The notes below the pieces were generated by a model that saw nothing but the letters and a program-made list of their open reading frames with translations, had not been told where the DNA came from and searched no databases. The translations under genes and the position numbers were made by a program. A DNA stretch of 64,000 bases, taken from the NCBI RefSeq assembly GCF_009389715.1, contig NC_052409.1, forward strand, positions 3,895,775 to 3,959,774, read 5' to 3'. This DNA is from Phoenix dactylifera. Lineage: Eukaryota > Streptophyta > Magnoliopsida > Arecales > Arecaceae. Shown one piece after another: positions 1 to 64,000 of the stretch; position 1 is the stretch's first letter, and each line of letters begins with the position of its first letter.

Positions 1-741
1 ATCCACAGCATGCTCCAGAAACTTGCCAAGAACTACTCCACTGTCCCACAGCACCGCCCCCGTCACTCCAGGTGTGCTCTGAATAGATATGACCTCTCTT
101 GTTACAGTAGCAGCAGACCCGGAAATAACAGCGTTTCTTCAGTTTCATCATTTTTTTAACGATCAGTCCCCGATCTTATTCCATTTACTCTACTCTTTAC
201 AGACGCCACCTCCAGGGAATGAGAAGTAATTGGCTAAAATCGAGGAGACTCGAAAGCAATCAAAGGGGACCTGGAACTAATTTTTCAAATTATATTTAAA
301 CATAATATAAAGCTTTTCCTTTTTAATGGCTTTGAACCGGCACGCTTCAGCTGACGAGTAGAGCAATATGAATCAACCGGGCTCCGCCCGCAAATCAGGC
401 GTTGCGGTCGAAACCACAAAAAAAAACCCTAGTTGAGCCCGGAAGGGAAAAAGAAGAGGACGGATGGGGGGGGGGGAGAGAGAGAGAGAGAGAGCAATAT
501 AATAATAATATACCATGGAAGAAGGGGATTGGAGGATGGAGAGGTGATGGCCGCAGGCGTCGAGGCGGAGGGAGATGGAGGAGTGGCGGACGAACTCGTT
601 CTGCCTCCGCGACGCCGGCTGCTGGATCGTCCACAGCAGCAGGATCTCCTCCGCCGCCTCTTCCACCACCCGCACCGCCGCCCCGTACGACCCCACCGTC
701 CTCATCGCCGCCGCCGCCTCCTCGTCGTCCCTCGACTTCAT
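1..741 (-). CDS. METTL21-type protein-lysine methyltransferase, N-terminal part (gene runs off the left edge)
   Basis: Partial minus-strand gene. Exon 1 is 741 to 514 (76 codons, ending at an ATG/GTATAT donor) and exon 2 starts at 78 after a TTCAG acceptor and runs out of the window; both junctions are phase 0. Exon 1 is acidic at its start, then has an alpha-helical stretch (residues about 24-40) and ends in LSILQSPSSM; exon 2 continues with STPGVTGAVLWDSG and VLGKFLEHAVD. The W-D-S/A-G then V-L-x-K-F/Y-L pattern is what precedes the SAM-binding motif in the methyltransferase-16 (METTL21-like) family of small cytosolic protein-lysine methyltransferases. The SAM-binding glycine motif itself lies outside the window, so substrate and activity cannot be judged. 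The start was chosen as the first ATG in frame; a second ATG at residue 13 is possible. Other readings of exon 1 are frame shadows of a GC-rich sequence. Confidence 0.8.
465..510. repeat. G-run plus (GA)n and (AAT)n microsatellites in intron 1 of the METTL21-like gene
   Basis: A run of G (about 465-475), then GA dinucleotides to about 494, then an AAT repeat ending next to the exon 1 donor. On the coding strand the donor is followed at once by TAT repeats and then a long CT tract. Confidence 0.85.
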
Positions 742-1053
742 GCCTTCCGTAGTCTTCTTTTGACCGGACCAAAGAGTCGAAACGCGGAGAATCTCACCCC
801 CCCGCTCCCGGGATCCCTTAGCACAGCCGCCGCCACAAGTAGGGTTTCAAAGTCGCTCGCCAGGTCCCAACTCCGAGGGGAGGACGCAAACCAGCCGGCT
901 GCGCCCCGATGCACGTTCGTCGTCAACCTTTACGGTACGCTGCTATGATCTTAGCACGTGCCTGCGCGGGGAGTGATTTGATGTACGGATCGATTTCATT
1001 AAGATAAATACGTAAGATATGATCAACGAACTCCGTGCCCATGGGATCGTGGG
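742..1053 (-). promoter_or_regulatory. Upstream region of the METTL21-like gene
   Basis: GC-rich 5' flank of the leftward gene, including an ACGT-core CACGTG box near 955. The short reading frame at 738-926 on the minus strand has no family features and is probably leader or promoter sequence. No convincing TATA box is seen. Confidence 0.4.
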
Positions 1054-1710
1054 TTTTTTTTTTCAAAAGCCGCTGCATTTCAACTTATATAAGTCTGGCG
1101 GGAGTACAAACGGTCAAATCAAGTAAAAGTAAATAATATAAAGAATGTATAATATTAGCTAGGCAACCTCTCCAAAATGCCGGACTATATATGAGGCGAC
1201 CCAGTCTACTGTACCGTTCGCTTCTCGATACACATGAGCTATCCGAAAAGAGGTCAGCTTCCTCACCAATGTACGAGTATTCCATATCAAAGGGTGGCCA
1301 ACTCCGTATCCATCTGCTCTCCGAATCCAATCAATCACTATGAACGAATCATCCTTAAAGAATAAGCTTTCAACCCCCACCATCCATCTCGCATACAATA
1401 TGCTCTCCCATGCTGCCCGTAGTTCCACTCTCACTACGGTCGGTTCAAGTATGCTCCGCCCTCCGGCTGCTATAAAACTACCTTCATAATTCATAATCAC
1501 AAAACTCATTCCCCTATAAACAAACACTATCACACGCCATACCTCCATCCAAATTCATCTTGAGATAGCTAGAACACACCATACCTCCATCCAAATTCAT
1601 CTTGAGACAGCTAGTAGGTGTTCTACTTTTTCGAGAACCCGCCTCTCTCACTCTTCTACTTCGATGTAAGCCGCCACACGACCAGAAATTGAAGCTAATA
1701 TCCATTGCGA
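1054..1710 (-). mobile_element. Degenerate 5'-truncated LINE, RNase H-domain end
   Basis: Minus-strand remnant of an L1-like LINE. The T-run at 1054-1063 is the poly(A) tail in reverse. Upstream of it (1159-1548) the translation keeps RNase H-like (RVT_3) landmarks: GSFIAAGG, VELRAAWESILYAR, a DDSFIVIDWIRR stretch, and the terminal HVYREANGTVDWVASY motif. These match the corresponding parts of the much fresher LINE at 56803-59296. The reading frame is broken between about 1540 and 1700. ATCGTGG occurs at 1046-1052 and 1724-1730 and may be a short target-site duplication, although seven bases could be chance. Confidence 0.8.
1532..1616. repeat. Tandem duplication of about 43 bp inside the LINE remnant
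   Basis: Two adjacent near-identical copies of a segment beginning ACACGCCATACC / ACACACCATACC. In translation this repeats a LKMNLDGGM block, the first strand of the RNase H fold, so the duplication arose after or during decay of the element. Confidence 0.85.
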
Positions 1711-1733
1711 GCCACGATGTACAATCGTGGCAA

Positions 1734-1753
1734 CAGCAGCAGCAGCAGCAGCA
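1734..1753. repeat. (AGC)n microsatellite
   Basis: About seven AGC triplets next to the 5' end of the LINE remnant; not in a recognised reading frame. Confidence 0.9.
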
Positions 1754-1754
1754 T

Positions 1755-2430
1755 TAGCTGCTTCTCACCCAGGATGATAATGCACTCACCGGGATTGTTC
1801 GAGCGAGAAGAATCCATCCTCATTTTGGGCACTGACAAGAAAATAGAATCCGATCCCCACAAGGTGCCCACCTAACAAAAGCTTCCCAATCTTCCTGCTG
1901 CTTTCTGAAAAATCGCTAACAATAAAAATTATGGAATTATAAGTGTGTTCGTCCTTCTTCAAATCGCTCTACATACTTAAAAAGACTTTTGTGTTAACAA
2001 AACTGTCACTGTCTACAACATGAATGAGTATACAAATCAGAGGCCTGGGCCCAATGGAACCAAAGTGATCCTCCTCTGGCCTTCAATTGAAGCCACTGCA
2101 GATTTTACCTTTGAAGCTCTCAGCCTCTTCTTTACAGCCCTAAATTGTCCTCCCAACCTCCCAATGATAGACTCACTGTTAACCTTCGAAACAACAATAA
2201 AACAAAGTCATGGTGACAAGAACCATAACATACAACAGAAATTAATAATCTGACTTAAAACCAGAAAGCAGCCAGCACATAGTAGGATCTTCTTCGAAAG
2301 TCTCCAGAGGCTCCATCAGATCATGACATTCACCTTTCACACAGGAAGAACTTTTAGCTTTTGCGGCAAAACTTTACAGGTGAAGGCAGGAAGCTGTGAT
2401 CCTAATAACGGGTTGACCAAAATACCACCT
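1755..2430 (-). other. 3' flank of the FyPP gene
   Basis: AT-rich sequence between the FyPP stop codon and the LINE remnant; probably holds the 3' UTR. The 77-codon reading frame at 2020-2253 on the plus strand resembles nothing I know. Confidence 0.4.
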
Positions 2431-5400
2431 TCATAAAAAGTATGGGACTCCTGTCCTGGGCCCTCTCATTTGATTATTCTCTTCAGTTTCTGTGAAGAAC
2501 TTCACCTCTCTCTCCTATCAATTAAAAAAAATGGACAGCTAAGAATTAGGTGAGAGCACCCATACAAAGTACAAAAGAGCCAAAACACTCGTAAAATGGC
2601 ATCTATCTGCCATGAGCCATACAACCGTCAATCTGAATTTTTGAAGCTTATTTTGAGTATTCAACAAAGATACACCACCTTAAGTGGGGCATAATTTGTT
2701 TTGATTACATGGCTGAAGAAGTTTCAAACTCCAAATTTTCAATGCACATTCAGAAATATTCAGCACAAAATTAATGATGGAAAAAAAGGTATGTAAATAA
2801 AGGCATATCACCAAGAAAAGGCAAATGCTAAGGTCATTAACCATACCATATTCTCATTGAAGCTCAATATCGAAGCTACATTCCCACATCTGTAACAATA
2901 ATTAGGAGCAGACCACACCTGGACAGGCCCGAATATCAAAAGTTGCATATAAGTATTTAGCGTCCACGAAACAAAGGGTTAGTAAAATAAATTAACTAAA
3001 GAATCCCATCGAACAACAGAAGAACAGTGACATGAACTACATTAAGCATGAAGCAACTCATGTGTTAACTCACAGTTACAAGGCCCTTGTCTTGAAACAT
3101 GTACTTCAAACCTTCCTGGACAAGTTGGTGTGCCCGACAAACAAGATCAAGATTGTTTATGTGATTGAACTACAATAAAAGAGGGTACATGTGTGAAAAC
3201 AGTCCACTCAAAAAGAAATTCAGCTTATAAAACCCAAAGAATCTATTCATGTACCTCTGATGTCACCCTGGATCCGAAAAGCCAACCTGCACCGCGAGGA
3301 CTGACAGCCCATGTCTCAATATCCTCTGGGTCACTCCACATAAGGTCACAAAAAGGGCCCTCATGAGGAATTTCACAATTGCGGTCGATAACCCTTATCT
3401 GTTAATAAATAGGAATTGCAGGAAGAAAAACAATATTTTATTATAAAGATCAAACAGGTAGTAATGGCCAACCACACAAGGATAATTTTTCAAACTCAAT
3501 TCGTAATAAGTACAAGATAACACTAGATCACAGCAACTGCCATGCATGGCCAAGCACAGGCTTCGAGTTATAATATTAAAGGGGTGTGTGCATGTATGTA
3601 CATCAGTGTCTGTGTAGGCAAAGAGGTACATACATGTAAATTAGACAGCATAATAAAAAAATACAGCCCCCTTCTCACCTGTTGTACAGTGATTATCAGT
3701 TTTTTATAAGCACAAAGGATCAACTGAATTTGATGCAGTCAATGCTATTAATCTATCCAATCCTTATAGTCTAATTTTGAGAATTAAGTTTGTCTGGACC
3801 AGATTATGTTTTTTTGCCAACCAGATAAAATTTTACCACATCAATTAGTAACTAACATAATGTTCCCTTATCTACAATGCATAAATAATGCCACTAATGT
3901 GAAAAATGAATCACCAGTTAAAATTTTACCATCTTTGAAAGATAAATGTAGGAAAATGCTAGGAAATGAAGGGCTCAAGAAATCAATTCTGAAGATGAAT
4001 CCCTCCAGAAAAGTTGAGAAGGGCAAACCTGATCAACTGTTCGTATATCCGGAGAAAGACCACCATGGACACAGAGAACCTGCAGTTCCCAAAGGAAGAC
4101 TATATTGGAATAACAGATACAAGCTAAAAAGAAGGCAAAAATAGCATCTGACAAGTCATTTGTATGCGAGTGCAAAAACAAGAGGGGCTTACAGTTCCAT
4201 CTATAATTGCTGACAATGTTAGGTAATCAAATACATCAGTGCAATACCGCCATGCATTGGCATTTCCATACTTCCTCTGGCACTCATCATAAAAACCATA
4301 CACCTAAAAATAGATGACATCTATCATTAGCAAATCCCATATGGAAACAAATTACATGTTTATGTTTTGCATGTTCATTTGGTGGACCTATGAAATCAAA
4401 CAAAAGTTAAGACAATCAAATTAGCCAATATAATTAGCAAAAGAAATAAAATGCTTATAATTTATCTCTCTTAATTTCTGGAATAACCAAAACGAAGCTT
4501 TCATGAGATCTCCTAAGCATAATGTAAAATTATGATTTGTCAGATGACAGAACCAAGTGCAAACACAAAGCAGTGTATGAGAAGCAAAATGATTTTCTTA
4601 CAGCCATATCCCTGTATTATGCAGCCTTATATATAAACAGAGTTTGTAAACCTTTAGCCCACAAAATTGTATAAACAATATAAAATTCTCTATGAGAACA
4701 ACTCATGGAATTCCCTATCAGTAAAACATTAATGTCCGTCATCCTTAGAGTATGCATATTGTGAAACAATATAGCCACACTTACAAAGACACAAATCACA
4801 TCATCAAAGTTGTGGTTCAGCTTCCTAGTGCCACGAAAAACATAAGCAAGAATAGTATTTTGGATCCATAGCCAAATCAATTATCTTAGAAGTTACAGCA
4901 AACTAAGTGTGAGGACCCGTGCGGGCGTGTGTTTAGTCCCACATCGGTTATTCGCTAGGTAGATTTTGGGTATTTATACAGGATCAAGGAACCTAAATAA
5001 TAACTTCTGGCTAGCCATTTTGGGTGAGATCCTGGATTGTTACAAATGGTATCAGAGCGGACCCAGCTTATAACCTATGTGGACTAGGGGACACTGCAGC
5101 ACGGATCCATTGGGACTGACTACGGGCCAATCATGGTGTTTGTGATTAGATTTGAATAGATTTGAACCCTTAGCCTGACGAGGACGTTAGGGCTTGAACG
5201 GGGGGAGTATGTGAGGACCCGTGCGGGCGTGTGTTTAGTCCCACATCAGTTATTCGCTAGGTAGATCTTGGGTACTTATACGGGATCAAGGAACCTAAAT
5301 AATACTTTTCGGCTAACCATTTTGGGTGAGATACTGGGTTGTTACACTAAGTGCCTAGTTTCACTGTTTATCCAAGTGATCATATTTTGTTAACCCCTCA

Positions 5401-8400
5401 ACATCCAATGGTGAATCAAAAAAGCATGACTTATTTAGGGCAAAACTATTGACATCTCACAAGGAGAATAGTCTTACTTCCAACAGCAAGGGGTCATAGG
5501 TTTCGATAGAACCTCTTAGCCTGATTAAGTATAAGCTTTGCAATGGGAGGAGTAACAAAATTTGATGGGGACTGTAATCTTGGAAGGATGGTTGCATCTC
5601 TTGAAGATCCTTGCAATGAAGTATGCCGGATTTAGTCTGATTACAACCATTCAAAACCTAGAAGATGAGAAACTTCCACCCTAGACAATTAAATGAAGAG
5701 ATAGAAGAGCCTAAAATGTCGAGGAACATTTTTTTTCTTTAAAAGTTTTCTTCATGATATCCTAAAAAAAACTTCTTTAAAGAACATACTCATCAGGTGC
5801 ACAGTGAGACCAAGGCCATTCCTAAAATTACCAATAACAAATCATCTATCCAAACTACAAAGTCCACAATAAATAATCAGCTCAAGTTCATCCAACATAT
5901 ATCATTCATGAAGCCAAAATAGTATTCATGGGGTACCCCTGAGACCGCAAAGATTTAATTAAATAATGTCAACCACATTGACTTAAACCTTTTGCTTTTG
6001 CCATGTGACCATTTGTAATGTTTCAGTGGCTGTAGACACAGTATTTTACTATTCTAAACGTAATAACTAAAATGTCTAAAGCTAATTGCATGAAACATAT
6101 ATCTAAATATGTTGGCAAAAGTAAAATAAACTTAACATGAGAGCCATAAGAAAGAGAAGAGAACTGTTCCGAAGGTCCCTAGTGATTATTTCTATTTGTG
6201 TGTTAAATGAATAGCCCAAAACATGATTATAAGGTAAAGTTACACCTCAAAGTACTATAGCAATCACATGTAGTTCACTCATTTATCAGATGTGCTAACA
6301 GATAATTCAATGCAACTCAGGCAGATGAAAAGTCTTAACAAAGTATAGCAACCATGCTTTGACCACATATATGCAACAACAAGAGTTTCCGGTTGTTGAC
6401 TACTGATTTCTTCTTATTGCATGGCATAGAGAAAAGTTCAGGGGGTTAGAGAAGCATCAGAGCTAATTAAAACACGCTTGGACACAAGAATCCAGATAAT
6501 AATAGTAGTTAAAAGGTGGCGTGACAAACATGCAGCATATGCATTCACCTATTACATACCGCAATATCTCTAATTGGCACTTTAACACAATCCAGAAGCC
6601 AAGGCAGACACCTACGCCAGGCTGCTCTTTCATGATGCAGGAACAACCAGTGCCAAGGCACCATCGAGCTGACTTAATTTCATGGCTAAGCATTAACGCA
6701 GTTGGAAGGGAATATTCTCATGTGTTAACAAGTGTAAACTTGTTGGAGAATAATACTTGCATGACAGAAGGCTAGCTCACTATTAGATACTTCAACCTCC
6801 ATCCTTTTATTTGGGCATATTTACATATCCATAAGTACTCAAATGAAAGAAAATGATGACTTTGATACTTTTGAAACTATCCAATAAAATGAACTGACCA
6901 GGCTGATTACAATAATATTATCCACACAAGGATGAATCTTCAACTAATAATTTCACTTTAATGACCGGGAAATAAACATTAATGATAAAGCAGTAAGGAA
7001 CAAATTTCTAAAGGCTTAAACATTTTAACAAGATTGTGACGGTCATAAAAATCCAGATGGCGTTATGTTTTAGACAAATCATGTGTTAAACCTCGAAAGT
7101 ACTGCACATCCAGATGAAAGAGTCAATTCAATCATGAATTCAGAAAGCTGAATTTGCTCGATTAGCCTGCTGACTTATGCTGTTCTATAAGCCCTATTCA
7201 ATATTCCTTTGTGTTCCTATGGGGGATAAGTGGGTGATGGCACTGCAAATCTCATGGATAAGTAAAATCAAATAGGGAAATAGGGAGTGTGCATCATGTC
7301 TAACCTCCAGGAAACTAAAAAAGAACTCAAACGGCCATGTAAAGTATAAAGAAGACACAATAATCAGGAGATAGAATCAAGACAGAATCCTCAAGAAGAA
7401 AAACGATAAAGAAAGCAAGCATCTGAGGTTTGGGTAGAGCAAATGTAGAACCCTCTAAAGGCAGAACAAAGAACACAAGATCAACTGAAATAAAACCCCA
7501 GAGAATCCTTAAGAATGCAGCTGATCAATTTATATTAGACCAGAATGCATTATTTAATTTGACATCACTGTTTGGAGCACTGAATTGCAGCCCAACACAC
7601 AAAGGAGATTCAATATCATGCAAAGGGGCAGTTGCATTAATTCCCAACAAGATATTTAACAACACAAAAATTCTGTGATGGTTAAGCTCATTCTAGAAAA
7701 TATTTTAACCAACAGCATACCTGTGTTAGCTGCCTGCTTTCATGATTTCCACGCAGAAGGGTTATATTTGCAGGATATCTAATGAAGATACAGCCAGACA
7801 AACAGAATACGTGATTTCAATTATTTTGTGGAAATTGCTAAAAGAATTCTCAGAAATAATATAGAGCAAACACGCAAACAAAACAAGCCAACTTTACTGG
7901 CTAGAAGAAGCTCACTGAGCAAACATATCAAATTCTACAAAAAGTCATTTCAACTCATTGATGTATTAAGGGGGGAAAGTTGAAGATATGGAATTCGAAG
8001 AAAAAAAATTGCAAATGAATTTAAGAAGGCAATGATAGAGTCAAAGGTGCTCTGGGAGCTCACCTAGGCACTCAAGTGAGCTGGTGCAACCCTAGAGTGC
8101 CTCAGAAACACCAAGGAAAGGGTAGCTTTGTTGAGGCAATGCCTAGGCAAGCACCTGAGCAGAAGTGAGGTGATTTTGAGCAAGCACCTCTCTTAGCGAC
8201 AGCAGTTTTTGTCCCTTTTTGGCATTCCTTAATTGCTATGTTAGCTTTAATTTGAGGAGTATTATGGTCTACTAGAACAACCCTTTATTGGCTTAAGGAA
8301 TAACAGAGACGCTCCACTTTAATCATCCAGTACTACAAGTGGACTGTGATGCACTAGGTGATTATGATGACGATGCTTGAAGGCTTGAAGCTACTCTAGT

Positions 8401-10132
8401 CTCTAGGAAAACTCTCTAAAATTATAGAGAAACAAATAAATTTTCCTGGGACCACAAGTTGACTGTGATGCACAAGGTGATCATGATGATGATGCTTGAA
8501 GACTTGAAGCTACTCTAGTCTCTAGGAAGACGGTCTAAAATATAGGAAAACAAATAAATTTTCCTGCTGCATACTTTCTTACTCTGATTTATGATACATT
8601 CTTTTTCAAAATACTGCAAAAAGAGCTTTTCTTTTGCCAAGTCACCAACACAAACAAGCATATGTATGCACATACTATACATACTAATTTTCCAGAATAG
8701 GAAAAAATGGACAGACCAAGGAGCATTGCTGTGTCCTTGTTCAAGAAATACCTGGCTTTAAGAAGCAAAAGAATAGTGAAAACTTCCAGACTGTTATAAC
8801 CACGATCAACAAAATCACCCTGACAGTAGCGTACACGCCATTTAATCATCAGATCATCTTCTGGCATCAATGAGGAAAACTCATGGCACTACAAATGCCA
8901 CAGATGGTTCAGAGAGCAAAAGAATCTTACCATAAAGATGTAATTTGTCTCAGGAACATGACCACCAGTCTGGAAGAGTTTCATTAAATCATGAAATTGA
9001 CCATGGATATCTCCACAAACAGTCACGGGGCTGTTCACAGGCTGGACATTTGACTCCTCAATAAGAATCTCTTTAACCTGAATACAATTAAAATTTGAGA
9101 CTTCAGAGTTGAACAGACCTAAACAATAATATCTTTACCAGACTTCTAAAGAGGCATCAAGGGAGAAAGAAAGTGATGTATGAAAATGCAGTATTAATTT
9201 CTTCTCATGTTAATCTGTAGGGACAACGGTCTTGAAAGTGATCATGATGACATTTAGATGTAGGTGCTGGACTTAAAAGGGTAAACATAATATGCCGCAG
9301 GTGATAAGAACATTTGATAAGAGTAACCGTGCATTTTGACAACAGTAACCATGATTATAACCAGACAGCAATTCGTAGTCCAGCCCTTTCTTACGACTGA
9401 CATACCAAATGCATAATCTTTTTATTTCTTCCAGTAGGATTAAAAGTTAGAACTAGCATCAGATACAAATGACCTAATGGGTGAAATTCGCTACATTCTT
9501 GCAGTATTTAGAGAGAAAATCTTATCCCCAAATCCCCCATACCGAATAAAATTGCATTAACTTTTAGGGGGTTAAAGAAAATGGATTAACAAGAGCGGTA
9601 TATGCATCTTCGCATGAAAACAAATAAAGCAAACTCAGATAAAAAAGTAAATTCAATAAAATGCACATGGATGAGTTAAAAAATGTTAAAACGGATATCT
9701 TTGTAGCAATTAGAATCAATATGTACGTTTCATCCATCCGGACGAAAATTAAAATCAATCCATCACATGCGATCCCAGTCCTCTATTTCTCGTACTGTAC
9801 TACTATTTAATTTCCAAACTTTAATTCTATTCTATATCTCAACCAAATTAAGAGGTCCAGAAACATAATATATTCGACAGTTACAACAGGAGGAGGTGAA
9901 ATCTATGACACGAATTCAAACAAAAGAAATCAACCTTATGAAGAAAACCTAACTTCGAATCGAGCCCTAAAACTCGAGCAGAAGCGAAATGCCCTGGATT
10001 TAGGGCAAGAAGAAAGAGAGAGGTTAAAAGGGAGGGAGCGAGAGTTCGCACGTATTCGCAGAGGAGCTGGAGCTCGTCCTCCATTAGATGCTGGCCTTCC
10101 TTCACCTTCGAAATCCAGAGATCCAAGTCCAT
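2431..10132 (-). CDS. FYPP: Phytochrome-associated Ser/Thr phosphatase, PP6 catalytic subunit (FyPP type), complete
   Basis: Metallophosphatase catalytic subunit of the PP2A/PP4/PP6 class; in plants this type dephosphorylates phytochrome and PIN auxin carriers (family knowledge). Ten exons: 10132-10052, 9077-8931, 8819-8752, 7778-7721, 4303-4193, 4079-4029, 3398-3255, 3169-3074, 2918-2847, 2514-2431. They sum to 912 nt, giving 303 aa, the usual FyPP length. Metal and active-site motifs are intact: GDIHG (49-53), GDFVDRG (77-83), GNHE (109-112) and HGG (160-162). The C-terminal YFL tail, methylated in this class, is present. The start [13 protein letters not shown] fits the PP6 N-terminus; an in-frame upstream ATG at 10333 lies in 5'-UTR-like sequence and was not used. 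Position 5 is Leu where the plant proteins I recall have Gln. All introns obey GT-AG. Confidence 0.97.
4908..5346 (+). mobile_element. Complete TRIM (terminal-repeat retrotransposon in miniature) in FyPP intron 4
   Basis: Two 137-bp direct terminal repeats, 4908-5044 and 5210-5346, begin TGTGAGGACC and end TTGTTACA, with only a few mismatches. The first repeat is followed after two bases by TGGTATCAGAGC (5047-5058), a primer-binding site complementary to the 3' end of initiator methionine tRNA. A purine-rich polypurine tract (about 5200-5209) precedes the second repeat. The internal region is only 165 bp and has no coding capacity. A five-base target-site duplication, CTAAG, flanks the element (4903-4907 and 5347-5351). 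The element is plus-strand, opposite to the host gene, and leaves the exons untouched. Confidence 0.96.
8040..8205. repeat. CCTAGGC-containing dispersed repeat in FyPP intron 3
   Basis: A more GC-rich patch with repeated CACCTAGGCA / CCTAGGCAAGCACC motifs in an AT-rich intron. It resembles dispersed plant repeats with this core, but I cannot define its ends. Confidence 0.35.
8329..8565. repeat. Tandem duplication of about 120 bp in FyPP intron 3
   Basis: Two direct copies (about 8329-8447 and 8450-8565), each running from GACTGTGATGCAC through CTTGAAGCTACTCTAG to AAATAAATTTTCCTG, with roughly one difference in ten bases. Confidence 0.85.
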
Positions 10133-13100
10133 GGCTTCGTCGCAAGAAGAGGATTCTCTCTCTTCCCGAGAACTCCCCTTCCCTCGCCCTACGAGACGGC
10201 GACGCAGGGGAAAAAAGGGATTGGGTTTTAACTTTAATGTTGAACCCGAAACCCAAACCCCAGTAGCGAACCCGCTATGATCCGACATGTGATGGGATGT
10301 GATTAAGCGATCGCCGTCTGGGTTCTGGGTCAAGGAACGGAGGCTTTGGGTTTAAATCTTGAGTGATGCAACATTAAAAATTTCAACTTAGAAGCTTATT
10401 TGAGAAATGCAGTAGAATTAAATTGATTTTTTTTAAAAAAAATAGATTTATTAGCTGGTCCAGTCAGTTTTTTTTTTTTTTTAAAGACCTATTCTAATTT
10501 TAGTCTAAATCTCATCCATAATTTTGTTAAAATATAAGATTTTTTTTAAAAAAATTTCATAATTTTTTTCTTTCCATAAAATTTGGGCCATAGATGACTA
10601 GATTGATATAAATTTTGCTTAAATAAACTATGTGATCCATGATTCTATAGAAAATTCAGTCTAATTCAGTTGGATTTCTTAAAGCCCTAAATAATTTTTT
10701 TCTATCTTCCACAAAAGAATTCCTATATCTTATTATTGCAAGCACATTTGCACTCTATGATTAAAGGGTTTCTATTATATCCTATATTCAAATATGCCTG
10801 CCCAGTTTAGTTAATACAATCCGATCAAAGTTGACCATTCTTAAAAATCAATAGGAGATTTAGTTTCACCTTAGATTAATATCGAAAGATTAAATAAATG
10901 ATCGGGCAAAAAACTTAAGAACTTAAGTTTCCGAGTCAAGTTTTGTCTCAACATGTGCATCAAAACTTTCGATGGTAAACTCCCAACCTTTTCATATATT
11001 CATATCTGTGGATGATTGCTTTCATGTGGTGTCATCTCATAATCCTGCTTATCTTGTCATCTATGGAACAAAACCGAAAATCATGAGCATTATTTGTGAA
11101 GAACCAAGGTATCGTATAGTTGATGATGTACGTACCAGTATACCACCATACCAAAATGTCTATGAACCTTGTCTACTCATCTGCTATGGTTGGAGTCTTG
11201 GAGACATGGGGTATGGTTAAGGATGGGTATTGCATTGTATTAAAGAAACGGATGTTCAAGAAGGAGCTCCATAATAGTACCTATCAGTGTTTAAAAAACT
11301 AAAATTGGATAGTTGGCAGGTAAAATTTCAGTGTTTCACCATCTATTACATACCATTGTGCAAAGAGAAATCATGCGTAGCAGTATAGAAAGATTAAAAA
11401 AGAAAAAATTGGCATATTATCATGAAAACAGATGCATATCCCAATAACATATTGTTGGTCAAAGCTAAAAGTGACCCTCGTAAAGGAACCTGCAGCAGCG
11501 ACGACGGAGTTGGCAATGGAAGGGAGCAGGGGAACAGGAATGGAACCCATGGGCCGATTGCGTTGTCTCACTCCACGCTTGTTCTTTGGCAAATACATGA
11601 TCTTGGGATCCCGTAAAAGTTAGAAGTGAATAAAAATAAACCACAGAGAATTCTAGCAGCAGGGAAACTGATACATATACAACGAAGAACAGTATTTGGA
11701 TCACTGAAACAACTACAAATAGAATACAAATTATTTGATTCTTTAATCCACTCATGGACATGAGAGGTAGTAACCATATTATCAAACACACTCTTCCTTA
11801 CGTGACCGCTGCAGTACACAACTCATCGTCTTCCCTTCAGGGCTTCAAATTAATTAGCAACTAGACCTCGTGGAGCAACGGATGGCACCCGCGAACCCCG
11901 TCAGCGTTCTCACATCCCGACGTTCCCAACCGGGAAACTCTGCTGCTTTTGGTATGGCGGCGAACCCATTGATGGAGGCATCTTTCACCGACGTCAAATT
12001 CCACCACGAGTTCGACCCTTCACCAGGAGTTCTCCATGCAGACTGAAATATCCCCATATTCATAACCATCATCATCATAGCTCAGCTCAAAAGGCTCTTG
12101 GATAGTATTCTCCAAAACAACAAACAGCAGCAACAGAAGCTCTTAGGAGAGTCTTGAAGGTTACATCGCTCGCCTTCTTATTGCCTGATGATTTGAATAA
12201 ATTCCTTTTGACTGAGGACGCTCGGATTCATGCTCGCAGCGATGGGTGGCGTACTCTCCAAGGGAGCAGAGCTGTGCCAACGTGCGCAGCTGCTCTGCAA
12301 CCAAAGCTGCAATTGAACCTCGTTCAGACTCTCGTCTGAACTGCAGTCGAACCAGACTGAACCACCTCGGCGGTGCATGGAGGCGAGTGGCGGCGCGGCG
12401 GTGGCTGAAGAGAGCCGCCATAGCATGGAGATACAAGTATCGGCTTCTAAGTTTGTGATGCTTGGTATCCAACCACAAGCTTAATAAATGGATTGGCTGA
12501 ATACGGATTTGCAGTTGGCACATCGAGTACGCAAACACCTGAATCAGAAGGGAACGAGGCCGGTAGTCGGCAAGTGATTTGATTGTTCAGTGCAGTACCG
12601 GCAGTAGAAGCATTACTAATTTTACTCACTAAATCAGACAGTACATGCGATCCCTTGTGCGCGTTCCCGTCTCTCCGAAGAGGGATTTTGCATGCCTGCA
12701 TGCACACATATATGGCAAACCATGCACCGAGAATTTAGAGAACGAGGAGGCATGCGTGAATCCTGGGATGGCATGTATGTTGGTGCCTACTTCACAAGCA
12801 AATTTAAGTGCTACGAATTGTATCAAGGTTGCGGTACCTGCAGTCAGATGCTGAAGGAATTTTCAAGTACCGAGGAGAAACTGATGTTAGGTAAATATGG
12901 ATGAATATATAGCAGAAAAACATAAAAGGAAGAAAGATAAATTAAAAATAGAATTTTAGAACAAGCAAGATAAGCAGTTGACTTTCAATAGCTTGTACCC
13001 AACTGAAAGCATGGACCATTTAGAAATATAGCAACCAACAAAATGCTCTTACATGACATGGAGTTCCTCTCCAGCACCCAGCTCATTATGCATAATAAGA

Positions 13101-13214
13101 TCTTCCCTGCAAACTGCAGGTTGAGCATGGGGAAAACTTTTATCACTACAACACCAGCTGCAGTTTAAAACGAGAACATTATAAATGGAAAGTTTTGTTC
13201 CTTCCGTCCATCAT
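10133..13214. other. Intergenic region between FyPP and pyruvate kinase
   Basis: Holds the FyPP leader and promoter (about 10133-10350), then AT-rich sequence with several T/A homopolymers (10430-10570), then a mixed-composition stretch at 11370-12860. The last has several overlapping short reading frames on both strands. On the minus strand, 12426 to 12178 and 12460 to 12161 give Arg/Ser/Ala-rich N-termini resembling organelle-targeting peptides, and 12120-12030 reads as an acidic segment. No splice chain gives a protein I recognise, so no gene is called. The end beside 13214 is probably the pyruvate kinase 3' UTR. Confidence 0.4.
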
Positions 13215-16200
13215 TCATTTCACAATGCAGATCTTTATGACGGAAGCGACGCCAATGCGGTGCAGAGCAACAACAGAATCGCCCGGTTTGCACAACCTCT
13301 TCTGCATGGCGGACTTCAGTGCAGCCCCCAGGATCACCTCTGTGGACTCTGAATCAGTAGCTTTGGCAGAACCCTCCGCGAGCAGTGGGATAAGACCCCT
13401 GTGAACAAGGCTCAGCCTTGCCGGGCTCTCATCGCTGACGGTCCAATCGAATGAATCCGTTGTCAGCACCGGAACCACCACCGAGAGGATTGGAACTCGA
13501 GGTCGATACTTGGCCACGAGCTTAGCGGTGGTCCCACCACGCGTCAAGACAACAATCAACACAGCCTTGGCCTTGTTGGCTGTGCGGACAGCTGAGGATG
13601 CCAGGCTCTCCAATGGGCTCATGGGAAGAGGAGCAGACCTTATCATCTCCTTGAAGATGGCATCGTAGTCCAGGGAGGACTCTGCCTCGATACAAATCCG
13701 AGCCATGATTTTTACTGCCAGCTCAGGGTAGGCTCCAGCTGCACTTTCGCCGCTGAGCATGACACAGTCGGTGCCGTCAAGAACCGCATTGGCAACGTCG
13801 GTGGCTTCAGCACGTGTTGGACGAGGGGACTTGATCATCGATTCGAGCATTTGAGTGGCGGTGACAACAGGCTTACCCACAAGGTTGCATTTGTAAATCA
13901 TCATTTTCTGAGCAAGGAAAATCTTCTCAACTGGTATCTCCATTCCAAGATCACCACGAGCAACCATGAAGAAATCAGTCTCCCTCAAGATATCATCAAA
14001 GTTCACCACCCCCTCCTGATTTTCGACCTGCATAAACAAACATCAATAGAAGAGCATAAAGACCAACAAGTCATTAACAGAACTTGTTCGCAATATGAAA
14101 TTCTAAAGCCAAAAAGCATTTTCAGAGCTCTCACATATCATTAACCATCAGTATACAGTGTCCTCAGAAAATCAGCTGTGCAAACTACTCAAGGAGCAAG
14201 GTTCAATAGCAATTTTTTGTTAACAACATACACAATAGCCTACATACACACATGCAAAAGTCGATACATGATGTCCTAAGAAAACCAAGTATCCAAACTG
14301 TCCTAAGATTGCAATTACGTACACAATAGCCTACACACACAGACATACATGCATAAGTAGATACATGACAGATAAATAGATACACGATAGATAGATAGAT
14401 AGAGATAGAATAGATAGATACATGATAGATAAACACATAGATAGATATATGATACATAGAATACATATCATACATCGAATAGATAATTGCAATCACACAT
14501 AGAATAGATAGATACATGATACATAGAATACATACCTTTGACATTAACTTTATGCGTTTTGCATGAGGCCCAAGAACTTCTCGAACATGAACAAGATCGG
14601 ACCCCTTGCGCACAAATGACAGTGCAATCATATCAATTTTGTTGGGAACCCCCCATCCCAGGACGTCTTCTTTATCTTTCTCCGTCAATGTTGGGAGATC
14701 CACCACAATACCTGGCAGATTGACGTTCTTCCTCTCACCTAACATAGCAGTGTTCTGACAACGGCATCTCACAGTTCCAGCATCTGGGTCACATGACAGG
14801 ACAGAAAGGGTTATGGTACCATCTGCACACAATATGGTATTTCCAGGTTTCAAATCTACAGGAAGCTTCTTGTAACTCATGGAAATCATGTTATTATCGC
14901 CCTTAATGCTGTAATCAGTGCTTATTGTAATTTCTTGACCCTCCTTCAGTTGGATAGGTTTTCCATCCTTCAGGAAGCCAGTACGAATCTCTGGGCCCTG
15001 CAACAATGCTAGCAGGTAAATAACAACAAGTGCAAATGCTAGAAAGGACTCTGGTAATAAAAGTCAATATGGCTTACCCTGTCCAGCATTCAAACAAAAA
15101 GAAATCCAACAAAGACAACAATCTAAAGACATCCAACAAATAGAACAATCTAAAGTGGAATGTAAAGGGTTAGGCAGAGGAATCCACTTCAATTTTGCAC
15201 AGCCTAAGAATACTATTTCTTCAAGCATTTTTTTAATAATTCACATGAGAACCACTGTGTAGGAAAACAAACAAGAAAACACTCCAGATGCCTTCAAAAC
15301 TTGCAAAAGTGCAAATGGATAATAAAACAATTCATCAGCTCCTATGAAACTTCCTTTCTTTTCACTGCATCCTTTTCATTCCTTATATAGCCTCATCAAC
15401 CATCCATATATAGGCCAAATATGTTGTTCTGCAGGGTTATTATGTATTTTCTGGTTAGGTTCATTTCATACGCAGAAGATTTTTACACATATTCTTATAT
15501 TACCAAGTAACACTGCATCTTAGTACATCTATGCCAAGTATATGAAGATAATAGCTACAGGTTGAATCTTAGTCCTGCCCCTCTGGAATTGTGTACCCAC
15601 CACAACTAGAAACTCATTAACACTCCTTCTTAAGACTTGCTATACTCAAGATTAATTCCTCAAATGTCTTTAATAAGCAATCTTAACATATTAAAATATT
15701 CTCATGATGCAACTCAACTCTTGTAGGTAAATACATTCTAAATATCACCAATCTGAGTTCTACCATAGCTGCAACTTCTCCATCTTTGTTTCTTTCATGT
15801 CCTTGCACCTTCGTTATAAATGCACATTCTGATCAATACAGCATTGATGGCCTCACTGTATATACTCTTTTATGCCTCACCAACATACAACAAATAAATA
15901 AAATCTAAAGACGTCATCTTATTATCCAGTTCACTAAGATTCCACTACAAACATGTCCAATTGTTCCTTTTATTTTTTTCCAAATAATAGATCCTAGTTA
16001 ATAATAAAAATTAAAAAAAAAAAGTCCTATGAGGTACCAGTTGTGTTGAAATACAGTCTTTCCAATTAGGTCATGACTAGCTCCTCCAAGAAACAGGACA
16101 GCTGCTTGCAAATGTTAGAGTTGAAGAAAAACTTCCGAACATAATTAAGAGTATTTTCCTGGAGGATGGATTCCTAAAGAAAAGTACTCTTTCATTGGTT

Positions 16201-19200
16201 CCACCCTTGGAATCCAACATAAGTTTATAGCTCTTCTAAAACAAAATAAAAGAATGATCCCAGGCTCCTCCTTTCTTTACGTTTCTAAAGATCCTAATTC
16301 ATCTTTTAATTAAAAATTGAAATGAAATGGGATTTAAACAGGATTATTAAACAGGCTGCATAGCAAATAATTTCTTTTTGCATAGGTACAACTTCCACAT
16401 AAGGTTAAGGAACCAACAATTGATGAAGTTGCATCAAACTGGGTTCAAGAGTTCAATAATAACTAATATGAATGGCAAAACTCATAATGCAACTACGCAC
16501 ACCAGAACTCCAAAGTGGATGAAGGAATTGAAGCAACTAACCAAATATTCCAAATGTATGATAACTGTTTTAATCGCCTAGGTGGCTACTTTAAGAGGAT
16601 GTTGCAAATGGTAATATTATTGAAAGAGCAACAGCTCAAACCGGTAGAAAGAAGGTTGGCAGTGTCCTAATCTAGGTTCGTGAAGAAAATCAGCTTGTGA
16701 GAAAGCACACCAGTAGCCACCGAATGGTTTGATCATCAACAGGCACCAATGATGGAATTAATCAAAATGTCAACCCACAACGAGCTGTAAAGATCAAGAG
16801 TTTGATTGAATTTTTTTGCAAAAAGCAAACTGTTACCATCGAGAACCACAATTTGAAATCTTGGAGTACAAGGGCATGCCAGTCATGTGCCAAACAAAAT
16901 AGTATGCGGAACAGTACACCCTCCATATCTACTCACAGCTTGCCAGAGCAAATGATACGCCTCTATGATATAGCAATTGATATGACATGCTATATGGGGC
17001 AGTATGGTTGGCGGTAGGGGAGGTACATTCAGAATTTCAAGACTTCTCGATATCTATGAAAATGGTTCCACTGCATTTTGATACAGCATCGATCATGAGA
17101 AAGTGTCACGAGCCTAAAGATCCCATAACATGGTTCTCATTAAGAACAGAATAGATGATCTTAAATTAACAATTATCAGTTTCACATTGAAAAACAATTG
17201 ATTAGATTAGATCTGAGGATAGTTTCCAATTTTTAAAATTAGTTATCCAATTATAACAGCTTGTTCTTTGGTGTTATATGGTAAAGGCCCAATTCACTGC
17301 AATGAAACCAGTAGGCGTTGCCCATATCAACAGCTAGAGATCAGAATATGGTCCCTATAGAGGGTTAGAAAAACAAAATAGGCAAATGCATGTACAAGGT
17401 AAATACATGACACTTCATTTTAAGTAGATCACATTCATTCTATTATTCCTCTAGTTTCACAAGTAGCACATACAATGAATTAATCAAAGATGCATTTTTT
17501 TTTTGGGCACATGGTATGATGTTATGAGAAAGAAGGTGATTGCAAAGTGGGGCACCACCCATATTTGAGGCATGCCATTTAGGATCACATGCCAAATATG
17601 AGATTTGAAGATGTAATAAAAATATTGAGTAATCCTCCGAACAGGGACAAATAGAGTAACAAGTTGTAAGTTTGCTCTCTAGTTGTACGCACACTTTCAA
17701 TAGAGAATGGTAGTTCTGAAGCTTACAGTTGCTCCTAACTTGACTTTTAAAGAAAAGATAATCACCTACCTCTTATTATTTCAACTATACAAAGACATGA
17801 TTCACACCATTTGCCCATGGACGAGAGCACCTTTGATTAGTGGATCTCCAGTCATCAGAGTAGAGAGGATATGGAGCATTCCTTAGTAGAACTTGCCGAT
17901 GAAGAACACAAAAGTGAAGCCGCATCCATTACTTGATTCATGTCATGCAAAATGGACCAAATAGAGACCAGGTAAAGCAAAGGAGTCTCCAACACAAGTC
18001 ATACCTGATCATGCAGATTTCTCAAAGATGGAAAGTGTGAGAGTGTTTCTTGCAACTCATGGTCAAATGATGGGCTTAAAAGTGATTCAAATTGTTCAAA
18101 CCAATGACTTTTCTTGTCTAGGGAAGGTGATGAGTTCTAAAAAACTATACAGAAAAGGATTTAAGAACAACTCCAACCAAGGTGTCACATTTCTTAAACT
18201 AAGGGCACCTAAATATGAGAAGAACAATTATAGATAGTCATCACCATAGAGAGAATGTATGCAAAAGGTTGTAAAAAGAGAAGAATATCAGCAAGTAACC
18301 CACTAAACTGCAACTATAATGAGTCCAACAGAGATATTTTGAATTCTTATTTGCTGCAAAAGAAAACAAGCAGAGAATATAATGGTCCTTTCTTTTAATT
18401 TTCACTGTGAAAAAGATTGGGGAAGATTAGCTACTCCTTTTAAGAAAATGGTGAATATATTGCTTGCAAGTCAAAACCAACAGTAAAAGAGAGAACTCAA
18501 ATGCCACTCTATAAAAGAGAATCAAATATGACGTAATAAAATAAAATATGAAAAGAAAGAAGTCCACAAAGATATAGCTAATCAATCATTATACATAGTA
18601 TCGGCATAGACTTGAGCAAAGAATACATGCTGATATCAGTCATGTAGAGAGAACATTCCAATAAGGAGCAGAAGATAAAATGCATCAACACTATTTCTCC
18701 AATCTCTGGCTTTTTTTTAGAGAGTTTAGGTTGTTTTCTAGCCAATGCCATGAGGTATTCTTATAACTTATGCTCCTTCATATCCTTGACCCTGCTACTA
18801 CAATGACACCAAGACAGACCCTGCTATCATATCTCCAAGTACTGGCATGGCACAGAATGTTCCATACTCTGCAAGGCCAGCGCGTCATCAGCATGCAATA
18901 CATCAACCCAAAATCCTAGTCAACGTTCTTACGCCACTCCAACTGCATGGATTCACACTAAAGTAATATCATACCAGCAAAGGTTACACAATGCACTGAC
19001 CTACATATTCATACTACCATAGTTAAGATCTTTTTCCAATGCTGGGTCCTAAATTAAAGGTGAAATTGAGACCCATCTCATCACCCAAATCATCGACACA
19101 TCTCCAAATTCATATCCCCAGAAGAAAAAGGGTCATATTACTCAACAATCTCATGAATTGCACTTTCTTAGCCCTACATATCATCTTCCATCTCCTTCAA

Positions 19201-20426
19201 TGGGTTAACTTCTTCATTAGCTAAAATTAGAAATAACTGCTTTAACTCTGTTAGTAAGTAAGCTCAATATGAATCCCAGATGCCAAGTGAGTACCTAAAC
19301 AAACAAGACCTCTTCAACCTGGCCAAACTGCCCATGACCAGTTTGACTTCCAGTTACCCCTTAGCATGATTTGGAGGGACAACTGTATGTATTTATCGAA
19401 CTTACAATCCGCAAACTATGTTTACTGTATCGAGTAAGTGATGACTTCGCTAAGTCAGCTGTTCAGTTCCAACATCATAAACACTCTGCCTGAAAACCTG
19501 AAATCCCAAACATAACGGTTTTGAAACCAAAAGCCCAAGAAAAGGCACACGATGCAAATTCATGTAGTCCAGATATCACAGAATACCAACTATCATCGAC
19601 GCTCAAGAAAGCATAAATCAAAATATATTTCAGTTTAATCAATTAAATATTTCCCAAGATGAATTCCAACGACTAGGTTGATGATCCCAATGAGTCTTAC
19701 GAGTTAGATCTATTCAATCAACAGAGATCATGACATCAATCTACTAGCATGATACTTCTATGTAATTGGGTACCAGTCTAATTTCATTAGAACCCAAGAC
19801 GGGTAAAAAGAAAAGACTCGTCCGCAGCTAAATTAATTCAAGCAGCAAGATGGCTCAAGTCACTATTAATTGAATTGAGGTATGCTTTAACTACTTTAAC
19901 ATTACTCAGTGTTTACGGCATAATAATGACGAGCCAAGCAATGACGATGATGATGATGACCTGACAATAAATAAACTGACGACCTTCCTTTGAAAGTGAA
20001 TAACGAAAACTCAAGGACCCTTGAGCTATTTCAACATCATCGAACGTATTAAATCTTTTCTAAATACCAACCCAATCCAGAGTTCCAAAACCACCCAATT
20101 GCAAGCAAAAAAGCATACAACCCGGTCGGTTGAAGGAAATGACAGGATGTCGGGTGCCAAAATCAGACCTTGGTGTCGAGCATGACGGCGCAGAGAATCT
20201 GGGTGTTCTGCATGGCGATCCTGAGATTATCCAGCGTCTCCTGATGGTACTCGTGGCTCCCATGGCTAAAGTTAAACCTGGCCACGTTCATTCCGGCCCT
20301 CAGCAACTTCTCCAGCATCGGGACCGTCCTCGACGCGGGGCCCAGCGTACACACGATCTTCGTCTTCGGCACCCGCCCATCGTTCGGCAGGTCCTTCACG
20401 ATCCCCGCTATGTCGATGTTCGCCAT
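13215..20426 (-). CDS. Pyruvate kinase, cytosolic isozyme, complete
   Basis: Final step of cytosolic glycolysis: phosphoenolpyruvate plus ADP gives pyruvate plus ATP. Three exons, 20426-20169 (86 codons), 14997-14536 (154) and 14027-13215 (270 plus stop), all joined in phase 0, give 510 aa, typical of plant cytosolic isozymes; no transit peptide is present. Seen in the protein: the first barrel strand KTKIVCTLGPAS (21-32), the nucleotide and potassium site RFNFSHG (50-56), the active-site signature IKLMSKVENQE (235-245) with catalytic Lys240, and MVARGDLGMEIP (261-272). Glu242 and Asp266 are the expected metal ligands. The Lys240 codon is the last of exon 2. The start MANIDIAGIVKDLPND matches this isozyme group. 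The C-terminal domain is intact, ending in VIKICIVK. Confidence 0.97.
14370..14535. repeat. (GATA)n / GATACAT microsatellite in pyruvate kinase intron 2
   Basis: Interrupted GATA and GATACATA tandem repeats fill the intron right up to the exon 2 donor (GTATG at 14535), so the splice site sits at the end of the repeat tract. Confidence 0.9.
14998..20168 (-). other. Large first intron of pyruvate kinase
   Basis: 5.2 kb, AT-rich and gene-free. Short reading frames at 16378-18240 on the plus strand have no recognisable domain and are broken by stops; part of this stretch may be very decayed transposon sequence, which I cannot name. Confidence 0.5.
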
Positions 20427-20612
20427 CCCTCCTGCCACCCAAAAACCCAAATGCCCTCAACCAAAAACCCTAAAAAAACCAATCTTTCTGTCCCCTATCG
20501 AACAGAGGAAACGAAAACTCAAAGTGGTTTGAGATCAGAAACCCTAATAAAGAGATCGAAAGAGGAGGTTTTTGCGCGATTCGCGAGATCAATAGATCTC
20601 AGCTAAATTTTA

Positions 20613-20632
20613 GAGAGAGAGAGAGAGAGAGA
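20613..20632. repeat. (GA)n microsatellite in the pyruvate kinase 5' leader
   Basis: About ten GA units roughly 190 bp upstream of the start codon, CT on the sense strand, as is common in plant 5' UTRs. Confidence 0.85.
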
Positions 20633-20639
20633 TATTTCT

Positions 20640-21060
20640 TTTTGTTCTAGAAGGAAGGAAAGGGGAGTGGGTGGCGAAGTGGAACCTACCTTTCTTCTCC
20701 TTTTTCGCCCACCGAACTCTCAGCGAAGGAAGCTCGGTGGACCGAAAGTAAGACGACGGCGGGGCTAAAACGCGACCCCGCCTCCCCAGTCACCACGTGG
20801 ACGGCGGATTTGAGCGCGATCGTGACCGCCGGCGTCGTTCCTAAAGGGCTAAAAGTTCGTTTCCCTCTCTATCATTTTTGGAAACCACAAAATTCGGGTC
20901 CTACCCGAAGCGGTGGGGCCCCCGCGGGATGCCGGCATGTGATGCTGGGTCAGAGACCCGAAGTCGCAAACCGGGTGCGGGCCCGCTGATTCTGTCACCG
21001 GACCGCCCCGCTCGCAAATGGAAGTGGGCCAGACCTCCGCATTAAAGTCACGTCTGGTGC
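20640..21060 (-). promoter_or_regulatory. Putative pyruvate kinase promoter with G-box
   Basis: GC-rich stretch upstream of the leader. CACGTG at 20794-20799, within CCACGTGG, is a perfect G-box that bZIP and bHLH factors bind in plants. No clear TATA box is seen, consistent with a GC-rich housekeeping promoter. Confidence 0.5.
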
Positions 21061-22440
21061 TAAAATTATACCTAAACTTGAAAGCATGAGTGATGACAGC
21101 TTAGGACACAACTTGCTGCTTCAGTCCTCATTAATGTCCTTCTTTTCTGATCTCACTTTGACGCTTGTTGAAGGGCGAAACTTCCCTTGTGGAGTCCTCT
21201 ACGTGATGATGTTAGAACCTGACTGGTACCGACCATATCTTGAGTGCGTAGCTTGGGGGGAGGAGATCTTTTAGATTTAATCGGATCAGATCTTTTAGAT
21301 TTAGAGACAAAGGTGGATCGTATCCAAAACCATTCGTGGATGAAAATTTAAGCAATATCTATATTTATATTTATATTTATTAACAAATATAATTATAAAT
21401 AGATAATTATTTTATTTATATCTGAATATCTAATTTTATTTATAATTTTATTTAATTTTATATATTACGTATAAAAATAAATAACCATATTAACGTACTA
21501 TTAATTTGATTTATCATTCACTTAGTAATATCTTTGATTCTATGATCTTATAGGTTAGTTATCTAATTTATATTTATATTTATATTCATACTTCTGATAT
21601 CGAATTTGTATATGTGTTTATTTAAAATAAATATAAATATAAATTTTTATATCTGACTAATATTAATATGTGTATCCAGATTCGTCAAATAAAATAAATA
21701 TAAATATGGATATATTAGCATTCAGTTCGATTTCAGCTCGATAGTGCATCAATCCAATTATAAATAATACATACAAAAATAAATAAAAAAATAATATAGA
21801 TATATTTTTATACGTTGGTTGGTGGTCTATCGGCCTAGCGGCCGATCTAACCTGACTAAAAATTTCATCACTAGATGAGGAAAGATTTAATAGTTTTAGC
21901 AAAAAAAAAAAAAAAAAAAAAAGAAGACAGAATGGCTAACTGGGAATCTCACCAAATTTAGCCATAAAAGTTCGACCGCATGGCTAATTTAGTGGTTGTT
22001 TGGGTGCCTTGTCGGCTCCAGCTCACAAGCAGTCCATTTCTGATATTTGATTGGCTCGAAGTGAAGCCAAATTAGAATTTTAAAATGGCTCGTCAAATAA
22101 AAAATTAACTCGAAATGACTTCTCCCAATCGAAGATAGATTTTTTTTTTAATGGAAAAGGAAGCAAAAGCCACCAAATATTTGTTGAAAATAAATGGGAG
22201 TGGAGATCATTTTGCCAAAACGGGCTCTCATTCGATCCGCTCACACTAAACCAAACAGGCTTTTAGCTTGTTTAAATAGTTAGTTGGGCCCACTCGCCAC
22301 TTGACCTTTAGTGCTGGTTTCATGTTGGCTGCAAGTTCTCTACTGAGTACTGACGCCAGATGAATCGTAGAGACAAAAGGCCACCAACTGCGTGACTTCT
22401 CTTGTGACATCGCATTAACTTGCTAAATCTTATTTGCAAC
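21061..22440. other. AT-rich intergenic sequence with ATTTAT repeats and an A-run
   Basis: Contains a repeated AGATCTTTTAGATTTA block (21264-21305), long stretches of TTTATA repeats (21355-21680) and an uninterrupted A-run at 21901-21922. The A-run follows AGTTTTAGC, the same bases that precede the poly(A) of the LINE at 56803-59296, so 21886-21922 may be a very short LINE tail. No gene seen. Confidence 0.4.
22003..22262. mobile_element. Possible MITE
   Basis: GTTGTTTGGGTGCC near the left end and AAACCAAACAGGC near the right end form an imperfect inverted repeat about 250 bp apart, as in hAT-like MITEs. No clean target-site duplication was found. Confidence 0.3.
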
Positions 22441-22643
22441 AATTTTTTTTTTTTTTTTTGGCTAAAGTAAGCATTTCATACAACAAGGATACAAATATAC
22501 CTAATCGAATCAGAAAACAAAATGTCCCAAAATGCTCCAGGCATCCCTCCCTCCCTAATTCATAGGATGCCTCCAGAGTGGCTCGCTACGTATGCTGTCA
22601 CCCAGTCGGCCGTCCCGTTAGCTTCACGATGTACATGCATAGT
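22441..22643 (-). mobile_element. Short 3' tail of the same LINE type
   Basis: A T-run (about 22443-22459) is the poly(A) tail in reverse. The minus-strand translation from 22640 to 22560 reads HVHREANGTADWVTAYVAS followed by HSGG, the last RNase H motif of the LINE family also at 1054, 37930 and 56803. TATTTGCAAC (22431-22440) and TATTGGCAAC (22644-22653) look like a once-mutated ten-base target-site duplication, giving an insertion of about 200 bp. Confidence 0.8.
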
Positions 22644-22653
22644 TATTGGCAAC

Positions 22654-25600
22654 TTTTTGGGACATGTGAAATGAGTGATGAATAGGGATCCACTTGGCAT
22701 CTTAAATTGCAAATATTTAAAATAAAACAAAAAAATAGATAATAAGTACAAAGAAAACTATATAAAGTATAAAAATTAGAAATAATGTACACGAATTAAA
22801 AGTTATATAGAAATAGAATGTCATAAAAAAATAGAGGATTATAAATTAAAGATATAAGTAATTGATATGATAATCAAAAATGTTATGGTCGATATGCTTA
22901 TAAAGAACAAGATAACTTATGCAAACATATAGCTCTTTGCAATGTTGTTAAATGTTGAATGTGAGGGTATTAATGCAAAAATGTAATGGTTTCCTTCTAT
23001 TGATACAATTATTCAAAAATCCAATGGAAAAAATATTATTTCAAAAACAAGATTATTTAAGAAGTATATATAAATTAAGAATTTTGGACAATAAATATAC
23101 AATAAACTATATTTGTAGGGATGTATATAAAAGCCCTTTTTTTCGCGACAATACTAACTGACGGCTTGTGCCCCTCTTCATTTTGTCCACCAAGTTTGAC
23201 CTACATCCTTGACTAATAAATGAAAACAAGATTCTTAAAAATGTAATTTTTCTAGAGACAGATTCCGAGTTACATTACTACCATTCTAGGCTAGATTGCT
23301 TCCTAATGCACTCTATGTATACAGAAGATTCTCTAAAACAAGGTGGGATTTAAACTCGAATTACATGTGGATTAGTTAGTAAGAGCAAGTATGATACTCT
23401 CACGATGCGCAAGGAGATAACAAAAATATAAACATGAATTTATGTAATGGAATATATTGATGACCATTAGATCCTTTTCTTACCATCAAAATAATATTGT
23501 ACAATGAATCTTGTACTTTAAAATATTGTTACATACGTTTTCAACATACAAGTATTGACTAATGATAAAAACACCATCATCTTTAGAGAATTTACTTCAT
23601 CAAACATCTAGAATGTATTTGTACTAAAAAGATTTTAAACTAGATTTCAAAATTACATCTTAAAATTGTTTTCACATTAAGAAACCTGCTAGTCTATTAT
23701 TCTATTTTCTGTGCAATATTAGAAATTGATTATACAAACTAACTTTCAGATTGAGACTCTTCTCATTTGATTACTTTTATATTTCGATACTCAAATATAT
23801 GAACTATAAATTTGATATTTTGTTAAAATATGTTATACACTTTGATTCTGATTATAAATTTATGATGTAAAATTATACTTTTTTTTTTGGGTAAGCTAAG
23901 CTTGAGTCAAGTTCAATTCTTTGAGTGGTTAGCTTGAAAGATAGTTTAGACCAGAATTATTTTTGCTAGACATAAAGTTGGTACAATAGTGGTAGGTTCT
24001 AGAATGTGCATGGATGTTATTAAAATATGGATACTATAAATAGCTTAGACCCATCCTATAAAATTTCACCAAATCCTGTTAAATCTATTATTCCTAAATT
24101 GAATTATAACGCATGGGATAGAACATATATTAACAAAAAAAAACTTCATAGTTACATGGACGCTGTGAAAAATGGAGAATTCGATAGATTTGATTTTTTT
24201 CTCCTCACACTCTTCTTAGCAAATAAAGATCTCTTTTCGTTATTTTGGTTGAGAAAGATTTCGCTTCCTACCTATGCGTGGTGATATCTAAAAAATTTAG
24301 ATTCACTTGGTTTCCTAAAATATTTCTTTTCTATGTGCAATGATTTCTAACATATTTAAACATGCATAGCCTCCTAAAATATTTTTTTCTATGCATGATG
24401 ATTTCTAACGTATTTAGATATTTTGTAATATATTTGGATAACTTTAACATATCTAGATAACTTTTATTTTTTAAAAAATTATGGATATATCAGATGATTT
24501 TTCCACAATTTTCTTTCTAATTTTCTGGATTTTGGAGAGGGGTTTAGTTTTATCTCTCCTCTGCCTAATAGGTATAGATAGTCCCTGAAACAAGATAGGA
24601 TTTAAACTCAATTAACACGTAGATTAGTAAATGTATGGATGCAATGGTAGCTAAGAGGAATGGCTAAACTCTAATTTAAAAGTTTAAGCTAATAGGTGAA
24701 TAGGTCCATGAGTATATGAGAAATCCTAAGCCATCTGATGTGAGACCATTCCTTAATGGTGGAATATGCGGTATGAAAATGTTTTACTTATTTTTCAAAC
24801 TAAGCGACATAACCACTAGTGTTAAGAGGGATGATGTTCCCTTACTTGGTTTCCTTTATTTTCAAGAACAAGCAAATGGCAAGGAAGATTCTGTTCGAGA
24901 TATCCTAATCCAACCAAGCGTCTAAAACTGTAAAACGCCTCTTAGTTGTGAAGAAGAAAGGAGTTCCTTCTTTCCATTTCCTTACAAGCTCTCACACTTC
25001 TATGAAAAACACCAATTCAAAGTTCTTTATCATAGAAACTAGGTAGAAGAGTGTTGTTTTCATCCTACCATCTACTGTAATCTTGTCCATTAAAAGACTT
25101 AGTGGTGAACAGAGGCTTGGAGCTAGAATCACTCGTAAAGAGAATTTCCAAAAGGAAATAATTCCAACCTCATGATCTCCAATCCAAGCAACCATTATGA
25201 GCATATGTGCCTTCAGCTATGTCTGGAGAGAACCTTCAAATTACTTACGTGTGAGTGGTTAAGAATAAGCAGCAGCTTCCAGATTAGGTGACAAAGAGAA
25301 CTACATTTTTGAGGAGTTAGAATAAATGCTGTCTAAAACTTTGGTTTTCCAAAATGGTGCAAGATTGCTCTCAGCCAGCCTACCTTAACCAAAGAACTTG
25401 TAAAATATTCAAATACACCAGATAACGAGCACATTAATTGGTATTCTTCATCAGCCAATTACCATGTGTTTCAGTTCCAAACAACACTAATGCACAAGAA
25501 GATTTTTCCACCGCCTAGAAGTAAGCCCTCCACAAAGGGATGCTACAGAAATGGATTTTCAAAGAGCAGCTCTAACAAGAATCTAACATCCAAGCAAAAG

Positions 25601-26149
25601 AAAATCACCTTCTTCCATGAAGGTTTGCCACAAAAGTTAAACAGCAACAGGAGATTCAAAAGCTTTGGTTGCTGTCGAAGTGAGAAAATAGAAAAACTGA
25701 AATGGGAGGAAAAGGGTCGTCAATGCTGACACAGAGGCATATCCCACCTTCCATTCATTCCTGTCCCTCAATTTCATGTAAAAAAACGCATGAAAGATAG
25801 TAATCCAAGAGTATATATATGACAAAGCCAGACATACAAGAATCCTTTTTTTTTGTCTATACATCCCAAATACAACAAGGAAAACCGTCAATAAAAGGTT
25901 AATGCACCAAAATGTTAAAACTCATGATCTCTCAAATAGGGAAAGTTCATAACCAAAACCTACTTTCAGTTCTGTGCACCATCAACACATTTTAACTAAA
26001 ACAGCACTGATTTTTTTTCCACCATAACCCTTCAACCTACTCAGAAGCTAGAGTTTCACCCTTAGTAGAGTTCTCCAAACTTTAGCAGGGCAACATTACC
26101 GCGGCATGCAGCAGCTCACTAGGAAAAATGGAAGTGAAAACTATTTACA
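22654..26149. other. AT-rich intergenic region downstream of the DUF789 gene
   Basis: Mostly AT-rich and non-coding. A similar block containing GGATTTAAACTC appears near 23346 and 24599, suggesting two copies of an undefined repeat. A degenerate tandem repeat lies at 24270-24420. The part near 26149 is probably the DUF789 3' UTR. No gene seen. Confidence 0.4.
24270..24420. repeat. Degenerate tandem repeat, unit about 55-65 bp
   Basis: Two to three diverged units with the core CCTAAAATATTT, TTTCTATG and GATGATTTCTAAC. Confidence 0.6.
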
Positions 26150-29100
26150 TCAGTGAGTAACAAAGAAGTCGAAGTCATGGTGATGAACACCAAGCTGCCT
26201 CAACCAGGAGGCTGCAGCACTGTGGAGGTTCCTGATCTTTTCATGGTCTAAACATGCAGGATTTGTCCAGATACTCCCCTGTACTTTGTAAGTGGCCAGT
26301 CCAAAGGAAGAAAGAGTGATGCGGTTGCTCTGTTCCTTTTGTTCAATTCCATTTCCTGCAGTACAATGTACACGTTTCTCCACATCTCCGGTCAAATTAT
26401 CTGCAAAAGTCCCACAGCGAAACAGTGCATTAAGAGGTGAGTGGCAGTATTAGAATTTTGAATGCAGGCTAGAGCCAGCAGAGAACAGCAAACAAGGAAA
26501 AATTTTGAAACTGTTAGAGGGGCAGTTACGCAACATGACATGCATAAAAGTCAACTATATAAGAAGCACTTCTATAAGTAAACAGATATGTTCAACTTTG
26601 CTTGGGGATTTGACTCCACACAGTACAGTCAAATCCATATATCACAACGATTGTTACAAAACTAGGTTTTGCTCTTTCTGTGCATAAGGATTACAAATAG
26701 TTATAGAAACAAATCATTAATACAGAAAAGACTAGATCTTAATTGCATCAGATATGCAGGTGAATTTATATATCCCAAGATTGAGAAACCTGATAAATGT
26801 TATTATATGAATGTAGAAGGACAGTGACTGAAGTTTCGAGAGTGACTTCATATCATACAAATGCTACTTCTCAGTATAAAATCCTGGAAACATGTATAGT
26901 ATGAAAATAATATGAATATTCGGCATGCGGACTAGACTGAGGGTTAATTTTCTACATAAAACAGAGATGTATTGTGCTGTGTAAAATGATATTTCCCTTA
27001 TCCATGGAGACTGCTCAAATGCGATCTATTCTGGAAATAGAAATAAAAAACCTTTTGAACTGTAAATGTGACACTGGCACCATATCCTGTCATCGCTGTT
27101 GCATTGTGAAGATAACATGCCACCTTACTGCTTAACAACTTAAAGCCCCCAATGTTATTCAACTGTTCTTGAGGGCATTGCTGTGGGAACTGGTGTCAGA
27201 CACATTATGACTCCCAAACAATACCACTATCGTTAGGACTTTCCTTAATGTGAATTCTGACTTTGTAAGAAATAATCCAACATCCCACGAATCATATATT
27301 CAAAGACTTAAATACCTTCCTTTATTCTTTTGCTACCTATAACTGCCGAATTAATACGATAACCAACAAACATAAAAGGTACTAAAGAAAGGACAGCAGT
27401 AGTCACGTTTCACAGTGCCTAGGTCCATAATATTCCTTCAGTACCAAAGCATTATACCATCTCTTTGTCATCTTTGTTCTTAACAGACAGATTAAAACAA
27501 AGAACCATGCTGTCAGGTCTCAGGAGAATACCAGACAGCCTTTATGGCAGCTTGGTTAGTGTTTGGCTTCCTATGATGAATGCATTTGATATTTAAGTAA
27601 TGTAGTTTGCAATGTGACAAATGTTAAGTTGTGGTGTCAGTCCAAAATCTACATGAAACGTCTCAGAAAGCATGATATGTGGGAAGTAACAATTGATTTG
27701 TAGAATAGATGGAGAAAGTGAATAAGTTTAAACACGAAACAGTACTGCCCCAAAGCCGTGAGTCAATACAATATATTGAAAAAAGATGTTTCAAGAACCT
27801 CTAGAAGATAAAACATATGCCACATATCAAGTCCCTTTAGAAGATAAAACAAATGCCACGTATAAAGTTGAAGCTTTTATGTATGCAATTATTCATGGCT
27901 TCAGTTGTAACAAGATATTACTTGCATATTTGAATTTGATAGAATTCATGCAAATTGTTCAAGATATCTGGACATCTCATTGAATATATCTGGTATAGCA
28001 TAAAAGAGATAATAGCAATATTTTTACACAGTTATTGATATGAAACTTCATTATCTTCAAAATTCATTTTCTTAAAAACATAAAAAGGTGATAAGTTATA
28101 CAAAAAATTCTATCAAGATATATACCTTCATAGGGAAAGATATATTAAATAATTTAAACATAAAAAATAAGAATATCAAGTATAACTCTTAATGGGGCTC
28201 CATGTCTAATATCCCCAGGGCCAACCTGCGAAGGTGGCCTTCACCCACACACATAATGTAGGTTTAGGACTGCTATTTTTCCAACTATAGCTTTCATATT
28301 TGAAAACATTTGAGGCAAAAATGCTAAAATGTGTTAGCCTCAAGGTCCAAACATTCTCCAAACCTAAAATTTCAGATCTTGTTCAAGCACCTCAATGCAA
28401 ACCCACGAGAGCATCTCCCTAAAGAAAAAAATGAGTTTGGACATGCCCTTCAAGTCTCATAATATGTGACTATGAAAATTGCAATACTATACAGTATGGC
28501 TATTTGAGCTATTCTTCAAATGAGAGCTTTATTTTGAAACTGCTTATTCTGTAGATAAGGAGATTTTAATGAATTCATTTAATATATGACATGTTTAGAT
28601 TTGATACTGTTTAGTTGGCAATACAACTCAACTCAATTAAGCCTTAATCCCAAACTATTTGAGATCAGCTACATGAATCCTTTTCCTCCATTTCACTATA
28701 TCTAGGGCTACACTTTCTGAAAGATGCAGAGATATGAAGTCCTTCCTTGCTATTTTATCCCATGTGACTTTTAGTCTACCTCTAGCCCTCTTTCCTTCTA
28801 TATGTAACAGATCACTACTCCATTCCGTATTGTTTAGTTGGCAATGAATTTACTTAATACATAACCGACTGTATGCATATGCAGACTGCGAAGTTACCCA
28901 AAGGTTTGTAGGTTGTAAGATCGGAAAGATTTCAGAATGCCTATATTATGTCTATCATAGAACAAGGGCACCTATAGATATTTAACTTTATTCTGTCACA
29001 GAGCCTACATTCGATGAACAAATGACACGGGATTGTTACAATTTGACTTTGGCTTATTACATGTGTCTTAAGGATGAATGTGATTCCTAATGTCACATGT

Positions 29101-32100
29101 TTCCTTTTTCCTCTTTCAGCAAAACTCTTGCATTCAAATACTTTGGGGCCTGGCTTCTAGGTTTCACGTTCTTATACTACAAGACCTATAAGGTAGGCTT
29201 TCCTACCTACTAATTTGGCTTTCACATATTATAGCAGGCATGTTTAGTACGCATAATTAACTCTAAATATTGTTGACATTAGGTAGAAAATGAGTCATAA
29301 ATGTCAAAAACATGATGGATCATTATTTAGTTCATGATGCCAGCCTCTTATAGATATTTAAGTTTTGTGGTGTGTTAACATATCTAACTTAAAGGGTTTC
29401 CTCGTAGCAAATCATGAATCCCTTGGACAACGGAAGGTCATCTTTTTATATTTTTGTAAAAAAAATTCAGTGGCATGGATTTTGTATAAATATCGAGCAA
29501 AATACTATTCAAAATGCTTTGAGAATTTATTTCTAAAAAAAAGATCCGTGTGAACTTGCCCACCCCCGCCCCCCATGAGTTGGGGGCTATTTCCAATTTC
29601 AACTCGGTCAAATGCATTTTTTCAAACATCTCCAAAGATAACCATCATAGTTACTTTTTCTTTTAGCTTGTCCTAACGAGCATTCAAAAATTCAAACCCA
29701 TTACATTCCATCTAGGAAGCAGCATGTGTTACCAATAAATTAGGCAAGGGGTTGACAGATAATACATATGATTCACAATTTGTTTTGCAAAAGCCAAATG
29801 TGACTAAAAAATGAAAAATGAAAATTGCCTAAGAGAGGAACAACTCATGAATAACCTGAATAAAAATATTGAATCAGCTTCCTGTTGCCCTATAGGATAG
29901 ATTGTGGGTCACAAAAAATTGGACCCATCTTAAACCGTAACTCGAACAAACACTAAGTTCTACATAATCATACACATGCAGGAAATCACGAAGAATAGAA
30001 CTTTAAAATGATGGAGAAATTTACTCCCTCCAAATCAATGGAACAGCCACAAGAACAAAAGAGTGATTGACAAAAACTAAATGAAAAAAGAGTGATATCA
30101 TGAGGTAATAAGGAAAACAAATGCACAACTTTCCATTTTCACTTGCTTCTTTCCTGCAACATGCACACGTACCTTGAAAAGCTGAGGAGATGGTATGATA
30201 AGTCAGAAAGCATGCAGACAAATCTTTGACACTTGTATGAGTTGGAATGTGATAAATAGGGTACCTGTCAAAAAAATAAACAAATAGATTAGAAATCAAC
30301 AAATTCACATGCTAAACTGACTTTCATGAAAGCAATCATTACATAATAAGAAAATAAAATCCTACATTTCTTATCAATCAAAACCCTTCTAAAAGTTCTA
30401 GAAAAACATGTGCTTAGTAATTCCCATATCTTCTAAAGGCAACAAAGTGAAATACTCCTAATACAGCTTCCATGGTATGTTATCAGTGACCATTATTTCG
30501 TTGCCATAAAAATCAGAAGGCATTTCTACCTCAGCCATGGATTTCAGAATGACTTCTGTAGCCCATCATTTTCACAATTTTTTCTAGTATCTCCAAAGTT
30601 CAAAAAGAAAGAAAAAATATGAAGAAGAATGAAGAAAATATGGGCATACCATGCAACTGACATCCAGCTAGCAGGTGATAGTTCCACACTCTTAAGGGTC
30701 ATCAAACCTGGATAACTCCGAGCCAGCTCAGTTACCTAATCAATAGTATAGTTAGAAAAAAAAATTATGCAGAAAATATATTTCAATATGTTTTTTAGAT
30801 GTAAACTTATCAAAAACAAAAGTCATGGAATTAAATCAAATAGATAATCTTGGCAAAACAATCTGTACCTTGTCCATCAGTGGCAGTCTTCTATATGGAG
30901 CATCATACTCAATATACTGAAAGCGTAGATGACCTAGGTTTTCCCTTGTTGGCCATGAAGCATCCTGGTCGAAGACTGAGTCATCTGATACAGCATCCCA
31001 TGACCTAGATAGCTTCTCACTCTCACTGTCATCGCTGAAAGAATCACTCTCACTCTCTTCCAGCACGTTCCTATAAGAAAACCAGAATGCAGCTTAGCCT
31101 AGAGTTGCCTAGAATGGGTATCATCTCAAAGGGTGCAATTCATAGGTAGGATCCGATTGGAGACCTTGAAGCCATAGGAGATTTGCTGGTGTAAATCTGG
31201 ATAGCAGACAGGTAAGGTACATAGTACTGGACTACAGTCTCGCCGTTGTCGATGACAACCGGGACACCAGCACCATAGACACTCCACTCATTATACTGAT
31301 CCCAGAGGTCTCCGAGAGTGAAGTACTCAACCGTGTCCTTGCCAACTGGATGCCAGAGGGTGTTCAGATCTCGAATGCATGTCTGCACTGATGCAATCTA
31401 AAATTACCATTGGAATTTTCTGAAATTATCAACAAAGGACTAAAAAAAATATTCATTGGGATGGGAGAAGGACAAGGATATCTCAGTTAGAAAAATGGAA
31501 CATGGATAGCAAGAAGTAATGACATAAACGATCCTTCATACATCACAAAAGAGGAAGCTATCAACTAAAGTTTCCCAAATATAATAAGCTCGAAAGGAAG
31601 TCAGGGAAAAAAATCAGCCTTTTCCCTTTTCTTTTTTCTCCAAACCGACATGAATCCAAATCTACAAATCTTTTAAGGTTTCCAAACAAGAGGGTCTTCC
31701 ATATAATTTAATTGTAGCTTACCATCTATGCCGACAAAAAGGGAAACTTTAAAGCAAGCATGACTACATGTCTACATAGCACCAAAGGATCTGAAAGTAT
31801 GCAAAAAACCAACAAAAAGGGATATCCATTTCCAAAATCCACATTCCAATCCATCTGCATATCTTTTCAAATCCATTTCATATACATAGATAGAAACACC
31901 TAAAAGATAAAGATAGAAATTTTAGTTCTACACATCATAAATACACAGAATCAATTAAAAAAAGAAAAACCGTTTGATGAAAATTAATAAAAGAAAATTT
32001 TACAGAGTGAAAGAAGCAACAAAAGATCTACAAAATCAAATCAGAAACTTGAATAAATTAAGCAACAGTGTGGCACCACTACGGATTAGAAAGAAGGAAA

Positions 32101-32311
32101 AAAAAAAGAAAAAAACAAATTTTGACCAACATACGAGATAATCAACTCAAAATCGTAATCAACCAATTTATACAATATAATATCGAAATAAAAATAAAAG
32201 AAAATATATAAAAAAAAGAGGCACCTTTGGGAGAGAATGCGACGGCACGGAAGGGGTGGTGCGGGTGAGGAAGCTCTGGAGATTGGAGTGCCTTCGACGA
32301 ACGGCCGCCAT
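26150..32311 (-). CDS. DUF789 family protein, complete
   Basis: Plant-specific DUF789 protein; no biochemical role is established for the family. Six exons: 32311-32225, 31397-31165, 31070-30869, 30735-30650, 30264-30173, 26400-26150; total 951 nt, 316 aa. Conserved DUF789 blocks in order: [16 protein letters not shown] (9-24), [20 protein letters not shown] (57-76), [15 protein letters not shown] (84-98), [21 protein letters not shown] (about 190-210), [11 protein letters not shown], and [16 protein letters not shown] near the C-terminus followed by FDFFVTH. A Ser/Asp/Glu-rich stretch (about 108-143) is probably disordered and could carry phosphorylation sites. All junctions keep phase with GT-AG sites. 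The last intron is 3.8 kb. The start is the only upstream in-frame ATG that joins the first conserved block. Confidence 0.93.
28608..28845 (-). mobile_element. RTE-clade LINE fragment with 15-bp target-site duplication
   Basis: Minus-strand insertion in the last DUF789 intron. From about 28795 to 28640 it translates to the C-terminal tail of an RTE-type reverse transcriptase [18 protein letters not shown], then [11 protein letters not shown], then FGIKA after one stop. TGTTTAGTTGGCAAT occurs at both ends (28608-28622 and 28831-28845), so the element proper is about 208 bp (28623-28830), heavily 5'-truncated. Its 3' end is an ACTCA-type simple tail and not poly(A), as expected for RTE elements. 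Confidence 0.9.
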
Positions 32312-32445
32312 CCCTTTTTTATTACAGTACTGATATTTGGATTCCTTTCCGCCCTACTTCTCCCTTTCTCTAATTTATTATCCAAATACCAGTATCAACA
32401 CCTCTCCATATAAAATCAGACAAAAATATGACTATTTCCACAAAA

Positions 32446-32482
32446 GGAGGAGGAGGAGGAGGAGGAGGAGGAGGAGGAGGAG
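32446..32482. repeat. (GGA)n microsatellite upstream of DUF789
   Basis: About twelve GGA units roughly 140 bp upstream of the DUF789 start codon, CCT on the sense strand; probably in the 5' leader or core promoter. Confidence 0.9.
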
Positions 32483-34440
32483 GAAGAAGATCAAGAAAAG
32501 CACACTACTTGGAAGAATAAAAAGAGGAACAGCTGAGAATAAGAAGAAAGAAGAAGAAAGGAGCAAACTTTCTAAGTACAAGAAACAAAGGTGTTATCTT
32601 TCTGAAACCTCTCGTTGTTTCTGACCCTTTGGAGATGGAGAAAAGAAGAAGAAGGAAGCGAAGACGGTAAAAATCTATGGGTCACCCATGGTGATCTCTT
32701 GTTATATTTATTCTAACGTGGAATTGGAGATTCGCTAGAATTCGCTTGCACCCCTCCTCCCTTCCCGATTTAGAAAGCTCCGCCCCACTCCATCAATGCT
32801 TCCCCACGCTCCTCTCTCCAAATATCTCCACATGCCCCCAAAACTAAGACAATTTATTCCCACAAGACACCACACCAGGACTCCAATAAAGAAATGGATT
32901 ATTTACCAAAAAAGAAATAAAGAAATGGAGACAAAAATCAGAAGCACAGAGACTCCAAGAACAGAAGAAGAATAAGGACAAGAGAGAGTTAACGAGATAA
33001 AGGCGACAGGGAAATAAAGGGGAGCAAACCGAGCGCTTTAAGATTTATTCAAGGGTGGAAGGAACTCCGTTTCCACTCTGGAATCAGTTTCCCTTTTGCT
33101 TCGTTTTCTTCTGGCTTAGAACACAAGTGGCGCCTCTATTCCCCATTTATTCTCCCTCTATTCCTTTTTTTTTATTCCGGTTTTTGAGCTGACGGGGAGA
33201 ATCGTAAAATGAGAGGCAGTCTCGGGGAAGGAGACGGCGGCCGAGCCTTCCCGGCCTTAGCGGCGGACAGCGAGTTCGGATCCTCTACAAGCCTTGCCTC
33301 CCGTCCAATTCTTACACTTAAATCATCTGCCGTCCTTTTCGAATGGACCCCACTAGTCAATGTAGCGGAACTGGATAATATCCACCGTTGATTGTGGGAC
33401 CCACTTTTAGTCCACGGCCCCAAAAAAAACGCTAGCTGTATAGGATCCAAGGCCGCGCACCGCTCGCTTCGCCGCGTGTGCTGTGCGGTACCTGTCGTCG
33501 TCCTTTCCCAATTCCTCAACGAGTCCCCCAGATCATCCCCCGAAAGCTCCAACCCGGTTTTCGTGCAAACTTTGAGGGTAGGAAGCCCTCCAAAATCGGC
33601 TTTAGCAGCATTCGGTGACACTTCACGGGGACGGATATTATTTTCTTTCTAATTAACAAAAGCCCTGCGTGCTTGCAGGACTTCAAGGGACAGCACATCC
33701 TCTTCGAGAGATGATTCGCATCATCATGAAAGGCCGCTGCTCCACAACATTCACAAATTCCTGAAAAAGTGTGGCTCCTGTCAAACTATATACATGGTAA
33801 ATAGTACTGCAAATAGAATTGCTTCTTTTGCAGCTCATCATTCTTAGAATTTTATTTAGATGAACCATATATCCGTGTCTGAGCCCTTGTGTGATATTTT
33901 TTTTTCTAATTTTATTGGCCGCATTCACATCCATCGTGTATGAGCATTCACACCCATCATGTGTGAGCTGCTAGCTGGCAAATTGACCGAGGGTAGTGTG
34001 GAGGAGGATTTGCCCGGGCTTGACTTCTAACCCCCACTTTTAAGGACGTGTCATGGGCGTGGTGGTGGGACATTTGGTTGGATCCTGATAAAAGTTCAAA
34101 TAGGTAGATTTGGCATCCTTGTCACGCATTTCATCATCAGATGTGCAAAATGGTTGAAGGGAGCCAAAATGTAACGAAGTATTGTTACTGCACCTAGCGA
34201 CTAAGATGTGTAAATCGAGTCGGTGCTATTAAATCTAGTCGTTATCTCAGACACGTGGTGACGATCGACATGTCTAGAGTGGTACATCAATCTACCGGTG
34301 TACTTGAGGTTGATGGTGTCATAAAATATGACCTTTAGTCCTTTCGAGTCAAATTTTATTTGAAGTTATTGTGGTACAGCTTTGCACTAAGGATTTAGGA
34401 TTTATGCACAAGTCGGAAGAGTAAAGGGATAGATGGGGAT

Positions 34441-34838
34441 GAAATTAATCATTCCTAATTTCCATTGTCTCATTTCTTTGACAACTCAAACTGGCAAAAG
34501 ATTTAGCTAGAAGATAGGGTCTGAGTTATTGGATAAGGTTTGGCTTGTTGATTTTGACAATTTCTTTGAATAGTTATCTTAAAATATGGACATCCAAATT
34601 AAACTTCTACTCTAGGACTTTTCTATTAAAAGATGTTATTAAGTTAATCATGCCTAATTTTCATTATCTTATTTCTTTGACAACTCAAACTGGCAAAAGA
34701 TTTAGCTAGAAGATAGGGTCAGAGTTATTGGATAAGGTTTGGCTTGTTGTTTTTGACAATTTCTTTGAATGGTTATCTTAAAATATGGACTTCCGAATTA
34801 AACATCTACTTTTAGGACTTTTCTACAAAAAAGATGTT
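34441..34838. repeat. Tandem duplication, two units of about 200 bp
   Basis: Units 34441-34637 and 34638-34838 share long identical blocks, for example CAACTCAAACTGGCAAAAG and GGATAAGGTTTGGCTTGTTG, with scattered differences. Non-coding. Confidence 0.9.
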
Positions 34839-35913
34839 TTGATATAATCAATATTTTTATTTGTATTTACAGAAATAAATATCAAGCTACTTCTCTATTG
34901 CAAGCTATGAACATAATGGAATACAAATAAATGGGAGTTCTTAGATATTTCCATATCCTCGCATGATGCTCAGAATAGATACAAGTAATGATATAGGCGA
35001 TCGTACGAATTTAGTAACTCAAGCTCAACTCAAGGTAAGCTCAAATCGAGCTTGATTCAGATATGAACAAATCAAGCTAGAATCAGAAAAATAGGCTTGA
35101 AATGGGTTTCAAGGTAAGCTAAAATTAATCCATCTCGAAAAGGTTGAGCTCAATAGGGCTCAAATTTATTTATATTTTATATATTGTGTGTTTTATAGAT
35201 AATGTATTATTGGATCAAGGCTTTTACTAATGATATTATTTATTCTTAAAATTAACTAAATGTTAGCATAGGCCCAAACCAAGATTGAAATCAAGCTTGA
35301 ATTCCAGCTTGAGCGAAGCTTGATTCAAGATTAATGAGTTTAACTTGTGCTGAGATTATCGAGCTTCTCAGTTAAGCCTGTCTTGGGCTTGATTTGGAAT
35401 TAAGAGCTCTATCTCAAAGTTCAAACTGGAGATTAATTTCAAATCAAGGTCGAGCTTGATTACACCTAAGCTGGACCAAGCTTAGACTATTACAAACCCT
35501 AGCCATATAGCATGAGGAGACTAGTGCTATTTGTAGTGGGATTGTAGTATTAGGCACGGATCCCCTTGTGACACATGGTAACGTATAGTTTTTGAATCTT
35601 AGACTGGGTCCCAACTCATTTTTCATCATCCCTTTAACGCCATTAGGCTTTAGTATTGATCGATCCTATTTGATAAAAAAAAATGCTCCTTATGCCACAA
35701 AACATAAAAGAGCATCAGTAACAGATTTTATCTTTTCACGATCGCCAATGCAACAATGATCATAGATATATTTTTTTAGAAAAAGCAGAATCCCCACTAT
35801 CATTTTAAATTTACTTTACATGGAACATGCTTGGTCTAAGAGTCTCCTAATTTATAATTAATATTATATTCTATATGTTTCATCTCTTACGATAAGTGCG
35901 TTTGCAGCACTAT

Positions 35914-36279
35914 GGACTTGTTTGGTTCGCAAGAAAAGAAGAAAAAGTATGATTATTAAAAAAATAAAAAAATATCTTTTATTTAGTTGGAGTTTTCAAA
36001 AAAGAGGGATGAGAAAATAACATTCTCATGAGAATAAACCACTTTTTTAAATATTCATAAGCCATCAAAATCCATAAGTAAGGTCTCTTCCTCTATTAAT
36101 GGTATAATAGGTGTTTCAGATAACTTTTTCAAAAAAATAAATACTCAACTAAACATAAGCCACTTTTTTATGACTAACCAAACATGCAAAAATTATTTTT
36201 CAAGCATTATATTCTCATAATCATCTTTTTAGAAAAAAATATTTTAGTAAAAAAAAAATTCAGCGAACCAAACGAGTTC
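35914..36279 (+). mobile_element. MITE with GTTTGGTTCGC terminal inverted repeats, copy 1
   Basis: 366 bp, AT-rich, non-coding. The left end GGACTTGTTTGGTTCGC and right end GCGAACCAAACGAGTTC form a 17-bp inverted repeat with two mismatches. TAT is repeated on both sides (35911-35913 and 36280-36282), a possible three-base target-site duplication. The internal TTTATTTAGTTGGAGTTTTC block matches copy 2 in inverse orientation. Confidence 0.85.
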
Positions 36280-37929
36280 TATATGGAGAACACATTTTCT
36301 TGATGCCATGCCGTAACAATTGTTTCCTTTTTCATATATTCACTGCATGCAATAATATTTTCTGACATGCCGATTTGATCAGTAAATGATTTTTTTGCTT
36401 ACTTTGATAAGGAAATGATCCTTACAAGACTAAGGAAGAGGCATGCTGTATCTGGATATGTGTATAGATCAATAGGATATCTAATTAATGTATGGATATG
36501 TAGGTTATTGCCTAATAATATGAGGAAGAGTTATCCCTGACATATCACTCAGACTTGTCCCAAATAGTCCAACAGCTTAATAATTGAAGAAAAGAACATT
36601 GCTCCTATCTTATCTTTGTAGTGTAGCTTATACTTTCATGTCAAACAAAATTAGTTCGACCCGCAGGAGAAGGAGAGCCCAACACTGGCATTATATTTAT
36701 GCACCAATTATCATGCTTATCACCTAAGAAAATTCATCAACCAAGTAGATTATTGAACTTTTTTATTTATGTGTAATCTTAATTGAAATAAGAAGATTTC
36801 CTAATGATCTATATATCAGATCATCTCATTTTGAGCTCAATTGCACACAAGAAAATCCTTTTAGGCCCTCTCACTTTTTGACTAGCATAAAATATTTAAA
36901 AGGAACAAAATTAAAGGCATATATCAACCATTTTTCTTATTCATTTCTTTGTGTTGTCTTGCATCTTTCATTCGTTATGTATTATAATCAAATCCTTTGC
37001 ATTTATTGAGAATATTAAATGTAGCAAATGATCTTCTACTCTTGCATCCCACTACTCCATCTCAAAAAATCATCAAGAAGTTCCATAAATGTACGTACCT
37101 TCTTTTTTTTCCTTTTATCTCCTTTCTTTTTTTCTTTTCGCGAGAATATATTCTGATTTCGGCAGTCCTCCCATATTAACATCTCAAAATCTCGAGGATG
37201 GCATCACTTTCATGACTAAAATCCTGGTCTTTTAACAAGCAGTGAGGTGGGATCACTGAGACCACATTGAAGCTACTTTTTTCTTTGAACTTTCTTCAAT
37301 TAGCTCCATCCATTCCTTTTGGAACCTGTGGGGGATCTTTTGCAGCAGCTCGACACTTGGCTTGCACTGTAAAGGCCAAGGAGTGAATTAGTGAAACATC
37401 CCCTACTTATTTATTTGCAAGCCAACCACCAAGCAGCAGCAACAGAGGAGACCACACTGTGTTCATCATGGTGGATCCAAATCTACGATTCTAATGAAAT
37501 TCACTAGACTTTTGTGCCCACTAAATGAAACCAAGGGAAAGAGTGACAAATGAGTGGAAAGTAGTATACATTTGCATGGGAAACCGAGAGAAGAAATCGA
37601 GAAAAGATAAAACGCGCTCGTCAGCGTGGGGGCGGAGAGCTGCTACTGTCGTTCTCTGACGCGTGGGGTCTGTGGGCACACTACTGTGCTCGGGGAGTTT
37701 TTCCAGCTTCAGCGCCCAACTACTCCCCGGACCTTCGAAACAGCGTTTGCTTGTAAAATAAGCACGAAAACATACTTAATTTTTTCGTTTACTTTTATCA
37801 AACACTAATTTATAGCCAATGGAAGGGTGGTCTTTTTTAAAAAAATTATATGGTGGAGAAGAATGCCAACATTAATTGGCTACCGTGATCAGCAGGATTC
37901 AAGAAGACCCCTGCGGTGGTAAAAAGGGA

Positions 37930-38143
37930 CACATTTGCTTCAAAATATTTAGGCGATGGCGAAACAAGCATGTGTTCATATAGACCAATGAGGCTGCGGA
38001 CTGCATGGCTTCTTATGTGATCTGTCATTATAAAGAAATTTTGTGGGCTAAAGAGGAGGAGTTATTTACGGCACTTCATGATTTATTATTTTCTTTTTTT
38101 ATTGGCTGTTATGAAATATCTATTTTAGCAAAAATAAAAAAAA
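37930..38143 (+). mobile_element. LINE 3' tail, degenerate
   Basis: Plus-strand remnant. One frame reads NEAADCMASYVICHY, then WAKEEELFTALHDLLFS, the terminal RNase H motif and C-terminal tail of an L1-like LINE. It ends ATTTTAGCAAAAATAAAAAAA, like the 3' end at 59260-59298 but with a decayed poly(A). The 5' boundary is not clear. Confidence 0.65.
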
Positions 38144-39264
38144 TGCCAATGTTAATTGTTTGATTGCCAATATTATGGAGTCTAACTTTGGATATTTTGT
38201 CTATGAATTTTCTTCTAGTTGTTATTAATGAAAGTAGACTCTTCACTAATCCAAAAATATTAAAATAAAATGATGTAGTTAACCTGTCTGTCATCTTATA
38301 TTTAACACGTACTTCATGGATGTTAATCAACCCATCAGGAATTAAAAATCTTGTTCTTGCCGGAGGTACTGCCATTATTAACGTTCAATTATTGGTTTTA
38401 ACAAATTATCCATGACCATAGTCCGGAGATGCAAGAACCTCATTGGCATTGCCATTAAGTGAATCGATATGATAACCTAAAAACACTTCAGACGTTAGTT
38501 AAGGATACAATTAATGATCAAACACTTGGGTCTCTTTAAAATAAAATAAATAAAAAACATGTCTCCATCTCTTCCAAACTTAATTGCTTGTGCTCGCCTG
38601 GTCTTTCTATAGTCTTTTTCCATTTTAGCGTGGGAACATAATGAGCTCACTGCCGCCACTACAATGACAGAAAGATAACGTTGGCCATCAAGGACAAGCC
38701 ATCATAGTCGAAGTGGAGCCACAGATCATATTATCTCTTTAAGGAGCACCAAAGTTTCCAAAAGGTCCCACTAAAGTCCTAATCCATGGAAGCATTTATA
38801 TGGGAGCACGATGATACTCCGCCACGCCAATGGATGGCAGTCAAATCAATCAAATTAAGCAGGTTGGTAGCACCCGGGAGAGGGACTAAAATATCACATT
38901 CTATCAATTTTTAAAGTTACAAGACAGTAATTGATCCAACAAGATACGGATCAGATCAGATAGATACACAATGGATCAAAAAAAATTTGATCCAAACTTT
39001 ATCTATTTATTTAATAAATTAAAATTTTAAATTTAACTTTTTTGCCAATTAGATAAATTAATTTGATCTATAATAAATTAAAATAAATTAAACGATTAAG
39101 TATTACCACCCTTATCGAATTAATAGATTCGAGTAACTAGTAAGAAAAAAAAAGATAAAAATTTGGCCAATTGAATTCATTATTGGTTCGTGGAAAATAT
39201 TTTTTCTTTTAGAAATATGATTCCTGAGAAGCAGATTCCTGGAAAAAGGATGCCTGACAAAGTA

Positions 39265-39643
39265 CTCTTAGCATGTTTGGTTGACAATGAAAAAGTGACA
39301 GATTTTCAGAGTGCTTATGTTTGGTTGACCATCCATTTTTTTAAAAAAGTTGTATGTAATTCATATTATACCCTTAATAAAAATTAGGTCTTTAATGTCT
39401 CTTTAATGCTGAACGGTTTTTTTGAGAAAAAATAAAAATGGAGTGATTCTCGGCTCATGAAAAAGTAACTTTTCTATATTTTTCATGGAAAAAACTTTCT
39501 CATGAAATGTGAGAATCATATTCCCATTGGAATATAACTTTTCCGTTTTTCTCTTTGAAAACTCCAACTAAATAAGAGGCATCTCATTACTTTTCCGTTG
39601 ACCACATTTTCCTCTCTTCTTTTTCCGCGAACCAAACGAGCCC
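39265..39643 (-). mobile_element. MITE copy 2 (same family, inverted)
   Basis: The right end CGCGAACCAAACGAGCCC is the canonical terminus; the left end (from about 39265, with GCATGTTTGGTTGAC) is decayed. Its reverse complement carries the same TTATTTAGTTGGAGTTTTCA block as copy 1. About 379 bp, non-coding. Confidence 0.75.
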
Positions 39644-40048
39644 TATAAAAATTCTATAGAAAGCTGTTCTTAGGGTAAGGTGGAACCTATTGATAGATTC
39701 TCACTTTACCTAACATCTAGAAACTATGGAACATGGTCAATGTTGGGCTAGTCTTCATACAAATCGCATTCAAACAAATTGTAGAGTTTCAAAAGGTTCG
39801 CAGGAAAATAAGATAAATCGAGGGCTTGCATGAAAAAATATGAAGCTTAACGTGTCGTGTGGTGGTGGGATCTCGCGATATGTGCGGCAACAATTAAGAC
39901 CAAATGGCGCTGCCGTGACACGAATGACACCCGAGACCTAAAATTCCAACAGCAATCAGTAAATACAGGCAGCTTCATTAAAGAAAATCTATGGAATGAA
40001 GAAAGTTTGCATTGGATTGATGGAGGACAGCTGCAGGATAAAAGAAGT

Positions 40049-40493
40049 CATGAGTGTTTCTTCTTTCTTCTACTTTTTTTTCTTCCTCGGAAAAAATTGT
40101 CTCTTCTTTACTTTAATCCATCAAAGTTGCAATATTTTGACTTGATCGTAGAGGTTCATATGATTGACTGGCCAAATTCTTCACCTCAGACACAGACAAG
40201 GTAGACATATAAGCTTAAGATTTTATGGATTCAAGACACGTCAGAAAGTAAAGGCAAAGAAGCCATGGGTAGTTCATGCACATGAATGTTTCTTCTTTCT
40301 TCTCTATTTTTTTTCCTTCCTTGGAAAAAATTGTCTCTTCTTTACTTTAATCCAACAAAGTTGCAAAATTTTGACCTGATCATAGAGGTTCATATGATTG
40401 ACTGGCCAAATTCTTCACCTTAGACACCGACAAGGTAGACATATAAGCTTAAGATTTTATGGATTCAAGAAACGTCAGAAAGTAAAGGCAAAG
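40049..40493. repeat. Direct duplication, two units of about 211 bp separated by 21 bp
   Basis: Units 40049-40259 and 40281-40493 run from CATGAGTGTTTCTTC / CATGAATGTTTCTTC to AAAGTAAAGGCAAAG and share most bases, including GTTCATATGATTGACTGGCC. Non-coding. Confidence 0.92.
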
Positions 40494-42628
40494 TGGTCAA
40501 ACACTTGGACTTTGATTTGCATGAACCCCCTTTGGTTTGGTCCTGGTCTCATTCTTCCTTATCCTAAGGATTACAAGCCAAGTCTGATATCGGCCAAGAC
40601 GGCAGCTTTTTGCGGCACACCTGATTGAGAACTTGCACCCCATCACTTGTTTTCACAAAGAGGTTAGACAATGGCATGGATCAAACACCACAGCCAACTT
40701 GTTCCACCTAAGAAGCATCAAATTTTATCCAAGAATAATGATGAGGGAAGCAAGATATGATCTCCAAAAGAAACACTGCAATAACGTCCGCATAATGCAA
40801 AGTAATGGGCTGGAATATGTAGTTTAAGCTGGTATATGGAGGAATTAATGCAAACCTAGATTCTCTCTTAAAGTTCTAGAAGGGAACAAAAAGATGGCAG
40901 GAGAGAGGTGAAGAATTAACGTTTAATTTAGGACAGGATCAAATGAACATTTAAAGCTTGGGAAAAATGGTGCCTCTCATTGATTGAAAATTGAATTTCT
41001 TCATTGCCTAACTATACTTGGGCCAATGGACATCTCTCCCTGAAAAATTTAGGCATTGACAAAGAGCTGTAAGCAAGGGCCACAAACTTGGACCTGACCT
41101 GAAGTGGTCAAACCCATAGACCTGTGGACTGGGTTGGTCTGAAAGTGAATCCATCAAAAAATTCAGATCTAAATTTTGGTCTAGCAATACTAACATTTAT
41201 AGGGGGTAATATGTAGTTGTACTTCTACTAAATTTGATCTAGTACCTGCAAGCTGATTGCCGGGACGACTACAACTTTAGCAGAACCATCTTTCCACTGA
41301 TGGTCAGAGGGCCTCCATCCTAATTCCTATGCAGTAAATTTCGCCTTTGAGCCTGTGTTTTCTTCTGAATAGATCCTTAATGAAAGCTTTCTGCTTTGTA
41401 TTCTGAGATTACTCGGTTGTGTAATTAGGGAAGTAGGAGAGTGCAGCAATTATCCAAAGAGAGATTCAATGGAAATTCTTGAGTTCAAATTGTACTAGAT
41501 TAAACTAGTCCCTGCAAGCCAAATGCCGGGACTTGTTCAAAATCGAGAGAAGCTTGACTATGTATATACACCTGAGACATATCCGTAATACTCAAAATTT
41601 CTCGGCAGTTTATGAAATCTTGCTTCTGCTAAATATGAACTAGTTCGAATTTGCATGACCCCCCACGAAGTGTTAAAATTATTGAATCTTGAAAGATTTG
41701 GCAATCGAGTTACACATGAAGGCTTTTGCTTCATAACATTACACTTCAACCTTCTCCGTTTAGAATGCAAATTTGACTTGGCCCCATTTTGTGTTTGCTT
41801 GCTACAAGTGGCTTGAGAAGATCTTTTTTTTAATAATTTCTTTCTCTCTTTTTTAAAAAAAAATCAGTATAGCCTCTGCTGACAAACTGATTAGCATTTA
41901 TCTGGTTAAGGATCTATATTTTTTGGGATATAATTAGAATTCAGTTTTCAATTAAATATGTAGTGAAATGTGTTTTTTATGTTTTGTATGATCTGGCGAT
42001 GCTGGAAGCTATAGGTTATAGAACAGCAAAGACCAACTGACAATCTGCATCATGCTTCATTTTTGACAAGATGCAAATATTCTTGCAGTTGGGGCAGCAA
42101 AACATCGAGAGAAAACGAGAAAGTAACTGGAATTGATGTGCCTATGGCAGTTTGCTGCTACAAGGTTCATCTGAAACCAGATTGCGAAGTCGTATACAGC
42201 GTAAATAAAATGGTGGATCCTCAGTTGCGCAAATGCAGCTTTCAGTGGTTAGCACAGGAGGTCACTATTAGTGATAGTGCAGCACTGTTTACAAACATGA
42301 ATTAGTGGTCCATGAAAACAATTGCAGTCATGGCTTTTTAAGAAGTATCATATGGATTATTCATGGGTCTAAATCGAAATATACAACCTTTGAAGGTTAA
42401 ATGTATTGTAGTTGATCGAACTGAACTGAGCTGAGCTGACTGAAAAACAGATCTGGTGCCCAACGTCATTCTAATTGTTTTCCTCAACAAAAGTACTTAT
42501 GGTAGCACCAATGGCCTGGCGTGCATGCTACCGACATGGCCACTTCATTCTAGCAGTTCCTCTCACCAACTGGACTCACGCATTCAAGCCTCCCATGCAT
42601 TTGGCTCTCTCTCCGGAAATTTCGTCAG

Positions 42629-42773
42629 CACTATCCATGTTCGTCAGTACTTATTAGAGATGATCCCTATAGCTCACACTATCCATGTTCGTCAGCATGC
42701 CACTTTCATTTCCTGAAATTTGTTGCAGCATGCCATAGTATCATCTCTAATAGCCAACTTCATCCCTATATAA
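42629..42773 (+). promoter_or_regulatory. Promoter of the cysteine-rich peptide gene: direct repeat, inverted repeat and TATA box
   Basis: CACTATCCATGTTCGTCAG occurs at 42629-42647 and again, identically, at 42677-42695. TATTAGAGATGAT (42652-42664) is perfectly inverted as ATCATCTCTAATA (42740-42752). A good TATA box, TATATAA, lies at 42767-42773, 85 bp before the start codon. Repeat pairs this close to the TATA could be transcription-factor sites; that is inference. Confidence 0.6.
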
Positions 42774-42857
42774 TCTGACAGCCAACGATCCAATATTGGC
42801 GTCAGTCACAGCAAAAAGAAAGAAAACCAGAAGAAAGAAGCAAGCAGAAGACAAGCC

Positions 42858-43208
42858 ATGAAGAGCTCTTGCTTAATGATCATGGTTCTTCTTGCCATTG
42901 CCGTCGTCGATGCTTCCCCAGAGACGACGGTGCATGAGGCCTCAAGCAGGGAACCTGTGCCGGTCAGTCTGAGCAACAGGTTAAGTGGGCTGTTCGCAAG
43001 GCGCGGTGGCTTGTGGACTTCAGCCGGCAGAAAGGTGGCGGGAGGTGAGAATAGTGTGCCTTCGGATGAGATGAGGACTGGGGAGATAACCCAAGAAAGT
43101 AATCAGATTTTGAACGCCTGCATGACCAAGGAAGCATGCCAGAAGAAGGCGGCAGTTTGCTCCAAGAAATGCAGCAGCTGCAAGAAAGCACGAGAAATGC
43201 ACTGCTAA
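42858..43208 (+). CDS. Secreted cysteine-rich peptide precursor, unassigned family
   Basis: Single-exon gene for a 116-residue precursor. The N-terminus has a classic signal peptide: a short basic start, the hydrophobic run LMIMVLLAIAVV, and a likely cut after VVDA (about residue 19). A Ser/Arg/Gly-rich middle with RLSGLFARRG (41-50) follows, which could hold a processing site. The C-terminal 29 residues contain six cysteines, C88, C94, C101, C105, C108 and C116 (spacing 5, 6, 3, 2, 7), among many lysines, enough for three disulfides. This layout fits apoplastic signalling or antimicrobial cysteine-rich peptides, but the spacing matches no family I can name (not a defensin, GASA, RALF or lipid-transfer pattern). 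A TATA box 85 bp upstream and an AATAAA signal at 43319-43324 (111 bp after the stop) support a real transcription unit. Confidence 0.75.
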   Translation: MKSSCLMIMVLLAIAVVDASPETTVHEASSREPVPVSLSNRLSGLFARRGGLWTSAGRKVAGGENSVPSDEMRTGEITQESNQILNACMTKEACQKKAAVCSKKCSSCKKAREMHC

Positions 43209-43318
43209 ACGAAGAAGTTTGGAGTTGTAGTCTTTAGCTTATTGTCACTTTCTAGTTCTTATGTGACTTGCTCTTGTTTTCTTCCAGATTTCCTGGACTT
43301 TCTGTAGTTCACTGCAAC

Positions 43319-43324
43319 AATAAA
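43319..43324 (+). terminator. Polyadenylation signal of the peptide gene
   Basis: Perfect AATAAA hexamer 111 bp after the stop codon, in a T-rich context. Confidence 0.55.
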
Positions 43325-45467
43325 GGCAGTTCCTGTTAGGGTTTTTGTTTTGTGGAACTTTATGGTATCTCTGAAAAACGAATACGGTTGGCTTCCTTTT
43401 TTTTTCTGGGTACATAATATGCTTCCTATCCTTTTTTTTTTTTTGGTTTCTTTGAAGAACCTAATAAGTGCTGATCTGAGTTGAGCCATTGGTGGAATTT
43501 GGTTCTCTTTGCTTAATGGTGGTGAATCTCATTTTTACTGTGTTTGTCATTATTTTGATATCTTAATCATTATATATCAGCCATGGTCTTGGAATATTTT
43601 TGGTCTTTTATAACTTTCCCCACCTTTCCCCGGCGGTTATAAACCAAGATAAACATTTTATCTTAGCATCGATCACCCACAAAGATTACCGAGATATCAT
43701 CAAATCTTGAGTAGGATTTATATTGTTCTGCATGTGAGCTTTGTCTTTTCCCCTTTCTTCTGACATGTTACATGCCATCTGTTATGCCTTTTTTTTCTAC
43801 AAAGAGTCGAACGTAGTAACATTTTTTTCCGAACCATTGAAAGGTTTGCAAATTATTCCTGAAATTTTTGGAGTGACTCGATTCAATATTGAACAGTCTA
43901 GATTTATAATTAATTAAATAGCAAATGAGCTGCCATTTTGTTCATTCTTGTTGCCTACTTGTCTTCTCATCCTTTTTTGCTACATAAACCAGTTCATGGC
44001 AAGATAAAAAACATCCTTAAGCTTTTTTTACTTTCGTCAAATTTGATTTTTTCTTTTTTAGCTTTTACCAAATATTTGGTGAACTTTTCCTCGCATCAAA
44101 TTATCCTGAAATTCTTATGGCATCTTTTGCCCACTGCAACAACCTTGACAACAACCCATCCTAGGGCACCTTGTTAAGAAAGAGTTAATCAAATGTATTA
44201 AATGACACCTTATAGCATTTTAGTACACCCTGGCAATGTAATTAAAATAAATAATTGTATCTAAGTAATGACTTTATTTTATATATTGTCGTTTAGCATT
44301 TTGCATAAATATTTTCTGTTTTAGAATTGCTAAAGTATATCTGTAATATCAGTATGTAGATAAATTGTTACCTTCTTTTGATTAAAAATATCCAAAGAAT
44401 TGTTATTTCACTATTATTTGCAGCCAAAAAAGTTATTGAGAAACAAGTTATTGTCATCTTTAGAACATTTAATAGACTAATCGTCCATTAAAATGTCATA
44501 ACAGCCAATGCTGTCACATAGCCATAACAACATTATATATTTAAAATGGATCTGATACACACCGCAAGCCGGTTTTAATCGTAACCAAATCACAAGCGCA
44601 AGCTGATTAACAATGCACCAGGGCAGACCACAGAACTGAAACCTGCTATCGGAATTCAATGCTGCTCTCCAAAATAAGCAGTAAGTATTAGCCTGCTTCC
44701 CCCGACCTAATATCCATCTCCCCTCAGCACTGCCTGGCTCTAACAGAATCCACAGATTGGTGGTTCAAATCTAAGCCATAATCTCCTCTACAGAAGTTTT
44801 CCAATGGGCTGCTGGCTGTATAGGTGAACGTTTATGACATCATAGAGCTCAAAGATGCAGTGTTGGAAGTGCAGGAACTTCATCATATGTCATTTGAGTC
44901 AGAGAGCAGGGACCTTTTCAAAGTTAAGGCATAGATTCAAACAATACAAAAGCCCTAAAATGATATTTCCTTGACATACGTAACTTTTAGGATATGAAAT
45001 GATGTGAATCATCCAGGGGCAAGATGATGAAAATTTAATGATTTGTTTGCCCTCTTCCTTGAAATGCCAGTCAAAATATCAACAACAGAACATTAGCAGT
45101 ATTACTATACAACCAGATAAAACAGATGCTTTAGTGGGAGAGAAGTAATAAAGAATTACATCTGTGAGTATTCTTGCTTTCTTGGGCTTTGGCTTTCATA
45201 TTAACACTTCATAGAATCAGCAATCCAATGTGGAATGTACAACCAAGATCACCGAAACATACAGCAGGATATCTTTTGTGAGAATCTCCTGTTTTGCAGA
45301 AAATCAGGAGTGAACTTGAGATAAATGGTTAGAAATAAATAAATCAAGATGTGTTTTAAGAATTTACCAGCAAACCACCACACAGTAGGTTGTCAATGGA
45401 ACAAAAAAAAAATGGGAATGCTTTCCCTTCGAGATATGAATAATTTAGGTGACAAAGTTTCTTCATA
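43325..45467. other. Intergenic region between two convergent genes
   Basis: AT-rich with poly(T) tracts. The peptide gene (+) and DUF707 gene (-) point toward each other here, so it should hold both 3' ends. No further gene seen. Confidence 0.5.
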
Positions 45468-48400
45468 TCAGCCTTTTATCCTGGCATAGCCTTCAAAAGG
45501 ATCAAACCATTCCTTGTCCTTCCTGGCAGCTTGATCCCAGCGTTCCTTAAATTTTTCCAGCTCAGCAGTGGACTGCCTTCTGATCTGTTGAATGATAGCA
45601 TGAAAAACAGATGACAAATATAAGCATCTTAAATTTGATCATTGTCGTATTGAAATTTAATATTCTTTTCTGCTGGAACCATGTTAAATATACTGTTGTT
45701 CTTACATGGGCTCTTAAATCCAGGGATTTGCTTGGTGCCTGTAATAAGAGAAAGTAAACTGAAATTACTTTATAATATAAGTTGACATTAGTGTAGCACA
45801 TGAAATTGCAAAAGTTGATATTGAGTTATGTTCCGGTATGCCAAAAAAGTAGGGTAGAAAACAAAAATAATACAATTTCAAAGTAATGAAACAAAAAAGG
45901 GGCTGAGGAAGAGTCTCTTATACACTCAATGCCTTTAACTAAAACTATACCAATTTGCAGAACTTACTCATGAAGTGAAGCCTGCTACTGGCTTTAATTA
46001 GTTGTTGGTTTTTGCAAGAAGTAAGAATAATGTATCTTGTAAGATGTAACTTAGGAATCTACAAAATCTCAATAAATGTCCTCTAAAAGTTAAGGGGATA
46101 GTCTATTATATGTGTGTTTTTGCGTACAATGTGCGTGCATTGTTTTCCTTTGCGAATGCTGTGTAGGTAGTCTATTATAAGCGGATACTATTGCCCCCTT
46201 CACTGATTATTGCTACAACTTCTATGATGGCAAACCATGAGAACTTCAATTTGAGCATTTATCATATGTTTACAGAACCTTGCATGTTATTGTCTAGCTA
46301 TCATCATCTACCATTTCCTGCTGTTGAATTGATGAGTACAAGCAGCCCCTTCTTTCCCTACCTCCAAAGGAATATTTACTCACATCATTCATCGGAGTTC
46401 ATTCGAGCATCATTGAACAGTAACATAACTCAAAAGCGAACAGCACAAATAAAACAAGTGTCATTAGCACGATAATATTCAGAAAATATATAGAATTTAC
46501 AATCTTATTATCACATTTTAAAAAAATCTACTCAGGAAAAATTGCTTAAACAATTTTTGAACTCTCACGATTTTAAGTAATATCTTCAGGAAAAATAAAA
46601 CTAACACCTTCCAGATGCAACTTTGATTTTAAATTTGGGAAGAATTATAAACAAACAAGCAAAGAGGGAAAAAACAGTATCTAGTGATGATGAGGTTGAA
46701 CCTTATTAACAGATCCTCCTCCCAAGGAAGGTATTCCCTGGTGAACAATGTATTCGACGTCGATCACTCCAACCTTCTTAGTTCGATCACCCTGAAATTC
46801 CATGCAGTACTTCGTACATGTTTAAAATGCATTTTGTAGCCTTATATATCTACAACATGATAATTCATAAAAAGCAAAGTGGCGCTAGCAAATAATTTTC
46901 CAGAATTGATGTTATAAAGGATGAAGAGTTCTGTTCTTTCACTAAATATTGATTTTGCAGATCGCAAAATAATCTGTTAGATGTAAAATTAGCACCAAAG
47001 GAGCAGTTTGGTATTTGCTTGATCTGATGCTCAGGCAAAAAAAATTTATGTGAATGAACTACTAAGCAAAATAAGTAGTAACAGTCTAACAAAATCGCAT
47101 AAACAAGCATCACATGATAAAATATGAGTACAAGGGAATTAAGTAAAACACATGGATATTCAAACATTGAACCAATAGTATCATTTATTTCATCAAATTA
47201 TGAACTTATAAAATGAACCCTAGTGCAATGAACGGTCAATTATTTTAGAAAATCATATGCTGCTGAAATGAATATAGGTGGATATTCAGACTGTCAAAAT
47301 GAGATAATATCCTTTGCAATAATAGCAGGGTATTGGATCATTTTCTCAGATGACATGCAATTTATCAAATGACAATTAGCTTAATCTGTTTATTTTTATC
47401 ACCTGAGCGCAATATCCAAGCTTCATGTCCAGCCCCCATCCATGAATCAGGTCATTCTGCATAATGTTACAAGATTCCACATTACACAACTTAAGAAGAA
47501 AGACTGATGCCTTAAACTATTGAGGGAAAAATAACATTGCAATATTGAGAATAAAAAGTATAGACATAATAAAACAAATCTCTGATCACTCAGCAGTTTG
47601 AAACATAATTGTACTAGAAACCAACTTAGAGTTCCATGACCGATGTTTCTATAACAACAGGATCATTATTGCTTGCCAGAGGAATAGGTCACCACATCCA
47701 TGAATATGTATGCTAACAATATGAACTCCAGAAAAGCATGTTGTAAGATAAATGCATACACTAGACTGTCTGATTTTATCTTTGTCCTGCATATTTCATT
47801 GTTTCTAGTTTCAGTGACATGCTCGGATGGGGAAAAGGTCCAGTAGACCTTCTGTGTTCTATCATCTGTTTTTTTTTTTTTCAAAAAAAAGATCAGACTA
47901 TGAAATGATTAGTGATTTACATTCAGTATCTTTTTCCCTGACATTTTCAGTATCCAAAGCACCAATAATAAATGAGTGGTATCACCAACAACACAGTTCA
48001 ATGCTGAGTATTTGTAACAATAAAGCTAACCTTCCTATATAATGAATAAGAAAATTAGTTTGCTAAATTGAGCTGATAACAGAATAAAATGTGGAGATGC
48101 AGAGCCCAAATAGCATGCTACCAAGAAGTACGGTAGAAAAGAGCAAGCTTGTAATTTGGCAACACCCAAAATCTTAACTAACTGGCGAACGATAATGCTA
48201 GAAAAAAGACAGTTGTGAACTAACTGGCGAACGATAATGCTAGAAAAGACAGTTGTGAACTAAGATATAAAGGTGGACAACACTGAAGACCTTCTGAAAT
48301 AAATCCCACTTCTCTGAGCATAAAGAACTATTCTAAGTTTCCTTGGAAGATGCCTGTTGACAACTTGGTTCCATGCACAATCCAATGTGAAAACTGGTGA

Positions 48401-51400
48401 CTATGAATAAATAGAAATGGTTCAAACAAGCACTTTCTTTTCAGAATTTGAATTCCAGCTGCTATAAAAGGAAGCTATGTTTTGGAGTAATTAAACTGCA
48501 TTTGCATATAATATTCAGGCAACTTATGAAATCAGGGCCTAGTATAAGTATCTACGAACTTCAAATACAGATGACATTTTCACTTAATAAAAATAAAATG
48601 CAAACAAAACAATGTAGAGATTTATGGTCACACCTGGATGAGATGCCACACACATTTCCATGCTGCTCGAGAGAACACAGGTGCCATCCCTTCAACCCAT
48701 CTGGCATCAACCAGTAAATTTGTAGAATTTAAATCTAATGGAAAGATGCAAGAACTTGTGGGCTATCAGCCACTACATTACCTAAAATTTATAAGGAATA
48801 ATGACAAACTGAGAGGTGCAAAAGATTGCAGACAACAGACCAAAAGCCAAGAGGGATTAAGCAACACTATGTAATTGCATTTTGGTCATAGGTCTGTAAT
48901 TCTTAAGTCATATGAAGGTGCCAATAGCAGAGTTGGTAAAGTTGCTGGGAGTTGCTACCATCTGCCTAGGTTCAAAAACCTCCTTCACCATAATAAAAGA
49001 AGCTGGGGCTCTGCATCTGCCCCTAATTAAGTTTTCTAAAAAAAGATGAAAGTCATACTTATTTGAGGTACAAAACTTTGCTGCTCTAAGGTCACGAGAT
49101 CAAATACTGACAGAAATGAAAGGAAGAGGTAAGAATAGACCAAAGTACATTAAAGATTTTCAGCTTAAGAAACAGTGGAAGAAAAAAAAAATGTGGTTAG
49201 ATGGATTGGGGATATTGCACTCTTCCAGCAAAAATATAAACATGCAACTACTTGAAATGACAGAATGCTTGGTATTTGATAGCATAGGTCCATGAAAAAG
49301 TGATAAGCAATGATTATTTGAAGATATTAAATGGAGCATAGTCCCAGAAAGTTATAGAATAAGCTGGTTAGAATAACAAAAGTCTACAAGGATGGAGGTT
49401 ATGACAAAAGATAAAGAAAAGTTTGAAGTTTGAACTCTGAAATAAACAAATAGAAAGGCTTGGCAAGTGAGGATCCATGAAGCCTACGTTAGAATAGCAT
49501 AACCAGATAATCTTTACTAGATGGTTCCATAAGGTCTCCACTAAAAGGTAAAAGGAAAGGGTGACACAATCACTATCACATATTTCTTTGAGGAAGTTAA
49601 AAAAGAGACAAATATATGCAAATGTGAAAAAATTCATGAGGCTAACTCAACACATGATGGACAAATCATACAGACCAAAGTAGAAACCTTTACCCGGTGC
49701 AAGGAGGTCCTGTGCTTTCATCGGAGCAATTCAAACTTCCACGAAAATCATATACTCGCCTTAAGTAACAAAAGAATAAGAATGATAACTAAACCAAGAA
49801 ATGCCGAAATAAAAAGTTCAGTGCCTCAAAATAAATTATTACAATAATGCCTTATCTACCTGTGGACCTTCGCCTTTCTATCTCGGACTGTAATACGGTG
49901 GTGTATGTCGGAAGATTGATCAGGATCCAAAGCAGGCTGTGATATTTCCAACCCTTCTGAGGCCATTATCTGTAAATACCTGGACATTCAACCATCAGAA
50001 GATATTAATAAGAATATAATGTATAGGATTTTCTGTAGTCAACAAAAATGATTGCCAATATCAACCAAAAAAAACAAAAACTAGTTGTAGCAGGATGTAA
50101 TTCATTTTGAGAGTATTACAAAAACCAAGTTGTTTAATACTCTCATTTTTAGCTAAGAATTATTTTGATCTCTAGATATCATGAAAGCTTGGATGAAAAG
50201 GTTGGGCTAGCCAATCAGAAAGAATCTAGAGACCATCTATGAAATGTGGGGAGCAAGTTGGAAGGGTTTGAAGAATGGAATGAATCTACCAAGGTTCGTC
50301 GTCTCGGTACTGCACCCCGTACTGATGCCACACTAATATAGTGTCGGTACGGTATGAAATTTTTTTGGCATACCTATACCGAACCGGTACGGTACGTCCC
50401 GTACCGCCCGATTCGGGCCAGTACCATGGAATCTACTGTTGGGTGCAAGGTTTTAAGTCTTGATGGCAGAGACCTTGTACTTGAACCTTACCCATGCAGA
50501 TCTGTGCAGTATGTAATGGTATGCCCCCATAACAAAACATGGTACGCTATTGGAGTTGACACAGTACTTAGAACCTTCATTTGGCACATCAACTAAATAT
50601 AAACAGTTACCGACTATGGCCCTCCTATCTAGCATGAGAGAAAATAAATGACAAAAAAAATATAGATATACATATAATACAGTGACTAAAATCAGTAGGT
50701 TCAATAATCTTAAATGCCAGACTTTCAGACCCTTCCCCAAAGTTATATGTATCATCATTGAGATACTTCTACTATGTTTGGATGGCAATTCCTCAAAACA
50801 GTAATGCCAGCCATATTAGCAGTTAGAGCATGCCTTTGTATTTGACTTCCAATAAACCCCTTATGAAAGGCTGATATGGTAAAAACACTGCAGAAGAGAA
50901 AAGGTTGTATTTATGAAGAGCCACTCTGAGAGGTGGTACTAGTATTGAGGGTTGATAAAAGCTCACTTGCATTTTGTTAATCAATCAACTGACCTTAAAA
51001 GCTTAAGCTTATAGGGAAAGGGTCAAACACACCTTCCGAGATGAAAATTTTCTACACCTAAATCTTCATCCCATAAAAAGATATAATCGTAGGCAGATAC
51101 AGCACTTGGATGTAAAAAGCGCTTTGCGAACCACCTGCAACAATTGGCCATTAAACGTAAACATATCAAATAAATTCTGAATAATATTATGTGTATGTGT
51201 GTGTTCGCATATTACATACATATGCATATCAATGTGTATCTTTGTAAGACTTAGAAAAGCAGGCTTGAGAAAATGCACTAGTTTCATAAAAGCAAGAGGC
51301 AAATGTATACACTTAGAAGTAACTTCTAACATGTAGGAAATTATACTACTGGATGCATGTACAAAACCATGATCAAAAACTACATATAAAATCTATATTG

Positions 51401-54400
51401 AGGTTAATACAAAGATTAGAAGTAAATATATGAGGATGGCACGCTAGACATGAACCTGGTTTGATGACTCCACAAATGATTGGGAAACTATATTACCTCT
51501 AATATAAAGAAAAGAATGATTTAAATTGGAACCACCAATGATTTAATTATTGGTGTGAACCAGTCTGTACCAGAAGTACCAATAGGGAAATAGTACCAGC
51601 ACCCCCTGTACTGGTACCACACTGACACTTGTCGTACCCTGTTTTTTCGTTGTGCTGGCATACAAAAATATACTTCTTTTCTATGGAGTATTGTCCCATA
51701 CTTTATATGTACTGGTACCCTTATTTTAAACCTTGGGAACCACAAATGAGATTTAGGTTAAGCATAGGTCAAAAATCCCAACAGATGCTTCCAGTTGCAT
51801 CACGTTTTAACAACTTCAGAAAAAAAAGAAGAGAGATATCCCAAAATTTTTAATCGTCTTCAAGAATGTTAAATCTATGATCAATATGTTTCAATAAGAA
51901 ATACATATGGGCATATAAAGGGGAGAAAAACATTACCACTTTGTTTGGTTATAAGCAAGTATGTGTATTGCCTTGCCGCTCCACTCTAGATCATGCCATC
52001 CATCCACATTACCATCATAATGGAAAAGTATAATGGAACAGTTATCTATAAGAAACTGAACTAAAAAATGTTAGTGTATATTAGCAACACATGGATTGAG
52101 TTATAAAACAAAACTTTAGCATTCTTTGATTAGGTTATGATAAAAAGGCTGCTAGAATCTATGCATATACCTTACGTACTAAAATATCCACATTCTGCTT
52201 TTGTGAAATGCCAACAGCCATTGCCAAGAGTGCAGCATAGTTCCCACTACCATCCTGCAAACAATGGCAAATATTATAGGATGGAATTACCATTTCACCC
52301 ACAAATTTAACATTTCAACTTATTGACAATCAGTCATTGACTCGTACATTCCATCAGAAGAAATAACATGTGAACTGACTACTCATTTTTCTCTGTTCTG
52401 TGATCGTTAAAAGAAGGATTTGAGGAGTTGACAGGAAAAGACGTAAGAGGTAAAACTGTTTAGGCTTACTTTTGTCTTCTTTGAATTTAGATCCAACATA
52501 AGTAAAGGAAGATGTGAGTGAGGATACAGTGAAAAATTATATAATGACAGTAGCACTGCTATATATATACAGATCAAAAGGCTCAACTATAGAAACCTGA
52601 TTTCTGAAGTCACAGTCAGGTTGTTGCTACCCTTAGCTAAAAGGTATTACCTAGCAATAGAGGGTGCTCTGGCACAGGGATTTTCTTAGCACAAAGAGGC
52701 AAGGGAGGTTATTGGATTGTAAGTAAAAATCCAATGTATTTTTTTACACAAAAAAAAACTTTATAAAATATGCAAAAGTACTTCTATCTTTCAGATATAA
52801 GGATTTCCATTTTAATGAAGACTTTTAACATGCACTCATAGATAGAAAAATCTTATAGACGATATTGTAGGTATACAAGTCACAAGAATCTACCATATCT
52901 TCACCAAAACTACAACATGGGCCGCTGCGGCATTAGACAAATTCACCTTTGAGATGTGGCTCATTGATTTGGTGATCTCCGTCACCACCCTTAAGTCTGT
53001 ATTGCAATGATCTTGTTGATTTATACATCCAGGGGCGGCCCAAGCCTTAGGCGACCTAGGCGGTCGCCCAAGGCCCCGGCTCGAGAGAAGGCCCCCGCGC
53101 GACGGCATCCTAGGCTCTAGCCTCCCAGCTCCTGCAGCCCCGCTCGGCCGCCTCCCAGCTCCCGCTCGGCCGCTCCTAGCTACTAGCTAGCTACAGTGTC
53201 AGAGCCTCAGAGGGTAAGGCCGCAGGAGCCAACGGCTACCTCGACAAGACGCGGGTGCTCCACTGTCCACTCCTCCTCTCTGGCTCTCTTTAAAATCCTC
53301 ATCCTGCTCCACTCCTCCTCCACTCCTCAATCCTCTTCTGCTCTGAGTCTCTGACAGCTCTGTTCGACTGTTCCGTGAAGCCGTGAAGGTGTGACTGCCT
53401 GCCGCCTGGCCCTGGGTCGTCTACTCGTCTCCTCCTCGCCTCCCCCCGCGCGGCCACGCCTCCGCCAGTCCTCCTCCCCGCCTCCTTGGGCCCCGGCATC
53501 CCGCGACCGTCCCCGCGACCCGCCTCCCCGGCATCCAGGCGGTCCCGCCGCCCGTGACCTCCTCGCCTCCCTCCCGCCTCTCGGGCCCCCGGCTCCCGTG
53601 AGGCCGTGACCCCGTCGGCCCGTCCGGCTCAATCCAGCGAGCCGGCGAGGTCGTCTCCTCCGCCTGAGCGCCTCCCAGTCCCCGGACGGCCGGATCCCGC
53701 CTGTGACACCGTCAGGCCGTCAGTCCGTCACTCCCGTGGCCGTGAGCCGTGAGCCCGTGACCTCCTCCGCTCCTTGCCCGACCTCGGCCCCGGCTCCTGT
53801 GAGGCGTGACTCGTGAGGCCGTGACGGCAGACGGCGTGACCTCCTCGGCCCTCGCCTCCCTCCCCGGCCCCGGCTCCCGTTTTCCCGTGACCCCGGCGGG
53901 CCCGGCCGTCCCCTCAGCCCTGAGCCCTCACGTCCGTGTCACGGTGTCACTGAGAGACTGAGTCTGTCAGTCTGTGACAGTGACTCAGTGGGTAGTGGGC
54001 CTAGTGGCACTGTAGCACAATATATGGTGTGATCCTCCTAACCCTTTTGATTATATTTTCAACATCCAGTGTCTAATTTTTTTAATTTTATTGCAATTTC
54101 TATAATTTTGTTACAAATTTTCTCTTCTATTTTTTCTCTTTTATATTTTAATTTGTTTGTAGTAATTATCTTAATTACTTTGTTTGGTAATATAATTTTT
54201 ATATTCAAATGTCTAATAGAAAATATGAATGTGGATATGAAAAACTAAAAAAAAAAAAGAAAAAGGCCTCATTTAGTGAGTTCGCCCTAGACATCTCAAA
54301 AAGCTAGACGGATTATTTTTAAATAAATTTTTAAAATATTTTATACTTATTAAAAATTTATTATTATTATTATTATTTTAAAAAAGGCCTCATTTAGTGA

Positions 54401-56410
54401 GTTCGCCCTAGGCCCCCAAATGCATTGGGCCGCCCCTGTATACATCTCACATCTAATCTACAACAGAAACATTGTTTCCATGGCCAAGGAAATACCTCAA
54501 AACTCCACAGAAATGCCTGAAAACACTATTCAATGAAGCTCATGCATAATTCAAAAATTTGCGTAGATCAATTTTCTGATTTCCCTGTAAATGGAAAGTA
54601 AAATGCTGTACCAAACCAAGTAGTGACCTCTTTTGACATTATTCATTCATTTTCTTAGTGTCTTTGAAGCACTCAAAACTATAGTTCTGAATCTTTTTGG
54701 AGCTAACATGCTCGAGACTTATCATGCAAGTGGTCATTCCTATGTAAAATGCATGAAGCCATCAATAAATTAAACACAGCACTAGTTGCCCTTAAAGGAG
54801 TTCAGTAGTAAAACACTAGAATACATTGCAACAAGAAAACAGTAAGGGAAACATGATCCTTATAAAAACGAAAGTGTTATTACAATCCACACAAGGCACC
54901 AGAAAAGACTGATATGCAGCACCAAGTGCAGTAGTATCCAAAAGTCTATTTGAACAAGACCAAATTAATTTTCAGCAAAAAAAAAAAACAAGACCAAATT
55001 AATGATCTTATATGTCACAAAAAAAAATGAGAAGAGGCTGATCAGATCATAGAGACATAATCAGAAAGAAAGTCAAGACAGTCCATCATCACAGTCCACC
55101 AAATTGATGGCCCATCATAGTTACCTTCTCAGAATAACTTCTCCACATTCAAGAACACAAAAAAAAACGATATGAAAATATTCAATTCACAAGCACAGCA
55201 ATTGGGATATACACCATGGAATTGGATTGCAAAGCAATAGTTTAAATGTTCATAAATGGAGATGTTGACTAGCACAGGATTATAGCAAATAACCAGTTGA
55301 TTCCACTAAATCTTGTCATTATCGTCGTCCTATATGCTGATCTGTTTGCATCAACATAGTTATTGTCCAGTGTTAGATCTGTATTCTTATCTGTTTAAAC
55401 CAAACATGGGCACTCTTATTCCCAGATTTCTATCCTCTTCGGATTACTAGTTTCAAGATTTGAACAGTTATAGTACCTATAATCATATCCAATAACGAAA
55501 TGGTATATTCATATTCTAGCCGGTCAATATATGCTGCATCTATAGTGGGCTCCCACCTCCAACACCCAGTTAACTTCCCATTTTACAAACTAAGCAAGAT
55601 AATACCCAAATCAATCCATATCTACTTTCTCAAAATCCTTGCCGCTTACCCATTTTGCATTGAGAACAAGCTCTGTTTCAACTTTTTTATCATTTATATG
55701 CCCTTTCGAAGTGTACCAAGCACACAAGCTCCTCAATGCCCAAATATGCAAGTTTACAGGAAATCGAAAGTCTATAGCCAAAACACCACAACTATTTACT
55801 GTTAACTCTATATGTCGCACGAACGGTTAAAAATAAATAAATAAATAAAATAGATTTTTTTTTTTAAACCATTAGGAGCACCCTATAACATTATTAGGGC
55901 CAAAGGTAAAGAAGAGCACGAGATATATTAATTGTATTCCTAACAAGATTCAGCAGCATTTATTAAAGAGGAAACTTGGGAACGGAGTAGTTACCTTTCG
56001 GCTTGACCTCTCCCAAAGGGGCTTCAATGCCATGTCGGTGGTCGATTCCACTACGCCGCGAGGCAACGCGTCGATCCTGTTCCTCCACTGCCTCTGAAAC
56101 CAAAAACCACGCCACTAATTCTCTTCCACCAAGAACAAAAGAAAAGAACGCGATACGAAAGACCACCGAACAGAGGCTCCCGCCCGGTACCTTGGTCGAC
56201 TCGAACGACTGCTGCCCCATGTCCATCTGATCAAGATCCAAAGGTGAGAAAGCCGCGAAAGAGAAGAGATTGAAGGGCGAAGACAGAGGGGAGAATGGAA
56301 GGAAAGCGGCGCACCGTGAGGTTCTCGTACTGGATTTTCATGGTCATGGCGACGAAGATGACGAGGGTCATAAGCAGGAAGACGAGCCCGAAGGAAGCTT
56401 GCGTCTTCAT
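45468..56410 (-). CDS. DUF707 family protein with N-terminal membrane anchor, complete
   Basis: Plant DUF707 protein; function not established. Thirteen exons: 56410-56315, 56226-56191, 56093-55995, 52254-52171, 52055-51937, 51134-51033, 49979-49860, 49759-49694, 48700-48634, 47456-47403, 46791-46702, 45738-45706, 45584-45468; total 1083 nt, 360 aa. A single hydrophobic segment (residues 7-24, FGLVFLLMTLVIFVAM) after a short N-terminus suggests a type II signal anchor, hence Golgi or endomembrane location (inference). Conserved family blocks: ALPRGVVESTTD, LAMAVGISQK, IILFHYDGNVDGW, DLEWSGKAIHILAYNQTKWW, YIFLWDEDLGVENF (162-175), GLEISQPALDP, PPCTGWVEGMAPVFSR, NDLIHGWGLDMKLGYCAQ (264-281), DVEYIVHQG, and a terminal RRQSTAELEKFKERW. 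The WDED motif recalls the DxD metal site of GT-A glycosyltransferases. All exons join in phase with GT-AG sites. Confidence 0.93.
48176..48257. repeat. Tandem duplication of about 41 bp in a DUF707 intron
   Basis: Two adjacent units (48176-48217 and 48218-48257) beginning AACTAACTGGCGAACGATAA, differing only by two A residues in an A-run. Confidence 0.95.
50282..50590. repeat. GGTACCGTAC-rich dispersed repeat in a DUF707 intron
   Basis: Dense in CGGTACGGTAC / GTACCG words with a central CCGAACCGGTACGG motif. It resembles a non-autonomous dispersed repeat; a diverged copy lies at about 51525-51745. Any reading frames inside are incidental. Confidence 0.6.
51525..51745. repeat. Second GTACCA/TGGTAC-rich repeat copy
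   Basis: Contains GTACTGGTACCACACTGA and TGTACTGGTACCC and ends in AAACCTTGG, resembling the repeat at 50282-50590 but more diverged. Confidence 0.5.
53030..54438. mobile_element. Non-autonomous hAT-like transposon with GC-rich passenger, in DUF707 intron 3
   Basis: 1409 bp. The ends CAGGGGCGGCCCAA (53030-53043) and TTGGGCCGCCCCTG (54425-54438) are a perfect 14-bp terminal inverted repeat. An eight-base target-site duplication, TATACATC, flanks it (53022-53029 and 54439-54446), the length made by hAT transposases. No transposase is recognisable. The interior 53090-53980 is extremely GC- and C-rich, with many CCGTGACC-like words in loose tandem, quite unlike the AT-rich intron around it. 54264-54294 and 54384-54410 are a short internal duplication (GGCCTCATTTAGTGAGTTCG). 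Confidence 0.95.
53100..53960. repeat. C-rich, loosely tandem GTGACC-containing passenger inside the hAT element
   Basis: Repeated variants of CCGTGACCTCCTC and GGCCCCGGCTCC without strict period. Reading frames on both strands are low-complexity Arg/Gly/Pro/Ser and have no recognisable domain. It could be captured host GC-rich DNA or an expanded internal minisatellite. Confidence 0.6.
54447..55994 (-). other. Rest of DUF707 intron 3
   Basis: AT-rich intron sequence with A-runs at 54979-54988 and 55018-55027; no gene or element seen. The 101-codon plus-strand frame at 55500-55805 is antisense within the intron and resembles nothing I know. Confidence 0.5.
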
Positions 56411-56802
56411 GGCCGGTGGCGGCGGTGGAGCTAGGGTTCCTGCAAAGGCCGGGGCTCGCTTCCCGCGACAGCGGAGATCGAGAGGAGAGAGAGAGAGAGG
56501 AGAAAGGTAGAGACCCCCTCCTCGGTTTCGAGCGGAGAGAACAAAAAAAAAAAAAAAAAAAGCGAACCGCGCGCGATATACGTGGGAGAAAGGGTTACCA
56601 TGCGGGATCCGCTGAATTGTCCCGTGGAAGACCCCACGGACGCAATTGAATATGGGAACGACACGTGGACTCGCGCCAAATCCCACTAACGGTCGCTTTC
56701 GCCAGCTGCCGGTTCACCGGCATCGATGTGGCGTGAAACAACGAGCCCGGCTTGAACCTCGCTTTTATGCAGGCCATATCTGTGCGGACAAAGCAGCGGT
56801 TT
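56411..56802 (-). promoter_or_regulatory. Leader and proximal promoter of DUF707
   Basis: Contains a GA-rich tract (about 56475-56505), an A-run (56540-56558) and a CACGTGG box near 56662 (ACACGTGGACTC). The region is cut off from the more distal promoter (59309 onward) by the LINE insertion. Confidence 0.5.
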
Positions 56803-56835
<33 letters not shown>

Positions 56836-59296
56836 CGGGGAGGCGTTGTTTGATGGCTGTGAAACTGGATATGGAGCGTGCTTACGACCGGATTCGTTGG
56901 GACTTCCTCAGGTGTGCTTTGGAGAGCTTTGGTTTCCATCAGATCTGGATTGACTGGGTCCTGGGCTGTGTGCAAGGGCCTAGTTTCTCCATCTTGGTCA
57001 ATGGTACGCCATCTCCCTTCTTCAGAGCTACTATGGGGCTTCGCCAGGGATGTCCTCTTTCCCCATACTTATTCATTATTTGCTCTGATGTTCTCTCTCG
57101 TTGGCTACATGCTGCTTGTGAGGACCAGGGGCTGGCCGCCTATAGTCCAGCCCCTGGCGCCCGGCCCATTTCTCATTTGTTGTTTGCAGACGATTGCCTT
57201 CTGCTTGCTAGGGCGAGACCTAGTGAGGCCTGCACCTTCCAGAGAGTGCTGTCGGAGTACTGTGAGGCGTCGGGCCAGAGGATTAATCTCCAAAAGTCAG
57301 CCATATTCTTCAGTCCGAGCACGGAGCGGAGGGTGCGACGGGAGATCAGGGTGATTTTGGGGATGCAGGAGCAGGAGGGGGCACTAGATTACCTGGGAGT
57401 TCCCATTACTGGGAGGAGGTTGCGGGTGGCGGAGTGTTCCACACTGGTGCAGAGAGTACAGAGTAGGCTTGAGGGTTGGAGGGCCTCATCCCTCTCTATG
57501 ATGGGCAGGCTGACGCTGGTCAGGTCAGTGCTATGCTCCATGCCGGTTTACATTATGGCCCATACAGTTGTGCCGAAGACAGTGCTGGTAGGGATTGAGC
57601 GGCTGATGCGGAGCTTCCTGTGGGGCTCTTTGGGGAGGGGCCATGGAGTTCATCTAGTGGCCTGGGAGAGAGTCTGCACGCCTTTGAGTGAGGGTGGCCT
57701 AGGGGTACAGTCTCTCCTGGCTAGGCGTGAGGCACTCTTGGCGAGGCGTGCTGTGCAGCTTGTTCTGGAGCCACATGGACTATGGAGTCAGGTCATGTCA
57801 GCGAGATATGGTCCAGCAGGCTTAGTGGGCCAGGTGAGGGGTAGCCGGAGGAGTTCCTTTATGTGGCGGGAGATTGGGAGGTATCTGCCTATGGCTCAGG
57901 CACACTCCAGGTGGTTGACTGGCGATGGCAGGTCCATTGATGTTATGGAGGACCCATGGGTGGATGCTCTCCCGCTGAGCTTGTGGCCGACGATGATTGG
58001 AGTTGAGTTAGCTGTGGGACTCCGGGTATGTGACCTCCTCGTGCCAGGCGAGAGGGAGTGGGATGAGGACAGACTGGGTCAGTTATTTGGGGAGCACCTA
58101 GTGGAGCGCGTTCGGGCTCTTCCCATCCCGGGGTCAGCTGGTCCGGATGTCAGGGTCTGGAGTACCACTTGTAGGACCAGAGTCAGTGTTGGTGATGTTT
58201 CTCGGGTTCTTCAGCAGGAGTCTGAGCTGAGTAGGGACTGTGGTTGGGTATGGAGGTTTGGCCTACACCAGAGGGTGGCACTGTTCCTCTGGAAGGTGGC
58301 CTGGGATCGCCTGCCGACTAGTTCAGAGTTGAGTCGACGGGGGGTCGGCATTTCCCCCTTGTGCACGCTCTGCGAGGTGGACGAGTCAGTGGATCATGTA
58401 CTCTTCCAGTGTGGCTGGGCGAGGAGGACTTGGAGGCTGTCTGGGTTCTCGGAGGGTGTCTGGAGCCGGAGGGACGGCTTCCTGGAGGAGGTTCGGGGCT
58501 GGTCTAGATCCCCACCGATGCGATGTTTGGCCGTTAGAGCGGCATGTACAGCTTACCATATTTGGTTGGCCAGAAATGGCCGTATTTTTGGTGATATCAG
58601 TCTGTCCCCGTGGTTTGTGATGGAGCGGGCTCGGGCGCAGGCAGCGGAGTTCCTCCATGTTGACTCAGACCTTGGACCTATGATAGCTCGGGACATCTGG
58701 GGCCCCCACTCTACTTCGGCAGCTCCTCATGTGGTGTTTTTCACCTGGGAGCCCCCACCCCCGAGCTTCCTCAAGGTCAATTTTGATGCCTCAGTCCAGG
58801 ATGGCGGCAGGAGGGGAGGTGCTGGGTTTGTCATCAGGGGCCCGGATTCCCGCTTGGTGGCAGCAGGAGGCTGTCAGATCTTCGACATCTCAGTTTCAGG
58901 GGCAGAGCTGCGGGCAGCTTGGATGGGGTTGCGATATGCGCGATCCGTTTTGCGGGCGAGCTCCATCATCCTGGAGGGAGACTCGGCCACTGTGATCAGT
59001 TGGGTCCGGAAGGGCCCGTATAGCGATAGGGCAGTTCACCCACTGCTCCGGGATATATGGTTGATGGTGAGGGGGGGGTGCTCTTTCGAGCAGGGCATGT
59101 ATATCGGGAGGCCAATGGTGCGGCAGACTGGGTGGCGGCGTTTGTTGCGTGCCACTCAGGCGGCTCACTATGGGTCGGTGAGGGTGATTTACCTGGTGCT
59201 ATCCGGGAGATTTTGTATGCTGACTCTTCTAGGTGCATTCGTACCCGAATAATATGAATCATCGGTTTTAGCAAAAAAAAAAAAAAAAAAAAAAAA
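56803..59296 (+). mobile_element. Young 5'-truncated L1-like LINE with RT, zf-RVT and RNase H domains
   Basis: Nearly intact 3' two-thirds of an L1-type ORF2 (56853 to the stop at 59257). The protein starts inside the reverse transcriptase: KLDMERAYDRIRW, GLRQGCPLSPYLF, then the catalytic LLFADDCLL (near 57185). It continues through a zf-RVT domain (WRFGLHQRVALFLWKVAWD, then CTLCEVDESVDHVLFQC, about 58250-58410) and an RNase H domain (VNFDASVQDGG to HVYREANGAADWVAAF, about 58770-59150). The endonuclease and first RT motifs are missing. One frameshift, at the G-run near 59070, throws the last 60 codons out of frame. A 26-base poly(A) ends the element and a twelve-base target-site duplication, AAGCAGCGGTTT, flanks it (56791-56802 and 59297-59308). 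Confidence 0.95.
56805..56834 (+). repeat. 30-base G homopolymer at the LINE 5' junction
   Basis: Thirty consecutive G immediately after the 5' target-site duplication and two T, before the first recognisable LINE sequence. It is not part of the empty target site (which continues GGGATCC at the 3' side). Confidence 0.95.
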
Positions 59297-59308
59297 AAGC
59301 AGCGGTTT

Positions 59309-62300
59309 GGGATCCACTGCCTGGACCAGTGGAAGAAGTTGAGAAAACTTTCTAATGGAAGATTGACACGTGGGCGGGAACCGATGACGTTGCAGCGTTA
59401 GTTCACGGTAGCTTGCGGGTCCCATGTCCCTTGGGGTGTATTCGTGACCATCACCGCTGAATTTATTATGGGGCGGTTTCGGTCCTGTGACTTGACCGAG
59501 GACACGTGGCGTACAAGGAGCATGAATGTGAGGGTCGAACAGCAAATTTCTCGCGTTAATCAAGGATTCCGTCACGGCCGAGATCCCCAGTGATGTATCA
59601 ACTTTTGTCGATATATCGAAACTCACGGATGTGATTTAACCGATTGCTCTGCATCTAATATCGATATTGAAATAGATTTCCTAGTCGGTCTTGTACTATC
59701 TTAAATTATTTTTTAGGTTATTGATATTTAAATTGATATCTTAAAAAGATGGGAAGTTGATTTCAGTGTTGCAAAATCTGTCGGTATTTTAATATCTCAA
59801 ATTTTTCTTTTTCTAATCTAAATTTGTATATAAAACGAGATAAACCAAGGCCAGATCCGTCTTATAATTTTGGTTACCCCTTAAGATGGTTGAGACCTCC
59901 ATGTTAGATTGGATTACACAGAAATTTTATGCAAAAAAGACAACTAAATAAAACAATTGTTTTTATAGCCCTCTGGTCTTAGTTCAAACGACCATTCATT
60001 TAGAGTTTTGTTCTCAGTTAATTTCGCCGTACTAACAATGAAGTTCATCGATTTCTTGATCAAGCTGCAAACTATAGTAAGTATACTTGAATGAATTTTG
60101 TAAGGATGGATGGTGTATCAAAATGATATATTGTATCATGTTTATATTATATATATTGAATTTATTTGTAGTGTTTGAAAACCATATTTTATAATGCTAG
60201 AACATGTGATGCACGTTAAAATCATATATAACATATATTAGACATTTATACTGCATTTCAAAATATCATAATAAAATTAAGCTTGTATATGTTTTTCGAT
60301 GATAAAGAATAGATTTTTAACTGTTGGATTCTTATAATGGAGAGCGGTAAGGAAGGCTAACTAATGATTATCAAACTTTTAGCAAAAATGCCTAACAGAA
60401 GAAATTAGTCTTATCTAGGTTGCTATGCATAACCTATATTTATTTAATATGCCAAGTCCAATTAACCAAGATCTTTATTTTTAAAAGGTTATATCAAACA
60501 TCTTTTGATTTAGATTATTTTTTTAATATAAAAACTGGAAATGTAATATGATAAAAGTTTTGTGTGAGGTTTAGTTTTGAGATTCTCATTTTTAAACAAA
60601 TAGTACAAGAACAAAGGATCAATTTATGCATGGTTAGGCTCAAAATAAAATGCCTTAAATTCCTCGATCAAACTAGCCGGTTCTATGTATCCAAGCTTAT
60701 TATGTAGGGTATAATAAATAGATAAAGTTGGAAAAACACTAGCAATAATGTAATAAAATAAAATGGGGAGAAAGGGTTACATGCTCTAAGATGATGTTTT
60801 TAGAGAAAAATATTGGTGATTTGGTTCTTTAAAAACCCCTAAAGATAATTAACATATCAATAACAGCATACAATATAAATTGGGTCTGGGACTTCCCTGT
60901 CCACTGTCCACGAAACCTAACCTCTAAGAACTGGATATATTTTTATTAGAAAAGGAACCAAGCTGGTATTCAAAACAAAATAAGGGATTATGTCAAAATC
61001 CCATAAATGAAAGATCTATGGAATGCCTGAAAACCACAACTTTGATAATAAATATCTACTGTTGGCAATTCTCCATGGCCTTGGCCAAAAACCAAAAGGA
61101 AGCATTGAGTAGCATTTAATCAATAAAATCAGGAGTATTTAGAGAATGGCCCACATATATAAAACATATCCAAAGAAAGCAACACATCAACACATGCAAT
61201 ACTGTTGTACAAAAAAAAAAAAAAACACCATAGTTACACAACACAGTCAGGATGGAAAATGGAAAATGGAAAACAAATACTATGTAAAAGGATCACAAGT
61301 AATCAACAAGATATATATACTTGATGCTTGAGTGTGGATAAATTACAATTATATATAAGTAACAAGATGGCATTCAACGGAACACAGACAAGAATAAAAA
61401 TGTGAAAAGATTACAAAGCATATAGAAGTAATGAGATGGCATCCAAAAATGCATATAGGTCATGGTAATGCCACGGCATATTATTTGACCAACTCCATAG
61501 AATTTGCACTAGCTTTCCTGAATCAATTCATCTTAACCATATGGTATAAGGAGCTTCTATGATTGAGTGGCACCCATATCATTCTTAGCATTACACTTTT
61601 ACAGAAATATACAAAACTAAATAACAAAAATAGAATAAAACAAACAGAAAGATACAAGAACACATAATAAAAATAAGAGGAAAGATAAACAGATTTTTTT
61701 TAGAGTAAAAAGAAAAAAATATATGAACTGAAGACAAAAAAAAAAAAAACTAAAGCTTTAAAAAGAGAAATACTCTTGGGAACAATACTGACTATAAAAA
61801 AAGTTTCCTTGCGTCGACATGGCATTGCATGTAATACTGTTATTTGACCAACCTTTTAAAAATTGCACTAGCATCCTTTAATCCCACCAATTCCCCTCAA
61901 CTATGTATCATAATGAACTCTTTCTTTCGGGTTGAATGCCACCCAAAGCATTCTTTTTTAAAAAGTTACTAAAAATAAAATTCTAGAGAAATATGAGAAA
62001 ATCCTAGATAATGCTTATATTTAAGAAAATCCTAATATTTTGGTCTGTAGCTGTCTTATTAGTCAAGCTTAAAAAGTTCTAAAGTAAATTACAAAAATTC
62101 TCCTCGGATTTATATTTATTACATTTACATTCAGTAGTTTGTAAAATCAATACTTACAAATTAATAGTGTTAGTGAAATTATTTAACTAAAGTCAAATTT
62201 ATTTTTGGATTATAAGAAGGATATCCATATTTTCTTATATTTTTGGATGGTTGTTATATTACTTAAACGTTATTTTTGTCATTTTCTAAATTTTTCTGAC

Positions 62301-62441
62301 ATGACATTTGGGTTCCATTTAAAATTAATGGTTCAATTAATATTTTGTTAAGTTATGAGTTAAAGTATTGGATAAAAATAAATTTTAGAAGATAAGTATA
62401 GAATTTTCAAACTATTAGATGTAGCTTAGAAAGGGAACACA
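59309..62441. other. Intergenic region between two divergent genes
   Basis: First 330 bp: moderately GC-rich, with CACGTGG near 59505 and ACACGTGGG near 59367, probably the displaced distal DUF707 promoter. The rest is AT-rich with A-runs (61209-61224, 61736-61750) and no gene seen. Confidence 0.5.
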
Positions 62442-62697
62442 GTTAAAATTTTGAGCAATATATGCAAGAGACCAAGGCCCATGATACGGTTACAATTTGA
62501 GTAGTATACGCAAGGGAACACGGCCCATAATAGTTAAATTTGGGTAATATACGCAAGGGACCAAAGCCCATAACATGGTTAAAATTTGGGTAATATACGC
62601 TAGGGACCAAGGCCCAAAAAGAGTTAAAATTTTCAGTATTATTTGCTAGGGACCGAGGGCTATAACATTGTTAAAATTTTGAGTAATATACGCTAGG
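62442..62697. repeat. Minisatellite, about 5.6 units of 44-47 bp, upstream of UTP23
   Basis: Units start at about 62442, 62489, 62533, 62578, 62623 and 62670; each runs GTTAAAATTTTGAGTAATA, then TACGCTAGGGACCAAGGCCC, then ATAACAT with variations. The array ends about 135 bp before the UTP23 start codon. Confidence 0.92.
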
Positions 62698-62831
62698 TTT
62701 TGTTGTGGGATCGGAGCTCCGGGCGGCGATTCCACAGCAGCCACTCGCCTCTTTCGTTGGAAGAGCGGAGCCACCTTCTCGAGGGAGTGGGGAACGCGGA
62801 TTAGGGTTAGGGCCAGGGTTTCGATCGACAG

Positions 62832-63031
62832 ATGAGGGTTAAGAAGCAGAAGCGGCACCGCAAGGTGGTGCGGTTCTTCTCGGCGTGCTTCGGGTTCCGG
62901 GAGCCCTTCAAGGTCCTCTGCGACGGCACCTTCGTCCACCACCTCCTCCTTCACCGCCTCACCCCCGCCGACGACGCTCTCTCCCGCCTCCTCGGCGGGC
63001 GCGCCCTCCTATCTACCACCAGGTCCTCCCG

Positions 63032-63076
<45 letters not shown>

Positions 63077-64000
63077 GTCTCTCCCTCGATCCGGCTTCTT
63101 GCTCATCTCTCTCGTATATCTCGACGCAGATGCATCATTGGAGAGCTCAAAAGCCTCGGGGAGTCCCACTACGAGTCTCTTGCGGCCGCTCAGCAGCTCA
63201 TCACTGCTAGGTCTCCACCCCCCTTCTTTTTATCTTTTTCTACTCCCTTCGCTCCTCATCATGTCGTTTTCCTGCCAAAGTTAAGTTTTTATGGTTGTTG
63301 ATGAATGTTGTGGTTGTTGTAGGTGTGATCATGAGAGGAGGGTGAGTGCCATGGCTTGCATAGAGTCGGTCATCGGGGAGGGCAACTCAGAGCACTACTT
63401 TGTTGCCACCCAGGATGCTGATATCCGGAAAAAGTTCCGGGAGGTTAGGGTTTTTCCCTCTTTGATTCCAATTACAGTCGTTGTCCATTGTATGACGTCC
63501 TTTTTGAGTCAATGACTTCTTTCGAATGCTTTTCAGATTAGTTATTTTGAAGATGTGTTGTGAATGCGTGCATCTTATTGCTTCACATACCTGCAATTAT
63601 CTGTTGGGAGAGTCGTTGGATATGGCTTTCAAAGTGGCATATTTGCTTCGAATATTTCTTTTCCTATATGTTTATATGCCCAAAAATGGGATATGTGCAG
63701 TTGGATTACTTTGGAGACACTTCTTCCAATAGTTTTTCTTTTTAAAATTCGATTATCTAGTTTGCTTAGCTTATTTGTGTGTAAAAAAATCATCGTACTT
63801 TTTTCTCTGAATGCAGGTACCTGGCATTCCTGTGATATATGGTCTTAGAAACTCTCTCTTTATTGAACAACCTTCTGCACCTCAACGCGAATATGTTAAA
63901 TCCACTGAAGAGAAACGCTTGCATGCAAGTGAATCAGAATTCCGGAAGTTACTTAAGAGGGAATTAAAGGATGGGTTGGCAAATGATTCTGGAAATGAAG
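62832..64000 (+). CDS. UTP23: rRNA-processing protein UTP23, N-terminal part (gene runs off the right edge)
   Basis: Nucleolar PIN-like protein of the small-subunit processome, needed for early 18S rRNA processing (family knowledge). Four exons visible: 62832-63022, 63130-63210, 63323-63443 and 63817 to beyond 64000; phases fit and all introns are GT-AG. The protein reads MRVKKQKRHRKVVRFF, FREPFKVLCDGTFVHHLL (22-39), then TTRCIIGELKSLG (62-74), RCDHERR (91-97), HYFVATQDADIRKKF (115-129), and VPGIPVIYGLRNSLFIEQPS (132-151) at the start of exon 4. The order and wording match the UTP23/FCF1 family, with UTP23-type features rather than FCF1-type ones. The usual basic C-terminus is outside the window. 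Start chosen as the family's conserved MRVKxQKRHR. Confidence 0.95.
63032..63078. repeat. (CT)n microsatellite in UTP23 intron 1
   Basis: Nearly uninterrupted CT repeat filling about half of the 107-bp first intron, just after the donor; it doubles as a pyrimidine-rich tract before the acceptor. Confidence 0.9.

Follow-up and report, generated by a model that had tools for sequence, protein, structure and literature searches.

A putative secreted peptide gene of the date palm reads as a truncated duplicate within a small eight-cysteine family

A cysteine-rich open-reading frame in the window

Profile searches can miss secreted peptides that are rich in cysteine, and a short open-reading frame in a 64 kb stretch of the date palm genome (hereafter the window; C18:3895775-3959774 of a 773 Mb genome assembly) raises the question of whether it encodes such a peptide of a new kind. 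A first-pass annotation had described it as a secreted six-cysteine peptide gene of no assignable family. Our preferred explanation, to which we give a probability of roughly 65%, is that the frame belongs to a family of secreted, cationic and perhaps helical-hairpin peptides, of which the copy in the window (the C18 copy) is a truncated member, possibly under relaxed constraint. The features of the gene are listed below by position in the window, C17 and C52 being the two paralogues described in the following section.

42767..42772, plus strand: TATA box, at -91 from the ATG in the window copy, -89/-87 in C17 and -89 in C52
42858..43208, plus strand: open-reading frame of 116 aa, read as intronless, stop included
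42858..42914, plus strand: signal-like segment, residues 1-19, at a hydropathy peak and aligned in the C17 and C52 paralogues
42966..43046, plus strand: pro-region block, residues 37-63, with an R-x-GG-[LI]-W-x-S core, common to C52 and absent in frame from C17
43113..43172, plus strand: opening half of the cysteine domain with its first four cysteines, spaced 5-6-3 in three of three members
43173..43208, plus strand: out-of-frame tail carrying the fifth and sixth cysteines and the stop codon, an other-frame reading according to the DNA alignment
43319..43324, plus strand: AATAAA poly(A) signal, in a stretch also present in C17

The coordinates, strand, six C-terminal cysteines and their 5-6-3-2-7 spacing were all as first described, the domain cysteines being residues 88, 94, 101, 105, 108 and 116, with one additional cysteine inside the signal-like segment. 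A genome search with the protein finds the frame itself at G000:C18:3938632-3938979. The signal peptide proposed earlier is made plausible by hydropathy, as residues 4-18 contain the five most hydrophobic 11-residue windows, and by a V-x-A ahead of a plausible cleavage after A19, which was judged by eye. The Lys-rich C-terminus also stands (8 K/R vs. 2 D/E in the last 31 residues), as do the TATA box at 42767 and the AATAAA at 43319, the sole one within 43209-43700; the TATA box lies 87-91 nt ahead of the ATG in all three family members.

Of the 124 ATG-initiated open-reading frames of 50-200 residues in the window, this is the only one to combine a hydrophobic start with at least six cysteines in 31 residues. 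In 100 order-3 Markov sequences of 64 kb each, the mean number of such frames was 0.02, which agrees with the earlier view of a plausible secreted cysteine-rich peptide gene. Length alone is a weaker argument than this combination, with 12 ATG-initiated frames of at least 116 residues in the window against 2.4 expected. The codon score of the frame was reached by 16 of 7272 frame-windows and by one of the 93 stop-free ones, the score having been derived from 426 codons of a different gene in the window (13.2-15.1 kb), which by eye we take to be a pyruvate kinase gene (13215-15063, exons on the minus strand). GC at third codon positions was 0.62, compared with 0.35-0.42 GC in the flanks. By its looks, the frame at 42858-43208 resembles a genuine secreted-peptide gene.

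Relatives in the same genome and in family libraries

Querying the genome with each of the three proteins led to the same three places, the window gene on C18, C17:14070167 and C52:753251, among the best first-look candidates, which were the ones scored. A tblastn search inside the window gave no convincing further paralogue, the next best match being at E 2.3. Both paralogues keep an open frame, a check that the first-pass annotation had set, and their domains hold eight cysteines, spaced 5-6-3-10-3-2-3 in C17 and 5-6-3-16-3-2-3 in C52, giving the common pattern C-x5-C-x6-C-x3-C-x(10/16)-C-x3-C-x2-C-x3-C. A chance frame that is no gene is extremely improbable here: a frame of 116 residues is by itself not rare, but the signal together with the cysteine domain is, and the paralogues, both of which share its frame, its TATA spacing and its first four cysteines, appear already to have refuted such a reading in the main. 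The putative precursor would comprise a signal peptide, a charged pro-region and a cationic C-terminal cysteine domain.

In Pfam and NCBIfam the window protein matched no family, in line with the earlier statement that none could be assigned, and a Pfam search up to E 10 with the whole window protein and with two of its segments, in which the HMMER filters drop most weak matches, likewise returned none. The paralogues' Pfam matches all fell below cut-off (Toxin_27/calcine, 16 and 18.4 of 25 bits; Gastrin, 13.1 of 22.2; DUF1103, 9.3 of 25.2) and look like reflections of composition. The likeness to the scorpion calcine profile, of an animal family, is confined to the C52 copy, where a C-terminal piece scores the 18.4 bits, and Lys/Cys composition is its likely cause. 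A PDB sequence search gave one match for the window protein (E 1.3) and none for its C-terminal 31 residues, whilst the three matches of a three-member profile (best E 0.27, ribosomal L28) and the six of the C17 domain alone (best E 0.25) were not convincing. Rfam gave no match, a literature search for the motif or cysteine-spacing strings found no paper, and of the stretches that fit a pattern in viral contigs (21) and in bacterial or archaeal contigs (150), none was a confirmed relative. A ShKT-like ending (CX3CX2C), weighed by eye, was rejected on account of its different order of cysteines and the absence of a profile match.

It is very unlikely that the family is an already known plant one (thionin, defensin, GASA/snakin, hevein, LTP, EPF or RALF) diverged beyond recognition. 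The snakin/GASA peptides, as described in PMC7711543, do share with it a signal, a variable middle region, a basic C-terminal cysteine domain and a CX3CX2C element of their motif, but they have 12 domain cysteines, not 8 (6 in the window copy), and none of the three members has the CC pair, GNX3CPC or KCP ending. The window protein has no Pfam match, GASA included, the sub-threshold matches of the paralogues are to unrelated families, and the Pfam profiles of thionin, defensin, hevein, LTP, EPF and RALF, taken as a group, matched neither the window protein nor the paralogues. On present sequence comparisons, the C17, C52 and window copies are thus best described as a small palm peptide family matching no known one in the libraries searched, and so without a name there, defined by three genes and the eight-cysteine pattern.

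Truncation after the fourth cysteine

Past the fourth cysteine, the DNA alignment leaves the window copy a net 5 nt short of C17 (a 5-nt gap is also found pairwise), after which the bases are still alignable until 43 nt of C17, holding its last two cysteines and stop codon, are absent from the window copy. The sixth cysteine codon of C17 is aligned with CGA in the window copy, and the neighbouring frame of the window DNA reads AAARKHEKCTAKRRS, matching PAKDHEKCIAKCNK in C17. As C17 and C52 are in frame with each other, parsimony places the change in the window copy, the last 11 residues of which come from out-of-frame DNA. On this alignment, the frame shift accounts for the stop codon of the window copy as well as for its cysteines 5 and 6, and because these two stem from an out-of-frame reading, 5-6-3-2-7 is no family signature. 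The earlier suggestion of a six-cysteine family pattern accordingly falls, with neither of the two paralogues, both with eight domain cysteines, following it. The window copy is very probably a truncated duplicate, which kept the first four cysteines and was then frame-shifted and cut short, and as a truncated member it may have lost the role of its relatives and no longer do what they do. One broken old cysteine pattern can look like a new one, a warning against defining a family by how the cysteines of one copy are spaced.

A duplicated block on two chromosomal sequences

The genes on either side of the frame in the window are:

26162..31352, minus strand: DUF789 gene, low-side neighbour; profile-matched exons, extent approximate, collinear on C17
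47400..49984, minus strand: DUF707 gene, high-side neighbour; profile-matched exons, extent approximate, DNA collinear on C17

Among matches of at least 70 bp, 32 of the 35 listed for C17 follow one order and strand over 24.9-63.0 kb of the window (the figures cover 41 of the 43 matches to C17 and C52). This collinear stretch runs from the DUF789 gene, across the window gene, to beyond the DUF707 gene; within the C17 stretch compared, no collinear match was found for the first 24.9 kb of the window. Synonymous divergence between the C18 and C17 copies was 0.26, and for the palm/date-palm genome duplication PMC10787024 gives a dS peak of ~0.32 and an age of ~75 million years. Both marks of the palm whole-genome duplication, a collinear block and a dS near the peak, were found in this pair, and the comparison of sequences shows the window and C17 copies to be sisters in one duplicated block. 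The C52 copy, at a dS of 1.1-1.2 from the other two members, is by this measure older than the C18-C17 split. A DUF789 gene lies ~210 kb from the C52 copy on the same strand as the others, and the link of C52 to the block, made through this gene only, is weak.

The block also holds intergenic repeats. Tandem two-copy duplications of ~199 and ~234 bp occur at 34445-34838 and 40049-40493, and since both copies of the latter match one C17 place, its second copy probably arose after the block duplication. The piece at 39183-39648 is probably a dispersed repeat, as its 78-80% matches, to the minus strand of C17 and to C52 at 780 kb, fall outside the collinear order. The long open frame at 56652-59252, which by eye we take to be the reverse transcriptase of a non-LTR retrotransposon, ending in an RNase H-like part, is related to DNA that immediately precedes the C52 paralogue (C52:749.6-752.0 kb).

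Selective constraint on the three copies

A Ka/Ks below 1 among relatives, a check also proposed in the first-pass annotation, held over the bootstrap range for two of the three pairs, with whole-length dN/dS of 0.47 (bootstrap 0.24-0.80) for C18-C52 and 0.40 (0.19-0.78) for C17-C52, but the range for the closest pair, C18-C17, spans 1 (0.61, 0.31-1.55). These are simple Nei-Gojobori counts over 49-66 synonymous sites; of the 2000 bootstraps for each whole-length pair, 0, 9 and 75 could not be used. Over the first-four-cysteine stretch the values were 0.25 (0.07-0.93) for C18-C17, 0.60 (0.16-2.50) for C18-C52 and 0.31 (0.11-1.37) for C17-C52. Up to the fourth cysteine the copies differ by in-frame gaps only, an intact frame being reached in 0.0069 of neutral simulations, the rates of which were estimated solely on intergenic blocks that BLAST could align (146 gaps over 4979 aligned bases). 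The coding region shares 201/237 bases (85%) between C18 and C17, compared with 148/194 just upstream and 153/198 just downstream, and is slightly above the 82% of the intergenic BLAST-alignable blocks as a whole.

The window gene may thus have been kept for much of its history, with constraint perhaps relaxed on the window branch. It is quite possible, though not what we favour, that the window copy is on its way to becoming a pseudogene, having lost constraint and half of its domain, with its frame open by chance. The domain is cut by a deletion and a frame shift, the C18-C17 dN/dS range includes 1, the coding identity to C17 is close to that of the intergenic blocks, and substitutions unique to the window copy number 12 nonsynonymous and 2 synonymous (7 and 3 in C17, small counts throughout), which on ~187 nonsynonymous and 50 synonymous sites points to a window branch free of purifying constraint. 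Against this are the frame intact to the fourth cysteine at a frequency so rare under full neutrality, the retained TATA box and poly(A) signal, and the low C18-C17 dN/dS over the first-four-cysteine stretch, where counts are again small. The reading overlaps with the drifting branch of our preferred explanation, in which the window copy, being without a second CxxxC arm, is either an altered peptide or drifting.

Complementary losses in the precursor

The C17 copy has lost a pro-region block of ~25 residues in frame, whilst C52 has both the block, in which 10 of 25 aligned residues are identical to C18, and the eight-cysteine domain. Going by the alignments, the part of the precursor that is missing differs between the two duplicates, and the pair is therefore a compact test case for the dividing of precursor parts after genome duplication. 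A more ambitious reading is that after the palm duplication a two-part precursor was split by complementary loss, C17 keeping the eight-cysteine domain and the window copy keeping the RGG-W block and losing half of the cysteine domain; drawn from three sequences, this is unlikely. If both parts were bioactive, the precursor of a hormone or defence peptide would have been subfunctionalised at the level of the protein, and the RGG-W block might be a second, undescribed signal peptide.

We think it similarly improbable that the truncated six-cysteine form with its RGG-W block is itself the selected product, a neofunctionalised signalling peptide. The sharing of the pro-region block with the older C52 copy, the retained open frame and promoter, and a cluster of CGTCA cores upstream of the window copy only (five, vs. 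none and none in the 500 bp upstream of each paralogue) would fit such a product, but the last 11 residues are out-of-frame DNA and the cluster was noticed post hoc and is in part one duplicated stretch. The explanation that we prefer, a truncated copy possibly under relaxed constraint, would leave the standard function of the family to the C17 and C52 copies.

Likeness to alpha-hairpinins and putative function

Table 1 of PMC11591084 gives CX3CX4-20CX3C as the 4C inclusion motif of the alpha-hairpinins, antimicrobial peptides of plants with 4C and 6C forms, and both paralogues contain this core (CX3C-X10-CX3C in C17, CX3C-X16-CX3C in C52), whilst the window copy, with one CX3C only, does not. 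Further points of likeness to the peptides described in PMC11591084 and PMC7191063 are a secreted basic precursor and the helices in a model of the window domain. The isolated domain (40 residues) was modelled mainly as helix, with a best pLDDT of 84.6 (54.5-84.6 across five models), in a single-sequence model of what is a truncated domain; the model of the full-length window protein was poor (57.1), and a Foldseek search with the domain model returned no PDB match. Unlike alpha-hairpinins, C17 and C52 carry two further cysteines before and two after the core, with no sequence match to those peptides, and the single module of the family forms the extreme C-terminus, with neither the modular cassette nor the vicilin domain that PMC11591084 and PMC7191063 describe. 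An exclusion rule in PMC11591084, the printed wording of which allows two readings, concerns at least three extra cysteines before or after the core and may apply to C17 and C52, where four cysteines lie outside the loose 4C motif; a CC pair is excluded too, and neither C17 nor C52 has one. Two eight-cysteine candidates reported in that study are of another spacing. Among unclassified plant antimicrobial peptides, the ToAMPs and Pp-AMPs are likewise basic and outside the main families (PMC4695807, section 2.8), but they carry a -CC- motif, and the 5-6-3-n-3-2-3 spacing does not appear in that section.

By analogy with the alpha-hairpinins, in which Cys1-Cys4 and Cys2-Cys3 bonds hold a helix-loop-helix, the eight-cysteine domain would form two helices and a loop, held by paired CxxxC cross-links and extra disulphides, and the product would serve in defence or as an inhibitor in the extracellular space. 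An assignment of the family to the hairpin-like defence peptides is our best guess, though less likely than not.

Sequence elements upstream of the gene

The five CGTCA cores lie at 42464-42804, upstream of the frame, and form the densest 400-bp cluster in the window, two of them sitting in the two copies of one duplicated stretch. As the cluster has no counterpart upstream of C17 and C52, we did not use it as evidence of defence regulation, and that reading of the promoter was dropped. RY elements occur in 2, 1 and 2 copies upstream of the three members, compared with 0.54 per 500 bp in the window.
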